Part shown: positions 1-64,000 of the stretch, piece after piece
How the letters are laid out: each line of letters starts with the position of its first letter
Numbering within the stretch: position 1 is the stretch's first letter
Assembly: GCF_007990525.1 (NCBI RefSeq)
Contig: NZ_AP019823.1
Coordinates: 2,170,001-2,234,000, forward strand
DNA: 64,000 nt
Direction of reading: 5' to 3'
Source of the DNA: Leptotrichia hofstadii
GTDB lineage: Bacteria; Fusobacteriota; Fusobacteriia; Fusobacteriales; Leptotrichiaceae
The notes under the pieces: model-generated
Seen by the model: only the letters and a program-made list of their open reading frames with translations
Database searches by the model: none
What the model was told of the DNA's origin: nothing
Program-made: the position numbers and the translations under genes

Positions 1-55
1 ACGACAATTTTAATTTAGTTATAACAACTATTCTAATTAAAAGATTTTCGAGCAA

Positions 56-223
56 AATTTCGTTAGAAGAAAAATAGCTGTTTGAGCTTTTGAAATATTT
101 TTTAATTATACATATTTATTTAGATATAAAATAATTTTTGTTCAAAAGCGAGTTCTATTTTTCTTTTATAAGAAAGTTTTGCGGTAAGCGGGGTTGTAAG
201 GGCATGGCGTCTGATGCCCTTAC
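56..223 (+). repeat. Palindromic hairpin element, copy B1
   Basis: A long imperfect hairpin has perfect 10-bp arms, AGAAAAATAG at 68-77 and CTATTTTTCT at 155-164. It is followed by a compact hairpin at 196-223, stem GTAAGGGC/GCCCTTAC with 12-nt loop ATGGCGTCTGAT. The same arrangement recurs almost unchanged at 61675-61848, and related hairpins occur at 31012, 54404, 54644 and 61457. It sits downstream of the glycan genes. No ORF is visible in it. Confidence 0.8.
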
Positions 224-299
224 GTTAGAAAAGATTAAAATTATAAAAGAAAAAGCTATTATTAATAAAAATAATCTAAAATAAATATCAAAAATATAA

Positions 300-1493
300 T
301 CAGTTTATTCTTTTTAAAATTTCATCGTAAACTCTCTCACAATTTCCCTTATCCACATACTTCAAAAATTTTTCTCTCAACTTATCAGACTTTTGCTTCA
401 TTTCCTTATCATAATGAAAATTATTTTCAGAGATTTCAATGATTTCTTCAACGCATTTTTCTACAGTTTTGGCTTGTTTTCCAAATAAGTCCTTGTCTAG
501 GTCTACGTAAGAGCCAACTTTTTCTTCATATTCACGTTTATCGAACTGGAAGAAGATAATTGGCTTGTTCAGATAGTAAAAATCGTAGGCTACGCTTGAA
601 TAATCTGTTATTAATAATTTTGATTTTTGCAGTTCTTCAGTTATGTTTACTTCTTTTGGGAGTATTTTTATATTTTTTCCAAGCTTTATATTTCCAAAGT
701 TCTTTAGATAATCTTGCATTAACTGATGAATGTAAATGTTTAATTTAATATCATTTTTTTCCAAATAGTTATTTAATTTCTTGTCTGTAATTAAATTTGC
801 AATATTTTGGAAATATTTTGTTTCTTCAAATTTTTGATTTTCTGAGTTTTCTGACTTTAGCCAGTTTCGCCATGTCGGCATAAAGAATATTTGTTTTTCC
901 GTAATTTTTAGATTGTATAATTTATCATATCTTGGGTAGCCTGTTATAACTGCTGTTTCCTTTGGAACTTCCCACCAAGTTTCTGTTTTTACTTTTTTTT
1001 CAAATTCTGAATCGCAGATATTTAAATCATAAGATTTTACAAGGGCTTCTGCTACTTTTGCTGTTTTTAGATTCATTGCCTGTCGGACTTTAAAACCTAC
1101 TGTTCCATGATTTAGAAATACTTTGAATACTTTTTTATGAAATTTATTTATTAATGGTACTACAAACAGGTATGGGACAATGTCCGCAGAAATTGAGTGG
1201 GAAAATAATGCAACTTTTGCATTCATAAAATACAGATAGCTTTTTACACTTCCTTTTATCAATTTTTCTCCTGGAATTTTTTTTGCAATCTTTGCATTTC
1301 TGTTTATTACCCAGTACACTTCCTCCTGCTGTCTTGACCGTAAATACTCATACATCGCACGTCCATTATCCACAAAAAGTTCTCCTGCGTTTCCGCCCAC
1401 AAGCCATATATTTCTATTTTTGAATTTTCCTTTGTTAAATGGATAAATGAGATAAGCTATTATCATATTTATCAAGCATTTTACCTTATCCAT
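300..1493 (-). CDS. CDP-glycerol:polyglycerophosphate glycerophosphotransferase family protein
   Basis: 397 aa, similar to the C-terminal catalytic part of TagB/TagF-like enzymes, which transfer glycerol-phosphate (or ribitol-phosphate) from a CDP-activated donor to a surface polymer on the cytoplasmic face of the membrane. Family hallmarks are visible: an FMPTWR motif near the middle and the C-terminal LLITDYSSVAYDF block, where the D-Y-S-S sequence is the typical donor-phosphate site. The N-terminus has a short hydrophobic stretch, compatible with membrane association. The ATG is preceded by TAGGAG at good spacing. It is the last gene of a minus-strand glycan cluster, 16 bp after a family 2 glycosyltransferase, so it probably decorates or extends a surface polysaccharide. 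The exact substrate cannot be read from the sequence. Confidence 0.85.
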   Translation of the reverse strand: MDKVKCLINMIIAYLIYPFNKGKFKNRNIWLVGGNAGELFVDNGRAMYEYLRSRQQEEVYWVINRNAKIAKKIPGEKLIKGSVKSYLYFMNAKVALFSHSISADIVPYLFVVPLINKFHKKVFKVFLNHGTVGFKVRQAMNLKTAKVAEALVKSYDLNICDSEFEKKVKTETWWEVPKETAVITGYPRYDKLYNLKITEKQIFFMPTWRNWLKSENSENQKFEETKYFQNIANLITDKKLNNYLEKNDIKLNIYIHQLMQDYLKNFGNIKLGKNIKILPKEVNITEELQKSKLLITDYSSVAYDFYYLNKPIIFFQFDKREYEEKVGSYVDLDKDLFGKQAKTVEKCVEEIIEISENNFHYDKEMKQKSDKLREKFLKYVDKGNCERVYDEILKRIN

Positions 1494-1509
1494 ATTTTTC
1501 TCCTAATTT

Positions 1510-2343
1510 TTAAATTTTATATTTTGTATATCCAATTTTTCTACCCTTCATCACAACTCTATGATATGCCCTGTTTCTTGTAACAATCATTCCAGCAAAA
1601 CTTCTAAATTGTCTCTTCCAGTATTTCAGAATATAAAATCTGTTTTTTCTGCCCTTTACTTCCTTTTTTACCAATGCTCCAAATCCCAATGCATATCTAT
1701 AAGCACGTTCCAGATCGTTATAGTTTCCCTTTTTTGCTGGATGATAAATTATATCGTTTGCAAAGTATCTTCCCTTATAGCCTTTGTGAAGCAATGTCAG
1801 CACATAGTCTGTTTCCTCCCCACTTCCAAAAGTTGCACCAACGCCTAGATTTTCATCAAATAAGACAATATCATCCTTACCATAATTTACAAAAAAAGTT
1901 ATAGACTTCACAGTCGTATCCACACTATCCTTCGTTATTTCGGTATCTTTTTTCTCCATAACACCTGTTCCATAGTCTTTCCCACGTTCAAGCGTACGGC
2001 ACGAGTAAATTCGATAATTCTTTTTTCTTTCAAAAAATTCTACAACTTTTTCAAGTGTGTTGGGACTATATTCACAATCATCGTCAGGAAATCCCACAAT
2101 TTCGCCTTTCATCAAGATAAGTCCTCTATTTCTATTTAGGCTTAACCCTTTTTCATCACTTTTTACATATTTTATTTTAAAGTCCTCTTCGTAGTCTTTC
2201 ACAATTTCAAAAACTTCATTTCCTTCATTCTGATCCACCACAATTAACTCAAAATCCTTGTAAGTCTGTGCCTTCAGGCTTTTTAGAAACAAATCCAATT
2301 CTGTTGTAACATTTATCGTTGGCATTACAAGGGAAACCTTCAT
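1510..2343 (-). CDS. Family 2 glycosyltransferase
   Basis: 277 aa with the GT-A fold signature at the N-terminus: MKVSLVMPTINV start, then a region resembling ELIVVDQNEG, and the metal-binding acidic run GFPDDDCEY near residue 87. It should transfer a sugar from a nucleotide-sugar to a surface glycan at the membrane. The start is supported by AAGGAGATG upstream. It is closely spaced with the CDP-glycerol transferase downstream and the exported nuclease-fold gene upstream, consistent with one transcript. Sugar donor and acceptor are unknown. Confidence 0.85.
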   Translation of the reverse strand: MKVSLVMPTINVTTELDLFLKSLKAQTYKDFELIVVDQNEGNEVFEIVKDYEEDFKIKYVKSDEKGLSLNRNRGLILMKGEIVGFPDDDCEYSPNTLEKVVEFFERKKNYRIYSCRTLERGKDYGTGVMEKKDTEITKDSVDTTVKSITFFVNYGKDDIVLFDENLGVGATFGSGEETDYVLTLLHKGYKGRYFANDIIYHPAKKGNYNDLERAYRYALGFGALVKKEVKGRKNRFYILKYWKRQFRSFAGMIVTRNRAYHRVVMKGRKIGYTKYKI

Positions 2344-2365
2344 ATTTTCACATCTCCTTCTTTTT

Positions 2366-3139
2366 TTATTTTATATCCAAAACCGTTATATATGGAAGAT
2401 GATCCGACAGTTTTGTCCAGTCCTGCGTTGCATCATTAATAAAATAGCTTGATTTTACCTTCCATTTTTTCGACTGGCTACCAAAAATATAGTCAATACG
2501 TGGATCTGAAAGAGTTCTTACACCACTAGCATTGGATTCCATATAAGTATCTCTCCAGTCTTTCGTAATCTCTCCATAATATTTTGTTGTTGGTAAAAAA
2601 TTAAAATCTCCACTCAAAAACTTTATATCATCTTTATCAAAAAATTTTGTAAGCAAGTCCAGTGACTCCATTTCTTCAGGCTTTATCTGTTGCTTAAAGT
2701 CCAAATGCGTATTCATTACCAGCACCTTTTTCCCAAAAGTCTTTTTAGAAAGTTCAGCAACTATAAGCTGTCTTTTTTCTACCCCTTCCGACGGCAATTC
2801 ATAGGTATATATTTTCTCAAGCGGATATTTTGAAATAAATGAAATTCCATATTCCCCACCATCATAATCTCTTGATTTCTTAAAGAAATAATAATCATAA
2901 CCAAGAACTTTCGCAATATCAGAAGTTATATCACGAAAATTACTTCTTTTCGTAAACTTGTCAACTTCCTGAAGCGATACAAAATCAGGGTTATACGGCT
3001 TAATGCTCTCTCCCAGTTTCTGCCCATCGGTAAGCCTTCCTCCATAAATATTATATGTCATTATCTTAAATTCCTTCGCCCAGCTAACAGTTGCCCCACA
3101 AATCATAAGCGACAACAATATTTTTTTTAAATTACTCAT
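2366..3139 (-). CDS. Exported endonuclease/exonuclease/phosphatase (EEP) family protein
   Basis: 257 aa. Residues 1-21 form a signal peptide (MSNLKKILLSLMICGATVSWA). The mature part has the complete EEP (DNase I-like) catalytic set: TYNIYGG, the metal-binding E in SLQEVD, NTHLDF, SGDFNF, RIDYIF and the C-terminal SDHLPY. The enzyme therefore probably acts outside the cytoplasm as a nuclease or phosphodiesterase/phosphatase. All key residues appear intact. Its place inside a glycan cluster suggests either hitch-hiking or a role at the surface; the substrate is not evident. Confidence 0.85.
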   Translation of the reverse strand: MSNLKKILLSLMICGATVSWAKEFKIMTYNIYGGRLTDGQKLGESIKPYNPDFVSLQEVDKFTKRSNFRDITSDIAKVLGYDYYFFKKSRDYDGGEYGISFISKYPLEKIYTYELPSEGVEKRQLIVAELSKKTFGKKVLVMNTHLDFKQQIKPEEMESLDLLTKFFDKDDIKFLSGDFNFLPTTKYYGEITKDWRDTYMESNASGVRTLSDPRIDYIFGSQSKKWKVKSSYFINDATQDWTKLSDHLPYITVLDIK

Positions 3140-3277
3140 TTTTCCAATATTTCTCCTAATCCTTCTTTATTTTCTCAAAATAACAGTTTCTCTAATAAAA
3201 ATTTATCTGTTATTCCAAATTTTTCATTCAATTATATCACTTTTTTTAGTATCTACCAACTTTATTTTTTCTTTATA

Positions 3278-3805
3278 CTATTTACATATTTCAAACCCAT
3301 TTTTTTCTCCAATTTTTTTTGCTATATATTCTGCCGACATTGGACTTCCATATACAACTGAAACTTTAGTTATCCATTTCCCATCTCTTTTATTTGCAAC
3401 ATGATGACAATCCATAACAGTAGGAGTATCATTGTACATAGTCATTAATCTAATTGGTAAACCATACCCTGTTTTTTCATCAATTAGATGATACCCTTTT
3501 ATTTTTGTCCCAACAGGAATTAATACTTCTAAAGAATGTCCTGATTCTGGATACATTTCATTTTCAAATGAAATTTCTTTTTTTGTAATTTCTCGTTTTT
3601 TTACATCTTCTAACAATTCTTTTATATTTTTTGTATAATTAGGATTTATAATGGCAAATTCATTATCTTTATGTATTTTTTTTCTTTCTTCTCCTTCATG
3701 TGCCAAATCATACATTGCATCTGTAAACTGATTCCATATATATGAACAAGAATTTAATCCTAATACTGCTATTATCATAATTAATAAATATTTTAAATTT
3801 TTCAT
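3278..3805 (-). CDS. Putative lipoprotein, unknown function
   Basis: 175 aa. The N-terminus MKNLKYLLIMIIAVLGLNSC is a lipoprotein signal with lipobox L-N-S-C, predicted lipidated Cys20. The mature part is mixed and hydrophilic, with no motif I recognise. It is flanked by the EEP gene and a GT32-type glycosyltransferase on the same strand, with about 50-140 bp gaps, so it may have its own expression. Probably a hypothetical surface or periplasmic lipoprotein. Confidence 0.7.
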   Translation of the reverse strand: MKNLKYLLIMIIAVLGLNSCSYIWNQFTDAMYDLAHEGEERKKIHKDNEFAIINPNYTKNIKELLEDVKKREITKKEISFENEMYPESGHSLEVLIPVGTKIKGYHLIDEKTGYGLPIRLMTMYNDTPTVMDCHHVANKRDGKWITKVSVVYGSPMSAEYIAKKIGEKNGFEICK

Positions 3806-3861
3806 GTAATTTTTTCACTCTCCTATTGAATAATTTATTATTTTTTCAAATATTTAGTTCC

Positions 3862-4629
3862 TTATCTCTTTTCCTTCAAATAAAACCTCGCAATTATCCT
3901 CATCTTTTTAACCAGTTTTTTTATCCCGCTCAAATGCTTCGTTTCCAAAAACAATCTAGCCTTCAAACTGCTCCAGCTATCATTCCACCAATGAATTCCG
4001 TATGTTTCAGGTTTTATGCAATCATCAGAATAAACTTCCTTAAATCCGTAAGGATAAAAATATTCTTTCGGAAAAACAACTATTTCCCCATTTTTCAAAA
4101 CATTTTCCCTTTTCTCACTCAAATTATATTTTTTCTCAAAAGTATACGTAAAAATCTTAGGAATTGTCCAAATAGGTTGTTTCCAAATGTCATTTTCGTA
4201 AAAATCTTTAATGTCCTTTAAGACTTCATTATGCTTCGTTGTCCCAAAAATCCCAACACTTATGTGTTTTTCATCCTCATAGCCAATAAAAAAATTCATC
4301 TTCCCATTTTTAGAAAATTCATCTTTTCCTTCCAAAATCGGTGTCAAATCCTTAATTATTTCCATATCCGTATCCACATAAATTCCAGAATTTTCATACA
4401 TAAAATGCACTCTCATATAATCCGAAACATACGCCCAAAGCCTTCTTTCGTAACATTCACGAAAAAATCTATTTTTCGCAAGATGTTTTTCCATATCAAA
4501 ATTTTTCTCATTTATCTCTATTATTTCAAAATCAGGCAGATTTTTCTTCCACGATTCCAGACATTTATAGAAAATATCTGGCTTTTTGGCATTCCCAATC
4601 CAGACATAATATATTTTTTTTTCTATCAT
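3862..4629 (-). CDS. Glycosyltransferase with DXD sugar-binding region (GT32-like, capsular polysaccharide type)
   Basis: 255 aa. The N-terminal IYYVWIGNAKKPD resembles the start of GT32/OCH1-like transferases. The core block SDYMRVHFMYENSGIYVDTDMEI holds the D-x-D metal and nucleotide-sugar binding motif. C-terminal HWWNDSW is also typical of this group. It likely adds a hexose to a capsule or LPS-like glycan. It lies 9 bp downstream of a GNAT acetyltransferase gene on the same strand. ORFs on the opposite strand here are compositional shadows. Confidence 0.85.
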   Translation of the reverse strand: MIEKKIYYVWIGNAKKPDIFYKCLESWKKNLPDFEIIEINEKNFDMEKHLAKNRFFRECYERRLWAYVSDYMRVHFMYENSGIYVDTDMEIIKDLTPILEGKDEFSKNGKMNFFIGYEDEKHISVGIFGTTKHNEVLKDIKDFYENDIWKQPIWTIPKIFTYTFEKKYNLSEKRENVLKNGEIVVFPKEYFYPYGFKEVYSDDCIKPETYGIHWWNDSWSSLKARLFLETKHLSGIKKLVKKMRIIARFYLKEKR

Positions 4630-4638
4630 TATTTTCTC

Positions 4639-5115
4639 CTATTTTTCATCTTTTTTCATAATCATCATATACTTTTTTATTGGCTTTTCAGTAACATCCA
4701 CAACTTTAAATCCAACTTTCTCATACAATTTCTTTGCCCTCGCATTATAATCAAACACATTTAACGTAATCGAATTTACGTCCTCATCTTGAAAAATTAA
4801 ATTTATAAACTCTATCAAAGCCTTTTTTCCAAGCCCTCTTCCAGTAAGTTCAGGATTAATCAGAAATCTTCCAATATGAACATTATCCATCTCTTTTCGT
4901 ATTTTCTGAATAATCCCCACAAACTCATTCTCACAAAAAATCGAATAAATATCCTTCAAATCATCAATTTGACTTTCCGTAAGTGGAAAATCAAGACTTT
5001 TTCCAGCCCATTGCTCAAGAAAGTTCCTTCCCTTTTCATTAGTCCATTTGACTATATCATTTTTATTATTGTCATTTATTCCATCTATTATTTTTATATT
5101 TTCTATTTCCATCAA
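4639..5115 (-). CDS. GNAT family N-acetyltransferase
   Basis: 158 aa, typical GNAT length. The acetyl-CoA pyrophosphate-binding loop is visible as INPELTGRGLGKKALIEFI (R/Q-x-x-G-x-G/A type), followed by the beta5/alpha4 block LNVFDYNARAKKLYEKVGFK that is characteristic of RimI-like members. It may acetylate a sugar amine or a protein. Location between a membrane protein and a glycosyltransferase gene suggests a role in the surface glycan pathway, but GNAT proteins are often unrelated to their neighbours. Confidence 0.85.
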   Translation of the reverse strand: MMEIENIKIIDGINDNNKNDIVKWTNEKGRNFLEQWAGKSLDFPLTESQIDDLKDIYSIFCENEFVGIIQKIRKEMDNVHIGRFLINPELTGRGLGKKALIEFINLIFQDEDVNSITLNVFDYNARAKKLYEKVGFKVVDVTEKPIKKYMMIMKKDEK

Positions 5116-5133
5116 TATTAAACTCCTATTTTT

Positions 5134-6090
5134 CTACACCAACTCATACTCAATTCCATTAACAATACAAAATTTCATTATTTCTTCATAAAAAGTTTCG
5201 TAATCCTCATCCTTTCCAGAATTTTTAAACTCTGAATTTTTAGAAGTAATTAGTGTATAAACCTTTTTTTCCTTATTTCCAAAAATTTTTAATATTCTGT
5301 ATCCAAAATCTATCGTTCCACTTTTTGTATTCGGACTTGTAATCATTAACTTTTTTATATCATACTTACTGTATTTTTCATCATCAATACTTATAAAATT
5401 ACTAAATATTTTTATAATTTTCGGTGTATAAATTTTCATCCTAATTAAAGAAATAATTTCTAAAATAATAGCTCCAAAAGTAATAATTATCAAAAAATAT
5501 TTCAAAAAAATAGCATCAGAAGAGATTATTTTAACTATTATCAAAGTAAAAATTACTCCAATAACATTATTTTTAAAAATATCTTTAAATTTTTCTACAA
5601 GTAATTCCTTTTTTGGAATTTCAAATACTGTATTTTCAATTTCCTTTTTTTCAAGTTGAAATTCATAAATAATTTTTTCAAGTTCTGAACAATTCTTCTT
5701 CCCAAATAAAGAAATTGGAATATTACAATAATCTATCCATAAATATTTAATATTTTCATAAAACCAGCTACTGCCATTAAATACTCTAATCTTATCTTTT
5801 TCTATCTTTCTGCTCCAAACTTCCTTTCTTCTATAATATGTCAAAATACCATTAGATATTACAATTTTTTTATTAAAAATATAAATAGATAAAATTATAA
5901 ATGCTATAATTGAAAGCAAAGTAATTAAAAAATATCCTAAAAATACTTCTTTTTTTGAAGTTAAAAACTGAGAAGATATTATTATTCCTTGATAAATAAT
6001 TATCGCTGGAACACAAACTATTCTACACAATATTTTCAATTTTTCTACCCAATGCACTTTAAATACTAGTTCTTGCTCATTCAATCTCAC
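5134..6090 (-). CDS. Membrane protein of unknown function
   Basis: 318 aa. Four hydrophobic helices are visible: two near residues 20-75 and two near 175-215, each pair followed by a soluble lysine-rich section. The layout, a repeated two-TM plus soluble domain, suggests an internal duplication of a bPH2-like or membrane-anchored domain, but I do not recognise a family with confidence. It lies 15 bp downstream of the polymerase-like gene and 19 bp upstream of the acetyltransferase gene, so it is probably co-transcribed with the glycan genes. Confidence 0.65.
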   Translation of the reverse strand: MRLNEQELVFKVHWVEKLKILCRIVCVPAIIIYQGIIISSQFLTSKKEVFLGYFLITLLSIIAFIILSIYIFNKKIVISNGILTYYRRKEVWSRKIEKDKIRVFNGSSWFYENIKYLWIDYCNIPISLFGKKNCSELEKIIYEFQLEKKEIENTVFEIPKKELLVEKFKDIFKNNVIGVIFTLIIVKIISSDAIFLKYFLIIITFGAIILEIISLIRMKIYTPKIIKIFSNFISIDDEKYSKYDIKKLMITSPNTKSGTIDFGYRILKIFGNKEKKVYTLITSKNSEFKNSGKDEDYETFYEEIMKFCIVNGIEYELV

Positions 6091-6105
6091 TCAACTCCTA
6101 AAAAA

Positions 6106-7500
6106 TTAAATCAATTCCTTCTTCTCCTCTATCTTCCTGTACATATAGTCAAAACTGAAAATCAGCACATAAACTGCAATTAGCATTGCCATATTTTTTA
6201 CAAGCCCTTCCCCAAAGAATGAGCCTCTTGGGATATAAAATAAATTGGGTATAAAGTAATAGCTTGTTAATAATAAAAATCTATTTTTTACAACATATTT
6301 TTCGTATTTTATAATAAAAATTCCAAGCAGAATTGAAATTACAATTAACCAGAAGTAGCCTAAATCATACATTTCTGCAATATAATTCGAGCCAATTCCT
6401 TCTCCTTTTAAATAAGCACCTGAATTTAGGTAATATGTTAATTTATCCGCAATGGAATTGGTTGTGGCAAGTGTTTCGAGCGACTGTGGCTTAAAGCCAA
6501 ATATTCCCTGCAAGATGTAGGGGTAGCTTCCGTTTCCTACAATGCTATGCTTGAAATTGATTGTGTAGCCAAGTACAAGATAACTTACTCCTTGAGAAAA
6601 TAGAAAATTAAAAATTGTGTTTACCAAATCCAGACTGAATATTTTTTTACTTCGCACAGACACTAGAATTTGTGAAAAAATCACGGTAAATCCTACTAAT
6701 TTTATCATTGTCTTAGCTTTTATCCTGATTCCATAGACTTTTGCGTAATACCACATTATAAAAAGAAGCTGTGTCAAAAATATTGCTCTTGCCCCCTTGA
6801 ATGAATCCAGTAGTTTTACCATAAGATAGAGTGAAGAAATTGTCAAAAATTTTCTTTTGGATGGAATTGAAATTAAAAATATCAAAAATCCAATTGTCAT
6901 TACTGTACCAGAGCCTTTTGTAAATGCAGGATAATCAACTCCCTTTAAAATTCCAGTATAATAAGCCTCGTATCCAGCCCGCAAAATAACCCTTAGCTGA
7001 ATAAACATCTTGTAGGCTAAAGCAGGCAATGAAATTATAAACAGAGCCATTCCGACATTCGTAAACAGCCTTCTGCTTTCAAGCGTAACACTGCTTCTAA
7101 TCTCATTAATCTTCTCATTTGAAATCGCAATGAAAAATCCTAGATGCGTAAATAGTAATACCAGCAGAAAAACATTTATTATCTCATTTCTCACATCATA
7201 AAAAAAATAAAAATTAGCAAACTTCGTAGCCCAGCCAAACTCCCTATAATTCACAATATCCAAAAATATCCTTGTAAAATTAAACAAAAACAGCGTATAC
7301 AAAAAAATCATATACGAATTTAGCCATTCCAAATAAATTTTCGCCGTAAAAAACGTATAAATATAAACACCCATAAGCAGATATTCCAAAAATTTCATCT
7401 CCAATGCCTCATTCTGAAAAGAAGCTACATTTTTCAAAAACAGCACAAACGCAATAAAAAATATATGAAATATCAAAAATCCAATTTTATCTTTTTTCAT
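6106..7500 (-). CDS. O-antigen/oligosaccharide repeat-unit polymerase-like membrane protein (Wzy-like)
   Basis: 464 aa from the chosen start. About 11-12 hydrophobic segments span the protein, with a larger loop in the second half, as in Wzy/WzyE-type polymerases that join undecaprenyl-linked repeat units in the outer leaflet. The ATG at 7500 (MKKDKIGF) is preferred over one seven codons upstream because GAGGT lies at proper spacing before it. It is the first gene of the minus-strand glycan cluster. Polymerases are poorly conserved, so the call rests on topology and context. Confidence 0.7.
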   Translation of the reverse strand: MKKDKIGFLIFHIFFIAFVLFLKNVASFQNEALEMKFLEYLLMGVYIYTFFTAKIYLEWLNSYMIFLYTLFLFNFTRIFLDIVNYREFGWATKFANFYFFYDVRNEIINVFLLVLLFTHLGFFIAISNEKINEIRSSVTLESRRLFTNVGMALFIISLPALAYKMFIQLRVILRAGYEAYYTGILKGVDYPAFTKGSGTVMTIGFLIFLISIPSKRKFLTISSLYLMVKLLDSFKGARAIFLTQLLFIMWYYAKVYGIRIKAKTMIKLVGFTVIFSQILVSVRSKKIFSLDLVNTIFNFLFSQGVSYLVLGYTINFKHSIVGNGSYPYILQGIFGFKPQSLETLATTNSIADKLTYYLNSGAYLKGEGIGSNYIAEMYDLGYFWLIVISILLGIFIIKYEKYVVKNRFLLLTSYYFIPNLFYIPRGSFFGEGLVKNMAMLIAVYVLIFSFDYMYRKIEEKKELI

Positions 7501-7708
7501 TAATTTACCTCTATTTTTCAATTTTTTCTTATTATTTCATCTAAAATTTTATCACATCGGTATTAAAACTTCAATCAGAAATGTTGTATTTTAATATAAA
7601 ATCTATCTTTTAGATTATTTAATTTTTTTTACTTTAAAATCGTTTTTATTTACTAAATAAAAATTTTAAATCTAACAACTTTCTAATGAAATCCAAAAAA
7701 AAAAAAAA

Positions 7709-7717
7709 TGATATAAT
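7709..7717 (+). promoter_or_regulatory. Extended -10 element (TGATATAAT) for the small lipoprotein gene
   Basis: A perfect TATAAT preceded by TG lies 40 bp before the ATG at 7757, and AAGGAG provides a ribosome binding site. No convincing -35 is seen upstream, which is an A-tract. Confidence 0.5.
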
Positions 7718-7756
7718 TCAATATAAACAAAATAATACAAAGGAGCTGATTTTTAT

Positions 7757-7927
7757 ATGAAAAGTCTATTTAAAATTTTGATTATCGCTATACTTGGCTT
7801 GAGTGTTATCGGATGTGAATTACTTGATCCAAAAGGATGGGAAAGAGCACATCAAAAGGCAGCTGAAAAAGGAAGAAAATGTTATGAAAAATATAACGGA
7901 AATGTATACTGTGAGGATACTAAATAA
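7757..7927 (+). CDS. Small lipoprotein (56 aa), paralogue of the gene at 25653
   Basis: The 56-aa product starts MKSLFKILIIAILGLSVIGC, a lipoprotein signal with predicted lipidated Cys20. The mature part has CELLDPKGW, then a basic helix, then K-C-Y-E and V-Y-C-E-D near the C-terminus, giving two extra cysteines that could form a disulfide. The same pattern (CELFSPKEW, RCYE, VYCED) occurs in the 57-aa protein at 25653-25826, so both belong to one small lipoprotein family. Good ribosome binding site AAAGGAG. Function unknown. Confidence 0.75.
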   Translation: MKSLFKILIIAILGLSVIGCELLDPKGWERAHQKAAEKGRKCYEKYNGNVYCEDTK

Positions 7928-8152
7928 AATATTAATTTATGAATTAATATAATAAAAATACAAAGTTGAAATATTTGTTTTAGGAAAAATTGCTTTATAT
8001 AAAATTTAAGTAATTTTCTTTTTTTATTTCAAAAAATTGATTTATCTTCTCTAAATAATCCAAACAAACAGAAAAACTTAAACAAATCCTATTTTACTGA
8101 AAACTTAAAATCTCAAAAATTCTATAGCAAATATCTTTCTAATTTACTAAAT
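7928..8152. other. AT-rich intergenic stretch, nothing recognised
   Basis: No ORF with a ribosome binding site, hairpin or promoter stands out between the small lipoprotein gene and the degenerate repeat that begins near 8153. The part from 8257 to 8410 is likewise featureless. Confidence 0.5.
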
Positions 8153-8256
8153 CAGCAGAACTTTTATTTGTTCGACTGCAATTTTCTGACAAGTAAAAAG
8201 AAAAGTCTTGAAATTGGAAATAAAAGTCGAAATCTGGAAACAGGCATTATGTAGAT
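8153..8256 (+). repeat. Degenerate, truncated copy of hairpin element A
   Basis: The segment from CTTTTATTTGTTCGACTGC through AAATAAAAGTCG parallels the large hairpin of the copy at 14831-14962, with many substitutions. It ends at ATTATGTAG and lacks the compact GGC-loop hairpin, so it looks like a decaying remnant. Confidence 0.55.
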
Positions 8257-8410
8257 AATTTTAATTACTGGGATAAATATTTACTGTAAAATAAGGATTT
8301 AAAGTAATAAGTAAATCCGTGAAAAAAGAAAAAATGTAATAAAAATAGTAAAAACTGCTATTAAAAAAATCAAATCTTTCACAAATTACTTGAAAAACTT
8401 GACTTTTTTC

Positions 8411-8707
8411 TTACACTATTTTATTGGACTTCAAATATTTTTTTAAAGTTTTATAAAAATTTTCTCTTGTTCCTGCTAATAGTACAATAACTATTTTTTT
8501 ATCTTCTATCTTAATTGTATACGCTAGTTCATAATTAATTTTATTGTAAAAAATGTCATAACCATATATGCCTGCTAAATCGGATTTTTTCATGTCTCCT
8601 ATTTCAGGATTTTCCTTAATTTTTTTAATCGCTTCAGCAAATTTATCTTTTAATTTTTTATCTTTTAATTTCTTAAAATATTTTGCCGCACCAGTGGATA
8701 TAATCAC
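8411..8707 (-). CDS. RelE/ParE-family toxin (mRNA interferase-like)
   Basis: 98 aa with the RelE/YafQ layout: N-terminal KYFKKLKDKKLKDKF helices, then G-Y-D-I-F-Y strand, and the C-terminal strand IVIVLLAGTRENFYKTL resembling the catalytic R-x-x-x-Y region of the superfamily. Such toxins cleave mRNA at the ribosome (RelE) or bind gyrase (ParE). The probable start is GTG at 8707; the GGGGAGG before it is about 18 nt away, so translation may be coupled to the antitoxin gene, which ends 14 bp upstream. It forms a two-gene module with that antitoxin. Confidence 0.75.
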   Translation of the reverse strand: MIISTGAAKYFKKLKDKKLKDKFAEAIKKIKENPEIGDMKKSDLAGIYGYDIFYNKINYELAYTIKIEDKKIVIVLLAGTRENFYKTLKKYLKSNKIV

Positions 8708-8721
8708 TTCTGTTTCTATTA

Positions 8722-9060
8722 TTAATCCTCCCCAAATACATCCTCATAGCTTACTCCATTTTTTTCTGTGTCTGATATTAATTTCTGAATTGCAGGCTTG
8801 ACATTATTTTTTCTAACTTTAAATTCCTTTAAAAGTTCTTCTCCTGAATATCCTTCCTTTATCAAGTCCTCCAAAATCAAATCTGAAAATTCCATATCTT
8901 CATTTTCTTTTACAGGCGTTACAATCAAAGAGCCTTTGCTAACCTTTATTTTTGCCTCTTTTGTAAAACCTAGATATTCCATAACTTTTTTAGGAATTGT
9001 AATCTGATTTTTAGAAGAAATCGAGATTGTCTTATTCATTTCCAAAATATTACTTTCCAT
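8722..9060 (-). CDS. AbrB/MazE-type (SpoVT-AbrB) antitoxin
   Basis: 112 aa. Residues about 10-50 (ISISSKNQITIPKKVMEYLGF...KIKVSKGSLIVTP) are a swapped-hairpin AbrB DNA-binding domain. The acidic C-terminal half (from about 55) should be the disordered part that wraps around and neutralises the RelE-like toxin. It precedes the toxin gene, as usual for autoregulated modules. The start has AAGGAG upstream. Confidence 0.8.
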   Translation of the reverse strand: MESNILEMNKTISISSKNQITIPKKVMEYLGFTKEAKIKVSKGSLIVTPVKENEDMEFSDLILEDLIKEGYSGEELLKEFKVRKNNVKPAIQKLISDTEKNGVSYEDVFGED

Positions 9061-9099
9061 AAAAAATCTCCTTTTTTGGTTTCTTTGTTTCTTGGTAAA

Positions 9100-9128
9100 A
9101 TTATAAACCTAATTTCAGGTTTTGTCAA
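9100..9128 (-). promoter_or_regulatory. Consensus promoter with overlapping inverted-repeat operator for the toxin-antitoxin pair
   Basis: Read on the minus strand, TTGACA (9128-9123), a 17-bp spacer and TATAAT (9105-9100) form a perfect sigma-70-type promoter. The spacer itself contains the inverted repeat AAACCT-N6-AGGTTT (9105-9122), the natural binding site for the AbrB-type antitoxin. Repression by the antitoxin complex is inference from position and family. Confidence 0.85.
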
Positions 9129-9142
9129 TTACATTTTAGAGC

Positions 9143-9180
9143 AAAAAATGGAGTGCAACATCAAAGTTCTACTCCATTTT
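9143..9180 (-). terminator. Rho-independent terminator of glgA
   Basis: AAAATGGAGT and ACTCCATTTT form a 10-bp stem followed, on the minus strand, by a T run. It lies just past the glgA stop codon. Confidence 0.8.
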
Positions 9181-9192
9181 ATTTTTTAAAAA

Positions 9193-10581
9193 TTAATAAG
9201 ATTTAGCTAATTCATAAAGTTTTTCATATTCTCTTGCTGATCTGTCCCAAGAAAAATCAAGCTCCATGTTTCTTTTTACCAATTTTTCCCAAATGTCAGG
9301 TCTGTCATAATAAATTCCTTCTGCCACTTTTATTGTAAAAAGCATATCATCTGCATTAAAGTTTGTAAATGAGAATCCATTCCCTTCATCTGTAAAAATG
9401 TTGTAAGGCTGTACAGTATCTTTTAGTCCTCCTGTTTCCCTTACAATTGGTATAGTTCCAAATCTCATTGCTATCATTTGGCTAAGTCCGCAAGGCTCAT
9501 ATCTTGATGGCATGAGGAACATGTCACTTCCAGCGTAGATTTCATTTGCAAGCTGTCCGTTGTACCCAAGATAAACTTTGAATTTATCTGGATATTTCCA
9601 TGCCAAGTGGTTATAGTAGTCTTCGTAGAATTTATCTCCGCTTCCTAAAATCACTATTTGAACAGCGTCATACTGCAATAAGTTTTCAAGCGCGGCTGAT
9701 ACCAAGTCCAGCCCTTTTCCTTCCACAAGTCTTGAAACTATGGAAATTAAAGCAACATCTGATTTTGGCAATCCTAATTTTTCTTGCAGTAAATATTTAT
9801 TTTCTTTCTTTTTATCTAAAGAATCCTTATTAAAAGGAATTATTCCCTTTGTTGTTTCAGGATTGAATTCTTCCACATCAATTCCGTTTAGAATACCGTG
9901 AATATATTTTCTGTTTGTAATCCATTCCAGCCCTTCACCAAAGTAAGCGTATTTTATTTCTTCGGCATAAGTTGGACTCACTGTATTTACAACATCTCCA
10001 TATCCAATTCCTATTTCCATAAAGTTCAAGTCATGTCTGTCATCCATATAATACCCCATTCTTTCAAATGAGTATTTAGAAAATTGTCCTTGATACATTA
10101 AGTTGTGAATCGAGTAAACTGTTCTCATATCCCAGTAAAATGGATCATAGTTATATCTAACATTCAAAAAATACGGAACTGGACCAGTTTGCCAGTCGTT
10201 ACAATGCAAGATATCCGCCTGCAAATTAATTTCCTTCAAAAATCTAAGTGCCAATTCTGAAAACATCGCATATTGAACATCCTGATCAAAGTCACCGTAA
10301 ACATGTCCTCTTTCGTACAATGCTTTATTTTCAATAAAATAATAATTTATCTTATCATCTGGGTATCTTACTAAATTAAACACATCTCCGTGACTTTCAA
10401 GCCTTGCTACCCATTCCAGCTTTTCAAGATATTTTAACGGTATTATATCATATTTAGGCATTATTATAGAAACTTCATGTCCTAATTCCTGCATTTTTTT
10501 AGGCAATGCCCCCAAAACGTCAGCTAGTCCACCAGATTTATAAAACGGAGCCACTTCAGATGCCAAATATACTATTTTCAA
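9193..10581 (-). CDS. glgA: Glycogen synthase (ADP-glucose type)
   Basis: 462 aa from a TTG start. GT5 glycogen synthase adds glucose from ADP-glucose to the non-reducing end of glycogen. Visible hallmarks: N-terminal KIVYLASEVAPFYKSGGLADV with the K-x-G-G-L ADP-glucose motif, HNLMYQG, and the C-terminal PSRYEPCGLSQMIAMRFGTIPIVRETGGLKDTV block. The TTG at 10581 is chosen because AGGAGTG sits seven bases upstream and homologues begin with this KIVYLASE segment; the ATG 20 codons upstream would add a non-homologous tail. It follows glgC on the same strand and is terminated by a hairpin. Confidence 0.93.
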   Translation of the reverse strand: MKIVYLASEVAPFYKSGGLADVLGALPKKMQELGHEVSIIMPKYDIIPLKYLEKLEWVARLESHGDVFNLVRYPDDKINYYFIENKALYERGHVYGDFDQDVQYAMFSELALRFLKEINLQADILHCNDWQTGPVPYFLNVRYNYDPFYWDMRTVYSIHNLMYQGQFSKYSFERMGYYMDDRHDLNFMEIGIGYGDVVNTVSPTYAEEIKYAYFGEGLEWITNRKYIHGILNGIDVEEFNPETTKGIIPFNKDSLDKKKENKYLLQEKLGLPKSDVALISIVSRLVEGKGLDLVSAALENLLQYDAVQIVILGSGDKFYEDYYNHLAWKYPDKFKVYLGYNGQLANEIYAGSDMFLMPSRYEPCGLSQMIAMRFGTIPIVRETGGLKDTVQPYNIFTDEGNGFSFTNFNADDMLFTIKVAEGIYYDRPDIWEKLVKRNMELDFSWDRSAREYEKLYELAKSY

Positions 10582-10821
10582 ATTAATCACTCCTATTCTT
10601 AAAAATATTTTTAGTACAATCATTTTAAAACCGAACTGCAAAATTATGATTATTCTATTATTCTATTATTTTGCTAAAACCTTTTTTATTCTATCAGTTT
10701 GGTTTTAGAAGGTTTTGAGCATATTCTAAAATATTCAAGCTACCAAGATCCACTATTTAAAATAGTTTAAAAATCTCAATAACTTGAATTTTTTTTAATT
10801 ATTAATTTTAGACAGTGCAAA

Positions 10822-12075
10822 CTACCATTTTACAGTTTCCCCTGTTTCAATTAATCTGTTATGCTCATCAATTTTTACTCCAGAAAAAATTCTTACATTT
10901 TTACCAATAATTGAACCATCAGGGATAACTACACCTTTACCAATAACCGTTATTCCTGAAGACAGCAAGTCTGGACGTTCTTTATTTGGAATATTTGCAT
11001 TTCCATTCCCTATAAATGAATTTTTACCGATATATGTGTTTTTATCAGAAATAATTGTATCTAGGTGAGAATTTGCATCTACATAAGTTCCAGAGAAAAT
11101 AATACAATTTCTCACAGTTGCACCTTTTCTAACTGTAACTCCAGGTCCTAATACTGAATTTTCCACACTTCCTTCGATTTTACATCCATTACAGATTAAT
11201 GAATTTTGAACGCTTCCTGTAACTCCGATTCTTACAGGTGCCAAGTCTTCACTTCTTGTGTAAATTTTCCATCCTTGGTCATACAAGTTAATTCCAACTT
11301 CTTCGGATTTTTTGATTAAATCCAGATTTGCTTCCAAATATGAATCATAAGTTCCTACATCTTTCCAGTAGCTGTCATAAGTATGAACATAAACTTTTCT
11401 GTCTTCATTAATCATCGCAGGAATAACGTGATTTCCAAAGTCTAAATCGTGGTTTTCCAATTTTTCAAGGTATTCTAATAATGAATCTGTGTTAAAAATA
11501 TAAATTCCCATTGAAGCTAAGTTACTTTTTGGTTCAGCTGGTTTTTCTTCAAAGTTTAAGATTTTTTTATTTTGATCAACTTCAAAAATACCAAATCTGC
11601 TTGCTTCTTCAATAGGTACAGGCTGTACAGCTATTGTCAGTTCAGCGTCGTTTTCTTCATGTTCTTTTAACATCCATCTGTAATCCATTTTGTAAATATG
11701 GTCTCCAGATAAAATTAATACATATTTAGGATTTCTACTTTTAATAAAGTCAATATTTTGTCTAATTGCGTCGGCAGTTCCTTGATACCAGGAATTTCCA
11801 CCAAGTTTTTCATGTGGTTGCAACATTGTAATTGCAGTATCTCTTCTGTCAAAATCCCATGGTTTCCCAGATCCGATGTGTTCATTTAGTGATAATGGCA
11901 AATATTGAGTAAGTAATGCAACATCATAAATACCAGAATTTGAACAGTTACTTAGCGCAAAATCAATAATTCTGAATTTTCCAGCAAAAGGAACACTTGG
12001 TTTAACTCTTTTTTCTGATAGAATGTCAAGTCTTGACCCTCTTCCACCAGCTAAAATCATAGCTAAAACTTTCAT
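10822..12075 (-). CDS. glgC: Glucose-1-phosphate adenylyltransferase (ADP-glucose pyrophosphorylase)
   Basis: 417 aa, usual length. It makes ADP-glucose from glucose-1-phosphate and ATP, the committed step of glycogen synthesis. The N-terminal nucleotidyltransferase domain shows AGGRGSRLDILSEKRVKPSVPFAGKFRIIDF, the allosteric and ATP site region, SGDHIYKMDY and the sugar-site F-E-E-K-P. The C-terminal third has the left-handed beta-helix hexapeptide pattern (IGVTGSVQNSLICNGCKIEGSVENSVLG). The GGAGGT ribosome binding site is strong. glgA follows after about 240 bp. Confidence 0.95.
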   Translation of the reverse strand: MKVLAMILAGGRGSRLDILSEKRVKPSVPFAGKFRIIDFALSNCSNSGIYDVALLTQYLPLSLNEHIGSGKPWDFDRRDTAITMLQPHEKLGGNSWYQGTADAIRQNIDFIKSRNPKYVLILSGDHIYKMDYRWMLKEHEENDAELTIAVQPVPIEEASRFGIFEVDQNKKILNFEEKPAEPKSNLASMGIYIFNTDSLLEYLEKLENHDLDFGNHVIPAMINEDRKVYVHTYDSYWKDVGTYDSYLEANLDLIKKSEEVGINLYDQGWKIYTRSEDLAPVRIGVTGSVQNSLICNGCKIEGSVENSVLGPGVTVRKGATVRNCIIFSGTYVDANSHLDTIISDKNTYIGKNSFIGNGNANIPNKERPDLLSSGITVIGKGVVIPDGSIIGKNVRIFSGVKIDEHNRLIETGETVKW

Positions 12076-12108
12076 ATAAATACCTCCATTTTTGTTCTTT
12101 ACATTAAA

Positions 12109-12136
12109 AGTATACCCCCATTTTTCAAAAAATCAA
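12109..12136 (-). promoter_or_regulatory. Predicted promoter of glgC
   Basis: On the minus strand TTGATT (12136-12131), a 16-bp spacer and TATACT (12114-12109) lie about 35 bp before the glgC start codon. Confidence 0.6.
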
Positions 12137-12237
12137 ATTATTTTTATAAAAATTTTGCACACAATAAAATCAGGCTAATAAGTTCTTACTATTTTATCCA
12201 GCCTTCAGTATTATTTAATTTGTCAAATTTTGGTCAA

Positions 12238-12280
12238 CTAAAAAAACCACCTTATATTATATTTAAGATGGCTTTTTTAG
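12238..12280 (-). terminator. Hairpin terminator after the 70-aa exported protein gene
   Basis: CTAAAAAAACCACCTTA and TAAGATGGCTTTTTTAG pair (with one G-U), flanked by T runs on either strand, so it could work in both directions. It separates glgC from the upstream small gene. Confidence 0.7.
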
Positions 12281-12342
12281 TAAAACAGTATTGATTTTAT
12301 TCTTTTGTATGAGTAATAACTTTATAAATTGAGCTTTTTTTA

Positions 12343-12555
12343 TTATTTTCTTTTTTCTTGAGGAACTGCACGATATCTGTTAGGCGATTTTACATTTCTG
12401 CTCTTTTTCTTGGCAGCTTTTTTATTTGGCTGAACAATTTCAGCTCCAGGCTTTCTTGGAGGCAATTTTTTAGGCGGTATTGCGAAAGACACAACTGACA
12501 CTCCCGCTATTCCTAGAATTGCAGCCATTTTCTTAAAAGTATTTTTCATATTCAT
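12343..12555 (-). CDS. Small exported basic protein, unknown function
   Basis: 70 aa from the ATG at 12555, chosen because GGAG lies 9 nt upstream and a signal peptide follows directly (MNMKNTFKKMAAILGIAGVSVVSFA). The mature part is about 45 residues, rich in Lys, Arg and Pro (PPKKLPPRKPG, KKAAKKKSR), likely disordered and able to bind anionic polymers. A longer reading from 12615 adds 20 residues without a better ribosome binding site. No family recognised. Confidence 0.6.
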   Translation of the reverse strand: MNMKNTFKKMAAILGIAGVSVVSFAIPPKKLPPRKPGAEIVQPNKKAAKKKSRNVKSPNRYRAVPQEKRK

Positions 12556-12698
12556 ATTAATCATCTCCATTTTTATTTTTATGCTCCTATCTTTTGAACA
12601 AATACATAATACCATTTAATTTTGACAAAAATATGTAAATTTTATGTCTTTTTTGTGAAATTTAAAACCAAAAATATTAACTTTAAATTAAAAATATA

Positions 12699-12727
12699 TT
12701 GACAAAAATATAATAATATAGTATTAT
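12699..12727 (+). promoter_or_regulatory. Predicted promoter of the kinase/phosphatase/chaperone-like cluster
   Basis: TTGACA (12699-12704), 17-bp spacer, TATTAT (12722-12727), about 40 bp before the J-domain gene. Nothing equally strong is seen before the next three genes, suggesting this is the leading promoter. Confidence 0.75.
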
Positions 12728-12768
12728 TTAATTAAAATTAAAGAAAAATTAATAAAGAAGGAAGAGAA

Positions 12769-13203
12769 ATGGATTATTACAAAATACTGGAAGTACCTGA
12801 AAATGCAGATATTTCTGAAATAAAAAAGAAATATAGAAAATTGGCAATGAAATATCATCCTGACAGAAACGCAGGAGATGAAAAAGCTGTAAAAAAATTT
12901 CGAGAAATAACAGAGGCTTATGAAGTACTTTCAAATGGGAAAAAACGGAAAGAGTACGATTATAAAAGGGAAAATGGGAATAATCATCCAAAAAATAAAA
13001 ATAATAAGGAAAATTTTAAAAGTAAATCTTCTCAAAATAATTTTACTTTTGGAAAAGAATTTTTTAAGAGTGCAGCTGAAATGAAAGGAATGTTTGAAAA
13101 CAGTTTTGGGCTAGATAAAATTGGGAAAAATAAAGCAAAAGCTGAGAAGGAAAGTGTGAAAAGCAGGTTTGAGAGTTTTTTTGATATGAAAGAGAAAAAG
13201 TAA
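12769..13203 (+). CDS. J-domain (DnaJ-like) protein
   Basis: 144 aa. Residues 1-65 are a complete J-domain: [29 protein letters not shown], then the essential H-P-D tripeptide (about residues 29-31), then [21 protein letters not shown]. The rest is a Lys/Asn-rich linker and a short helical tail; the G/F, zinc-finger and C-terminal substrate domains of true DnaJ are missing. Such proteins stimulate the ATPase of an Hsp70 partner. Its likely partner is the Hsp70/actin-fold protein encoded 7 kb downstream in the same cluster, which is inference. Ribosome binding site AAGGAAG. Confidence 0.88.
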
Positions 13204-13219
13204 GAAGGGGAAATTAGAA

Positions 13220-14047
13220 ATGTTGTGGGGAATTAGAAGAAGTTTTACAAATTGGGGAAATATTTTTAAGAGTTCATTTGGGCGTGGGAGCATTTACAGG
13301 CTGGAAAGGCTTAGAAGCGTAGCACGGATTGGAAAAAATAGAGAAAATGGAAAAATTGTTGATGAAAGAAATAAAATTAGTGTGGATAAGGGAATTAAAA
13401 AATATGAAAAACGTAAATTGAATGCAAAAAATCAAAAAAGTTACAAATTTTTAAATATAAAAAATATTTTAATAATGACAGTTTTAATATTTACATTCAT
13501 TTTTGTACACCTTTCAGGTTATTCTACAAAAAGCCTTTATTTTTCAATTTTTATTTATATTGGAGTTACACTTTATCTGCTTATTGTGGAAAGATTTTTT
13601 GAAAAGGTGAAAGTTGAGGAGGAAATCAAAAATATAAAGCATGAGAGAGAAAGAGAGCATAATGTATTTTTAGAAAGAGTGAAGGAAATAGAGGATTTGG
13701 AGAAAAAGCAGATTGAGCATATATTTTTGAAGGATTCAGAAGATTATGATATGAAAATTTGGAAAATTGGGAGGGCAACATCGCTTCTTATTGGTAAGCA
13801 ATCGCCAAGAAACAGGGTGGATATAGATGTAAGTGAAGGGATTTATTCAAATTTAGTCAGCAGGGCTCATGGAATATTAAATCGTGTCAATGGAATCTGG
13901 TATTATGAGGATTTAGGCTCACAAAATGGAAGTGGAATAGAAAGAAGTTTAGATAAACGGAAAATAAAGCTGAAAAAAAATATACCAGTAAAAGTGGAAT
14001 CAGGAGACATAATTTATTTAGCGACTACAAAAATATTATTAAAATAA
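13220..14047 (+). CDS. Membrane-anchored FHA-domain protein
   Basis: 275 aa. A basic N-terminus (1-80), two membrane helices near 82-98 and 106-123, a short charged coiled coil (125-165), then a C-terminal FHA domain (about 178-275). FHA landmarks: I-G-R at 183-185, S-R-A-H at 214-217 and Q-N-G at 235-237, the loops that read phosphothreonine. The topology places the FHA domain in the cytoplasm. It follows the J-domain gene by 16 bp. Expected role: docking at the membrane of a protein phosphorylated by the kinase at 19077. Confidence 0.85.
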   Translation: MLWGIRRSFTNWGNIFKSSFGRGSIYRLERLRSVARIGKNRENGKIVDERNKISVDKGIKKYEKRKLNAKNQKSYKFLNIKNILIMTVLIFTFIFVHLSGYSTKSLYFSIFIYIGVTLYLLIVERFFEKVKVEEEIKNIKHEREREHNVFLERVKEIEDLEKKQIEHIFLKDSEDYDMKIWKIGRATSLLIGKQSPRNRVDIDVSEGIYSNLVSRAHGILNRVNGIWYYEDLGSQNGSGIERSLDKRKIKLKKNIPVKVESGDIIYLATTKILLK

Positions 14048-14080
14048 ATCTATAAATAAAAAAGAAAGGAAAATTTTGAA

Positions 14081-14725
14081 ATGAAATTGGATAGATGTAA
14101 AAATGGTCATATATACGATGTTTCAAGATACAGCTTATGTCCTTACTGCAGATCAGAAGGGCTGGAAACAGAAAATCTGGATGACAAAATTAATCTGGTT
14201 GAAGAAATGAAGGATGAAGACAGAACAACAGCCTACTGGTCTAAAGACAGCACCGTAGATCCAGTCGTGGGTTGGCTTACGTGCATTGAGGGGCATGATA
14301 AGGGAAAAGACTACAGGATTGTGAGCGAACGTAACTTTGTTGGGCGTGGAGAAAATATGGATATACAAATTTTAGGAGATACTATGATTTCTAGAAAAAA
14401 CCATTGTTCAATAAGCTATAATCCCAAACAGCGAAAATTTATGCTAACTCCCGGAGATTCCAATGGGCTTATTTATCTAAATGGAGAAGCAGTCTACAAC
14501 ACAGTAGAATTACGAGCTTATTCAGTAGTGGAAATGGGGGAAAGCAAGTTTGTATTTGTGAATTTGTGCGGAGATTATTTTGACTGGGAAAAGGAAAAGT
14601 CAAGAGAAGAAAGTGTGAAAAGAAAATACGAAAATTTAAATGATGAAAAAATTGTGAAAAATACGAATTTTCAGAATAAAAATAATGATTTAGAAGTAAA
14701 AATTGAAGATTATGAACAGATTTAA
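14081..14725 (+). CDS. FHA-domain protein with N-terminal zinc-ribbon-like motif
   Basis: 214 aa, soluble. The N-terminus has C6-K-N-G-H10 and C20-P-Y-C23, a likely zinc-binding knuckle pair. The FHA domain spans about 63-172 with V-G-R (87-89), S-R-K-N-H (104-108) and S-N-G (127-129). The threonine-containing linker D-R-T-T-A-Y (47-52) is the sort of site that kinases phosphorylate in FHA partners such as GarA and Fha. The tail is charged. Same strand and 33 bp after the membrane FHA gene. It is probably the soluble phospho-reader or adaptor of the cluster. Confidence 0.83.
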   Translation: MKLDRCKNGHIYDVSRYSLCPYCRSEGLETENLDDKINLVEEMKDEDRTTAYWSKDSTVDPVVGWLTCIEGHDKGKDYRIVSERNFVGRGENMDIQILGDTMISRKNHCSISYNPKQRKFMLTPGDSNGLIYLNGEAVYNTVELRAYSVVEMGESKFVFVNLCGDYFDWEKEKSREESVKRKYENLNDEKIVKNTNFQNKNNDLEVKIEDYEQI

Positions 14726-14729
14726 TAAA

Positions 14730-15123
14730 TTTATACTAAACTCAATTTAAATAAAAAATTTATTACAAACTTTTCTAATAAGAGATATAAACCTAGTATT
14801 TCAAAATAATTAAAATATTTTTTTTGTTTTAATAAATCGACGAAGCTTTTATTTGTTCAACTGCGATTGTTTGACGACTGAAAGGAGGAGTTTCGAAGTT
14901 GGGCAAATAAAAGTCGGAGTCTAGCCATAGGTTGTAGGATTTGCGGCAATGAGCAATCCTACGAAAATAAAAAAGAAAAAACATGGTAATATGAAAAAAA
15001 ATTCATTAATCAAAATACCTAAAAAATAATAAAAAACAATTTAGTTAAATGATTATGAATTAACTATAAAACAACCTTATTATAAAAATTTATTCTTATT
15101 TTTTAACGGGATTTAGTATTAAA
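14730..15123 (+). repeat. MITE-like element D, copy 1, containing hairpin unit A
   Basis: 394 bp bounded by TTTATACTAAAC on the left and ATTTAGTATTAAA on the right. Both internal flanks match, in inverted orientation, those of the copy at 39968-40330 (for example the stretch around TTCTAATAAGAGATATAAAC). Its centre carries a long hairpin with arms CTTTTATTTGTTCAACT and AGTTGGGCAAATAAAAG, and the compact hairpin GTAGGATT-loop-AATCCTAC at 14934-14962 with loop TGCGGCAATGAGC. It occupies the gap between the second FHA gene and the PP2C gene. No coding capacity seen. Confidence 0.75.
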
Positions 15124-15209
15124 GTTTTATTTTAAATAATTTTCATATATATAAAATAAATATATTTTATAAAGTTGAATTAACCAAAAATAGAGGGAGA
15201 AATTGAGAA

Positions 15210-17579
15210 ATGAGGAAAGATGAGGCAAAATTTATTACGGAATTTTTGAGTGAGGCTGGGACGAAGGCTGAAAATAACGATTATTTTGGGTATGTTTTGC
15301 TGGATAATTATGCGATTTGGGCTGTGGCGGATGGATTTGATGAGGAAGAAGGGGCAAAAGTTGCGGCAAGAATTGCTGTGGAATCTGCGATTGAATATTT
15401 TATGCTGCGTCCACGGTTTAATTATGACGTAATAAAAGAAATGATGGATTATGCCAATCTGAAAGTTAAGGAAAAACAGGAAGAAACTCAGAAATATTCT
15501 CTTATGCACACTTCCCTTTTAATCGTAATAAGCAATTATAATTCAATTTTATATGGAAATATCGGAAATACAAGGTTTTATCACATTAGAGGCGGATATA
15601 TCGTTTCTCAAAGCAGAGATGACACGATAGCACAGCTTTTGGTGGACGAAGAGGCATTGAATATATCGGATATGAGATTTCACAGGCAAAGAAATGATTT
15701 GCTGCAGGCAATTGGGGATTTTGGGAAAATTAAGCCAAATATTATAAAAAAACCTGTAGAACTTATGGAAAAAGATGTTTTTTGCTTGACGACTGTAGGA
15801 TTTTGGGAAAATATTGATGAGCATGATATGGAAAATGATTTATCCAGATTTGAGGATAAGAAGCAATGGTTAAATTCATTGGAAAAACGGATACTTGCTT
15901 CGCTTAGGGATAATATCGAAAATTATACGATTGCACAGGTAGAAGTAGGTGCTGTAGCAACTCCAGAGCCGATGGAAAAGGACAAAAGCAAACTTATTAA
16001 AAGAATAATACTTGTAATGCTCATTATTGCTGTAATTATTTTGTTTGTTGTTATTTGGAATGTAAAAAGGCGAAACGGTATTCTGCAGGCGGCAACGCAG
16101 TATGAAAAATTGGCGGATGAGGAGATCTTAAAGAAAAATTTTAATAATTCAATTGATAATTTGAAACTTGAAATCGGAGAGTATGTAAAATTAAAGCCAA
16201 AAAGCAAGGGTATAATAGGATTTCTTACGAATGCTGAGAAAAAGAGAGCTGATGCAAGTAAGAAAATTGATGAGATAAATAAGAAAATTAGAGAAACTGA
16301 GAAGATTAAAAAGGCATTTTCAGATATTAATGAGGGAAATGAGCTGTTTAACAGCGGAAATTATGACGAGGCGAACGTAAAATATCAGCAGGCTAAGTAT
16401 AACCTGAATGACAACAGTTATAAACGTGACGAGCTGAACACGGAAGAGATTTTAACTACATTGGATTCACGGATAAATTCAACCGTGAAATTAAAGGAAG
16501 CCAAGGCTCTGGAGGTCGCTGGAGATACGGCAGTTAATGAAGGAAGCTACAATTTGGCAAAAGTTAGCTATAAAAATGCGGCTGATATGTATTTGGCAAA
16601 TGGAAGGGCAGATTATGTTTCGCAAGTTGAGAAAAAGCTGGAGGAAATAACGGATAAGGAAAAAACAGCGTATAATGGGGCAATGCTTGCTGAAAATAAA
16701 GGGGATTCGCTGGCACAAAGCAATATTAATTCTTCAAAAGAAGCGTATTATCAGGCACGACAGATGTACCAGACGCTTGGAGATACTGTGAAAGTGGGAG
16801 AAATTGACAATAAGATACAGGAACTTAATTCCCAGCAAAATGCTAATTTACAGACTGCCAACAATCTCGTTCAGGAAGGGCTTTCGCAAATAACTGCCAA
16901 TAATCCAGCACAAGCAATAAATATTCTAACGCAAGCTAAAAATATTTATCAGAAGATGAAAGATACAAATAATGCAAATGCCGTTGACAAATACATAAGC
17001 CAGGCACAGGAATTTATTAAATTTGAGAGCCAGAATGCTGAAAAATTGAAAACACAGGAAATGGAATATTCGGAAAGGTTAAGGCAGCAGGAAATCCAGA
17101 TGGAGCAGCAACTGCAGATAAAAGAAGCTGAAATCAAGGCACAGCAGGAAGAAATGGAACGGGAACGGCAAAGACGTGAAGAAATAACAAGAAAAATGGA
17201 AAATGCGTCAAATCTGGAAATGCAGGCAGACCAGCTGGCTATAAATGAAAGATTTGAGGAGGGAATTTCAAAATATGAGGAAACGAAGAAACTTCTGGAA
17301 GAAGTGAATGCAGATGGAAATTTTGGAAATCAGATGTCGAAAATTGAGAATTTGAATAAAAAAATTGAAAAAAGTGAGGGGTATTTGCTAAAGAAAAAAG
17401 CAGAAGAGGATTTTAAGAATAAAAAATGGAAGGAAGCTGTGGAAAAATTTACGCAGGCAAAGGAAAAGCTGGAAAAAAGCAGTACCAAACAAAATGAAAT
17501 AGCCGAAATTGAGAAAAAGCTTAAAAAGGCTGAGAAAAAGGCGAATAAAAAATGGTGGCAGTTTTGGAAAATTTTTTAA
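15210..17579 (+). CDS. PP2C-like membrane protein with long coiled-coil/TPR-like C-terminal region
   Basis: 789 aa. Residues 1-250 are a PP2C-type Ser/Thr phosphatase fold: N-N-D at 22-24, A-D-G-F-D at 40-44 (motif D-G), GNIGNTRFY near 116-124 and a final R-D-N at 233-235. The usual S-D-G motif is T-V-G here (195-197), so one metal-binding Asp is lost and activity is uncertain. A membrane helix spans 263-283. The rest (285-780) is TPR-like helical repeats and a Gln/Glu-rich coiled coil (about 610-670), probably extracytoplasmic, ending K-K-W-W-Q-F-W-K-I-F. Next gene starts 15 bp later behind AAAGGAGG. Likely a phosphatase or phospho-sensor spanning the membrane. Confidence 0.82.
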   Translation: MRKDEAKFITEFLSEAGTKAENNDYFGYVLLDNYAIWAVADGFDEEEGAKVAARIAVESAIEYFMLRPRFNYDVIKEMMDYANLKVKEKQEETQKYSLMHTSLLIVISNYNSILYGNIGNTRFYHIRGGYIVSQSRDDTIAQLLVDEEALNISDMRFHRQRNDLLQAIGDFGKIKPNIIKKPVELMEKDVFCLTTVGFWENIDEHDMENDLSRFEDKKQWLNSLEKRILASLRDNIENYTIAQVEVGAVATPEPMEKDKSKLIKRIILVMLIIAVIILFVVIWNVKRRNGILQAATQYEKLADEEILKKNFNNSIDNLKLEIGEYVKLKPKSKGIIGFLTNAEKKRADASKKIDEINKKIRETEKIKKAFSDINEGNELFNSGNYDEANVKYQQAKYNLNDNSYKRDELNTEEILTTLDSRINSTVKLKEAKALEVAGDTAVNEGSYNLAKVSYKNAADMYLANGRADYVSQVEKKLEEITDKEKTAYNGAMLAENKGDSLAQSNINSSKEAYYQARQMYQTLGDTVKVGEIDNKIQELNSQQNANLQTANNLVQEGLSQITANNPAQAINILTQAKNIYQKMKDTNNANAVDKYISQAQEFIKFESQNAEKLKTQEMEYSERLRQQEIQMEQQLQIKEAEIKAQQEEMERERQRREEITRKMENASNLEMQADQLAINERFEEGISKYEETKKLLEEVNADGNFGNQMSKIENLNKKIEKSEGYLLKKKAEEDFKNKKWKEAVEKFTQAKEKLEKSSTKQNEIAEIEKKLKKAEKKANKKWWQFWKIF

Positions 17580-17594
17580 AAGAAAGGAGGAAAG

Positions 17595-18866
17595 ATGGTA
17601 AAAAATATAAAATTAAATACTTTCTTTTTTAAGGAATATGCACAAATTACGGAAAAAAACTCTTATTCGGCATACATTCCGAATGGAAGCAAAGGAATAT
17701 GGTGTATTGCTGACTTTAATGAAAAGATAAATGAAAAAATGCAGGAAAAGTCAGAAATATCTCAAAAATTTGAAAATAGTAATGTTGAAAACAAGAAAAT
17801 TGATAAGATAAATTTAGCAAAAGTTGGAGTTCATAAAATTATTGAAAAATATTTGGAAAATAATGAATTTTCGCTAGAAAATGTAGAACAGATAATACAA
17901 TCTTCCATTGATGAAGTGATTTTTGAGAAAACAAAATTATATAAATTTCATAAAGCTGAAAAAGATTTTGATTTAAAAAATTTTTATTCACAAATTGTTA
18001 TTATTATTGAAAAAAATAATATGATTGTTGGAAATATGGGGAAAACTGAATTTGTTTTGTATAGGGAAAATAGAATTGTGGAAAAGATAAGTGGTGAGCA
18101 AGTCAAAAAAATAAGACTGAAAAAACATGATTATTTGCTGGCTGGGAGTCCTGGATTTTGGAAAGTTGTTAATGAGAGTGAAATTGAGGAGATTTATGTT
18201 GATAGGAAAAGTAAATTAAATGTCGAACAGAATTTAAGTGAACAGATAAAGGCTAGTGAGAAAAAATTGGGAAAGGTGATACCATTTTTGTCGATTTTTG
18301 TTGAAGATATTGAAATGGAAAAAAATTATGAATTGTTAGAAAAAGAAATTAATGAAAAAAATCAAAAACAGGAAAAAGTTGTAAAATATATGTTTTTAGC
18401 TGTAATATTTGTGTTTATGTTTGTTTCTGTGGGGAAAAATATTCAAAAGGGTAACTTTAAAGGTGAAAGAAAAGAAAAAGTAAAAAATATAATGGCTGAG
18501 AAAATTCTAGAAAAAGCGAATTTGATGAAAAATAATTTAAGTAAACGAGCAGAGATAGAAATGGATAAAGTTAAACAGAAAAATATTGAAAATGAAGAAA
18601 TAGAAAAAAACTATGTAAAAAATTTGGAAATTACTCAAAATATTATAGAAACTAAAGAGAAAGGAGCTGAAAAATTAAATAATTCAAGAATAAAAAAGAA
18701 AGTTTCTAAAAATAAAAAATATAATAGAAAAAATCTAAATGCAGATAATAGAAATTTTAAGAAAAATTATAAGGTAAAAAGTAATAGAATCTTACAACTT
18801 GAAAAGGAAATTGAGAAAAACTGGGAAGTTCTTGGGCGTGATAGAAATGGGAATAATTTTGGATAG
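17595..18866 (+). CDS. Degenerate PP2C-like (pseudophosphatase) membrane protein
   Basis: 423 aa. No database-level family is obvious, but segments line up in order with the preceding protein: G-I-W-C-I-A-D-F with AIWAVADGF, QIVIIIEKNNMIVGNMGKTEFVLY with LLIVISNYNSILYGNIGNTRFYH, and LLAGSPGFWKVV with CLTTVGFWENI. Of the metal-binding positions, N-D became N-S, D-G became D-F and S-D-G became S-P-G, so catalysis is very unlikely. One membrane helix near 265-282 is followed by a Lys/Glu-rich coiled coil and a basic tail. It is adjacent to the other PP2C-like gene with tight spacing. Probably a binding or scaffold partner. Confidence 0.7.
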   Translation: MVKNIKLNTFFFKEYAQITEKNSYSAYIPNGSKGIWCIADFNEKINEKMQEKSEISQKFENSNVENKKIDKINLAKVGVHKIIEKYLENNEFSLENVEQIIQSSIDEVIFEKTKLYKFHKAEKDFDLKNFYSQIVIIIEKNNMIVGNMGKTEFVLYRENRIVEKISGEQVKKIRLKKHDYLLAGSPGFWKVVNESEIEEIYVDRKSKLNVEQNLSEQIKASEKKLGKVIPFLSIFVEDIEMEKNYELLEKEINEKNQKQEKVVKYMFLAVIFVFMFVSVGKNIQKGNFKGERKEKVKNIMAEKILEKANLMKNNLSKRAEIEMDKVKQKNIENEEIEKNYVKNLEITQNIIETKEKGAEKLNNSRIKKKVSKNKKYNRKNLNADNRNFKKNYKVKSNRILQLEKEIEKNWEVLGRDRNGNNFG

Positions 18867-19076
18867 AATTAGACTTATAATTTAACAAATTTAAAATTCA
18901 AAAAAAATTGAACAAAATAAAACTTTTAGGTTTAGAATCAAAATTTTAATAAGTTTATGATTTGAATAAAATGTTATAACTTTTAAATTTTATTAGAAGA
19001 GTGAATAGATTTAATATTTTGGGAATAGTTTAAAATAATTTTGTGAAAAATAGAGAATTTAAAAGGGAAAATAAGA

Positions 19077-19982
19077 ATGGATTTTTTATCAAAGGGAACA
19101 ATATTGAATGGGAAGTATAAAATTTTAAATTATGTAGCTAAAAGTGATTTTTCCAATATTTATATGTGTGAAGATAGACAAGGGGAAAAAGTAATTATTA
19201 AAGAATGTTATCCTTCAGAAATTGTTATGAGAAATGGTAATGAGGTTTTCACTGAAAAGTACAAGAAGGATTTTGAAAATTTGAAAGGATGTTTTTGGAA
19301 AGAAAAATGTATTTTGGAGAAATTTTTGAAAAAATCTAAAAGGAGGAAACAGAGATTTGTGGATGATGTTGTTAAACTTGTGGATTTTTTTAGTGAAAAT
19401 GGAACAAATTATATTGTTACTGAATATTTTCATGGAGTTACCTTGAAAAAATATATTTTGAAAAATAGGATAAAAAATGGAAAAATGAGGATAAATCATA
19501 TTTTGGAAATATTTTTTAAAATTGCCGAAGTAGTTTGTAAAATTCATAAAAAGGGAATTATTCATTGTGATTTGAAGCCTTCTAATATTTTGATTGATAT
19601 TAGGGGAAATATCAGGATTATTGATTTTGGAGCGAGCTTGAAAAAGAAAGAAAAAGTTGAGTTTGTTAAGGTTTCGGAAGGATATTCGCCGATTGAGATT
19701 TATTCAGAAAAAGTAGAGATTGATGAAAGAACAGATGTTTATTCACTTGCGGCACTTTTATATTTTATGCTTTGTGGAGTGAAAGTGGATGGGGCGATTA
19801 ATAGGTTTTATAAGGCGGAACTCGAGTTTGGTAGAGAAGTTATTTTGGGATTTGAGAAGATTCAGAAATTTAAGGAAGTGGAAGAAGTTATAAAAAAGGG
19901 GCTGGAATTTGACAGACAGAAAAGATTTGGAAGTGTTAGGGAAATGATTGAAAAATTGAGAAAAATTTTTATGCAAAGCTAA
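19077..19982 (+). CDS. Serine/threonine protein kinase (Hanks type)
   Basis: 301 aa, kinase domain only, no transmembrane or PASTA region. Seen: ATP-binding Lys42 in VIIKE, catalytic loop H-C-D-L-K-P-S-N (163-170, Asp165), D-F-G (183-185), a P+1 region G-Y-S-P-I-E (202-207), and R-T-D-V-Y-S-L (218-224). The glycine-rich loop is degenerate (VAKSDFSNIY), with no G-x-G-x-x-G, yet the catalytic residues are present, so activity is plausible. It presumably phosphorylates threonines read by the two FHA proteins and removed by the PP2C protein of the same cluster; this is inference. 210 bp of AT-rich DNA precede it. Confidence 0.88.
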   Translation: MDFLSKGTILNGKYKILNYVAKSDFSNIYMCEDRQGEKVIIKECYPSEIVMRNGNEVFTEKYKKDFENLKGCFWKEKCILEKFLKKSKRRKQRFVDDVVKLVDFFSENGTNYIVTEYFHGVTLKKYILKNRIKNGKMRINHILEIFFKIAEVVCKIHKKGIIHCDLKPSNILIDIRGNIRIIDFGASLKKKEKVEFVKVSEGYSPIEIYSEKVEIDERTDVYSLAALLYFMLCGVKVDGAINRFYKAELEFGREVILGFEKIQKFKEVEEVIKKGLEFDRQKRFGSVREMIEKLRKIFMQS

Positions 19983-20381
19983 ATATTTTTAATATTTTTA
20001 GATTTTATAAATTATACTATTTGTCATTAAAATAATAGAATTATAGTAAAACTTCTTTGAAACCGAACTCAAAAGTCATGACTATTTTACTCAAACTCTA
20101 AATTCATATAATTTTTAGTAGTTTAATTTTAAACAGGTTAGAGTACAGTATAATTTTTTTATGCAACAAAATATAATTTCTGTTTTTTAAATTTGGGTTA
20201 GCATTAGATATGCTTGATAACCGTTTAAATTTAAAGTAAATATTGTTTAACAATGGTAAAGAACTCTTTGTTATTCAGGAAACTATTAGATAAATCACGA
20301 TAAAATCAAAAACAAGTAAATCTTGAATTTTAATAAAGTCGTTATAATACTTGAAAATAGTAAAGGGGAAAAGGTAAAAAT
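19983..20381. other. AT-rich intergenic region with repeat C and a -10-like element
   Basis: Holds repeat C (20043-20132). A TATAAT at 20343-20348 lies 34 bp before the next start codon but has no well-spaced -35 (TTGAAT is only 14 bp away). Otherwise nothing recognised. Confidence 0.5.
20043..20132. repeat. Intergenic repeat C, copy 1
   Basis: About 90 bp colinear with 28623-28712, including the identical ATGACTATTTTACTCAAAC and ATATAATTTTTAG segments. The ends are inverted repeats (AAACTTCT and AGTAGTTT here, AAACTGCT and AGCAGTTT in the other copy). Confidence 0.75.
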
Positions 20382-23045
20382 ATGAGATTATTTTATGAAG
20401 AGGAATTGCGAAGAAAATCTTATTATGAGATGTATCAGATTGCAATTGAGGAACATTTGGTAAATGTACATGTGGAAACGCCCACGAGAGAGGAGCTTAT
20501 ATCACTTTTGATGAAATATAGGGGAGTCAAGGAAAACTACTGTATTGACAAGTTTAATAAAAATGGGCTTGTGAATGTTCAGGAACTTTTTGATAATAAA
20601 CTTGGCGAGAGGCTTCATCATGAGAATAAGATACGGGTACCTCACAAGATTATTTTGTATAAGGAACTTAATTTGATGAGGGAAGACAATTATAAAATTG
20701 AGATTCCTGAAAATGTGAGCAGCGCAAATGTTTTTCTTATAAATGCTAATAACTACCTGTGTGGGATTTTCCAGCTGGAAAAGGATTTGAATAGCAGGAA
20801 TAAGTATTTTTTAATTAGTAAAAAGGAATTTTTTAGAGTCGAAACGCTGAGAAATAATAAATTTTCATTTTTGTTCTTTAAAGAAAATGACTTGAAATTT
20901 ATTCATAAGTTTTATAATTTAAAAGAAGATGAAGTGATACCGCTTTATCCATATCAGATGGACTATTATAAAGTTGAAATTGAAAATTTTATTGTGAAAA
21001 ATCTGGAAACTACAAATACACCGCTTTGTATTGATTTTGGAACGGTAAATACGGCTCTTGGGGCATATCTGGATAAAAATTATGTAAAGGATTTGCCTAC
21101 TAATGATATTTTGAATGGAAATGTCGTGATAGATGCTATAAATTATGTGAAATTTGACGACGGGGAGAGGCATTACCGTGAGATTTTTCCAACATTAGTT
21201 TATGTTGATGATTGCAGCGATGCTAACAATATTCAGTATTCATTTGGCTACGATGTGGTAAGAAAGCTAGAAAGAAATGACTATATTGTCAATGGCTCAA
21301 TTTTTTACAGCTTGAAAAGGTGGGTGCATGAACATAATAAACTTGAGAAAATTAATGATGAGTTTGGAAATATTCTGTATGTAAAAAGAAAGGATATAAT
21401 AAAGGCATATTTAAAATATGTTGTGAATCGTGCTGAATATATGTTTAAATGTAAATTTAAAAAAATTCACGCTTCCAGCCCTGTAAAATTGAAGGAGCAG
21501 TTTTTGGCGATGTTTCAGGAAATTTTTATGATGGAAAATAAATTTAATAAAAATCAGAATTCTGAAATTTCTGAAAAAAATATAATTTCAAGCGAGAAAA
21601 ATTATGAATATGAAATTATTCGTGAAAATGCTATGGATGAAGCGATTGCAGTGCTGTACAATACAATTGAGATACAGATAAGGAAGGGGAGATATAAGGA
21701 GAACGAAGAATATAGTGCATTAATTATTGACTGTGGTGGCGGGACGACGGATTTGGCGGCTTGTAAATATGTGATTAGTAAGGACAAAATTTCATATTAT
21801 CTGGATATAAGGACGAGCTTTGAAAACGGGGATGAGAATTTTGGTGGAAATGACTTGACTTACAGGATTATGCAGTTTTTGAAAATTGTGCTTGGGGCAA
21901 AATATTCTGAAAATAGGGTCGTTTCTATTAATGATTTGATAAAATTTGACAATGATATGATTTACAAGGTAATTGATGAGAGCGGTGTTGAGAAGATTTT
22001 TGAAAATATGAATTTGGAATATGAAAAGTATGAAAATGTAATTCCTACAAAATATTCGCAGTTTGAGAATAAAATGAGTGAAGAATATCAGAAAATACGG
22101 AATAACTTTTATATGCTATGGGAAGCAGCTGAAAATCTTAAAAAAGAATTTTTTACATCCGATGGAAGACTACGGACACGTTTTGATGTGCCTAGAAATT
22201 ATGAAAAACGGAATGATATTCATATAACGCAGTTAAAAAGCTGGAAAATTCATATTTATAAAAATGGAATATTTACCACAATAACAGATTATCCAAGACA
22301 TATTTTTACTATAAAGGAAATTGAAAAAATCGTGAAAGCTGATATTTACGGAATGCTCAGAAAATTTTTGAATACATATTACAAGGAAGGGCTACTTTTT
22401 GAATATTCATTAATAAAATTAAGCGGACAGTCAACGAAAATCAGTACATTTCAGGAAGTCCTAAAGGAATTTGTTCCAGGAAAAATGATTGAATACAAGG
22501 AACTGAGCCATCGTGATGATTACGAACTGAAACTGAATTGTCTGGATGGAGCTATAAAATATCTGGATTATAAGCGTTTCGGACATATAGACGTGGAAAT
22601 TGTGAATGAAGTTCCACTTGTACCGTATTCTGTGTGGGTGGAAAAATACGATGGGGAAAAAGTGGAAATGATACAAACTTCACGAAAGGCTGATATTCTG
22701 ATTGGACAAATTGACAAAAAGATTTCTGCTGAAGAACTAAAAATTTATGTTTATACTGCAGAAGGCGAATTGAAAAAAGAAATGATTTATAAAAATGAGG
22801 ATAACTACGAAGAAATGGACGCACAGGAAATTTTGCCTGAATTTACAAATATAATTTCTCAAAATGATACCGATACAATTCAAAATAACACAGTAAGATT
22901 TTTTGTTTATACTGATTTGAACAACTGGGGATTTTTTGTCGTTCCAATCCAAAGAAAATCAGATCAGCTTTATCTTGGACGAAAGGAATATTTCCCTTAT
23001 GAAGATAATTTAAGTGAAAATTCCTATTTTGACGGAAACCACTAA
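20382..23045 (+). CDS. Large Hsp70/actin-fold ATPase-like protein
   Basis: 887 aa. A unique N-terminal region (1-210), with a helical block TREELISLLMKYRG near residue 35 that looks SAP-like, precedes an ASKHA ATPase core. Phosphate-1 motif D-F-G-T-V-N-T starts at residue 218, phosphate-2 motif D-C-G-G-G-T-T-D at 450, and L-S-G-Q-S near 680-684 matches the adenosine motif. A C-terminal beta-rich part follows (about 730-887). It is not DnaK: there is no canonical substrate domain or DnaK signature, and large inserts split the core. With a J-domain gene in the same cluster it may work as a dedicated chaperone-like ATPase. It ends 15 bp before the HlyD-like gene. Confidence 0.75.
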   Translation: MRLFYEEELRRKSYYEMYQIAIEEHLVNVHVETPTREELISLLMKYRGVKENYCIDKFNKNGLVNVQELFDNKLGERLHHENKIRVPHKIILYKELNLMREDNYKIEIPENVSSANVFLINANNYLCGIFQLEKDLNSRNKYFLISKKEFFRVETLRNNKFSFLFFKENDLKFIHKFYNLKEDEVIPLYPYQMDYYKVEIENFIVKNLETTNTPLCIDFGTVNTALGAYLDKNYVKDLPTNDILNGNVVIDAINYVKFDDGERHYREIFPTLVYVDDCSDANNIQYSFGYDVVRKLERNDYIVNGSIFYSLKRWVHEHNKLEKINDEFGNILYVKRKDIIKAYLKYVVNRAEYMFKCKFKKIHASSPVKLKEQFLAMFQEIFMMENKFNKNQNSEISEKNIISSEKNYEYEIIRENAMDEAIAVLYNTIEIQIRKGRYKENEEYSALIIDCGGGTTDLAACKYVISKDKISYYLDIRTSFENGDENFGGNDLTYRIMQFLKIVLGAKYSENRVVSINDLIKFDNDMIYKVIDESGVEKIFENMNLEYEKYENVIPTKYSQFENKMSEEYQKIRNNFYMLWEAAENLKKEFFTSDGRLRTRFDVPRNYEKRNDIHITQLKSWKIHIYKNGIFTTITDYPRHIFTIKEIEKIVKADIYGMLRKFLNTYYKEGLLFEYSLIKLSGQSTKISTFQEVLKEFVPGKMIEYKELSHRDDYELKLNCLDGAIKYLDYKRFGHIDVEIVNEVPLVPYSVWVEKYDGEKVEMIQTSRKADILIGQIDKKISAEELKIYVYTAEGELKKEMIYKNEDNYEEMDAQEILPEFTNIISQNDTDTIQNNTVRFFVYTDLNNWGFFVVPIQRKSDQLYLGRKEYFPYEDNLSENSYFDGNH

Positions 23046-23060
23046 AAAAGGAAGAAAAAA

Positions 23061-24296
23061 TTGAGAAAAAAAGATGAGATAATTTGGATAATGCCCGCAA
23101 TTTTTATTTTTATTATTCTTTTTATGATAAAATTCTGTACTCCGAAAATTAATCAGAAATATGTTATTGAAAAAATAACACGTGAAAATCTTGAACTTTT
23201 TGTGGATATGAAAGGAACTGTTGTTGCACATAATATTACTAAAATTGGACTGGATGTGAATTTATCCGTTGATGATGTTTATTACAAGGCTGGAGATTTT
23301 GTAAAAAAGGGCGATGTAATAGTGAAATTTAGCGATTATCAGAAAAATGGATTGAATGAAAAACGTATGTTATTAGTGATTAAAAATCGGGAATTACGAA
23401 ATTTGGAAAAACAAAAGGAATTGGGAGCTGATGTTAGTCAGAAAATTCAGGAATTACGTGGAGAAATATCAGGATTGGAAATTGAAATTAAAGATGAAAT
23501 GAGAAATACAAGATTGGTTCAGAGAAGTGTAAGAAGTCCATTTGATGCTTACATTGTGAATATTAATGCAGTGAAAGGTGGAATTACAAACAAAAATGAG
23601 CCTATTTTGATTCTTGCTAAAAGGGAAGATTTAAAAATAGTTAGTGAAAGCGTGAAAAGTGAGAAAGTTAAAAATCTGAAAATTGGGAATGTGGCTAAAA
23701 TTAATATTTTTAGGAGAGAAAATAAAAAGATTGGGGAAGAGAAATCGCTTGAAGAATTAGTTGAAATTAAAAATGATAAGAATAAGACAAAAGAGGATTC
23801 AGATTTATTTTCTGAAAAAAAAGTTATTGAAGCAGAATTATTTAAGATTAATAAAATTGGGGATATGAATGTGTTTGAATTTTTGCCAACGTTATTTAAG
23901 GATCTGTTTTTAAATGAGCAAGTAGATATTCGTGTAATTTATAGGAAAAAAGAGAATGTTCTGGCTGTTCCAAAAAAGGCTGTTATTTTTAAAAATCAGA
24001 AAAGTTATATTTATTTGATTGATAAGAATAATTTAGTTAAAGAAACAGAAGTTTTTGTTGGGATGGATAACGGAGAGAAGATTGAAATTTTTGGAATGGA
24101 TATTGGAGAGAGAATGGAAATTATCGGCAATCCTGATGATAAAATTGGGAATAATGTGATTGTGGAACGAAGGAATATTAAGGATGAGGAAATTGAAAAG
24201 AAGAAAAAGTTGGAAAGGTTAGAGCGGGAAAATGAAAAGCTGGGGAATAGAATAGATGAGAATGAGAGGGAAATTATTAGACTAAAAAGAAAATAA
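23061..24296 (+). CDS. HlyD-like membrane fusion (periplasmic adaptor) protein
   Basis: 411 aa from a TTG start, supported by AAGGAAG upstream and by the next ATG (codon 11) lacking a ribosome binding site and cutting into the membrane anchor. One N-terminal membrane helix (about 8-25) is followed by a biotinyl/lipoyl-like half domain (VDDVYYKAGDFVKKGDVIVKF), a helical hairpin (about 95-150), the second half (VRSPFDAYIVNINAVKGGIT), then beta-barrel-like segments and a C-terminal coiled coil. No ABC or RND transporter gene is adjacent, which is odd for this family. Last gene of the cluster, closed by a terminator. Confidence 0.78.
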   Translation: MRKKDEIIWIMPAIFIFIILFMIKFCTPKINQKYVIEKITRENLELFVDMKGTVVAHNITKIGLDVNLSVDDVYYKAGDFVKKGDVIVKFSDYQKNGLNEKRMLLVIKNRELRNLEKQKELGADVSQKIQELRGEISGLEIEIKDEMRNTRLVQRSVRSPFDAYIVNINAVKGGITNKNEPILILAKREDLKIVSESVKSEKVKNLKIGNVAKINIFRRENKKIGEEKSLEELVEIKNDKNKTKEDSDLFSEKKVIEAELFKINKIGDMNVFEFLPTLFKDLFLNEQVDIRVIYRKKENVLAVPKKAVIFKNQKSYIYLIDKNNLVKETEVFVGMDNGEKIEIFGMDIGERMEIIGNPDDKIGNNVIVERRNIKDEEIEKKKKLERLERENEKLGNRIDENEREIIRLKRK

Positions 24297-24323
24297 ATCA
24301 GGATGTTTTTATCCTGATTTTTA
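24296..24323 (+). terminator. Rho-independent terminator of the kinase/chaperone-like cluster
   Basis: AATCAGGAT and ATCCTGATT form a perfect 9-bp stem with a GTTTTT loop and a T tail immediately after the stop codon of the HlyD-like gene. Confidence 0.9.
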
Positions 24324-24363
24324 GCGATATTTTTTAAATTTATATTAAATGAAAGAAGAACTT

Positions 24364-25515
24364 TTAATTGTTGATTTTATTAATTTTTCCTTCTTCGCTG
24401 ATAGAAAGCCCATTTCCATTTGGAAAATCAGATTTATTCAAGGAAATTATCTTTTTTATTGCTAATTTTTCTGAATCTATAAAAGGACCGAAACTTTTGT
24501 AAGTTTGTCTTACTGGAATAATTTCTCCAGAAATAAAGTCTCCTTTGTTATTTATTTTGATTTTAAAAATAGGTGCAATTCCCATTGAACCAGAAACATT
24601 TATTTTTCCAAAAGTTGCAAAATTTCCTCCACTATACGAAATAAATTTATTTTTGTACAGCTCGACAGCTCTTGTAACATGAGGGCCTTGCCCAAAGATT
24701 ATGTCAGCTCCATTGTCTATCGCAAAATGGGCAAACTCATAAACATTTCCTCTATCTTCGCCATGAAAAATTTCATGTCTTTTAGTAATGTGTTCAGCAT
24801 TAGCACCTTCGGCTCCACCGTGAAACATAACAATTACAATATCAACTTTTGATTTTAATTCAGAAATAAGTTTTTTTGCATAATTATAGTCATTTAGTTT
24901 TACAGTAGTTGAATTTGGAGAAAATGAAATAAATCCAAATTTTTTTCCATTTTTTTCTAAAATCGTACTTTCAGCAATATCTTTAATTCCAGAGTATTTT
25001 ATTTCTAAATTATCAAGATTTTTTATAGTTTCCTTAATTCCGATTTCTCCAAAATCATTGCTATGGTTGTTGGCGATGCTCAAATAGTCGAATCCAGCCT
25101 GTTTTAAATATGTTCCATATCTTGAAGGCATACGAAAGACATAACAAACATTTGGATTATTACAGCTTTTGGGAGTTCCGCCTGTATCAAATAGTGTTCC
25201 TTCCAGATTCCCTACAGTTATGTTAGCATTTTTCAGTATATTTTGCGTATTTTCAAGAATATTGGCATCATTTTCAGGAAGCAGGTATTCAAAAGGGTAA
25301 TTTGAGCCAAGCATTATATCTCCAACGCCAATTATTGTAAATTCTGTCTTTTCATCAGATTTATCATTTTTTTGAGTATTTGATTTTTTAATGTCGGTTG
25401 TTTTTTCAAAATTAATAAATTTATTCCTAAAATTTTTAAAATTGGGATTTATTATGATTATAGCAAGCATAGAAACTAAAATAATAAATAAAATTAATAA
25501 TATATATTTTTTCAT
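24364..25515 (-). CDS. CapA-family (poly-gamma-glutamate capsule biosynthesis-like) metallophosphatase-fold protein
   Basis: 383 aa. An N-terminal membrane anchor (about 4-25) and a CapA/PgsA domain with GVGDIMLGS, the NLEG box, S-I-A-N-N-H-S-N-D-F-G, M-F-H-G-G-A-E and G-Q-G-P-H-V-T-R-A-V-E, the metal-ligand motifs of this calcineurin-like fold. Most likely faces the outside. In capsule-forming Bacillus CapA helps polyglutamate export, but many members have unknown roles. No other polyglutamate genes are nearby. Its 3' end converges with the HlyD-like gene. Confidence 0.85.
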   Translation of the reverse strand: MKKYILLILFIILVSMLAIIIINPNFKNFRNKFINFEKTTDIKKSNTQKNDKSDEKTEFTIIGVGDIMLGSNYPFEYLLPENDANILENTQNILKNANITVGNLEGTLFDTGGTPKSCNNPNVCYVFRMPSRYGTYLKQAGFDYLSIANNHSNDFGEIGIKETIKNLDNLEIKYSGIKDIAESTILEKNGKKFGFISFSPNSTTVKLNDYNYAKKLISELKSKVDIVIVMFHGGAEGANAEHITKRHEIFHGEDRGNVYEFAHFAIDNGADIIFGQGPHVTRAVELYKNKFISYSGGNFATFGKINVSGSMGIAPIFKIKINNKGDFISGEIIPVRQTYKSFGPFIDSEKLAIKKIISLNKSDFPNGNGLSISEEGKINKINN

Positions 25516-25652
25516 AAAATCCTTTCATAAATATTGTTTAGTATATTTTACCTCTATTTACCATGAAAAGCAATAAATTTAAATTTTTTCATAAAATACA
25601 ATCCAAAAAATCCTGTTTTAATCACAACAATTCATTTCTCTAAAATTTTAGA

Positions 25653-25826
25653 CTAATGTCGATTTCCATATTTGTCTTCACAGTAAACGTATCCACTTTC
25701 ATCTTCATAACATCGCACACCTCTTTCGGCTCTTCTTTTATTATATGCTGCCCATTCTTTCGGGCTGAACAATTCACAGCTTACCGTAGTTATTACAAGT
25801 ATTACAATTAAAAATATTTTTTTCAT
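25653..25826 (-). CDS. Small lipoprotein (57 aa), paralogue of the gene at 7757
   Basis: The ATG at 25826 is chosen because AAGGAAG lies 9 nt upstream; two earlier in-frame start codons are too close to it. MKKIFLIVILVITTVSC is a lipoprotein signal. The mature chain has CELFSPKEW, R-C-Y-E-D and Y-V-Y-C-E-D, matching the pattern of the protein at 7757-7927. Function unknown; the conserved pair of extra cysteines hints at a disulfide-held mini-domain on the outside of a membrane. Confidence 0.75.
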   Translation of the reverse strand: MKKIFLIVILVITTVSCELFSPKEWAAYNKRRAERGVRCYEDESGYVYCEDKYGNRH

Positions 25827-25947
25827 AAACATCAACTTCCTTACAGTTTTTTGTTTTATTATAACAAATGTTTATAATATTATAATTTCAATTGTTTTTT
25901 TTTTAGGGGATTAGAGTTTACTTTGTAATATAGATTTTTGTAAATTT

Positions 25948-25972
25948 AAAACGAGGATATTAAATCCTCGTC
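25948..25972 (-). terminator. Rho-independent terminator of glgP
   Basis: ACGAGGAT and ATCCTCGT form an 8-bp stem followed by a T run on the minus strand, directly after the glgP stop. Confidence 0.85.
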
Positions 25973-25981
25973 TTATAAAAT

Positions 25982-28246
25982 TTATTTAGTTTTCCAGATT
26001 TCATTTTCATATTGTGCGATTGTTCTGTCTGATGAGAAGAATCCTGCTTTTGCTATGTTGTTTATTACTTTTTTGTACCACAAGTCTTTGTTTTCATAGT
26101 CTTTAAACATTTTTTCTTTTGTGTTGTAGTAATCTTCAAAGTCGATTAATGTCATGAACCAGTCTTTGTTTATCAATTCATTTTGAAGTCTTTCTAATCT
26201 TTCTTTATTTCCTACTTTTAATAATTTGTCTGAAGTTATGAAATCAACTACTTCTTTTATTCCATCTTGCTTGTAGTAATCTTTTGAAACATAACCTGAA
26301 GTTTCGTATAGTTTAATTATATCATCACTATTTTTTCCAAAAATGTAGATATTATCATCGCCTACAAGCTCATGAATTTCCACATTTGCTCCATCCATCG
26401 TTCCAAGAGTCAATGCTCCATTTAGCATAAATTTCATATTTCCAGTTCCACTGGCTTCTTTTGAAGCAAGCGAGATTTGCTCAGAAATATCTGTTGCTGG
26501 AATAATTTTTTCAGCTAACCCTACATTGTAGTTTTCAACTAGGTAAACATTTAAGTATTTGTTTACTTCTGGGTCGTTGTTTATTATTTCTGATAGGCAA
26601 AGTATTAAGTGGATTATGTCTTGAGCAATGATATAAGCTGGTGCAGCTTTTCCACCGAATAATACTGTTATCTTTCTTTCTGGTAATTTTCCATTTTTAA
26701 TGTCTAAATATTTTTTAATTACATACAAAGCATTCATTTGTTGACGTTTGTATTCATGGAATCTCTTAATTTGAGTATCAATGATACTGTTTTCATCAAT
26801 AACAATTCCTTGCGTATGCTGTAAATATTTTTTCAATTTAATTTTATTTCCATGTTTAATTTGTGATAATTTTTCATAAACATTCTTATCATCAACATAT
26901 TTTAAAAGTTCTTTTAGATTTTCAGCATCTGTCAAGTATCCTGTACCAATTAATTCTTTCAAGTAATCTGCCAAGTCTTCGTTACAGCTTTCAAGCCATC
27001 TTCTGAATGTAATCCCGTTTGTCTTGTTATTAAATTTGTTTGGATAAATTTCATAAAATTCCTTAAGTTCACTATTTTTCAAGATTTCAGTATGCAAGTA
27101 AGCAACTCCGTTTACACTTGAAGAAAAATGAATATCCATATTTGCCATGTGAACTCTGTTTTGCTCATCTATAATTTGTACTTTTTCATCTGAATATTTA
27201 GCTTTTATAACTTTATCCAATTTTTTTATAATTTCAACAATGTTCGGCACAACTTCTTCCAGATAGTCTAAAGGCCATTTTTCCAATGCTTCTGCCAAAA
27301 TTGTATGATTTGTGTATCCTGTCATTTTTGTTACAATTTCTGTTGCCTCTTCAAAAGAAATATTATGCTCTTCCGTCATAATACGGATTAATTCAGGGAT
27401 TACCATACTTGGGTGTGTATCGTTAATTTGAACGAAGGCATAATCTGCTAAATCGTGAATATTGCTTCCTTTTTCAGTTGCTTCAGCAATAATCAATCTT
27501 GCTGCATTTGATACCATGAAATATTGTTGATAAATACGTAACAATTCCCCTTTTTTTGTACTGTCGTCAGGATACAGGAATAATGTCAGATTTTTTTCAA
27601 TATTTTCTTCATCAAATGATATTCCATTTTCTATCAAATTGTAGTCAACGCTTTCAATATCAAATAAATTCAAATAGTTTTTTGTATCTTTTTCATATCC
27701 TAAAATATCAATTCTTTTTAATTTTGAATGTAAACTGAAGTTTTTGAATTTAACTTCATATCCAATGTTTGTATCTCTTAGCCAGCTTTGGTCTTCTATC
27801 CAGTAATTTGGTTCAGCTGTTTGTTCATTGTTTTTAAAAATTTGCTTAAACAGTCCGCAGTGATAGTTAAGTCCAACTCCTTCTCCATTGATTCCTAAAG
27901 TTGACATTGAATCAACAAAGCACGAAGCAAGTCTTCCAAGTCCACCGTTTCCTAATGAAGGTTCAGTTTCTACTTCTTCAATATGGCTCAAGTTTTTTCC
28001 TGCAACCTTCAATTCTTCCCTTACTTCCTTATAAATTCCCAAATTAATCAAATTATTTGATAATAATTTTCCAATTAAGAATTCTGCAGAAATATAATAT
28101 ATTTTCTTTTTAGATTTGTTTGCAGTTTTTTCATCTGCTCTTTCTTTAACATATTCAAGTAATTTGTAGTAAATTTCCTGATTTGTCATTTCACTTATTT
28201 GTTTTTCGTTTCTTTTTTGTAAAAAATCTGTAAAATTGTAGTTCAC
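25982..28246 (-). CDS. glgP: Glycogen/maltodextrin phosphorylase
   Basis: 754 aa. A PLP-dependent GT35 phosphorylase that releases glucose-1-phosphate from glycogen ends. Visible: [19 protein letters not shown] near the N-terminus, [30 protein letters not shown], and the PLP-lysine block [29 protein letters not shown] near residue 600. The length (shorter than E. coli MalP/GlgP at about 800) is due to a short N-terminus, as in many bacterial forms. It stands alone, unlinked to glgC-glgA, with its own promoter and terminator. Confidence 0.95.
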
Positions 28247-28397
28247 TATTTTAATTGTTTCCTTTCAAATTTGTTTTATAATTTTCGTTATTAAACACTT
28301 CAAAATTGGAATACTAAAAGCATTAAACTTAATAACTTCAATAGAATAGTTTTAATTCTTTGTATCCAATTTTAAAGTTGTTTTACTATGCGGGCAT

Positions 28398-28442
28398 ATT
28401 ATATACCTATTTTTTTAATTTGTCAAGACATTTACGTAAATG
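28398..28442 (-). promoter_or_regulatory. Promoter of glgP with an upstream palindrome
   Basis: On the minus strand TTGACA (28426-28421), 17-bp spacer, TATAAT (28403-28398): a perfect promoter, giving a leader of about 145 nt. Immediately upstream of the -35 lies the perfect 14-bp palindrome CATTTACGTAAATG (28429-28442), a good candidate operator or activator site. Confidence 0.8.
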
Positions 28443-28622
28443 CTTTTATAACCCTTAAAAAATGAAATCAATATCTATTTTCTTGTACTTTTATATCTAA
28501 TTAAAATTAAATTATTAGAACAATTATTAAAATAAAAACATAACCTTCAAACGTAGATTTTCATTTCCAGTTTGCTAGATTATGTTTTTTTATTATAATG
28601 GTTAATATATTATGGTTATTCT

Positions 28623-28712
28623 ATAGCAAAACTGCTTTAAATCCGAATTAAAAAGTTATGACTATTTTACTCAAACCCTAAATTTATATAATTTTTAGCA
28701 GTTTAATTTTAA
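28623..28712. repeat. Intergenic repeat C, copy 2
   Basis: Colinear with 20043-20132. Its right end overlaps the last codon of the broken gene at 28710, so it may have been inserted there. The rest of the 28247-28709 gap holds only the glgP leader and promoter. Confidence 0.75.
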
Positions 28713-29116
28713 CCTTCTTCTTCAAAGTGCATCATATGACCATAAAAATAATCAAGTGCTTTAATTTTTCTTATTCCGCTTGGAAATAATTTACAGTTAT
28801 TAAAATACCAATATCCTACTTCACCAATATACGGATCAGAACCTTCTGGCTGAGAACCTTGTGGAGTATAGTTACCTCCTTTTTTTATAAGATTTAACAG
28901 AGCTTTATTTAAGTCTGCTCTCTTTCCATCATAAATGTCAGGATGATTAACATAAGTTCTTCCTATATTTTGACATATAGAGTTTTTCCCAAATAAAGTA
29001 GTAAAATTTCCTCTAATATAAGCCCCTTAACTTTTGGTTATGTTTATATCTTTAGGGTAAGCATAAGTTGTTGTACAGGCACAAATAAAGATAAAACCTA
29101 GTAACAATTTTTTCAT
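28710..29116 (-). pseudogene. Broken exported-protein gene (in-frame stop plus frameshift)
   Basis: Start ATG at 29116 with GGAGGA upstream; signal peptide MKKLLLGFIFICACTTTYA. The frame hits TAA at 29029-29027 after 29 codons, continues open (GAYIRGNFTTLFGKNS..., ADLNKALLNLIKK), then shifts at a six-A run (28881-28886). The second frame reads GNYTPQGSQPEGSDPYIGEVGYWYF and ends at 28710. The total of 407 bp is not a multiple of three. Restoring one A and one sense codon would give about 135 codons, rich in Tyr and Gly. Function unknown. Confidence 0.75.
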
Positions 29117-29365
29117 AACAAATCCTCCTCCTAAATTTTGATACATAACTAGTATCTTTCACTATAAAGATACCCTATTTAATACAATTGTCAAGCTATT
29201 TTTGAATTATTTTTAAAATTTTTCAAATAAAATTATTACTAGACTTTTATTTTTTTATATTTCATATTTTTATGAAACAATAACTCAGCTAAATATAAAA
29301 ATAATGTTTATGTTGCTATATCTGTTGTAAAGATTTGTCAACTTTATTAATATCTAATCAATGTA

Positions 29366-29499
29366 TATTAACACTATTCCTCGTTTAAAAATAGAAATTA
29401 AATTCTATTATAATTAATTTGATAGTTTTATTAAAGAAATCAAACTTAATTCCGTAAATTTTTTGACTTCTGCTTTTTAAACGGCAGCTAGTATAAAAA
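29366..29499. repeat. Short deletion derivative of MITE-like element D
   Basis: The left end (CACTATTCCTCGTTTAAAAA) and right end (TTTTTAAACGGCAGCTAGTA) match the terminal sequences of the 39968-40330 copy, but only about 95 bp remain between them and the hairpin core is missing. The surrounding 29117-29365 stretch shows nothing else. Confidence 0.55.
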
Positions 29500-29520
29500 A
29501 CATAAATTTACTTTCCTTAA

Positions 29521-29552
29521 AAAAAGAAAAACTCAGAAAATTTTCTGAGTTT
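29521..29552 (-). terminator. Terminator of the RNase P RNA gene
   Basis: AAACTCAGAAAA and TTTTCTGAGTTT form a long stem followed by a T-rich tail on the minus strand, right after the RNA's 3' end. Confidence 0.8.
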
Positions 29553-29554
29553 CA

Positions 29555-29897
29555 TAGGCTTTGGTATAAGCTGGATTCTGTATTCGTTAATCATTTATCT
29601 AAATCAATAATTACTTACGGATTTTAGCGAGCTACCAATCAAGCCAAGACGGGCCGCCTCTTAACAGCTTTCTGCTTGCCCTTGCTTTGGGAGGGGTTTA
29701 CCTAGCTAATTTAATTCCTTAAATTACTGGTAGTCTCTTACACTGCCTTTTCACCCTTACCTGAAAGAACAGGCGGTTTATTTTCTGTGGCACTTTCCTT
29801 AGAATTTCTTCCAGCAGCCGTTAGCTGCCTCCCTTGCCCTGCAAAGTCCAGACTTTCCTCTTAAAAATAAATTTTCAAGCGATTAACTCCAAAACCT
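29555..29897 (-). ncRNA. rnpB: RNase P RNA (bacterial type A)
   Basis: On the minus strand the universal core is visible: GAGGAAAGTCTGGACT near the 5' end, GGCAGCTAACGGCTGC (P3-P4 region), GGTAAGGGTGAAAAGG, and near the 3' end AGAATCC-GCTTATA-like sequence (CAGAATCCAGCTTATACC). The 5' GGTTTTGG (29896-29889) pairs with CCAAAGCC (29564-29557) to form helix P1, which fixes both ends to within a few bases. It processes the 5' ends of tRNA precursors. Confidence 0.95.
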
Positions 29898-29903
29898 GAA
29901 TTT

Positions 29904-29933
29904 ATAATATCATTTTTTCTCTATTTTTGTCAA
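29904..29933 (-). promoter_or_regulatory. Promoter of the RNase P RNA gene
   Basis: TTGACA (29933-29928), 18-bp spacer, TATTAT (29909-29904), placing the transcription start at the 5' strand of helix P1. It begins only a few bases after the transketolase stop codon. Confidence 0.75.
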
Positions 29934-29939
29934 TTTAAT

Positions 29940-30872
29940 TTATAGATTTTTCAAAACAATTTCCACAATATCCTTCGCTCTAAGCCCATAATTCGTAAGC
30001 ATAGTCTCTCCATCTGCACTTTGTCCAAAAACATCCTGTATTCCATGTTTTACAACTTTTGCAGGATGAACTTCTGACAAGTATTCTGAAACTGCGCTTC
30101 CAAGCCCTCCAATTACAGAATGTTCTTCACTTGTTACAATAAATTTACATTCTTTTGCCGATTTTAAAACTGTTTCTGTGTCTAACGGCTTTATCGTAGA
30201 AACATTTACCACTCTTGCCTTTACTCCTTTTTCTTCCAGTAATTTCGCCGCCTCAAGAGCTTCTGAAACCATAAGGCCAGTCGCTAAAATTGCCACATCG
30301 TTTCCTTCTCTCAAAGTTGCAGCTTTTCCTATTTCAAATTTATAGTTTTCATCAAATAATACTGGAATATTCAATCTTCCAAGTCTTACATATACAGGTC
30401 CATTGTATTCAGCCACCGCAAAAACCATTTTTTCCGTTTCTACTGCATCTGCCGGCGATAGCACTACCATTCCTGGAATTGCACGCATTAAAGCCACATC
30501 CTCAACTGACTGGTGTGAACCTCCATCTTCTCCTAACGAAACTCCTGCGTGAGTTGGACAAATCTTGACATTTAAATGTGGATATGCAACTGAGTTTCTA
30601 ACCTGGTCAAAGGCACGTCCCGCCGCAAAATGTGCGAAAGTTGAAGCAAACGGTATTTTCCCAGTCGTTGCAATACCTGCAGCTGTTCCAATCATATCAG
30701 CCTCTGCAATCCCAACATTTATATGTCTTTCTGGAAACTCTTTTTTAAAATATGCAGTCATTGTTGATTTTGACAAGTCTGCTTCCAGTACCACCACATC
30801 TTTATTTACTTTTCCCAATTTAACTAACGCTTCTCCATAAGCCACTCTAGTTGATTTTTTTTCCATTCTCAT
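29940..30872 (-). CDS. Transketolase, C-terminal subunit
   Basis: 310 aa: pyrimidine-binding and C-terminal domains of a split transketolase. Visible: LEADLSKSTMTAYF, the conserved GIAEADMIGTAAGIA (catalytic Glu that activates thiamine diphosphate), THAGVSLGEDGGSHQSVEDVALMR, and the C-terminal T-S-E-E-H-S-V-I-G-G-L-G-S-A. Works with the N-terminal subunit encoded just upstream to move two-carbon units in the pentose phosphate pathway. Two-gene transketolases are usual in Fusobacteria, Thermotoga and archaea. Confidence 0.92.
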   Translation of the reverse strand: MRMEKKSTRVAYGEALVKLGKVNKDVVVLEADLSKSTMTAYFKKEFPERHINVGIAEADMIGTAAGIATTGKIPFASTFAHFAAGRAFDQVRNSVAYPHLNVKICPTHAGVSLGEDGGSHQSVEDVALMRAIPGMVVLSPADAVETEKMVFAVAEYNGPVYVRLGRLNIPVLFDENYKFEIGKAATLREGNDVAILATGLMVSEALEAAKLLEEKGVKARVVNVSTIKPLDTETVLKSAKECKFIVTSEEHSVIGGLGSAVSEYLSEVHPAKVVKHGIQDVFGQSADGETMLTNYGLRAKDIVEIVLKNL

Positions 30873-31011
30873 ATTCTCCTATTTTTTATTTCATTATTTT
30901 TAAAAACTTTCTCATACTATTCCACAAGCCAGGGTTAGTGCATAGCACTTTTGCCATTCTCTTTAATACACCATTATTTAAATATGTTAAAATAACTATT
31001 ATTGCGAAATG

Positions 31012-31037
31012 AAGGGAAATGGCGATTGATTTCCCTT
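31012..31037 (+). repeat. Solitary GGC-loop hairpin (family B)
   Basis: AAGGGAA-ATGGCGATTGAT-TTCCCTT: 7-bp stem with the same 12-nt loop as the large elements at 1-223, 54404-54671 and 61457-61848. It sits in the 172-bp gap between the two transketolase subunit genes. Confidence 0.75.
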
Positions 31038-31044
31038 GCTATTA

Positions 31045-31875
31045 TTAACTCAATTCTTCCATTGCCTTCTTGTATTCTTCATCATTTGGAGCAGCCCCGT
31101 GGAATCCAGCGTTATTTTCCATGAATGAAACCCCTTTTCCTTTTACAGTGTTTGCAACTATTACTGTCGGCTGTTCCTTAACTGTTCTTGCTGTGTCAAG
31201 AGCATTTATGATTTCTTCATAATTGTGTCCGTCAATCTCGATTACATTCCATTTGAAAGCCTTGAACTTTTCCCCAACTGGAGCGACATCCATTACATCC
31301 GAAACTTTTCCGTCAATCTGCAAGTTGTTATAGTCAACTATCGCAACTAAATTGTCAAGCTTGTAATGCGCTGCAGTCATAACTGCTTCCCAAACTTGAC
31401 CTTCCTGCAATTCTCCATCTCCTAAGATTGTATAGACTCTGAAATCGTTATTGTAAATTTTTGCGCTCAAAGCCATTCCGTTTGCCGCGGACAGTCCTTG
31501 CCCAAGCGAGCCTGTTGACATTTCAACTCCAGCCAGTTTTTTCATGTCAGGATGCCCTTGAAGCGGAGAGTGCCATTTTCTAAGTGTTGGAATAAGGTTC
31601 TTCCCTTCATCTCCTAAAAATCCTTTTTCAATCAACGCCGCATATAGCGCAGGAGCGGCATGCCCTTTACTAAGAACCAGTCTGTCCCTGTTTTCCATTT
31701 TTGGATTTTCTGGGTCAATGTTCATTTCCTTCCAGTAAAGCACAGCCAGAATATCAGCAATCGAAAGTGAACCTCCCGGATGTCCTGATTTTGCCCTGTA
31801 AATCATTTCAATAATATCTTTTCTCAATGTTTTTGCCTCTTTTTGCAAATCTTCAATTTTCATAAAAACCTCCAT
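31045..31875 (-). CDS. Transketolase, N-terminal subunit
   Basis: 276 aa: thiamine-diphosphate (PP) binding domain. Visible: RAKSGHPGGSLSIADILAVLYW, LSKGHAAPALYA, G-D-G-E-L-Q-E-G-Q-V-W-E (Mg/ThDP motif, ending in LVAIVDYNNLQIDG) and GHNYEEI. It probably heterodimerises with the C-terminal subunit. Start preceded by GGAGG. It lies 34 bp downstream of a GPH-type transporter gene, suggesting a sugar-use operon. Confidence 0.92.
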   Translation of the reverse strand: MEVFMKIEDLQKEAKTLRKDIIEMIYRAKSGHPGGSLSIADILAVLYWKEMNIDPENPKMENRDRLVLSKGHAAPALYAALIEKGFLGDEGKNLIPTLRKWHSPLQGHPDMKKLAGVEMSTGSLGQGLSAANGMALSAKIYNNDFRVYTILGDGELQEGQVWEAVMTAAHYKLDNLVAIVDYNNLQIDGKVSDVMDVAPVGEKFKAFKWNVIEIDGHNYEEIINALDTARTVKEQPTVIVANTVKGKGVSFMENNAGFHGAAPNDEEYKKAMEELS

Positions 31876-31908
31876 TTTTTATTTATAAATATCAATAATT
31901 AACTAAAA

Positions 31909-33237
31909 TTAATCCTCTTTTTTCAAATTATAGAAAAACAGCGAAACGCCAAACAGCACTAACGCCACGACAAGTGTCACTTTCACTCCAACTTCAGTTG
32001 CACCTTTCACGCCATTCTGAACATTCTGATTTCCCACAACAAGTAAAGTTGACTGAACAACTTGCTGCACTAGAAATGCCAATTTTAAAAACATTCCCTG
32101 TATTCCAAACATAAAGCCTTCCAAACTTACTTTTTTTGTTTCTGACAACTTTGCAGAAATTTCACTAAGCATTGCCTGCGGGAAAATAAAGGCTGCACCA
32201 CTTAATCCTGTTCCACAAATTACAAAAAGCAAATATGCAAAAATTGAATTATTTTTATTAATAAACAATAGACCAAAAGTACCGATTATTAAAAGCAGCA
32301 TATCCACAATCAATATTTTCTTGTACGAATATTTTTTCCCAAACTTATTTGTAATCGGAAAAAACAGCCCCGCCATTCCAAACAGCACAACTGATATTAC
32401 AGTCAAATATTTAATATCCTTTTGCATTACAGCGCTCAAATAATATGTCAAATCTCCACGAAGTATGTTAAATCCGCAAAAGAAAAAGAAATATCCTAAA
32501 AAGTACAAAATAATTTCCTTATCCTTCAAATGTGAAATTGATTTCATAAACCCAAGCGATTCAGTCTTAGGACGATTTTGTGTAAGCTGCTTTTCCTTTA
32601 GAAAAAATATACACGCATAAATCCCCAAAACTGACAATATTGTAATCAAAATTACTGTTTTACGTATTCCAACTTCTGTATTCAGTACCCCATTTACCAT
32701 TCCCAATTTTGAAATCAAAATACCCGGCAGAACCATCGCAACCCCAGTAAATATGAGCCTAAAAGTTGACTGCATTGTAGAAAGATTAAGCCTTTCTTCC
32801 TTATTTGAAGCCAAATCTGGAATTAGAGCGTTATACGGTGCCGCGACTAAAGTATATGCCGTAAAATACAGTCCTCCAACGACCGATAAATAAATAAGCG
32901 TTGCCATCTGCGAACTTTTAATTGGATAAAAATACATAACCGTAAGAATCCCAAGCGGTAATCCTCCAACTAGCATAAATATTGATCTTTTCCCAAACCG
33001 TGATTTTGAGTTATCAGATAAAAATCCCACAACGGGATCTGATACTGCATCAATAATTCTTGCAAAAATAAACGCTAGAACTAAATATTGCGGCTTTAAC
33101 AGCGGAACTAAATTTTTCTCTGTTTCAGGCGGCAAATAGTAATATGACAGCCATTGATTATAAATCTGGTCAATCATAAAATATGAAACCCCAAGCCCGT
33201 AAATTATGTAACTTTTTTTCGTTAATCTTAAACTCAT
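31909..33237 (-). CDS. GPH-family (glycoside-pentoside-hexuronide) cation symporter, MFS
   Basis: 442 aa from MSLRLTK, whose ATG is preceded by AAAGG; an earlier ATG at 33285 has no ribosome binding site and adds a polar tail. Twelve membrane helices can be traced. The N-terminal G-L-G-V-S-Y-F and the R-I-I-D-A-V-S-D-P-V-V-G-F-L-S-D-N motif between helices 2 and 3 are typical of GPH/MelB-like carriers. Linked to transketolase, so pentose or pentoside uptake is possible, but specificity is not evident. Confidence 0.85.
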   Translation of the reverse strand: MSLRLTKKSYIIYGLGVSYFMIDQIYNQWLSYYYLPPETEKNLVPLLKPQYLVLAFIFARIIDAVSDPVVGFLSDNSKSRFGKRSIFMLVGGLPLGILTVMYFYPIKSSQMATLIYLSVVGGLYFTAYTLVAAPYNALIPDLASNKEERLNLSTMQSTFRLIFTGVAMVLPGILISKLGMVNGVLNTEVGIRKTVILITILSVLGIYACIFFLKEKQLTQNRPKTESLGFMKSISHLKDKEIILYFLGYFFFFCGFNILRGDLTYYLSAVMQKDIKYLTVISVVLFGMAGLFFPITNKFGKKYSYKKILIVDMLLLIIGTFGLLFINKNNSIFAYLLFVICGTGLSGAAFIFPQAMLSEISAKLSETKKVSLEGFMFGIQGMFLKLAFLVQQVVQSTLLVVGNQNVQNGVKGATEVGVKVTLVVALVLFGVSLFFYNLKKED

Positions 33238-33391
33238 TAAATTTTCTACCTTTCTGTTTTTTATATTGTTTATATTATTCTCCATTTAAATATCAATTAT
33301 TTAATAAATTTTGAATTATATGCTAAATTAGAACTTCTTATATTTAACATAATTTCTAATTTCCAATATTAAATTATTTTGTTTATTTTTC

Positions 33392-33520
33392 GCAGGATTG
33401 CTCATTGCCGCAAATCCTGCACCTATGGCTAGACTCCGACTTTTATTTATCCAACTCCGAAACTCCTCCTTCCAGTCGTCAGACAATCGTAGTTGAACAA
33501 ATAAAAGCTCCGTCGATTTA
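33392..33520 (-). repeat. Hairpin element A, copy without MITE ends
   Basis: On the minus strand it reads: large hairpin with arms CTTTTATTTG and CAAATAAAAG-like sequence, then GTCTAGCCATAGG and the compact hairpin GCAGGATT-TGCGGCAATGAGC-AATCCTGC (33392-33420). Compared with the 14934 and 40066 copies, the second stem pair is C-G instead of T-A: a compensatory change. Lies between the symporter and the alpha/beta hydrolase genes. Confidence 0.75.
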
Positions 33521-33561
33521 TAAAATACATTTTAATTATTTAGAAACATTTTTTTATAACT

Positions 33562-34515
33562 TTAATTTGTTAAAAACTCTTTTACTGCCTCAGCATATTC
33601 ATCTTTACACTCAGGATCAGCATAAATTCTTGTGTGTGAACCTTTTTCAAAAACTTTTAGCTTGATATTTTCATTCTGTGCAAGTTCGTTATACTCTTCC
33701 ATAAGCATTCCGTAAGTTGTAGCCTTGTCATTTTTAGATTGAATTATCAAAGTAGGTATTCTTTTTAGCAAATACGATAATCTAAGCTTATCAAGATGAC
33801 TTCCAACTCTTAAATTAAAAATTCTTACAATAACACTTACAATAAATTTTGGAACACGACGTTTTTTTGCATCTTCCTTAATTCTCTTTCTTATATTCGA
33901 AATCGAACTGTCTAATATAAGCTTATCAATAACTATTCCTTTTTTCCGAAGCGTTTTTATATACATTTTAGATGCAATGGCGGAACCTATTCCCCCTTGT
34001 GAAAATCCATATAGCGTAAAATTATTTTTCCCAAATTTTTCATTAAGCATTTCCATTGTATGAAAAATATCCTGTCCAAAGCAGTACCCCATCTTAGTTT
34101 TAGCCACATCAGACTTTCCAGAGTTTCTCAAATCTGGAATAAAAAAATTATACTCCTTGTCAAGTCCAATATTTTTAAACATTTCCAAATATTGTAACGA
34201 AGCGAGTCTATTTACACCACGACCATGCGAAATAATCATCGTTTTTGTAGCTTCCTTATTCTCAATAAGCCATCCATAAAGCTGTATTTTCCCTGACTTA
34301 TACTCAATTTCCTTAAAATTATACCCATAATCATAAGGATTTGCCTTATTATCCTCAATATTATACTTCTGTCTCAATTTTTTACTGTTATACACCTCTT
34401 CAAATGTAACTCTCGGGTATTTTTCAATCTGATTAATAAAATACCGTATCGACATATATGCTATCACAAAGAAAAATATCATAAACAGCACATTAATTGT
34501 TATTAACAATCCCAT
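33562..34515 (-). CDS. Membrane-anchored alpha/beta hydrolase
   Basis: 317 aa. One N-terminal membrane helix (about 3-27), then an alpha/beta hydrolase domain: S-H-G-R-G near the oxyanion strand, FFIPDLRNSGKS, the nucleophile elbow G-F-S-Q-G-G (Ser nucleophile), a late D-K-A-T (Asp region) and G-S-H-T-R (catalytic His). All three triad positions seem present. Substrate unknown; similar anchored hydrolases are annotated as esterases or peptidases. Confidence 0.8.
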   Translation of the reverse strand: MGLLITINVLFMIFFFVIAYMSIRYFINQIEKYPRVTFEEVYNSKKLRQKYNIEDNKANPYDYGYNFKEIEYKSGKIQLYGWLIENKEATKTMIISHGRGVNRLASLQYLEMFKNIGLDKEYNFFIPDLRNSGKSDVAKTKMGYCFGQDIFHTMEMLNEKFGKNNFTLYGFSQGGIGSAIASKMYIKTLRKKGIVIDKLILDSSISNIRKRIKEDAKKRRVPKFIVSVIVRIFNLRVGSHLDKLRLSYLLKRIPTLIIQSKNDKATTYGMLMEEYNELAQNENIKLKVFEKGSHTRIYADPECKDEYAEAVKEFLTN

Positions 34516-34680
34516 TCCTATAATCCTCTCCTATTCTTTTTATTTTTTATTTATAAAATTCATTAATATAATATTTTTTCATTTTTATCTTATTTCTGAG
34601 CAAATGTATTAACTTTTCGCTGTATAAAGATTATCATTATTCACTTTTATAATTTTTTATATTTTATTTGTTAAAACAAT

Positions 34681-36132
34681 TCAATCTAAACAAACAATCG
34701 GATTTAACTTCTCTTTTTTGCCTAAAATTAATTCCTTTATCAGAAATCCATTCTTTTCAACTTTTATTTTTTCCAAAAAGTTTTCTTGAATTTCAAAATT
34801 TCCAGATTTTTCAATATCCTTCCAATTTACAAAGATATTTTTTTTCTGAAAATTATTTTCCATATTAAAATTTTCAATTTTATTATTTTCACGAATTTCT
34901 TTCAAATACTCCTGACCCTTTTTATTAAAGCCTAAAATTCTTACATAATTTATTTCAAAATCCATCATATCAGCTTTTATATTTAATAAAATATTCAAAA
35001 TAATCCGTTCTACACGTTTATTCGATAAATTTCTAGATTTTGTATTTTTCAAAAATTCTATATATTTTTGCGAATTCAACATTGTTCCGTATATTCTAGC
35101 ATAAATTTCTTCAGTTATATCATATATTTCCATTATTTTTTCTGTCAAAATCTTATATTTTACAATTTTAAAGATTTCTTCCTTTATTTTATCTCCACTA
35201 AATCTGTTATTTATCTTCCATTCCAAACTTTTAAAAATAATGTCAAATGATTTTTCTGGTAAAAATTTCTGAATTTCTTCTAGTTTTAAAAAGATTCTTT
35301 CTTCTGTTTTTACATTTTTCAAACTTTCTAAATCTATTTTTTCCCTAATATTTTGCTTTTTCTCAAAATTATAATTTTTTTTAACAATTTCTTTTGAATT
35401 TTCTACTCCTCTATCTTTTAAAAAACTACATTTTTTTTCAATAATAGAATTTTTTATTTTTTCAAAATCAAATTTTTCTTCAGAAAATTTATCCAAAATC
35501 TTTTCCAGCTCATTTCTCAAAAACGAAGCACTAGCAAACTCTTCCCTATCCTCAGAAACGTTCTCTTCATTATATTCTGAAATTTCTCTTTTTATAATAT
35601 ACGGTTTTATTTTAAGATTGCTATTTTCTATCTCACGCATATATTCCAGAGCCAAAATATTATTTGACTTCACAATTCCATCTAAATTATATTCCTTTAA
35701 TGCCAGTCTTTGAGAAGTGCTGTAACTGTTGCCTTTTTTCATATATTCCATAAGCTTGTCCTTATAATCCTGCCTTTTCTGCAGTTCAAGCACTTTTTGC
35801 AAAACCTCAATATTTTCCTCTTCCGCTCCAAAAACCTGAATATCTATACCCAAATAATCCAAAATTTTTGTTGCCATCCTTGAAAAAATTTCCGCATTCT
35901 GAATTGAATAATAAAGTGGCAACTCCACAACTAAGTCAACTCCGCATCCTAAGCTAGCATGTGTTTTCTCCCACTTATCCAAAAACGAAATTTCTCCCCG
36001 CTGAACAAAATCTCCGCTTATCACTACTACAATCAAGACATCTTCACCAAATATCTCTTTAATTTTCCTGATTTGATACAAATGTCCATTGTGAAATGGA
36101 TTATATTCAGCCACAATTCCTATTTTCAACAA
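34681..36132 (-). CDS. tmcAL: tRNA(Met) cytidine acetate ligase (YlbM family)
   Basis: 483 aa, longer than the roughly 400-aa Bacillus enzyme because of Lys/Glu-rich insertions in the middle. The N-terminal IGIVAEYNPFHNGHLYQI holds the H-x-G-H nucleotidyltransferase motif (14-17), followed by VVVISGDFVQRGE and DLVVELPLYYSIQNAE. TmcAL activates acetate with ATP and installs N4-acetylcytidine at the wobble position of elongator tRNA-Met. The inserts are AT-rich and probably linker. Confidence 0.88.
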   Translation of the reverse strand: MLKIGIVAEYNPFHNGHLYQIRKIKEIFGEDVLIVVVISGDFVQRGEISFLDKWEKTHASLGCGVDLVVELPLYYSIQNAEIFSRMATKILDYLGIDIQVFGAEEENIEVLQKVLELQKRQDYKDKLMEYMKKGNSYSTSQRLALKEYNLDGIVKSNNILALEYMREIENSNLKIKPYIIKREISEYNEENVSEDREEFASASFLRNELEKILDKFSEEKFDFEKIKNSIIEKKCSFLKDRGVENSKEIVKKNYNFEKKQNIREKIDLESLKNVKTEERIFLKLEEIQKFLPEKSFDIIFKSLEWKINNRFSGDKIKEEIFKIVKYKILTEKIMEIYDITEEIYARIYGTMLNSQKYIEFLKNTKSRNLSNKRVERIILNILLNIKADMMDFEINYVRILGFNKKGQEYLKEIRENNKIENFNMENNFQKKNIFVNWKDIEKSGNFEIQENFLEKIKVEKNGFLIKELILGKKEKLNPIVCLD

Positions 36133-36253
36133 TTTTCTCTCCTAAAAACTTTTCTTACATTATATATATTATACCATATATCAAGATGATTTTTATAAGT
36201 TTTTTCAATTTTATTATAAAATTTCTTTAAATTTATACTTTAAAATTCCTCTA

Positions 36254-36282
36254 TTGAAATATCTTATAGAAAATTATATAAT
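36254..36282 (+). promoter_or_regulatory. Promoter of the glutamine amidotransferase gene
   Basis: TTGAAA, 17-bp spacer, TATAAT, about 28 bp before the start codon, with AAAGGAGAA as ribosome binding site. Confidence 0.75.
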
Positions 36283-36309
36283 AAACTCAAAAACTAAAGG
36301 AGAACACCA

Positions 36310-37017
36310 ATGAAAATACACTTTATATTACACGAAGCATTTGAAGCGCCAGGAGCTTATCTTGCTTGGGCAGCACTTTCTGGACACGATATTTCCACAA
36401 CAAAAGTATATCAATATGAAAAGTTGCCTGAAAATACAGATTCATTAGATTTTTTGATAGTGATGGGCGGACCGCAGAGTCCTATTGGAGATAACAGCGA
36501 GTTTCCCTATTTTGATGCAAAAGCTGAAATTGAATTAATTAGAAAGGCTGTAAAGGCAAATAAATTTGTAGTTGGAGTATGTCTTGGCGCTCAATTGCTG
36601 GGAGAAGCATTTGGTGGAAAAACAGAAAAAAGCCCTTTCCGTGAAATAGGAAATTTTCTAATTGAACTGACAAAAGACGGACTGAAAGACGATAAAATAA
36701 AGCATTTTGGAAAACAAGCTACTGTAGGGCATTGGCATAGTGATATGCCAGGATTAACAGATACTGCAAAAGTCTTGGCAGCAAGTAAAGGGTGTCCACG
36801 CCAGATTATAAAATACAGCGAAAAACATTATGGCTTTCAATGTCATCTCGAATTTACAAAAGCTCTAACTGAATTATTAATAGATTCAGATAAAACTCTT
36901 GAGCAGGATAGCCAAACTTTACCTTTTGTTCAATCTTCTCAAACAATACGTAACAATAGCTATGATGAAATGAATAATCTTCTTTATGAATTTTTATATA
37001 AACTTACAAAAAAATAA
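36310..37017 (+). CDS. Class I glutamine amidotransferase-like protein
   Basis: 235 aa. A GATase1 domain with the nucleophile elbow G-V-C-L-G-A-Q (Cys91), and F-Q-C-H-L-E-F supplying His178 and Glu180, so the triad is complete. Stand-alone members resemble GMP synthase glutamine subunits and gamma-glutamyl peptide hydrolases; the acceptor is unknown. It has its own promoter and no obvious partner synthetase nearby. Confidence 0.85.
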   Translation: MKIHFILHEAFEAPGAYLAWAALSGHDISTTKVYQYEKLPENTDSLDFLIVMGGPQSPIGDNSEFPYFDAKAEIELIRKAVKANKFVVGVCLGAQLLGEAFGGKTEKSPFREIGNFLIELTKDGLKDDKIKHFGKQATVGHWHSDMPGLTDTAKVLAASKGCPRQIIKYSEKHYGFQCHLEFTKALTELLIDSDKTLEQDSQTLPFVQSSQTIRNNSYDEMNNLLYEFLYKLTKK

Positions 37018-37072
37018 AATAAAATAAACGTATTGAAATCAGTCAAATTTAGGCTAAAATATTGTTTAAATC

Positions 37073-37100
37073 TTGTTTTTAAAATATTTTAAGATATAAT
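37073..37100 (+). promoter_or_regulatory. Promoter of 2H-phosphoesterase-like gene 1
   Basis: TTGTTT, 16-bp spacer, TATAAT, 45 bp before the start codon. The same -35, spacer length and -10 precede the paralogue (38160-38187). Confidence 0.7.
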
Positions 37101-37144
37101 TGTAGTAAAAGTAATTTGAAACAAAAAATTTAGGAGGTTTTATT

Positions 37145-37798
37145 ATGAAAAAATTATTTTTTTCGATTTTTTTAATGTTTTGTATCAACGTTTTTTCCAA
37201 TGTAAATTATAATGTTTTTGTAATTATGGATAACAATGCAGCTAAAAATGTGGAAAACATTTCAAAAGGGCTTAAAGATGCAGGAATTGAAAGCCTTTAT
37301 TCCAAAGGATATGCAGTCCATCTGACTCTTTACCTTACAGAATATAAGCCTGAAGCACTAAAAACAATAAAGGATACTGTCAATAAGATTGCAAATCGGA
37401 CAAAATCCTTTGATATAGAATTTTACAGATTAAGAAAAACTGGCGGAAACTGGTTTATGCTTGATGCTCAAAACAATGAAGCTATACAACAGCTTGCAGA
37501 TGAAATAACAGTCAGCTTAAACAAATATCGTGCAAAGGACGCAAAAGTTCCCGACTGGGCAAAATCTATTCCTGAAAAAGTAAAATCCTTTAATTTGTAC
37601 GGCTCTCCAAACGTATTTACAAGTTTTGATCCGCACATAACTTTACTTACTCCAGAAGATTCAGCAAAAATAGATGCATTTACTTCAAAATATGATTTTA
37701 AACCTTTCAAATCTAAAGTCATTGGTATAGGAATCGCTCAAGTTGACGATTTGGGGCAAGCAAAAAATATAATTTATTCGGTAAAATTTAAAAAATAA
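37145..37798 (+). CDS. Exported 2H-phosphoesterase-like protein 1
   Basis: 217 aa. Signal peptide 1-18 (MKKLFFSIFLMFCINVFS). The mature protein has two H-x-T motifs, H59-L-T61 (AVHLTLYL) and H164-I-T166 (DPHITLL), the twin catalytic motifs of 2H phosphoesterases (2'-5' RNA ligase/LigT, CPDase family), placed symmetrically as in that fold. These enzymes act on 2',3'-cyclic or 2'-5' phosphodiesters, usually inside cells; an exported version is unusual. It shares about half its residues with the gene at 38236. Ribosome binding site AGGAGG. Confidence 0.75.
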   Translation: MKKLFFSIFLMFCINVFSNVNYNVFVIMDNNAAKNVENISKGLKDAGIESLYSKGYAVHLTLYLTEYKPEALKTIKDTVNKIANRTKSFDIEFYRLRKTGGNWFMLDAQNNEAIQQLADEITVSLNKYRAKDAKVPDWAKSIPEKVKSFNLYGSPNVFTSFDPHITLLTPEDSAKIDAFTSKYDFKPFKSKVIGIGIAQVDDLGQAKNIIYSVKFKK

Positions 37799-37814
37799 AA
37801 AAGGAAAAAATTCT

Positions 37815-38123
37815 ATGAAAAAACTTGAAAATTATGAACAAATACTTAATAAAATAAAAGAAGAAGAATATTTTTTATTATACGTTTCAATGAATAATTG
37901 CAGCGTTTGTCAGGTTGATATGCCAAAAGTTGAGAAAATTGTTAATGAACAAAATTTCCCCGCTTATTATATCAAAGCATCTGAAATTCCTGAAGCTGTT
38001 GGGCAATTAAGTCTATTTTCAGTCCCAGTAGTTATTCTATTTTATAAAGGCAGAGAGATACACAGACAAGCTAAAATTATTGATTTTGACGAATTAAATT
38101 ATAGAATTGAACAGATTATATAA
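37815..38123 (+). CDS. Thioredoxin-like protein
   Basis: 102 aa, no signal peptide. Thioredoxin fold with C-S-V-C active site (about residues 29-32) after FLLYVSMNN, and the cis-Pro region S-V-P-V-V-I-L-F. It lacks the W-C-G-P-C signature of housekeeping thioredoxin, so it is a divergent member. It starts 17 bp after 2H gene 1 and so probably shares its transcript. Confidence 0.85.
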   Translation: MKKLENYEQILNKIKEEEYFLLYVSMNNCSVCQVDMPKVEKIVNEQNFPAYYIKASEIPEAVGQLSLFSVPVVILFYKGREIHRQAKIIDFDELNYRIEQII

Positions 38124-38159
38124 AAAATAATCAAAGCTAACTAAAATATTTATTAAACA

Positions 38160-38187
38160 TTGTTTTTAGATTTTTTTAAGGTATAAT
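38160..38187 (+). promoter_or_regulatory. Promoter of 2H-phosphoesterase-like gene 2
   Basis: TTGTTT, 16-bp spacer, TATAAT: same architecture as the promoter at 37073-37100, so the duplication probably included the promoter. Confidence 0.7.
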
Positions 38188-38235
38188 GATAATAAATAAA
38201 AGTAATCTAAAATAGAAATTCCAGGAGGCTTTATT

Positions 38236-39036
38236 ATGATAAAAAAAATATTTTTTTTAGCTTTCATACTACTTTGTTTTAATATTTTTTCCAATGCCGA
38301 TTACAGTACTTCTAATGACGAGGCTAACGTTTCTGCTTCAGATCAAAATTTTAATAATCTAGACATTGGTTCAGTATTCTTAATTATTATTGTAGGAGCA
38401 ATCTTATTTGAATATTTTGGTTCCAATTCCAGTTCAAATGAAAATTATAACGTTTTCATAATTATGGATAATCGTGCAACTAAAAATATTAAAAATATTT
38501 CAAAAAAATTAGAGGAAAATGCAATTGAAAACCTTTATACACAAGGATATGTTATACATGTAACATTATATCTTACAAAATATGAAAAAAATTCTCTATA
38601 TAAAATCAAGGAAACTGTCGAGAAAATTGCAAGCCAGACAAAATCGTTTGATATGGAATTTTACAAGTTAGAAAAAACAGAAAGAAAAACGCTTGCAGTT
38701 TATGCCAAAAATAATCAAAATATTCAGCAGCTTGCAGATGAAATTACAGTCAACCTAACTAAATACCGTAAGAAAGACATAAAAACGCCTGAGTGGGTAA
38801 AATACTTTCCTGAAAAAGAAAAATTGTTCAATTTATATGGCTCTCCGGATGTGTTTATAAACTTTAATCCGCATGTAACCTTGCTTACTCAGGAAAATTC
38901 ATCCAAAATAAATTCATTTATCTCAAATTATACTTTTACTCCCTTCAAAACTAAAGCAATTAGTATAGGAATTGGTAAGGCAAATAACTCAGGGCATACA
39001 AAAGAGATAATTTATTCACAAAGTTTAACCGGCTAA
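38236..39036 (+). CDS. Exported/membrane 2H-phosphoesterase-like protein 2
   Basis: 266 aa. Signal peptide (1-20), then an insert absent from the paralogue that contains an extra membrane helix (about 46-61), then the 2H domain with H108-V-T110 and H213-V-T215. Both catalytic motifs are kept. It would therefore be tethered, while its paralogue at 37145 could be released into the periplasm. Ribosome binding site AGGAGG. Confidence 0.75.
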   Translation: MIKKIFFLAFILLCFNIFSNADYSTSNDEANVSASDQNFNNLDIGSVFLIIIVGAILFEYFGSNSSSNENYNVFIIMDNRATKNIKNISKKLEENAIENLYTQGYVIHVTLYLTKYEKNSLYKIKETVEKIASQTKSFDMEFYKLEKTERKTLAVYAKNNQNIQQLADEITVNLTKYRKKDIKTPEWVKYFPEKEKLFNLYGSPDVFINFNPHVTLLTQENSSKINSFISNYTFTPFKTKAISIGIGKANNSGHTKEIIYSQSLTG

Positions 39037-39123
39037 TTGAAATATGCTCAAACTCCTTTTTTACATAAAATTTAATGTAAGTTACCGAATAAAAGAGCTG
39101 GAAAAATAATTAAAATAAATCAA

Positions 39124-39171
39124 AAGGGAATCATTTCTAACTTTTAACAAAAAACTAGAACCAATTCCCTT
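39124..39171 (-). terminator. Terminator of pflA
   Basis: AAGGGAAT and ATTCCCTT pair around a long loop, with a T-rich tail on the minus strand, just beyond the pflA stop. Confidence 0.65.
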
Positions 39172-39175
39172 AATT

Positions 39176-39910
39176 TTATTTACCTAGTAATTTTAACCCA
39201 TAAGATCTAAAAATTCCTTCAGCTTTTTCAACTAATTCTCTCGTTGGTGTTGGAGTGTCTTTCAGTTTATATTCTTTCCCAACTTTTTCCCATTTATACT
39301 GCCCCATTTGGTGAAATGGCAAAACATCTACTCTTTCCACATTCTTTAACTGGGAAGTAAACTTTGCCCACTCATGTAAATCATTTTCATCATCAGAATA
39401 TCCAGGAACTAACACATATCTTAGCCAAGTCGGCTTATTAATCTCATTCAAATATTTTGCAAATTTTAATGTATTATCAAGCTCCACTGAAGTCAATATT
39501 TTATATTTTTCAGGATTTATGTGCTTAATATCAAGCAGAACCATATCAACAAGCTCAAGCACCTGTTTTGCCTTATCAGAGAAAATATATCCGGATGTAT
39601 CAAGTGCCGTTTGAATCCCATTTTCACGACAAAGCTTAAACAGCTCCATCAAAAATTCAGGCTGCATTAAAGGTTCTCCTCCAGAAACTGTAACTCCTCC
39701 AGTCTTTATAAATCCTTTTACTTTCAAAATCTCCTTCATAACTTCCTGTGCAGTCATTACCATTTTTTTATCTTTAATTTCCCAAGTATCAACATTATGG
39801 CAATACAGACATCTAAGCGGACACCCCTGTAAAAATAGCACAAATCTAATTCCTGGCCCATCTTTAGTCCCAAATGATTCAAACGAATGTATATACCCTT
39901 TCACTTCCAT
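39176..39910 (-). CDS. pflA: Pyruvate formate-lyase activating enzyme
   Basis: 244 aa from MEVKGYIHS. Radical SAM enzyme that installs the glycyl radical on PflB. The 4Fe-4S motif C-P-L-R-C-L-Y-C (C-x3-C-x2-C) follows FGTKDGPGIRFVLFLQG; SGGEP and the LLDIKH stretch are also typical. The start at 39910 is favoured over the ATG at 39940 because homologues begin here and the extra ten residues are only Lys/Arg-rich. Lies downstream of pflB, separated by the MITE-like element D. Confidence 0.93.
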   Translation of the reverse strand: MEVKGYIHSFESFGTKDGPGIRFVLFLQGCPLRCLYCHNVDTWEIKDKKMVMTAQEVMKEILKVKGFIKTGGVTVSGGEPLMQPEFLMELFKLCRENGIQTALDTSGYIFSDKAKQVLELVDMVLLDIKHINPEKYKILTSVELDNTLKFAKYLNEINKPTWLRYVLVPGYSDDENDLHEWAKFTSQLKNVERVDVLPFHQMGQYKWEKVGKEYKLKDTPTPTRELVEKAEGIFRSYGLKLLGK

Positions 39911-39967
39911 ATCAATTTCTCTCTTTCTTTTTTTATTCAATAAATTATTCGATAACTTAAACTTTAT

Positions 39968-40330
39968 TTTATACTAAACCTCGTTTAAAAATGAGAATAA
40001 ATTTTTATAATAGGATTCTCCAATAGCTAATTCATAACTATTCAATTTTTTTATTTTTCATTTTCGTAGGATTGCTCATTGCCGCAAATCCTACAACCTA
40101 TGGCTAGTCTACGACATTTTCCTGCACTGACAAAAAACTCGCTATGCTCAAACAGTTTTGCCAGCACAGAAAAATGCTCCGACGGATTAGTTCGTGTTAG
40201 ATTCTATTTAAAAAACGAAAATTATATCTTAAATTATTTGAAAATACTAGATTTATATCCTTTATTAGAAAAATTTATAATAAATTCGTTATTTAAATGG
40301 GTTTTAGTATTAAACGGAGTTTAGTATAAA
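39968..40330. repeat. MITE-like element D, copy 2, containing hairpin unit A
   Basis: 363 bp with perfect 12-bp terminal inverted repeats TTTATACTAAAC (39968-39979) and GTTTAGTATAAA (40319-40330). Internal flanks match the 14730-15123 copy in opposite orientation. The core has the compact hairpin GTAGGATT-loop-AATCCTAC (40066-40094) and a larger hairpin whose arms (CATTTTCCTGCACTGACAAA and its partner) differ from those in the other copy but still pair. It is inserted between pflB and pflA. Confidence 0.8.
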
Positions 40331-40339
40331 TTATCATAT

Positions 40340-40392
40340 AATAGAAAAGAATGCCGCATAACTCATATTTTATGAAACTATGCGACATTTCT
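40340..40392 (-). terminator. Terminator-like hairpin after pflB
   Basis: GTCGCATAGTTTCAT and ATGAGTTATGCGGC pair (with G-U), followed by a T-rich tail on the minus strand. pflA would then need read-through or its own promoter. Confidence 0.7.
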
Positions 40393-40444
40393 CATATTAG
40401 TTGAAAATTATCGGTTAATTTTCAGATTTTTTATCAATTTTAAA

Positions 40445-42676
40445 TTACATTTTATTTGATATTGTTCTGTTAATTACATCTAATTGTTGTTCTTTAGTCA
40501 ATTTAACGAAGTTTACTGCATATCCAGAAACTCTGATTGTTAATTGAGGATAATTTTCAGGATGTTCCATTGCATCTTCCAACAATTCTCTTCCGAATAC
40601 GTTTACATTCAAGTGATGTCCTGTTTGATTGAAATATCCATCCATTAATCCAACTAGGTTAGTTTGTTTTTCATTTGAATTTTTACCTAATGTTTCTGGT
40701 GTAATTGCGAATGTGTAAGAAATTCCATCGTTTGCATCTTCAAATGGGATTTTGGCTACTGACGCAAGTGAAGCAACAGCTCCTCTTGTATCTCTTCCAT
40801 GCATAGGGTTTGCTCCTGGTCCAAATGGTGCTCCAGCTCTTCTTCCATCAGGAGTATTTCCTGTTTTCTTACCATATACTACGTTTGAAGTAATTGTTAA
40901 TACAGATTGTGTAGGAGTTGCATCTCTGTACATTTTATGAGTTCTTAATTTGTTCATAAATCTTCTTGTAATGTCTACTGCAAACTGATCTGTCGCATCG
41001 TCATTATTTCCGAATGGAACATAATCTTTTTCATTGATATAATCAACTGCATCCCCTTCTTCATCTCTTACAACTTTTACTTTACCATATTTAATAGCTG
41101 CCAATGAATCTGCAATAATTGATAATCCTGCAATTCCAAATGCTTCTGTTCTTCTGATATGAACATCATGCAATGCCATTTCTAATGCTTCATAAGAATA
41201 TTTATCATGCATATAGTGAATAATATTCAATGATTTAACATAAGTTGAAGCTAACCAGTCTAATACTTTATCAAGTTTTTCCCATACTTCATCAAATTCA
41301 AGATATTCGCTCTTAATTGGCTCAAATTGTCCTTCTGGAGTTACTTGTATTTTTAATTTTTCATCTTTTCCACCATTAATTGCATATAATAATGCTTTTG
41401 GCAAGTTTACTCTTGCTCCAAAGAATTGCATTTGGTGTCCGATAGTCATTGGAGATACGCAGCATGCGATTCCATAGTCATTACCAAATTGTGGTCTCAT
41501 AATATCGTCATTTTCATATTGTACTGATGATGTATCAATTGATACTTTAGCACAGAATTTTTTCCAAGTTTCAGGTAATTGTTCACTCCATAAAACTGTT
41601 AAGTTTGGTTCAGGCGAAGTTCCCATGTTGTACAATGTATGTAAAATTCTGAATGAGTTCTTAGTAACTAATGATCTTCCATCTTCTCCGATACCACCGA
41701 TTGATTCAGTTACCCAAACTGGATCTCCTGAGAATAATGCATCGTATTCAGGTGTTCTTAAGAATCTGATTATTCTTAATTTCATAACAAAGTGATCCAT
41801 TATTTCCTGAGCTTCTTTTTCAGTCAAAGTTCCTTCTTGCAAATCCCTTTCCAAGAAAATATCTAGGAATGTAGAAGTTCTTCCAATACTCATTGCAGCT
41901 CCATTTTGATCTTTTGTAGCGGCTAAGTATGCAAAGTATAACCATTGTACTGCTTCTTTACCATTAGTTGCAGGTTGTGAAATATCAAACCCATAAGCTT
42001 CAGCCATTCTTTTTAATGCATGTAATGCTTTAATTTGTTCAAAAATTTCTTCTCTAAGTCTTATTACATCTTCTGTCATTTCAGCAGGATCCATATTTTT
42101 CAATTGATCTTGTCTGTCAGCAATCAGTCTGTCCACTCCATAAAGTGCAACTCTTCTGTAATCTCCAATAATTCTTCCACGTCCGTAAGCATCAGGAAGT
42201 CCAGTTATAATACCAGTTTTTCTTGCTTTTCTGATTTGATCAGTGTATGCTGAGAAAACCCCATCATTATGAGTTTTTCTATATTTAGTAAAAATTTCTT
42301 CTGTTTCAGGATCTAATTTGTACCCAAATGCTTCCAAACTGTTTTTTACCATTCTCAATCCACCATTTGGGAAAATTGCTCTTTTTAAAGGAGCGTCAGT
42401 TTGCAATCCTACGATTTGTTCCAAATCCTTATTGATGTATCCTGCTCCATAAGCGTCAATTTGTGAAGGTATTTTAGTTTCTGCATCATAAATACCTTTT
42501 TCCCTTTCTACCTTGAATTTTTCTGAAAGACTTTTCCACAATTCAGTAGTAGCTTCTGTTGGTCCTTCCAAAAAGCTGTCATCTCCCAAGTACTCAGTGT
42601 AATTTAATCTGATAAATTCTGTAACATCAATGTTGTTTTGCCAGTTTCCTTCTTTAAATCCTCTCCATGCATTCAT
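40445..42676 (-). CDS. pflB: Formate C-acetyltransferase (pyruvate formate-lyase)
   Basis: 743 aa, normal length. Converts pyruvate and CoA to acetyl-CoA and formate by a glycyl radical. The active-site pair C-C is in GIACCVSPM, and the C-terminal R-V-S-G-Y-A holds the radical glycine. N-terminal [10 protein letters not shown] matches the family start. Oxygen-sensitive and central to mixed-acid fermentation. Ribosome binding site AAAGGATG. Confidence 0.97.
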
Positions 42677-42760
42677 TATTTAACAACACATCCTTTCAAT
42701 TTTTTTTATTTACTTACTTTGTTTTGTAATCGTTATAATATTGTTCTCACTCTATATGTT

Positions 42761-42789
42761 ATTATACCTCAAAAAATTTTCAAAAGCAA
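42761..42789 (-). promoter_or_regulatory. Promoter of pflB
   Basis: Minus strand: TTGCTT (42789-42784), 17-bp spacer, TATAAT (42766-42761), leaving an 85-nt leader. Confidence 0.65.
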
Positions 42790-42965
42790 ACATATTTTAT
42801 AAAAATTTTTAATATTTTTTTTCAAACAAAAATCTATAAAACTTCTGATAAATAGTGAAAAAAATAACTTGTTATATTCAGAGGGTTTATAATATTTTTT
42901 TATATTTTGTTTTATAAACATAAACAACCTCTTTAATTTTATTTTTTATAAAAATTATATATATT

Positions 42966-44399
42966 TTAACGTTTTGTTTTTTTAGGAAATATTTTTCGTT
43001 CTTTTTTTAATTCCAGATATTTTATCATTGCTGTTCTCAAGTATATCATCTGTACCAAGAAATTTGCTCTGTTTTTCAAGGCTCCTCTCTCCTTCTCCAC
43101 TTCAAAATGATATATTGGGGTATCTGAAAAATTTTTTATCACATTTATAAATTTTGAACTAGAAATCAGTAAAATTTGTTCATATCGTCCATTCCTTCTT
43201 GTCAGAAGCTTTTTAAAATTTTTGAGATGTTCTGCTTTTAATATTATCAGAAAATTAAATATTTTTTTGATTCTTCCAAACGCTTTCATAATTTCATCCT
43301 CTTCCAGGTCAAATATTATAAGTGTTGGAATTTTTGGAACTTTATCCACATGAACATATTTTTTTATAATCTGTTTTCCAAAAAGATTTTCATCTTCAAA
43401 ATTTATTGATGTTTCGGCAATATCATAAACCTTTATTTTACCTTCCTGCCTGAATTTTTCCATTTTCAACTTTTCCATCCCTGCAGGTTTTACGTTCTTT
43501 TCAATCAGCAGCTGGTCATTTATAGCAGTTATTAGATTGTCTACATTTTTTCTTTTTTTGTGCAGCTTTTTATAAAATATTGTTACAAGTTTTGAGCTTA
43601 CTTCCACCTTTCCTTTTTTAAAAATTTTATCCATCATTGTAAAAAATTCTTCATTTTCATTATTTTTCTTTACATTGTATCTGCTTTTTATTTCTTCGTT
43701 CCTTACATTCAAAAGAAAGTAGGTAAGCATTGCATATTTTTCATTTACTGAGACTATATCCGTAAATTTCTCTATGTATGAAAAAATTATTTTTTTTATA
43801 TATCTTATATTTTTTATTCCCAGCACCTCTTCAGCAATTTTAAAATAAAGATTCTCCTGATAGGTGCTTTTTCCTAGATGGTTCCTTTCAGTCCTTCTGG
43901 ACAGCATTTCCCTCAGATAGCTTTCCTTCAGCTCCTTAAAATCATATCCTCTTTCTTCAAATAGCCTTTCTATATTTCTTGATTTTTCATATTCAGAATA
44001 CTTTATCCCAAATATTTTCAGCACCTGCCTTAAATCATTTTGTATATTTCTGTTGTTTTCCTGAATTCTTCTTATGTTCTTATTGAACTTGTAAATATTC
44101 AGTTTTTCGTTTCCAAAGAGCAGAATCAGCGTAATAAGTTCCCTACGGAACGTCATTTTCATATTTATTTCCCTGTCTTCTATCCTGAACATGTCCTCAT
44201 TATATTTCCCAAAGTAGAAGAGATGATTTTTATCCTTGTGTATTATGTCGTTGTTGTTTTCAAGCAAAAAATTATTTAAGTTGTCAAGCGTGTAATCCAA
44301 ATTTTTAAAGCTGTATTTTTCTTCGATATGTTTTCTGTCAGCAATTTTAAAATTTAATATTTCACGTAACAAATCGCTTTCATTAAAATCAATTTTCAC
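42966..44399 (-). CDS. Unrecognised 477-aa protein, possible helix-turn-helix regulator
   Basis: No family recognised with confidence. The first 60 residues (LLREILNFKIADRKHIEEKYSF...LDNLNNFLLENN) resemble a winged helix as in Mga/BglG-type regulators. The middle (about 80-320) is all-helical and charged, PRD-like in character but without clear regulatory histidines. The end (about 350-430) has an alternating strand/helix pattern (PTLIIFDLEEDEIMKAF, NFLIILKAEHLKNF, QILLISSSKFINVI) like an EIIB or receiver fold. No membrane segment. Long, intact and isolated, with a nested palindrome just upstream of its start. Confidence 0.55.
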   Translation of the reverse strand: MKIDFNESDLLREILNFKIADRKHIEEKYSFKNLDYTLDNLNNFLLENNNDIIHKDKNHLFYFGKYNEDMFRIEDREINMKMTFRRELITLILLFGNEKLNIYKFNKNIRRIQENNRNIQNDLRQVLKIFGIKYSEYEKSRNIERLFEERGYDFKELKESYLREMLSRRTERNHLGKSTYQENLYFKIAEEVLGIKNIRYIKKIIFSYIEKFTDIVSVNEKYAMLTYFLLNVRNEEIKSRYNVKKNNENEEFFTMMDKIFKKGKVEVSSKLVTIFYKKLHKKRKNVDNLITAINDQLLIEKNVKPAGMEKLKMEKFRQEGKIKVYDIAETSINFEDENLFGKQIIKKYVHVDKVPKIPTLIIFDLEEDEIMKAFGRIKKIFNFLIILKAEHLKNFKKLLTRRNGRYEQILLISSSKFINVIKNFSDTPIYHFEVEKERGALKNRANFLVQMIYLRTAMIKYLELKKERKIFPKKTKR

Positions 44400-44414
44400 T
44401 ACCTATTTTCACCC

Positions 44415-44475
44415 CATAATCGTTATTTGCCCTGCAATAGTGATTATTGCGAGCGTTTTCATAATAACAATTATG
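44415..44475. repeat. Nested palindrome upstream of the 477-aa protein gene
   Basis: Outer arms CATAATCGTTATT (44415-44427) and AATAACAATTATG (44463-44475) pair with one mismatch; inside them GCAATA-GTGAT-TATTGC forms a second perfect hairpin. It lies 16 bp before the start of the minus-strand gene. The rest of the 44400-44762 gap is AT-rich with a weak hairpin (AAGGGA/TCCCTT, 44714-44744) after sfsA. Confidence 0.7.
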
Positions 44476-44762
44476 AGTTTATTTTTTTAGATTACATTTC
44501 TGATTTTCTGAATTATTAAAAACAGCCTGTAAATATTAAGTTTTCAACGATTATATAAAATTAATTTAAAATTAAATTATGGGTTAAGTATAATATGAAT
44601 AACATTATCTAATCATGGTTTTTTCTGATTTAATTACGATTTTTTCACTAAAAAGATATTAATTTTTTTGATTAAAATGTCTTGAAGAAATGTTTTAACT
44701 TGTAAATTAAGTAAAGGGAAAAAACTTTTTTCGTTCTCTCCCTTCTGAAAATATCTATATTT

Positions 44763-45503
44763 CTAAAATATTCTTTTAGCCACTTCTATATTTTTCACAA
44801 AACACACTTTTCCATCTTTCCTGTACTCCAAAAGCATTGGATAAATTTCCACTCCATTTTTTATCGCTTCGTAAAAAGCTTCTGAAAATTCCCTGTCGAT
44901 AATATGTTCAGGTGCAAAAATTTCTGATTTTCTAAAAATCAAAATAAAGACAGCCGTCCTAAATCCCTCTTTTTTAAGTTCTATGAGCTTCTTCAGATGT
45001 TTTAAGGCACGCACGGAAGGGGAGCCAGGAAATTGAGCAGTTTTTCCATTTACCAAAGTACAGCCTTTCACTTCGACATAAATTTTATCTTTTTCAGTTT
45101 CCAGGTAAAAATCAAGTTTACTATTATTATGCTTAATTTCAGGCTTTATATACAAAAGCTTTCCAAATGGGGAAATTTGTGCATTGTTAAATATAGATTC
45201 TGTAATGTAGCGATGAAAAGCTGTATTAATAAGTATAATTTCTCCATGAACCTTTACTGCGATTACATCCCATCTAGTTTTTCGGTTCTCATTATTAGCC
45301 TTTTTTATAAGCAGTTCAGCCCCGTCAATCAATAATTCTGTTAGCCTGCCTGTATCATGCAAATGAGCAAAATCTTCTCCAGAATAATCTTCATTTTTAC
45401 AGTTGCTTTTAAATTCAAATCTAACTGTAAATCGAGTAACCCTTTCTTTGAAATTTACGATTTTATCGTAATTTATTGTATAAAGAATTTTATTTTTTTT
45501 CAT
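44763..45503 (-). CDS. sfsA: SfsA family DNA/RNA nuclease-like protein
   Basis: 246 aa. Typical SfsA pattern: R-V-T-R-F-T-V near the N-terminus, an OB-like part with H-L-H-D-T-G-R-L-T-E-L-L, and the nuclease core with K-L-D-F-Y-L, Y-V-E-V-K-G-C-T-L (D/E-x-K motif) and FPGSPSVRALKHLKKL. First named for sugar-fermentation stimulation in E. coli; the family has a restriction-endonuclease-like fold. Isolated gene. Confidence 0.9.
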   Translation of the reverse strand: MKKNKILYTINYDKIVNFKERVTRFTVRFEFKSNCKNEDYSGEDFAHLHDTGRLTELLIDGAELLIKKANNENRKTRWDVIAVKVHGEIILINTAFHRYITESIFNNAQISPFGKLLYIKPEIKHNNSKLDFYLETEKDKIYVEVKGCTLVNGKTAQFPGSPSVRALKHLKKLIELKKEGFRTAVFILIFRKSEIFAPEHIIDREFSEAFYEAIKNGVEIYPMLLEYRKDGKVCFVKNIEVAKRIF

Positions 45504-45655
45504 TTGTCTTTCCTCTTTAAGTAGTTATGATTTTAGAATATCATATTTAAAATAAATAAACAAGAAAATTTTATGACTATTAATAAAGTAAAAAATATGT
45601 GATATAATAAATGATAATTTAAAAAATAGGTTTAATAAAAAGAAAGGAAAATATT

Positions 45656-46480
45656 ATGTTTGCAGATATTATTAAAGTATTTATTTTAAGCCTTGTGGAA
45701 GGGCTTACAGAATTTATACCTGTCAGCAGTACAGGGCATATGATTATTGTAGATCAGTTTTTGCAACTTTCACAAAATGAGGAGTTTGCCAACGCATTCA
45801 AGATAATTATACAGTTAGGGGCGATTTTATCGGTAGTTGTGTATTATTGGAAAAGAATTTTTCCATTTGCAAAAGGGCTTAGCAAGAGTCAAAGAGCAGA
45901 TATTATTCAAATGTGGATAAAAATAGTAATTGCAGTGCTTCCTGCAGTTGTGCTGGGACTTCTTTTTGATGATATTATTGACAAAGTACTGTTTAATTCG
46001 GTAGTTGTGGCAGTAATGTTGGTTATTTATGGAGTTATACTTATTTGGCTTGAATCTAGGAAGAAAAAGGAAGGCGGAATTACTTCAATTACTCAGATGT
46101 CAGTAAAAACTGCGATTGGAGTAGGGCTGTTTCAGTGTCTTGCGATGATTCCTGGAACTTCGAGATCGGCTGCTACAATTATTGGTGGAGTTTTGCTTGG
46201 ATTAAATAGAGTTTTAGCAACGGAATTTTCATTTTTTCTTGCGATTCCGACAATGCTTGGGGCGACACTTTTAAAACTAGTGAAACTTGGTACAGCTTTA
46301 AGTGGATATGAATGGTTTTTAATTGCATTAGGTTTTGTGCTGTCATTTGTATTTGCATATGCTGTGATAAAAGTATTTATGAATTACATTAAAAAGCATG
46401 ATTTCAAGATATTTGGATATTATCGGATTGTTCTTGGGATAGTTGTGCTGTTATTATACTTTATGGGAGCTATAAAATAG
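45656..46480 (+). CDS. uppP: Undecaprenyl-diphosphatase
   Basis: 274 aa integral membrane protein (BacA/UppP family) that recycles undecaprenyl pyrophosphate to the monophosphate for peptidoglycan and glycan synthesis. Catalytic motifs: L-V-E-G-L-T-E-F-I-P-V-S-S-T-G-H (Glu15, Glu19, His28) and P-G-T-S-R-S-A-A-T-I near 165. Overproduction gives bacitracin resistance in other bacteria. An extended -10 (TGATATAAT) ends at 45608. Ends one base before the hemZ start codon. Confidence 0.95.
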   Translation: MFADIIKVFILSLVEGLTEFIPVSSTGHMIIVDQFLQLSQNEEFANAFKIIIQLGAILSVVVYYWKRIFPFAKGLSKSQRADIIQMWIKIVIAVLPAVVLGLLFDDIIDKVLFNSVVVAVMLVIYGVILIWLESRKKKEGGITSITQMSVKTAIGVGLFQCLAMIPGTSRSAATIIGGVLLGLNRVLATEFSFFLAIPTMLGATLLKLVKLGTALSGYEWFLIALGFVLSFVFAYAVIKVFMNYIKKHDFKIFGYYRIVLGIVVLLLYFMGAIK

Positions 46481-48004
46481 ATGATAAGAGCGAATATTGA
46501 GATTAATCAGAATAAACTTGAGGAATTTATACGTGTGCTTTTACCTGAGCATTATGATATTCTTTCGGAAAATAGTGAAAATGATGTGGAAATTAGTGTT
46601 AATTTTAGAAAAAATCAAAATGTGGAAAACTTTGACAATAATTGTGGAAAACTAAAAGATTCAGAAAGTGATAACACAGAAAGAATTACTGTAAATACAG
46701 TATTAATTGATAATAAAAATAGAAAAATTTTAAAAGAAGTAACATTTTCACATAAGAAAGTCAATGAAGAATATTTTGATCAGGCAGAAGTTATGGCAAA
46801 AAGTTCCTTGATGAAACTTTTTGATAAAAAAAATGAATATAAATGGGGTATTTTAATAGGAGTACGTCCTACAAAGATTGTAGGGCGTTTTTTAAAGATG
46901 GGGTTATCTTATAATGAAATTAACGAAATATTGGAAAAAATATATCTTGTAAGCAATGAAAAAAGAAATCTTCTGCTAGACATTGTAAAACGTCAAGAGC
47001 CATATCTGGACAAAGAAACAATCGGAATTTATATCGGAATTGCCTTTTGCCCTACAAAATGCTCATACTGTTCATTCCCAGCCTATCTGCTACGTGGGAA
47101 ATATGCAGAGCGATATGATGAATACATAGAGTCAATTTACCACGAAATCCGTGAAATCGGACAATTAACGCAGGAACTTGATTTAAAAATCAACACAATT
47201 TATATTGGTGGAGGAACACCTTCAATCTTAACGGCAGAAGAAATTGACAAATTGCTAGAAACTGTAAAAGAAAACTATAATTTGAATTATTTAAAGGAAT
47301 TTACATTTGAAGCAGGAAGAATTGATACGCTGGATGAAGAAAAATTAGCTATTATCAAAAACTATGGAATAAATAAAATTAGTATAAATCCGCAGTCTTT
47401 TAATGAAAAAACTTTAAAACTTGTAAATCGTTATCACGACAGGGAACAGTTTGATAATGTTTACAAACTTGCTAAAAATTATGGATTGGAAATAAATATG
47501 GACTTGATTTTAGGCTTGCCACGTGAAACTACAGAAGATATTTTGTATACAATGGAAGAAATTTCCAAATACGATATGGAAAATCTGACAATTCATAATC
47601 TAGCAATAAAAAATGCAAGTCGTCTTAACAAAGAAAATTATATTCATGAAGACATATTAGATTATGAAAAAATTTACGAAAAAATCGAAAATGTAACTAA
47701 AAATAAAGAGCTTTTTCCATATTATATGTATCGCCAGAAAAATAGCTTTCAATGGGGAGAAAATCTAGGATATTCACTAAATGGAAGCGAGTCGATTTAT
47801 AATATAGAAATGATTGAGGAAAATAAGACAATTATTGGAATTGGAGCTGGAGCTATTACGAAACTTATCTGGTTTGATGAAGAAAAAAATCGAGATAATA
47901 TAAAAAGGCTCGTAAATCCTAAAGATCCGCTGGTGTGGATGAATGAGCTGGAAGATCGGCTGGAACAGAAAAAATCTGAAATTAAGACATTGTTTAGCAA
48001 ATAA
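46481..48004 (+). CDS. hemZ: HemZ-type coproporphyrinogen dehydrogenase-like radical SAM protein
   Basis: 507 aa. An N-terminal HemZ-specific region (1-165) with G-V-R-P-T-K-I, then a HemN-like radical SAM domain with C-P-T-K-C-S-Y-C (C-x3-C-x2-C), I-Y-I-G-G-G-T-P-S and D-L-I-L-G-L-P. The HemN/HemZ family oxidatively decarboxylates coproporphyrinogen III anaerobically, but many relatives have other roles and no other haem genes are in the window. The ATG directly follows the uppP stop codon, indicating translational coupling. Confidence 0.85.
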   Translation: MIRANIEINQNKLEEFIRVLLPEHYDILSENSENDVEISVNFRKNQNVENFDNNCGKLKDSESDNTERITVNTVLIDNKNRKILKEVTFSHKKVNEEYFDQAEVMAKSSLMKLFDKKNEYKWGILIGVRPTKIVGRFLKMGLSYNEINEILEKIYLVSNEKRNLLLDIVKRQEPYLDKETIGIYIGIAFCPTKCSYCSFPAYLLRGKYAERYDEYIESIYHEIREIGQLTQELDLKINTIYIGGGTPSILTAEEIDKLLETVKENYNLNYLKEFTFEAGRIDTLDEEKLAIIKNYGINKISINPQSFNEKTLKLVNRYHDREQFDNVYKLAKNYGLEINMDLILGLPRETTEDILYTMEEISKYDMENLTIHNLAIKNASRLNKENYIHEDILDYEKIYEKIENVTKNKELFPYYMYRQKNSFQWGENLGYSLNGSESIYNIEMIEENKTIIGIGAGAITKLIWFDEEKNRDNIKRLVNPKDPLVWMNELEDRLEQKKSEIKTLFSK

Positions 48005-48011
48005 TGCTAAT

Positions 48012-48046
48012 AAGGAGATAGCTACGAAAGTTTTTCTCCTTTTTTT
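48012..48046 (+). terminator. Terminator of uppP-hemZ
   Basis: AAGGAGA and TCTCCTT form a 7-bp stem followed by a T run. Confidence 0.8.
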
Positions 48047-48074
48047 CTTCAAAATAAAAATTGGAAAAATAAAA

Positions 48075-48105
48075 AACAGAGAATGAACTGCTCCCTGTTT
48101 CTAAT
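48075..48105 (-). terminator. Terminator of rpmE2
   Basis: AAACAGGGA and TCTCTGTTT pair on the minus strand, followed by TTTTTATTTTT. Confidence 0.75.
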
Positions 48106-48114
48106 ATTTTTAAA

Positions 48115-48354
48115 TTATAAGTTGTATTTTTTCTTAAATTTATCAACTCTTCCAGTTTCATCAACAAATTTAGATTTTCCAGTGTAGAATGGATGAGAAG
48201 TTGAACTTGTTGCAACTTTTATTACTGGATATTCCTGTCCTTCAAAAGTTGTTGTTTCTTTAGAAGTTTTTGTAGATTTTCCTAAGAATTTTTCTCCGTT
48301 GCTTGTATCTTCAAACACTATGAATCCGTATGATGGATGTAAATCTTTCTTCAT
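48115..48354 (-). CDS. rpmE2: Ribosomal protein bL31, type B (zinc-free paralogue)
   Basis: 79 aa. Starts [20 protein letters not shown] and ends [27 protein letters not shown], a clear L31. It lacks the C-x-x-C zinc site of type A L31, so it is the C-minus form that in other bacteria replaces the zinc-bound form when zinc is short. No Zur box was identified in the promoter region. Confidence 0.95.
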
Positions 48355-48408
48355 GATATTTATGCTCCTTTCTATTTATAACTATAATTATTTTCAATAT
48401 TTCATATA

Positions 48409-48437
48409 ATAATATCATATTTTTCTTTAATTTTCAA
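48409..48437 (-). promoter_or_regulatory. Promoter of rpmE2
   Basis: Minus strand: TTGAAA (48437-48432), 17-bp spacer, TATTAT (48414-48409). Confidence 0.65.
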
Positions 48438-48488
48438 GTGTCTTGGATTGGAATTTTTAACAGCCACTTTTTTATTCATAAATATTTT

Positions 48489-49016
48489 TCATTTTATAAA
48501 AAAATCTTCTTTTTTTATGATTCTCTGATTACTGCTTCCTCTAAACTTTAAATTAGGATCATACAGTTCTTTCACAAATCGCCCATCCACCAAAACATCG
48601 ACATGCTCAAGACATTTTCTCCGAAGTTCGTCTTCTAGCACTTGCTCCAGCGTATAGCCAGTATAAAGCCAAATATTTTTTTTCGTTTTTTCCTTCAAAA
48701 ATTTCAGCACTTTTAACATATCCACTGGATTAAAAAGTGGATCTCCTCCACTTATTGTGATGCCATCAAGTAATGTATTTTCATTTATTTCTTTGGCAAT
48801 TTCTTCTAATTTTTCATAAGTTAGGAGATTCCCGTGCTTTGGATTCCACGAATATTCGTTGTGGCAACCAGGACAGGCGTGGGAACAGCCAGCAAAATAA
48901 AGTGAATAACGAAGTCCAACACCGTCAACAATCGTCTCTTTATAAGTCATTAAGAGTCTTAATGTAAAATCATTTTTCAAATTTTTTTCTGATGCCTTAA
49001 CTTTGACTTTGCCCAC
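48489..49016 (-). CDS. nrdG: Anaerobic ribonucleotide reductase activating protein
   Basis: 175 aa from a GTG start (AGAGGT at 8 nt upstream). Radical SAM protein: the cluster motif C-S-H-A-C-P-G-C-H-N follows D-G-V-G-L-R-Y-S-L-Y-F-A-G; ISGGDPLFNP and WLYTGYTLEQV are also typical of NrdG. It makes the glycyl radical on NrdD. It lies 37 bp downstream of nrdD on the same strand. Confidence 0.93.
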   Translation of the reverse strand: MGKVKVKASEKNLKNDFTLRLLMTYKETIVDGVGLRYSLYFAGCSHACPGCHNEYSWNPKHGNLLTYEKLEEIAKEINENTLLDGITISGGDPLFNPVDMLKVLKFLKEKTKKNIWLYTGYTLEQVLEDELRRKCLEHVDVLVDGRFVKELYDPNLKFRGSSNQRIIKKEDFFIK

Positions 49017-49053
49017 TTTATTTTACCTCTTTCTCACAAATCTCAAAATTATC

Positions 49054-51246
49054 CTATCTTACTCCGTGTTTTACCCTGTCGTGCTCTTCAGCTTGCTTTG
49101 CACTGTTCCAGCTATCTAAATCTCCTGTGAGATACCCTGTTATTCTTCTGATTCTGGAAATATTATGGCTTTTGCAAATTGGACATTCATCATAAATTAT
49201 CGCTTCGGTTCCGCAATCTCTACATCTGTCAACAGGGTGGTTTATCGATCCGTAGCCAATTCCTGTATCTTTCATTACTTTTACAATTTTTAGCATAACA
49301 CCCATATTTTTACGAGCTTCCCCGTCCAGTTCCACATAAGTAATATGCCCACCTTTTGTTAATTTATGAAACGGTGCCTCTTTCCTTATTTTATCAAAAA
49401 GACTGATTTCTTTTTTTACGTCAATATGGAATGAATTTACGTAATAATCCCTGTCCGTGACATTTTTGATTACTCCAAAATCATTTTTATCAATACGTAA
49501 AAATCTTCCCGCCAGACTTTCTGCTGGAGTTGCTAAAATCGAATAGTTCAAATTATACTTGTCCCTAAACTCATCTGCAACTGTTCCCATTTTTTCAATC
49601 GTGTTGTAAAGCACTTTATAGGCAATTTCGCTTGTTCCGTGTTCTGCATCAAATAAAGCATACATTGCGTTTGCTCCACCTACAAATCCTATCGAAAGTG
49701 AACCTGAGTTTATCGCTTCTGCCACTTCCTCGTTCCCGTCTTTTAGACCAAGTCCCTTCCACAGATTGTTGCTTCTCATAAATGGAAATTGTTTTGCCAA
49801 AGCTGTTTTTTGGAAATTATAACGCTCGTAAAGCTGTTCTCCTGCAAGATAAGTCAGTTCCAATACTCTTTTTTGGAATTCCTTTGTCAGTAATTCTATT
49901 TTTTTATTATTTTTTTCTTCCTCATTTGCAAATTTTTTAGCTTTTTCCATTTCCGCAATTTCATTTTCTACATTTTTTCTTGTTAAAATGGCAACTCTAG
50001 GAAAATTTATGCTCGTAAATGATAAATTTCCACGTCCAAGACTGCTCTTTTCACCATTTATGTTTTCAAAGACACGTGTACGGCAACCCATTGTTGCAAT
50101 TTCATATTTATATTTTTCAGGATCGTCTATTCTCCATTTTTCATGTTTATTAAATTCTGAATCTAGAAATACAAAGTTCGGAAACAGTCTTCTGCTGGAA
50201 GTTTCACAGGACAACAGCAATAAATCAAAATTTGGCGCTTCAAACTTTATTTTTTTATCTTCCAGTTCATTTTCATAAGAAATTTTTTGATTTTTTACAC
50301 TTTCCAGTGCCACATCAAAATCACTTTGAGCTAAATTATAATCATTTTCAGTGTAATTAAGTCCTTCCTTCACTTTAAAAATCTGTATTGGGAAAATTGG
50401 AGTTTCATTTTTTCCAAGCCCGCTAGATGTCGCCTTTAACAGTTCACGAATTACCATTCGCCCTTCTTCTGAAGTGTCTGTTCCATAATTTATAGAAGAA
50501 AATACGACTTGATTCCCTCCACGTGAGTGCATTGTATTTAGATTGTGTAAAAATCCTTCCATTGCCTGATAAGTTTCATTTTTAGTATCTTCATACGCTT
50601 CCACCAGTAATTTTATCAAATCATTTTTATTTATTTCAAAATATTCTTCAAGCAATTTTATTTCATTTTCATTACATTTAATTGATGAAATATTTTTTAG
50701 CAGAAATTCTTTTGCATTATTTTCAAATTCTTTTGTAATTTCTACTCCATTTCTAATTTCAGCAAAACTCAAGATTCTTCTTTTTAAGTGTCGTCTAAAT
50801 GATTTTAACACACCTTTTGCCATGTAAAAATCAAATGCGGGTATTGCCTGTCCGCCATGCTGCTCGTTCTGGTTTGTCTGAAAAATAATTGTAGCAAGAG
50901 TGGCATAAGTAGAAATGCTCTGTGCTTCCCGAATATATCCATGCTTAGTATAAAACCCCTTTTCAAACATATCTGCCAAGTCATACTGCAAACAAGTCGT
51001 AGTCTTACTGGAATAAAAATCCAAATCGTGAATATGAATAAAGCCTTTTTCATGAGCTTCCTTGAATTTTGGAGATACCAAATTTTCCAAAGCATAGATC
51101 TTTGACACTTCACTTGCAAACTTCATCATTTGTCCAGCTGGAGTCATTGAAGACATATTGGCATTCTCATTACATGTGTCATTGCTCTCAACATTCACTA
51201 TCCCTGCTATTATATTTTTCAAATTTTCTGTCAATTGTGGTTGCAT
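49054..51246 (-). CDS. nrdD: Anaerobic (class III) ribonucleoside-triphosphate reductase
   Basis: 730 aa. Makes deoxyribonucleotides without oxygen by a glycyl radical. Seen: NENANMSSMTPAGQMM near residue 23, IHDLDFYSSKTTTCLQYDL, the C-terminal zinc site C-R-D-C...C-P-I-C, and R-I-T-G-Y-L with the radical Gly. The family's usual N-terminal ATP-cone (about 100 residues in E. coli NrdD) is absent, so dATP feedback must differ. Ribosome binding site GGGAGG. Controlled by tandem NrdR-type boxes. Confidence 0.95.
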   Translation of the reverse strand: MQPQLTENLKNIIAGIVNVESNDTCNENANMSSMTPAGQMMKFASEVSKIYALENLVSPKFKEAHEKGFIHIHDLDFYSSKTTTCLQYDLADMFEKGFYTKHGYIREAQSISTYATLATIIFQTNQNEQHGGQAIPAFDFYMAKGVLKSFRRHLKRRILSFAEIRNGVEITKEFENNAKEFLLKNISSIKCNENEIKLLEEYFEINKNDLIKLLVEAYEDTKNETYQAMEGFLHNLNTMHSRGGNQVVFSSINYGTDTSEEGRMVIRELLKATSSGLGKNETPIFPIQIFKVKEGLNYTENDYNLAQSDFDVALESVKNQKISYENELEDKKIKFEAPNFDLLLLSCETSSRRLFPNFVFLDSEFNKHEKWRIDDPEKYKYEIATMGCRTRVFENINGEKSSLGRGNLSFTSINFPRVAILTRKNVENEIAEMEKAKKFANEEEKNNKKIELLTKEFQKRVLELTYLAGEQLYERYNFQKTALAKQFPFMRSNNLWKGLGLKDGNEEVAEAINSGSLSIGFVGGANAMYALFDAEHGTSEIAYKVLYNTIEKMGTVADEFRDKYNLNYSILATPAESLAGRFLRIDKNDFGVIKNVTDRDYYVNSFHIDVKKEISLFDKIRKEAPFHKLTKGGHITYVELDGEARKNMGVMLKIVKVMKDTGIGYGSINHPVDRCRDCGTEAIIYDECPICKSHNISRIRRITGYLTGDLDSWNSAKQAEEHDRVKHGVR

Positions 51247-51359
51247 TTCTATTCCTCCCTCATTTTCTGTACCCAGTTTCCTATCTCTAAAAATTTACAA
51301 GCCATCAATTCCCAGTCCCCTTCTCATTATCAATAATTCAAACGTATTTTTAACAAAAA

Positions 51360-51414
51360 ACACTATATATAGTTTCGATAACATAATGATAACACAATAT
51401 TTTGTGTTTTTCAA
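51360..51414 (-). promoter_or_regulatory. nrdD promoter with tandem NrdR boxes
   Basis: Minus strand promoter: TTGAAA (51414-51409), 17-bp spacer, TATCAT (51391-51386). Two 16-bp palindrome-like boxes, ACACTATATATAGTTT (51360-51375) and ACACAATATTTTGTGT (51392-51407), start exactly 32 bp apart, three helical turns, as in known NrdR operators. One box fills the promoter spacer, the other lies just after the transcription start. The rest of the 51247-51659 gap shows nothing more than the bioY promoter. Confidence 0.88.
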
Positions 51415-51597
51415 GTTTCATAAAAAATATATATAATTCCATAATTAGCCATTTTTATAAATTATTTTCGTTTTCACTCCCCTTGTTTTGGATAAAAAAA
51501 ATTTATTTATTTTCCTTTAATCATATATTGCATAGATTATTTATTCCCTCTTCAATTTAAAATTTATTTATTTTGAAAAATAAAAAAAATGATTTTA

Positions 51598-51632
51598 TTG
51601 ACTTTTGATATTACAAGTGTTACAATATTGTA
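51598..51632 (+). promoter_or_regulatory. bioY promoter with overlapping palindrome
   Basis: TTGACT (51598-51603), 17-bp spacer, TACAAT (51621-51626). The -10 is part of a perfect 12-bp palindrome TACAATATTGTA (51621-51632), a possible repressor site. It does not resemble the usual BirA or BioR box. Confidence 0.7.
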
Positions 51633-51659
51633 TATAAATAAAAATATGGAGGTTTTCTT

Positions 51660-52235
51660 ATGAAACAGAATGCACTAATTAACAGCATTGTTAAAATTGA
51701 AACAAAAGAAAAGGAAATTTTGAGAAATATTCTTTTAGTATTTGGTGGAACTGTGTTTTTATCTATACTGGCACAAATCTTAATTCCATTAAAACCTGTA
51801 CCAATTACTCTTGGATCATTTGCAGTTACATTAATAGGACTGTTATACGGTAGAAAATTAGCAACAGCAACTATTCTTTCATATGTAGCAGCTGGTACAG
51901 TGGGGATTCCTGTTTTTGCCAACTTTAAAACAGGTGTACTATTTTCACCAAGTGGCGGATATGTTTTCGGATATATTGTTGCTGCAATATTTCTAGGATA
52001 TTTGGCTGACAAGGGGTTTACAAAATCTTATGCAAAAACAATTTTAGCATTAATAATTGCCAATGTAATTATTTATGCATTAGGAATATTGCAATTATCG
52101 TTATTTGTACCTAACAAAGACGTATTTAAATTAGGGGTTTATCCTTTCTTAATAGGAGATACTCTAAAAATGTTGGTAGTTGCCTCTTTAGTTCCAACAT
52201 TATGGAAATTTGTTCCTAAAAATGATAAACAATAA
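51660..52235 (+). CDS. bioY: Biotin ECF transporter substrate-binding subunit
   Basis: 191 aa, six membrane helices. BioY signatures: K-P-V-P-I-T-L-G-S-F-A-V-T near residues 42-54, G-L-L-Y-G-R-K-L-A, and F-S-P-S-G-G-Y-V-F-G-Y. Binds biotin for uptake, with or without a shared ECF energy module, none of which is in the window. No biotin synthesis genes are nearby, suggesting dependence on external biotin. Confidence 0.95.
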   Translation: MKQNALINSIVKIETKEKEILRNILLVFGGTVFLSILAQILIPLKPVPITLGSFAVTLIGLLYGRKLATATILSYVAAGTVGIPVFANFKTGVLFSPSGGYVFGYIVAAIFLGYLADKGFTKSYAKTILALIIANVIIYALGILQLSLFVPNKDVFKLGVYPFLIGDTLKMLVVASLVPTLWKFVPKNDKQ

Positions 52236-52250
52236 AATTTTAAATACTAT

Positions 52251-52291
52251 AAATTCCCATTTTTATAAAAAATTTAGATGGGAATTTTTTT
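52251..52291 (+). terminator. Terminator of bioY
   Basis: AAATTCCCAT and ATGGGAATT pair, followed by a T run. The remaining gap to 52561 is AT-rich; an ORF-like stretch there has no support. Confidence 0.8.
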
Positions 52292-52561
52292 ATGTAACTA
52301 AGGTTACGCTGTAATTCTAAAAAAATATTATACAATATGAGCGGAGAAAAATTAATTTGAATTGATTTAGAAGAGTTGTATATAAAACAGTTTATTATAA
52401 CAGCTTCTGTCAAACCTTTCAAACAAAGTACATTTTTTAATATTCAGATAAAAATTCTAATATTATTAAATGTACTTTTTATTTTTATGTTCAAATTAAT
52501 TTTAATTAGCGTGATATTAAAGCTTCTGGGTGCATTGTCTAAAAAAATTATTAAAGAAGTC

Positions 52562-52627
52562 TTGACAATCAAGGTGTTTAGTGGTAACATTATAACGTTA
52601 TTAGGTTAGCCTAATTTATAAATTAGG
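52562..52627 (+). promoter_or_regulatory. Promoter and DtxR/MntR-type operator of the metal transport operon
   Basis: TTGACA (52562-52567), 17-bp spacer, TAACAT (52585-52590). Just downstream, TTAGGTTAGCCTAA (52601-52614) and the perfect 18-bp palindrome CCTAATTTATAAATTAGG (52610-52627) overlap by sharing CCTAA. Both contain the TTAGG/CCTAA half-sites typical of DtxR-family boxes. The product of the next gene is the natural regulator. Confidence 0.8.
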
Positions 52628-52653
52628 TCAAACTAAAAAAGGAAGGAGTTGGG

Positions 52654-53328
52654 ATGAGCAGAAGTATAGAAGATTATTTAAAAGGAATATACACTTTGAA
52701 AAAAAAGAAGGAATATTCTAATAAAAAACTTGCAGAATATTTAAATATATCTCCAGCTTCAGTCAGCGAAATGATAAAAAAGCTGGTAAATGATGATTAT
52801 TTAACTATTGACAAAAAAACAGTAAAACTTACTGAAAAGGGGAATAAATTTGCACTTGATATTATACGTAAACATAGGGTTTGGGAAGTTTTTTTATTTG
52901 AAAGGCTAGGATATGATAAAGAGGAAGTACATAAGGAAGCAGAAATTTTGGAGCATGTAACAAGCAATAAGTTACTTCAAAAACTGGAAAAATTCTTATT
53001 TTACCCTAAAGAATGTCCACATGGCAGTCCAATTTTCTATGATGTAAAAAACTTCAATGAAGAAAATATTATAAAATTGTCTGAAGCTGAGGAAGATGAC
53101 GAAGTTGTTATATTAAGTGTCGAAGATAATATCGAATTATATGATTATCTACGAGATTTGAATATAAATTTAAAGGAAGAATATATTGTCGACAAAAAGG
53201 ATCCGTTTGATGGGCCAATATATTTAAAAAGTAAAGCAGATCATGAAAAAGCAGTAGCTTTTAATGCAGCAACTATGATTAAAGTTTACAAAAAAAATGA
53301 AGACACGGAGGAAATAGATTATGAGTAA
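52654..53328 (+). CDS. DtxR/MntR-family metal-dependent transcriptional regulator
   Basis: 224 aa. N-terminal winged helix (MSRSIEDYLKGIYTL...ISPASVSEMIKKLVNDDYLTI), metal-binding/dimerisation domain with R-K-H-R-V-W-E-V-F-L, E-A-E-I-L-E-H-V and C-P-H-G-S-P-I, and a C-terminal FeoA/SH3-like domain (about 145-224). Length and third domain resemble DtxR/IdeR or streptococcal ScaR more than the short Bacillus MntR. Likely senses Mn(II) or Fe(II) and represses its own operon. Overlaps the next gene by 8 bp. Confidence 0.88.
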   Translation: MSRSIEDYLKGIYTLKKKKEYSNKKLAEYLNISPASVSEMIKKLVNDDYLTIDKKTVKLTEKGNKFALDIIRKHRVWEVFLFERLGYDKEEVHKEAEILEHVTSNKLLQKLEKFLFYPKECPHGSPIFYDVKNFNEENIIKLSEAEEDDEVVILSVEDNIELYDYLRDLNINLKEEYIVDKKDPFDGPIYLKSKADHEKAVAFNAATMIKVYKKNEDTEEIDYE

Positions 53329-54256
53329 AAATAATATACTTAGAAAATTAAATTTAGTAATTGCAGTATGTGTGGCAATGATGCTACTAATATCTTGTGG
53401 GAAAAGTGGGGCTTCGTCAGATAAAAAAATAAAAGTTACCACAACAACGACAATGCTTACTGACCTTGTAAAAACAATTGGTGGAGATAAAGTCGAAGTT
53501 ACAGGACTTATGGGAGAAGGAGTAGATCCGCATTTATACAGTGCCAGTGCAGGAGATATTGAAAAACTTGGAAATGCTGACATTATAGTCTATGGTGGAT
53601 TACATTTGGAAGGTAAAATGACAGAAATTTTTGAAAAATTAACTTCTCAAAACAAAAATATATTAAATGTTGGAGAGAAACTGGATAAAAGTAAAATTCA
53701 TCTAGTTGACCAAAATACTCCTGATCCGCATGTATGGTTCAATACAGAATTATGGGAAAAGGAAGCTGAGGCAGTAGAAGCTGAATTAAGTAAATTTGAT
53801 CCTAAAAATAGTGAATATTACAAAGAAAACCTAAAAAAATATAAAGCTGAACTAAATGAACTTACAACTTATGTAAAAACAAGAATTAAGGAAATTCCTG
53901 AAAAAAGCAGAGTTCTTGTAACAGCTCACGATGCATTTAACTACTTTGGAGAACAATTTGGACTAGAAGTAAAAGCAATACAAGGTGTTTCTACAGATTC
54001 TGAAACTGGTACAAAAAATATAAGCGACTTAGCTAATTTCATTGTTCAAAGAAATATAAAAGCAATATTTGTAGAATCTTCTGTTCCGAAAAAAAGTATA
54101 GAAGCACTTCAGGAAGCAGTAAAAGCTAAAGGAAAAGAAGTTAAAATAGGTGGAGAATTGTACTCAGACTCATTAGGAGATGAAGCACACAACTCTGAAA
54201 CTTATATTAAAACAGTTAAAGCAAACGCCGATACCATTGTAAATGCTTTAAAATAA
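53321..54256 (+). CDS. Metal ABC transporter substrate-binding lipoprotein (TroA/PsaA-like)
   Basis: 311 aa. Lipoprotein signal ending L-L-I-S-C (Cys about 27). Cluster A-1 receptor with metal ligands in G-V-D-P-H-L-Y (His), D-P-H-V-W-F (His), the later V-T-A-H-D-A-F region, and E-L-Y-S-D-S-L-G-D (acidic ligand). The short loop between early ligands lacks the long His-rich insert of zinc-specific ZnuA, so manganese or iron is more likely. Starts inside the regulator gene. Confidence 0.88.
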   Translation: MSKNNILRKLNLVIAVCVAMMLLISCGKSGASSDKKIKVTTTTTMLTDLVKTIGGDKVEVTGLMGEGVDPHLYSASAGDIEKLGNADIIVYGGLHLEGKMTEIFEKLTSQNKNILNVGEKLDKSKIHLVDQNTPDPHVWFNTELWEKEAEAVEAELSKFDPKNSEYYKENLKKYKAELNELTTYVKTRIKEIPEKSRVLVTAHDAFNYFGEQFGLEVKAIQGVSTDSETGTKNISDLANFIVQRNIKAIFVESSVPKKSIEALQEAVKAKGKEVKIGGELYSDSLGDEAHNSETYIKTVKANADTIVNALK

Positions 54257-54403
54257 AGATAGTAATTATTTTTTACTGACAAGGTTGTAAAGAATCGAAT
54301 TTTATTTCTAAGGATTCAAATTAAATTTTTTTTTGAGTTCTATAAAAAAATTTTTGTTAATGAAGATTTTTTCTATATTTTTCATGTTTTTTCTTTTTTA
54401 AAC

Positions 54404-54671
54404 GTAAAGGGGATCAGTCGCCATCCCCTTTACAATCCTGGCTCGTCTAAGTATTTTTTGATTTAATTACAATAATTAATTTAATAAAAATAAATATTAA
54501 GCAAAATTTGTTAAAGAAAAAAGAACTGTTTAAGCTAAATTAAAAATGTCGTGATTTTTTGGAAATAAAATTGATTGTTTGAGCGAAGTCTCACGTAGCG
54601 AGTTTCAATTTTGTTTTCAAAAAATGCTTAGACAAGCGGGGATGCAAGGGTATGGCGATTGATACCCTTGC
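54404..54671. repeat. Paired hairpin element B2 (BIME-like)
   Basis: A long central hairpin (arms ATTTTTTGGAAATAAAATTG and its partner near 54603-54625) is flanked by two compact hairpins in inverted orientation. Left: GTAAAGGGG/CCCCTTTAC with loop reading ATGGCGACTGAT on the minus strand (54404-54433). Right: GCAAGGGT/ACCCTTGC with loop ATGGCGATTGAT (54644-54671). The flanks AAAAAATGCTTAGACAAGC are repeated inversely too. It occupies the 556-bp gap between the receptor gene and the ATPase gene. Confidence 0.85.
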
Positions 54672-54812
54672 TATAATTAAAGAAATAACATAAAAAATTA
54701 AAGGAAAATATTTATTAACAACGATTTATTTTATAAAAAGACAAAATTAGACATTAAATAAAAATAAATTTGCACAAAAGAATAGTTTTACAATTTAGGA
54801 AAAGGAGGAAAG

Positions 54813-55589
54813 ATGAATCAAAATGTTTCTGATGATATTATTATAAAAGTTGAAGATTTGACGATAGCTTATGAAGATAAACCTGTTTTATGGGATATTG
54901 AACTTGGGATAAAAAAAGGCATTCTTATGGCTATTGTTGGACCGAATGGTGCGGGGAAATCGACTTTGATTAAGGCTATGCTTGATTTGATAAAGCCTAT
55001 TACTGGAGAAGTTAGGTTTTATGATGAAAAATATAGCAAAGTACGTGATAAAATAGCGTATGTGCCTCAAAGAGGTAGTGTTGACTGGGATTTTCCTACT
55101 ACTGTGTTTGATGTTGTGGAAATGGGGCGTTACGGGAAAGTTGGATGGTTAAAGAAAGTTAGAAAAATTGATAAGGAAAAGACTAAGGAAGCTATTCACA
55201 AAGTGGAAATGGATGAGTTTTCAGACAGGCAGATAAGCCAGTTGTCTGGTGGACAGCAACAAAGGGTATTTTTGGCAAGAGCCTTAGTGCAGGATGCAGA
55301 AATATACTTTATGGATGAGCCTTTTCAAGGTGTTGACAGCAAAACTGAAAAATCTATTGTAAATATTCTAAAAAAATTACGGAATGAGAAAAAGACTGTA
55401 ATCGTTGTTCATCATGATTTACAAACGGTAAAAGATTATTTTGACTATGTGACGTTTATAAATGTTTCTGTTATAGCTTCCGGCCCTGTAGAGGAAATTT
55501 TTACTCCTGAAAATATTGAAAAAACATATAAAAGTAAAAAATTAACTCAAGATAATAAAAATTATCTTGAAATCGAAAAGGAGGATTAA
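54813..55589 (+). CDS. Metal ABC transporter ATP-binding protein
   Basis: 258 aa. Walker A G-P-N-G-A-G-K-S-T, signature L-S-G-G-Q-Q-Q-R, Walker B I-Y-F-M-D-E-P-F, H-loop V-V-H-H-D. Matches MntB/TroB/ZnuC ATPases of cluster 9 metal importers. AAAGGAGG ribosome binding site. It is separated from the receptor gene by repeat B2, so it may rely on read-through or a weak promoter. Confidence 0.93.
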   Translation: MNQNVSDDIIIKVEDLTIAYEDKPVLWDIELGIKKGILMAIVGPNGAGKSTLIKAMLDLIKPITGEVRFYDEKYSKVRDKIAYVPQRGSVDWDFPTTVFDVVEMGRYGKVGWLKKVRKIDKEKTKEAIHKVEMDEFSDRQISQLSGGQQQRVFLARALVQDAEIYFMDEPFQGVDSKTEKSIVNILKKLRNEKKTVIVVHHDLQTVKDYFDYVTFINVSVIASGPVEEIFTPENIEKTYKSKKLTQDNKNYLEIEKED

Positions 55590-55590
55590 A

Positions 55591-56547
55591 ATGAATATAT
55601 TAAATCTTCTTGTTTCTGATCATACTTTTAGGACAGTTGCACTTGGCTGTTCATTACTTGGAATGGTTTCTGGAATACTTGGATGTTTTGCCGTTTTACG
55701 AAAGCAAAGTTTATTGGGAGATGCAGTTTCTCATGCTTCACTTCCCGGAGTTTGTTTGGCTTTTTTATTTACAAACGTGAAAAATACAGAAGTTTTGCTG
55801 TTGGGTGCTTTGATAACAGGAATTGTATGTATTGGATTGATTCAACTAATTCAAAATTATACAAAAATAAAATTTGATAGTGCTTTGGCATTGATTTTAT
55901 CGGTATTTTTTGGATTAGGGTTAGTTTTGCTTTCTTATTTGAATAAATTGCCGGGTGCAAATAAATCGGGATTAAATAAATTTATTTTTGGACAAGCATC
56001 GACATTTATTAAAAGAGATGTAAATATTATTCTCATTACAGGGATTGTTCTTCTAATTATAATTATTCTTTTCTGGAAGGAATTTAAAATTGTTTCATTT
56101 GACTCTGATTTTGCTAAAACATTGGGATTTCCAAGCAAGAAAATCGAAATATTAATTTCCATATTGATTGTAACTACTGTAATAATAGGTATTCAGGCGG
56201 CAGGAGTAATATTAATAAGTGCAATGCTTATTTCTCCAGCAGTTGCGGCACGGCAATGGACAGACAAACTTTCAATTATGGTAATTTTGGCAGCTTTTTT
56301 TGGTGGAATATCAGGTTTGCTTGGAACTTTGATAAGTATAAGTGAAAGCAATTTGCCAACTGGACCTGTTATCGTTATAATTATAAGTATAATCGTAGTT
56401 ATCAGTATTCTTTTTTCAAATAAAAGAGGTATTGTATTTAAAATTATAAGAAATCAGAAAAGAAAAAAAGAATTTAAAGAAAAACTTGAAAAGAAAAAAA
56501 CTGAATTAAGTAGTTTAAAAATAAATAATCTGGAAAGGGGGAAATAA
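55591..56547 (+). CDS. Metal ABC transporter permease (TroC-like)
   Basis: 318 aa from the ATG at 55591, which follows AAGGAGGATTAAA directly; an upstream GTG-independent extension would overlap the ATPase gene. Eight to nine membrane helices with the family motifs G-C-F-A-V-L-R-K-Q-S-L-L-G-D-A-V-S-H-A-S-L-P-G and G-I-Q-A-A-G-V-I-L-I-S-A-M-L-I-S-P-A-V-A-A-R. Ends in a basic tail. Forms a heterodimer with the next gene's product. Confidence 0.92.
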   Translation: MNILNLLVSDHTFRTVALGCSLLGMVSGILGCFAVLRKQSLLGDAVSHASLPGVCLAFLFTNVKNTEVLLLGALITGIVCIGLIQLIQNYTKIKFDSALALILSVFFGLGLVLLSYLNKLPGANKSGLNKFIFGQASTFIKRDVNIILITGIVLLIIIILFWKEFKIVSFDSDFAKTLGFPSKKIEILISILIVTTVIIGIQAAGVILISAMLISPAVAARQWTDKLSIMVILAAFFGGISGLLGTLISISESNLPTGPVIVIIISIIVVISILFSNKRGIVFKIIRNQKRKKEFKEKLEKKKTELSSLKINNLERGK

Positions 56548-56550
56548 GTT

Positions 56551-57651
56551 ATGGGTTTTTCATTGGAAATACAGCTTATCGCAATAATGGTTGCAAGTGC
56601 CTGCTCAATCTTGGGAACATTTCTAGTTTTAAAAAGTATGGCGATGGTTTCAGATGCGATAACGCATACTATTTTGCTTGGAATTGTAGTTGCATTTTTT
56701 GCAGTTCATGATTTGAATTCCCCGTTGTTAATAGTAGGTGCAGGAATAGTTGGCGTTTTAACAGTTTACCTTGTGGAACTTCTTAATTCAACAAGGCTTG
56801 TTAAGGAAGATTCTGCAATTGGGGTGGTGTTTCCATTGTTATTCAGTATTGCTGTAATTTTAATCTCAAAGTATGCTGGAAATGTACATTTGGATGTTGA
56901 TTCAGTATTATTGGGAGAATTGGCATTTGCTCCATTTAATAGGGTAGAAATATTTGGTTTTAGTGTTGCTAAAGGGCTCGTTACGACTTTTGTAATATTT
57001 TTAATAAACTTATCTTTTGTCGTTATTTTTTTCAAGGAATTAAAAATTTCGGTATTTGATAAAGCTCTTGCAATAACTCTTGGAATGAAGCCAATATTAA
57101 TTCATTACATTCTAATGTCACTTGTGTCGATGACGGCAGTAGCATCATTTGAGGCAGTAGGTTCAATATTGGTAGTTGCATTTATGATTGGTCCTCCAAT
57201 TACAGCGTATTTATTAACAGATAAGCTAAAAGTAATGATAGGATTGAGTATTATTCTGGGAGCTGTGGCAAGTATTATTGGATTTCATTTTGCAAGATTT
57301 TTTGATATTTCAATTGCAGGAAGTATAGCAGTTGCAATTGGTATAATTTTCCTTTTAACATTGATATTTTCTCCAAAGAAAGGATTAATTTTCACAATAA
57401 GTCGAAAAAAATCTCAAAAAATGGCATTTTCTGTCAGAATTTTGCTAATCCATTTATCAAACCACGTAAATACAAAACAGGAAAAAGATGAATGCGGAAT
57501 TGACACTATTGACAATCATTTACGTTGGAATAAAGGATTTTTGAATAAAGTTATTGGAAAAGCTAAAAAGGAAAAGTACATTTATGTTGATGGCACAGTT
57601 TATAAACTTTCTGAAAAGGGAGAAAAATATTTACAGTTAAATAATAAATAA
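56551..57651 (+). CDS. Metal ABC transporter permease fused to a winged-helix-like domain (TroD-like)
   Basis: 366 aa. Residues 1-285 are a cluster 9 permease (L-K-S-M-A-M-V-S-D-A-I-T-H-T-I-L-L-G; F-E-A-V-G-S-I-L-V-V-A-F-M-I-G-P-P). Residues about 290-366 form an extra cytoplasmic domain (VRILLIHLSNHVN...HLRWNKGFLNKVIGKAKKEKYIYVDGTVYKLSEKGEKYL) with a winged-helix look, ending like DtxR or MarR domains. Such fusions exist in some TroD proteins. The tail may sense metal or regulate transport. Three bp after the previous gene. Confidence 0.87.
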   Translation: MGFSLEIQLIAIMVASACSILGTFLVLKSMAMVSDAITHTILLGIVVAFFAVHDLNSPLLIVGAGIVGVLTVYLVELLNSTRLVKEDSAIGVVFPLLFSIAVILISKYAGNVHLDVDSVLLGELAFAPFNRVEIFGFSVAKGLVTTFVIFLINLSFVVIFFKELKISVFDKALAITLGMKPILIHYILMSLVSMTAVASFEAVGSILVVAFMIGPPITAYLLTDKLKVMIGLSIILGAVASIIGFHFARFFDISIAGSIAVAIGIIFLLTLIFSPKKGLIFTISRKKSQKMAFSVRILLIHLSNHVNTKQEKDECGIDTIDNHLRWNKGFLNKVIGKAKKEKYIYVDGTVYKLSEKGEKYLQLNNK

Positions 57652-57688
57652 TAATTAATTGTCAGTCTTTGTATTAAGGCTGATTTTT

Positions 57689-58531
57689 TTATTTAGAAGC
57701 ATACAAAGGATTGGCTTTCCTGACTTTATCGCCATAAATTTGCTTTAATACAAAAAAAGCATTTTTAACATCCTCTGGAATATCAATGTGAGCTGTATAG
57801 CCAGCTCCTTTAGGCCCATATCCATTTTCATCATCTGTAAGCCTCGCAATTTCACCCATTAGCAAAGTTATGTATCTGTCAATGTCCCACATTCCAAATA
57901 TGTAGTTTTCAAAGCATAGTTTTTCATCTTTAACACAAACTTTGGCTGAATAGGTTGCAAAATTAATAATTTTTATATTTTCTGAAAGGTATTTTTTTTA
58001 AATTGCTTCCATTCGCAGCTGCATTGTGGCATCTTGGGAAATTATTATATTTTTAAAAGTTATATTTTTTTCTTTTAGTAATTTTAGTAAATTTGTAATG
58101 TTCTTTCCACAGTTTGTGGAGTGAATCTCGAGAAAATCAAGTTGTAAATTATACTTGTGTTTTAAATAATTTCTAAAAATTTCAGCTTCAGAAATTTCGG
58201 ATAAAATGGAATTTTTATCAGAATCTGGATATAATTTATAAAACTGTTCTTCCAATGAGGCTGTTGTATGTCCTCTTCCTCCAACAATAACATATTTTTT
58301 AGCAACATCATTTTTCATAGCATTTCCCAAAATATCCCCCCCAGCCAAAATAGAACCGCCAAAAAGCACCATCACATCCGCTTTTTCAACTCCATATTTT
58401 TTCATCAGTTCAAAAGCCGTTAATTCATCAATATCTCTCTTTCCACAAAAATTTCCTAATACATTGATACAATTTGCAATTTCATATTCGCTAATTTTCT
58501 TATCCATTACAATTTTACCCTGCCTTTTCAT
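57689..58531 (-). pseudogene. YdcF/DUF218-like gene interrupted by one in-frame TAA
   Basis: The frame is open for 281 codons except for TAA at 58000-57998 (codon 178). Upstream part: V-M-V-L-F-G-G-S, V-G-G-R-G-H-T-T, I-H-S-T-N-C-G-K-N, S-Q-D-A-T-M-Q-L-R, matching E. coli YdcF (VILAGN, SGGIGHST, DQSTNCGEN, VQDPTMQRR). Downstream part: G-M-W-D-I-D-R-Y-I-T-L-L-M-G-E-I-A-R-L-T-D-D-E-N-G-Y-G-P-K, matching the YdcF C-terminus. The stop lies in ATTTAAAAAAAATA. YdcF binds S-adenosylmethionine in vitro; role unknown. The start may be the second ATG (58507), behind GGCAGGG. Confidence 0.85.
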
Positions 58532-59325
58532 CAGTTTATTTCTATCAGATTTTTTAACTTTTCTTTTGCCTCTTCTACAATATATAACTTATTCCCATTT
58601 TTGATAACTTCTTCATATAATTTTCTTGCTTCTTCCATCTCGCCTGCTTTTGACTTATAGTTTGCCAATAAATGCTTAATTACCAAAACCTGACGTTTAA
58701 CACTTAGCTTTTTTAATGTTTCTGATAAAATTTCTATCATTTTTGTGCTATCATTTTCATAAAATAAAATTCCATTTAAAAATTCAATCATAGCATTTGT
58801 TTCATCAAGTCCTTTTTTAGTTTTAAATTTCTCCATCATTTTTAAAACTTTTTCTTTGTAAATCACTATTGCCTCTTCTTTTCTTTCGAGTCCATGCAAT
58901 AACAGCGCTTCATTATAATAATACAGGATTTTATCTTGTTCCCTGAATAATGATTTTTTAGATAAATCTATATCCTTTAAATTTTGATACGCTTCTTCTA
59001 CTTTTCCTAGTGAAGAATATCCCGCACAAAGATTCAGTTTCATATAATTTCTATATCGCTTATTTTTATTTCTGTCGTATTCATTTTGGGTAATTTCTAT
59101 AAATTTTTCAGGATCAAGTTCGTTATCTAAAATATTTATATATTTTTTATAATAATACATAAGCAATTTTTTATCTAATCTCAATACTTGAATCAATATT
59201 AATATGGTAATTAAAATATAACTATAAACAGTGTATTGGAAATATAATAAAAAAACAAATATAATTAATAATACAAATGTTATAAAAGAAATGTTTATTA
59301 ATATAAGTTTTCTTCTTATTGTCAT
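58531..59325 (-). CDS. Membrane protein with TPR-like helical domain
   Basis: 264 aa from the ATG at 59325 with AAGGAG upstream; the earlier start at 59355 has none. Two membrane helices near 6-28 and 31-48, then a helical domain that reads like tandem TPR pairs (for example NLCAGYSSLGKVEEAYQNLKDI, YYNEALLLHGLERKEEAIVIY, LLANYKSKAGEMEEARKLYEEV). Likely a scaffold at the inner face of the membrane. Its stop overlaps the ATG of the ydcF-like gene by one base, so they were one transcript. Confidence 0.7.
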   Translation of the reverse strand: MTIRRKLILINISFITFVLLIIFVFLLYFQYTVYSYILITILILIQVLRLDKKLLMYYYKKYINILDNELDPEKFIEITQNEYDRNKNKRYRNYMKLNLCAGYSSLGKVEEAYQNLKDIDLSKKSLFREQDKILYYYNEALLLHGLERKEEAIVIYKEKVLKMMEKFKTKKGLDETNAMIEFLNGILFYENDSTKMIEILSETLKKLSVKRQVLVIKHLLANYKSKAGEMEEARKLYEEVIKNGNKLYIVEEAKEKLKNLIEIN

Positions 59326-59337
59326 TTTTCTCCTTTT

Positions 59338-59412
59338 CCAAAAAATCGGAACCAAACTTATAACTTTTAAATCAACTCTGTCTTTATTTTAAGAAAGATT
59401 CCGATTTTTTAT
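59338..59412 (-). terminator. Inverted repeat after the DUF4153 gene
   Basis: AAAAATCGGAA and TTCCGATTTTT pair around a long loop, with T runs at the minus-strand end. It may attenuate transcription into the TPR-like gene. Confidence 0.6.
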
Positions 59413-59429
59413 TTTTCATTTTTTAGTAA

Positions 59430-61292
59430 TTATTTTTTCTCAGAAAACATAAAATCAAATTCATAATTCATATCTGTCATTTTCCCATCTTTTATTTCTT
59501 CATAAATACTTTGTAATGAAATTTTGTAACTTATATTTCCTGCTGTTCCAATATATTCAAAGTCTTTTTGAGGAACTTTGTATTCTTCATCTTGACTTCC
59601 TATATTTTCGAGTTTCAAAGTTTTTAATTTTGCTGATACTTGCTTTATTATATCTTCGTAATTAAATTTCGCAAGTTCTGTACCATTTTTAGAACTTATT
59701 GTTATTATTTTATTTAGAATGACAACTTTGTATTTATCAGATTCATTTGTCTGAGTAGATGATTCTCCCCAGTCTTTTCGGTAATGAATGACATTATCAT
59801 AGCCATTTGTTTCCAAAATAGCCGAAATATTTTCATTTGTCTTTAAGTTATATGTAATTACTTTTCTTTCATCATAACTTTCTCTGTCATCATCATCTTC
59901 AATACCATAAGAATAATACTCTCTCCAAGAATCTTTAATTCCCAAATCCTTTTCCAAATCATGAGAAGTTTGATAGATTTTTCCAGCAGAATTTTTTAAT
60001 CCAAGATTTTTAACCGATGAGCTTTGTCTAGTAGATATATAGTCAATCGCTGTATAAAGTTCATTTCCTTGTCTATTAGTCAAGTTTTGTGTAATTTTGG
60101 AAACTTTTCCATCTTTTAAAGCTCCATATTTTACAAGCATTCTCTTCAGTCTTTGACTTTGACTGTAAACACTCACTTTTTCTGCACTAAATGGAGTATA
60201 AACAGCAATTATTAAACAAATAATCAAACTTACAAAAACTCCTGTCACTTTTGATTTTCTTATGTATAAAATCATGCAGAAAAATAGCCAGAATATGAGA
60301 AGAAGCACATAATATCGGTTTTCTGTAATTCCATACTGGTAAATTCTTTGAAAAATTGCAAACAGTGAAGCAAAAATTAAAGGTATAGAAAAATATGGAA
60401 AATATTTTTTAAAATTACCTAAAAATTTGTCATTTTTAGCAAGTGGGGTTATCAAAATGATAATAATAAGGCTAAACGCTGTGTACCAAAGGACAAGATG
60501 AGAAATTAGCCCCTTTGGTAATTTCATAGATATAACTACAGTTGCAAGATAAACATATAAAATCCCAGTATAAATAATAATTAGCGGAGTAATTACAAAT
60601 TTTATCAGCATTTTTAAAATATACGGAAAATCATAACTTTCCAAATTATCATTAGGCTTTTTCAACAACGATAAGAAAAGCGATACTCCCAGAACATCAA
60701 ATACAAACACCCACGAATACATATAAAATCTTAAAACAAAGCCATAAAACATCTCAAACCCAAACAATGCAGTAATTGTCACTAAAATTAATGAAATTCC
60801 GATATAAAGCACAGTTGCAAAAATTAATGATACAACAAAATTTACAAACACAGACTGCAAATATTTTTCCTTATTTTCATTTTTTAAAATAGGCACTAAA
60901 AGAAAAATTAATATTGAAACAGGTAATAACATCCAAAATCCGATTTCAAAATTATAAACAACAAAACTCAGAACATAAGCTCCAAACCCAATAATAACAG
61001 TTAAAACTGTATAAATAGTTCTAATTATCCATTTTTTTCTTTCTTCAAAATATTGTTCCCTAATAACTTCAAACATCGCAGTTAAAAAAATACCAAGCAC
61101 AAAGCATTTATTTATCTCCATCAAGCTTGAAGAAACAACAGAAAGCTTTTCATAATTAAGATTCTCAAGTTCTGTAGTCAAAACAACTAATCCAAAAACC
61201 ATTAACGTAAAAACAACCGTCACTCTAAATCTATCAGCCCCTCCCTTAAAATATCCAAATAACTTCTTAAATTTTTCTGTAATTTTTCCCAT
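59430..61292 (-). CDS. DUF4153-type multispanning membrane protein
   Basis: 620 aa. About 11 membrane helices between residues 20 and 365, then a soluble C-terminal domain of about 240 residues with Y-G-A-L-K-D-G-K-V-S, R-Q-G-N-E-L-Y-T-A-I-D-Y-I-S-T-R, typical of DUF4153 proteins. The family is common in Bacteroidetes and Fusobacteria; its function is not established. Start has no strong ribosome binding site but the signal is acceptable (AGGTG upstream). Confidence 0.8.
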   Translation of the reverse strand: MGKITEKFKKLFGYFKGGADRFRVTVVFTLMVFGLVVLTTELENLNYEKLSVVSSSLMEINKCFVLGIFLTAMFEVIREQYFEERKKWIIRTIYTVLTVIIGFGAYVLSFVVYNFEIGFWMLLPVSILIFLLVPILKNENKEKYLQSVFVNFVVSLIFATVLYIGISLILVTITALFGFEMFYGFVLRFYMYSWVFVFDVLGVSLFLSLLKKPNDNLESYDFPYILKMLIKFVITPLIIIYTGILYVYLATVVISMKLPKGLISHLVLWYTAFSLIIIILITPLAKNDKFLGNFKKYFPYFSIPLIFASLFAIFQRIYQYGITENRYYVLLLIFWLFFCMILYIRKSKVTGVFVSLIICLIIAVYTPFSAEKVSVYSQSQRLKRMLVKYGALKDGKVSKITQNLTNRQGNELYTAIDYISTRQSSSVKNLGLKNSAGKIYQTSHDLEKDLGIKDSWREYYSYGIEDDDDRESYDERKVITYNLKTNENISAILETNGYDNVIHYRKDWGESSTQTNESDKYKVVILNKIITISSKNGTELAKFNYEDIIKQVSAKLKTLKLENIGSQDEEYKVPQKDFEYIGTAGNISYKISLQSIYEEIKDGKMTDMNYEFDFMFSEKK

Positions 61293-61456
61293 TAATAAAC
61301 ACCTCTTATCATAATTTTTGATTTTACTATTTAGTTTTTATATTATAATATCATATTTTAGTTAAAAAAAAATGAGAAATTTATTTTAGTTTCTTTTTTC
61401 TACTTCAAAAAACTCAGCAAAGTTATTTTCTAAATTTTTTTAGATTTTTTTTAAGT

Positions 61457-61645
61457 ATAAAGGGGATCAATCGCCATCCCCTTTATAATCCTGGCTCGTC
61501 TAAGCATTTTTTTGAAATAAAATTGAAACTCGCTTATTAAAAAGTTATTACTAACTCTTAAATTGATTATAACTTAAATGTTTTGAAAAAGCTCAAACAG
61601 TCAATTTCATTCCAAAAAAATCACGACAATTTTTAGTATAATTAC
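61457..61645 (-). repeat. Hairpin element B3, left unit
   Basis: On the minus strand: a long hairpin with arms around TTTTTTTGGAATGAAATTGA, flank CTTAGACGAGCCAGGATT, and compact hairpin ATAAAGGGG-ATGGCGATTGAT-CCCCTTTAT (61457-61486). Head-to-head with the right unit. Confidence 0.8.
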
Positions 61646-61674
61646 AAAAGATAATCTTATTAAAATAAATTTCA

Positions 61675-61848
61675 AGCAAAATTTCGTTAGAAGAAAAATA
61701 GCTGTTTGAGCTTTTGGAACAAATTTTAAATTAGATAAGATTGTTTGAATTAAAATTATTTATATTCAAAAGCGAGTTCTATTTTTCTTCTATAAGAAAG
61801 TTTTGCGTAAAGCGGGGGTTGTAAGGGCATGGCGACTGATGCCCTTAC
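61675..61848 (+). repeat. Hairpin element B3, right unit
   Basis: Nearly identical to the unit at 56-223: long hairpin with arms AGAAAAATAG and CTATTTTTCT, then AAAGCGGGGGTTG and the compact hairpin GTAAGGGC-ATGGCGACTGAT-GCCCTTAC (61821-61848). From 61849 to 62040 only AT-rich DNA follows. Confidence 0.85.
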
Positions 61849-62111
61849 GTCAAAAAAGATTTAGAATTATAAATAAAAAAATAATAATTAATTAAAATAC
61901 TCTAAAAAATAAGTGATTAAGAAAATAACTTAATTAAATAGATAAAAATTTTGTTTAATGGTTACAGAATGATAAAATTCAAATTTTAATTTTTTTATCT
62001 ATTAAATAACAAGTCAATGTGATATAATTTGTCATAAAATATAAGTTATTTTATTTAAGTGGCAGATTTGGGGGAAATTTCAATTATAATATAATCAAAA
62101 GGGGGATTATT

Positions 62112-62693
62112 ATGAAAATAAAATATGTCATCATTTTTGTAATGCTGTTAATTGCGGGAAATTTTTTAAGACTTTTAATCGAGGAGAAAAATATTCCTGA
62201 AATTGAAATTAGTAAGGAAAAAAATTATAAAAAGGAAAAGGCTAAAAAAGATACAGATTTAACAAAAAGTAATGTTAAATTTGATATTAATAATATTGAA
62301 TACAAGGATTTGCTAAAATTAGGAATTAATAAAAATAAGGCTGAAAAATTTGTAAAATATAGGGATGAAGTTGGTATTATTAAAGATGTTAATGAAGTAA
62401 AAAATATTTCAGGATTTGGAAAATCTGGATTGGAAATTGCACAAAAATTTTTGTTTGTGGATAATGAAAAAATTCAGGATTCAACCAAAAATTATGGACG
62501 TGAAATTACGAAATATAACATTAACAAGTTAAATGAAAAAGAATTAAAAAAAATAGGATTTACAAATAAGGAAATAAAAAAATTACTTCCTGAAATTGAA
62601 AAAAGTAACATAAAATCAAATATCGATTTAGAAAAGATTATTGGAAAAGAGCGTTATGCAGAAATTGAAGATAAAATAAAATTTATGGAATAA
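62112..62693 (+). CDS. Exported helix-hairpin-helix (ComEA-like) protein
   Basis: 193 aa. N-terminal signal or membrane anchor (4-24), a Lys/Glu-rich linker, then HhH repeats: F-D-I-N-N-I-E-Y-K-D-L-L-K-L-G-I-N-K-N-K-A-E-K-F-V-K-Y-R, V-N-E-V-K-N-I-S-G-F-G-K-S-G, and a more divergent second module from about 135. HhH domains bind DNA without sequence preference; ComEA-type proteins receive DNA in the periplasm during natural transformation. No other com gene is in the window. GGGGGA precedes the ATG. Confidence 0.78.
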   Translation: MKIKYVIIFVMLLIAGNFLRLLIEEKNIPEIEISKEKNYKKEKAKKDTDLTKSNVKFDINNIEYKDLLKLGINKNKAEKFVKYRDEVGIIKDVNEVKNISGFGKSGLEIAQKFLFVDNEKIQDSTKNYGREITKYNINKLNEKELKKIGFTNKEIKKLLPEIEKSNIKSNIDLEKIIGKERYAEIEDKIKFME

Positions 62694-62907
62694 AAATAAA
62701 GTTACTGAATTTGAAATAAACAATCTGCCACTTATTAAATAATCTAATTTATATTAATTTTATTTGAACAACTTTCAAAATAACAGCTTTTTCATTTAAT
62801 TGCTTAGATTAATTTTCAGCTTTAAAACAGGCTCTGAAAAAAAACAGCATAAATTTAAAAAATAAGAAAGGAGTTTGATTATTTTTCTTAAAAAATAAAA
62901 TGAAAAA

Positions 62908-63783
62908 ATGAGTTTATTATCAGATATTGCAGTACCAATCGCAAAATTGGTGAATATGAAAAAATATAAAGAGAAGGATTTTCTAAATCCACGAAGAGAT
63001 ACAGATTTTTTGAATAAAAAGAATTTTGACAAAACGCTTATTCTTGAGGAACAGTTTATTGATGAATACCAAGTTTTGACAGTTTTTTCAGAAGAAAGCT
63101 ATAATAAGCATGTTGTTTTCCTACATGGCGGGGCTTACGTAATGCGTGCGGTCAAGGCTCACAAAAATATTATTGAAAAATTAGTCAAGAATTTTCATTT
63201 AAAAGTTACGTTTATCGACTACCCGCTTGCTCCTGAGAACACTGTTGACAAAGCACATAAAGTAGTAATGGATGCTTATAGACAAATAACCAGCAAATAC
63301 AAAAATGATGAATTTTATCTGTTTGGCGATTCTTCTGGCGGAGGCTTGGCACTTGCATTTTTACAGCTATTGAAAAATAAGGAAGATTTGCCATTTCCAA
63401 AGAAAACTGCATTAATGTCACCTTGGGTCGATGTTTCAATGACAAATGAAGAAATACCTGAATTTGCAGAAAAAGATCCTCTCTTGCCACTGAATGGGCT
63501 TGTTATAACAGGAAAACAGTTTGCAGGAGAACTGGATGTGAAAAATCCTATGATTTCGCCAATTTATGGAAATATGGATAATCTTGGAGAAATTTTTCTA
63601 ATTTTCGGAACAAATGAAATTTTATATCCTGATTGCTTAAAATTAAGTGATTTGATGGAAGTTGCAATCGGAACAAGTGTAGAAATAAAAATTGGAGAAA
63701 ATTTGTGCCACGACTGGATTTTGGCACCTCTCAAGGAATCAGAAGAAACTATTGATGAAATCGGAAATTTTTTTCTGAAATAA
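62908..63783 (+). CDS. Alpha/beta hydrolase, HSL-type esterase/lipase
   Basis: 291 aa. Hormone-sensitive-lipase family marks: oxyanion motif H-G-G-A-Y (about 71), nucleophile elbow G-D-S-S-G-G-G (Ser nucleophile), D in G-T-N-E-I-L-Y-P-D and catalytic His in L-C-H-D-W. No signal peptide, so cytoplasmic. Acts on short acyl esters. The ribosome binding site (AAAGGAG) is far from the chosen ATG, so the true start could differ by a few codons. Confidence 0.85.
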   Translation: MSLLSDIAVPIAKLVNMKKYKEKDFLNPRRDTDFLNKKNFDKTLILEEQFIDEYQVLTVFSEESYNKHVVFLHGGAYVMRAVKAHKNIIEKLVKNFHLKVTFIDYPLAPENTVDKAHKVVMDAYRQITSKYKNDEFYLFGDSSGGGLALAFLQLLKNKEDLPFPKKTALMSPWVDVSMTNEEIPEFAEKDPLLPLNGLVITGKQFAGELDVKNPMISPIYGNMDNLGEIFLIFGTNEILYPDCLKLSDLMEVAIGTSVEIKIGENLCHDWILAPLKESEETIDEIGNFFLK

Positions 63784-63815
63784 AATAAAAAATAATAAAA
63801 CGAGGAATTTTAATT

Positions 63816-64000
63816 ATGCCTGAAAAAAAACAAAAAAAGAATATAGAAAACAATGAAATTAGTAAAAAAATTGATAAGGAAAAGCACGAAGAAATTCTTA
63901 AAATTTATAAAGAAATAAAAAAAGGTATCGGAAAAGCTATAGAAGGCTATAAAAAGGCTTGGAAAGGTACAGAAAAAGAAGTATTTGCAGAAATGGCATT
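63816..64000 (+). CDS. Start of a Lys/Glu-rich protein, truncated by the window end
   Basis: About 61 codons are visible: MPEKKQKKNIENNEISKKID, then an amphipathic helical stretch (KEEILKIYKEIKKGIGKAI-like) running off the window. GAGGA precedes the ATG and it begins 32 bp after the esterase gene. No family can be named from this piece. Confidence 0.6.
   Translation, partial: MPEKKQKKNIENNEISKKIDKEKHEEILKIYKEIKKGIGKAIEGYKKAWKGTEKEVFAEMA

Follow-up and report, generated by a model that had tools for sequence, protein, structure and literature searches.

A Leptotrichia MITE family carrying a two-hairpin module that may act as RNA

In the genome of Leptotrichia hofstadii, a short repeat with inverted ends and an internal hairpin lies between an FHA and a PP2C gene and, in opposite orientation, between pflB and pflA. 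This arrangement raises the question of what kind of element the repeat is and what its hairpin is for. The window analyzed comprises 64,000 nucleotides (NCBI RefSeq assembly GCF_007990525.1, contig NZ_AP019823.1, positions 2,170,001 to 2,234,000 of the forward strand), and the coordinates of the two copies and of all other window features are counted from its first letter. A sequence-only reading had described the repeat (family D) as a MITE-like, non-autonomous element that captured, or evolved around, a hairpin called unit A.

We confirmed that the two copies of the window resemble transposons, have inverted ends, and lie in opposite orientation, as that reading had seen at 14730-15123 and 39968-40330. 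Copy 1 (385 bp, type I core; 14734..15118, plus strand) begins with TACTAAACTC at 14734 and finishes with ...ATTTAGTA at 15118, and the target duplication TTA is present on both its left (14731..14733) and right (15119..15121) flank. Copy 2 (338 bp, type II core; 39972..40309, minus strand; flanks TAA/TAA when read in its own orientation) does not include the TATACTAAAC seen further out at 40319-40328; this sequence is part of a remnant (40310..40331, minus strand), namely of what is left of the end of an older resident element that served as insertion target of copy 2. The D ends are imperfectly inverted (TACTAAACYCC...GTTTAGTA); the imperfect terminal inverted repeats are also written TACTAAACYCCRTTTAAA..., and the end label used in the searches is TACTAAAC. 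The gene neighbors were those named before, with copy 1 separating FHA from PP2C_2 and copy 2 separating a PFL-like/glycyl radical gene (pflB) from a radical SAM gene (pflA). Behind pflB, at about 40345-40400 (minus strand), there is a terminator-like hairpin (GTCGCATA...TATGCGGCAT), which can be recognized in the orthologous regions, where the adjoining D element comes and goes.

When the two copies were compared, the 96-nt right arms were 78% complementary (opposite orientations), the 73-nt stretch of linker and unit A reached 93%, and a 46-nt unit A core was identical. This core gave 0 matches in 100 shuffles and, thus, is not shared by chance. With arms that align in this way, the earlier statement that both subterminal regions are common to the two copies holds. 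The middle hairpins are unlike each other, being of type I in copy 1 and of type II in copy 2. Elsewhere in the window we found a decayed D element with type I core (33269..33546, minus strand; module at 33391-33516), which has lost its left end and kept its right one, and, as a fourth copy with approximate limits, a strongly decayed type I module with long-form P2 (8136..8340, plus strand). A small element of 122 bp (29372..29493) has the same ends as D and TAA/TAA flanks and is devoid of the hairpin module.

BLAST searches of the own genome (G000) with the two copies gave 61 and 63 matches, which were merged by hand into 45 places. A 22-nt end pattern (up to 3 mismatches) matched the whole genome 98 times and its reversed control pattern 3 times; this excess and the inverted pairs identify the ends as terminal inverted repeats. 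We then queried 13 Leptotrichia genomes with coding fragments flanking 16 of these 45 places. About 150 matches were listed, from which 100 orthologous regions, belonging to 12 sites, were aligned; a D core or arm was present in 37 of these 100 regions (hand count). At site S3, the sequence is uninterrupted in G002, G003, G008, and G010 and reads CTGTTAGTGAGTTTATT (with C for T once in G008). The same site is filled in G000 and G004 (GTTAGTGA / TACTAAT...GTTTAGTA / TGAGTTT), and TGA is duplicated. Among distinct elements with both ends, the flanking 3-mers, mostly TTA or TAA, were equal in 21 of 25 cases; the shuffled mean was 10.3, and none of 20000 shuffles reached 21. Because of the clean empty site and these 3-bp duplications, the D element is a MITE, i.e., a non-autonomous DNA transposon with a 3-bp target duplication. 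The sequence-only reading would have fallen if there had been neither further copies nor empty sites in relatives; with about 45 places, a site S3 that is empty in four relatives, and target duplications on top, its assignment to the non-autonomous mobile elements was borne out.

As a MITE, a D element would be moved in trans by a transposase. A TNA duplication is also used by IS5 subgroups. The 3-bp duplication given in the text seen of PMC4482050 is TWA for PIF/Harbinger and TNA for NuwaII, and the D elements follow this TWA/TNA rule, which makes PIF/Harbinger and IS5-type transposons similar to them in this respect. The difference is that IS5 is given there with ANT, whereas D elements mostly show TTA or TAA.

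The sequence-only reading had suggested looking for a transposase framed by TACTAAAC ends, and for the families tried this check came out empty: the Y1_Tnp (own genome), DUF4096, and DDE_Tnp_1 (13 genomes) transposases have ends other than those of D. The one Y1_Tnp match of the own genome (138 bits; locus L094, G000:C1:710906-711262) resembles an ordinary IS200/IS605 gene with its own neighbors, and a REP/RAYT origin of D was rejected on this ground. A broken second copy of a Y1 transposase lies near 1190628 of the same genome. DUF4096 (PF13340, IS5-type) was found in 3 of 13 genomes (G001, G010, G012); the copy that was read has ends AGGGCGTGTCTGAAAACTC and no TACTAAAC pair around the gene, and an IS5-type partner was dropped. 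An IS5-type DDE transposase with matching ends, by which D could be tied to the PIF/Harbinger-IS5 group, was not among these matches. DDE_Tnp_1 matches occurred in 8 of 13 genomes, and when 30 of their loci were scanned for both kinds of ends, none was framed by either; this candidate was rejected, too. At locus L239 (G000:C1:2449441-2452857) there is a 915-bp DDE_Tnp_1 insertion sequence with one stop in this copy; it is located near 2450941, 20 bp from a D-type end, yet has ends of its own (ACCTGTTCGAYAACTT), and a second copy is found at 84441. Locus L204 (G001:C1:2287326-2290514) is a D-plus-IS composite, in which a fragment of an IS5-type transposase is enclosed by two D left arms that are nearly identical and separated by about 1.28 kb. 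An integron attC reading of the D ends was dropped on inspection against the attC consensus.

What does the element carry? The unit A hairpin does sit inside, as had been noticed, but it does not stand alone: another hairpin, P1, precedes it, and together they make up a two-hairpin module P1 + P2, in which unit A is P2. P1, a long hairpin, stands on a 3-bp foot and has an asymmetric internal loop (GGAG/UCGUA) and the apical motif CUGUYUGAGC...GCGAGUU, in which a tandem G-A step like that of kink-turns might form. It exists in two versions, type I with the foot GAC:GTC and type II with the foot GTC:GAC. P2 has an 8-nt loop (GGCRAUGA) and occurs in short and long forms. In copy 1, P1 (14839..14921, plus strand) is of type I, with P1a GAC:GTC, an internal loop, and a long P1b, and is followed by P2 at 14934..14962 (plus strand) with the 8-nt loop GGCAATGA. 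In copy 2, P1 is of type II (P1a GTC:GAC; 40107..40183, minus strand) and P2 lies at 40066..40094 (minus strand). The folds are much more stable than those of shuffled sequences (z = -5.35 for copy 1 and -4.50 for copy 2). A module with the same P1-P2 fold is present in family B (54546..54672, plus strand; 46.9 bits, E 2.5e-10 with the type II model), and a probable second one with a weak match (12.7 bits, E 0.16) lies at 61457..61600 (minus strand), where it forms a head-to-head pair with a family C module. Families B and C (window 1-230, 54350-54680, and 61440-61850) are hairpin repeats, partly arranged head to head, with CTGTTTGAGC...GCGAGTT and GGCGAYTGA loops as conserved features; the P1-P2 fold is shared by B.

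For genome scans, a covariance model was built from type II modules. It found 49 modules in the own genome, and 12 of the 13 Leptotrichia genomes contained modules. Beyond the genus, only single weak matches were obtained among 33 genomes of the family and 96 of the order (both sets including the 13 Leptotrichia genomes), namely in G020 (E 6.9e-4, lost at 1e-4), G077 (1.5e-5), and G094 (3.4e-5). No module was found in phages, plasmids, or viral contigs. When the window was compared with Rfam, only RNase P was returned, and copy 1, the family B stretch, and loci L066 and L211 gave nothing above the gathering threshold; the module is not a known Rfam family. Among the papers listed on Leptotrichia repeats and noncoding RNA and on MITEs, none names the D element, as judged by titles and the beginnings of abstracts, and an earlier record without a name is possible.

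The module is not confined to D. In G007 and G005, the type II model gave 107 and 9 matches, respectively, many of them in head-to-head pairs with about 25 bp between. The G007 element is about 465 bp long, its length at loci with matched ends being mostly 457-480 bp and once 432 bp, and has the ends GATGGTTTAAAAATTTTAGGGG and GACAGAGTAAAATAGTTAGGGG; this end type is also written GATGGTTTAAAA. A 10-bp duplication, in one case shifted by one base, was found in 12 of 16 distinct G007 loci with both ends, a count that leaves out L238 (which repeats the L232 element) and L226 (which comes from G005). Since G007 also holds an ordinary TACTAAAC D-type element with TTA/TTA flanks, the module sits on two unrelated elements, with different ends and different duplications, within one genome. 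The idea that the element had captured the hairpin gains from this finding inasmuch as the module is also carried by a second, unrelated element, whichever way the capture may have gone.

To what extent is the module uniform, and what happens to it at a given site? Among 48 type II elements, P1 identity was 0.961 within genomes and 0.954 at the same site across genomes. The corresponding values were 0.771 and 0.928 for the left arm, and 0.528 and 0.788 for the right arm (each part being present in 34 to 45 of the 48 elements). Since within-genome identity matches same-site identity for P1 and does not do so for the arms, concerted evolution, in which the hairpins are overwritten between copies and the arms keep the history of their site, is the clear reading of these data. 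Among the copies compared, one core signature is confined to G004, where it occurs at three sites. Site S8 carries type II in G000 and type I in G003 and G004, and the outer arms match; here, the P1 type appears to have been swapped inside a resident element. At the FHA-PP2C site, G002 and G004 have type II after the same left junction and the window has type I, but this difference may reflect replacement rather than a P1 swap, since the right arms there also differ. Versions of both P1 and P2 are exchanged in resident elements.

Orientation differs between species at S2, S4, S5, S6, and S8. One explanation is an invertible switch, in which the inverted ends let the element flip in place and alter the expression of flanking genes. 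Between pflB and pflA, the module indeed points one way in G000 and G004 and the other way in G001, G002, G003, and G010, with outer junctions that are near-identical in most genomes. However, right-arm identity between the two orientations is only 0.43-0.48, which is the level of unrelated copies, and copy 2 is nested in an older end, which argues that a newly inserted element took the place of the old one and against inversion. The oppositely oriented copies at S4 and S5 have different junctions. In-place inversion was therefore rejected at S2 (unrelated-level right arms, nested end) and at S4 and S5 (different junctions), and we regard a switch as extremely improbable. The opposite orientation at S2 would be better explained by a new insertion into the end of the resident, which was lost thereafter, and those at S4 and S5 by independent insertions. 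At S6, one D end is replaced in G003 and G002 by a stretch that resembles a 91-bp repeat of the window, the two copies of which (20042-20132 and 28622-28712) are 89% identical.

Whether the fold itself matters was judged from 60 distinct modules of all types. Here, 97.5% of the cells were paired, compared with 76.0% in shuffled alignments and 42-51% for slid structures. Of the 34 pairs, 27 had changed on both sides, compared with 22.4 for shuffles and no more than 15 for slid structures, and the covariation score was 0.568 versus 0.182, with 0 of 500 shuffles reaching the observed value; the size of these effects is inflated, as the alignment was fitted to the model and the copies are related. 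Across types, whole stems are replaced and pairing is retained. Within type II alone (36 rows), no pair changed on both sides and the paired share equaled that of shuffles, and within type I alone (11 rows) there was one pair with both-side changes. Within a type, the copies are too alike for such a test. For these single-type alignments (A1 and A2), long-P2 copies and partial modules were excluded, which left the 36 and 11 rows: 22 of 71 were skipped by the script, others were removed for length or unread bases, and L119 was removed as a short match. With a stricter cut-off and two fewer sources, the number of matches fell from 99 to 79, and the 20 weaker ones that dropped out were antisense P1 matches, P2-only pieces, and a few weak modules. 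Taken together, the data suggest that the fold of P1 and P2 is under selection.

The wobble pairs tell the two strands apart. In the two plain alignments (types I and II), the ratios of G-U to A-C cells were 87:2 and 20:1, and at the level of pair columns there were 15 G-U versus 3 A-C wobbles (two-sided binomial p = 0.0075). Since a DNA hairpin is indifferent to strand and the stems show G-U and hardly ever A-C, these counts point to a module that acts as RNA read from one strand. The same counts bear on the proposal that the hairpins act as DNA, in single-stranded or cruciform form, and, like REP/REPIN sequences, serve a transposase or recombinase as recognition sites during movement. For such hairpins, G-T and A-C should be tolerated about alike. 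The module does occur in many copies and in either orientation, the head-to-head doublets in G007 and G005 are similar to REPINs as these are described in the part seen of PMC3116915, and the own genome contains a Y1 transposase gene. However, that gene is of the IS200/IS605 kind discussed above, and the clean target duplications of 3 bp (D) and 10 bp (G007) fit DDE-type insertion, not HUH single-strand insertion. We consider a DNA role unlikely.

A functionless selfish MITE, the core of which is homogenized by gene conversion and the hairpins of which are leftovers of an inverted duplication, would account for the concerted evolution, for the core signature at three G004 sites, and for the fact that within-type covariation is absent or slight. 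On the other hand, types I, II, G007, and B have diverged at most stem positions and have kept the fold, and conversion alone predicts neither the both-side changes in most pairs nor a one-sided wobble. A MITE of this functionless kind appears distinctly unlikely.

We think it probable that the D element is a MITE with a structured one-strand RNA as cargo, which is folded and then processed or bound in the untranslated region of its neighbors. The module would be transcribed as part of neighboring messages, its RNA would fold in the untranslated region, a host factor would process or bind the folded module there, and insertion between genes would thereby be tolerated or useful. Transcription of the module, an action of a protein or of RNase III on its RNA, and any benefit to the host are inferred; RNA processing or insulation of neighboring transcripts would be the presumed function. 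Among 29 places between co-directional neighbors (own genome, hand count), the module had the same orientation as the genes in 20 and the opposite one in 9 (p = 0.06), an orientation bias that is weak and too weak to settle the role. For a -10 promoter upstream of P1, the best match in types I, II, and B was not above the highest shuffle; only in G007 and G005, which form one lineage, did it exceed all shuffles. There is no U-tract after P2 and no terminator. Because of the lack of a standout promoter outside G007/G005 and of a U-tract, a transcription unit of its own is not evident for the module.

These results bear on another proposal, according to which MITEs have spread a family of trans-acting small RNA genes or a ligand-sensing element. 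A strand-specific fold, conserved loop motifs, and many copies are what one would look for in this case, and part of the G007 lineage has a TATAAT-like box at -19. Yet neither promoter nor terminator is consistent, no gene is consistently located downstream, and presence at orthologous sites differs between species, so that this proposal is very unlikely to be correct. Somewhat less probably than RNA cargo in untranslated regions, a genus-wide class of structured RNA module may itself be the selected unit, which would pass between unrelated chassis, stay uniform within genomes, and swap hairpin versions in resident elements. As a mobile RNA cargo and not the by-product of a single MITE, it would combine P1, possibly with a kink-turn-like tandem G-A loop, and P2 with its GGCRAUGA octaloop.

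How does the module relate to known systems? We know of no sequence shared by CIR elements and the D module, and we do not know of BOX or RUP elements that exchange whole hairpin types while resident at a site. BOX elements are modular. Correia/NEMIS of Neisseria is similar to D as an intergenic MITE with terminal inverted repeats, target duplication, and stem-loops proposed as RNase III substrates with an effect on adjacent messages, and, as far as the text seen of PMC2229807 goes, processing in co-transcripts has been proposed for the transcript stem-loops of both NEMIS and ERIC. It differs in its ends, target duplication, and phylum, and has one long stem instead of two linked hairpins. The closest published architecture is that of CIR (Caulobacter/Brucella), the RNA of which is drawn as two hairpin arms with a linker (PMC2229807); in the text seen of that source, CIR is given without terminal inverted repeats and no second chassis is mentioned, and the comparison is one of descriptions. 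BOX and RUP of Streptococcus pneumoniae resemble D as modular or MITE-like intergenic repeats of high copy number (PMC2267715, in the part seen), but are unlike it in sequence and ends. REPINs, defined as inverted REP doublets in the part seen of PMC3116915, are comparable to the inverted extragenic doublets of G007 and G005. However, our elements have long terminal inverted repeats and target duplications of 3 or 10 bp, and each half is a two-hairpin module of about 125 nt, which is far larger than a REP. No RAYT was seen, the one Y1_Tnp match of the own genome reading as IS200/IS605. Finally, manA-II, a structured RNA candidate of Leptotrichia, precedes manA and a pflA-like gene (PMC11109978, in the part seen, where a class of mobile or repeat motifs is also defined). 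By description, manA-II consists of a three-stem junction and two hairpins ending in a terminator, with fixed downstream genes; the D module, which we set apart on this description, has two hairpins and shows neither the junction nor a terminator nor a fixed gene.

MITEs with stem-loop transcripts are known, but whether the fold is important or a by-product of inverted repeats is usually unclear. Here, the same two-hairpin fold is found on two element types, with stems that differ and still pair and with wobbles of one strand, and this combination makes the idea of RNA as cargo directly testable. With its frequent swaps at orthologous sites, Leptotrichia, a genus of mouth bacteria, is also well suited to studies of how short repeats evolve in concert.

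Two observations on the surrounding genes may be added. The window contains a short lipoprotein-like ORF (MKKIFLIVILVITTVSCELFSP...) at 25516-25990 (minus strand), and coding stretches resembling it adjoin D copies near genome positions 592500, 825100, 1917900, and 2316000. At 37145-37798 and 38236-39036 of the window, there are two neighboring related genes with 72% DNA identity over 300 nt.
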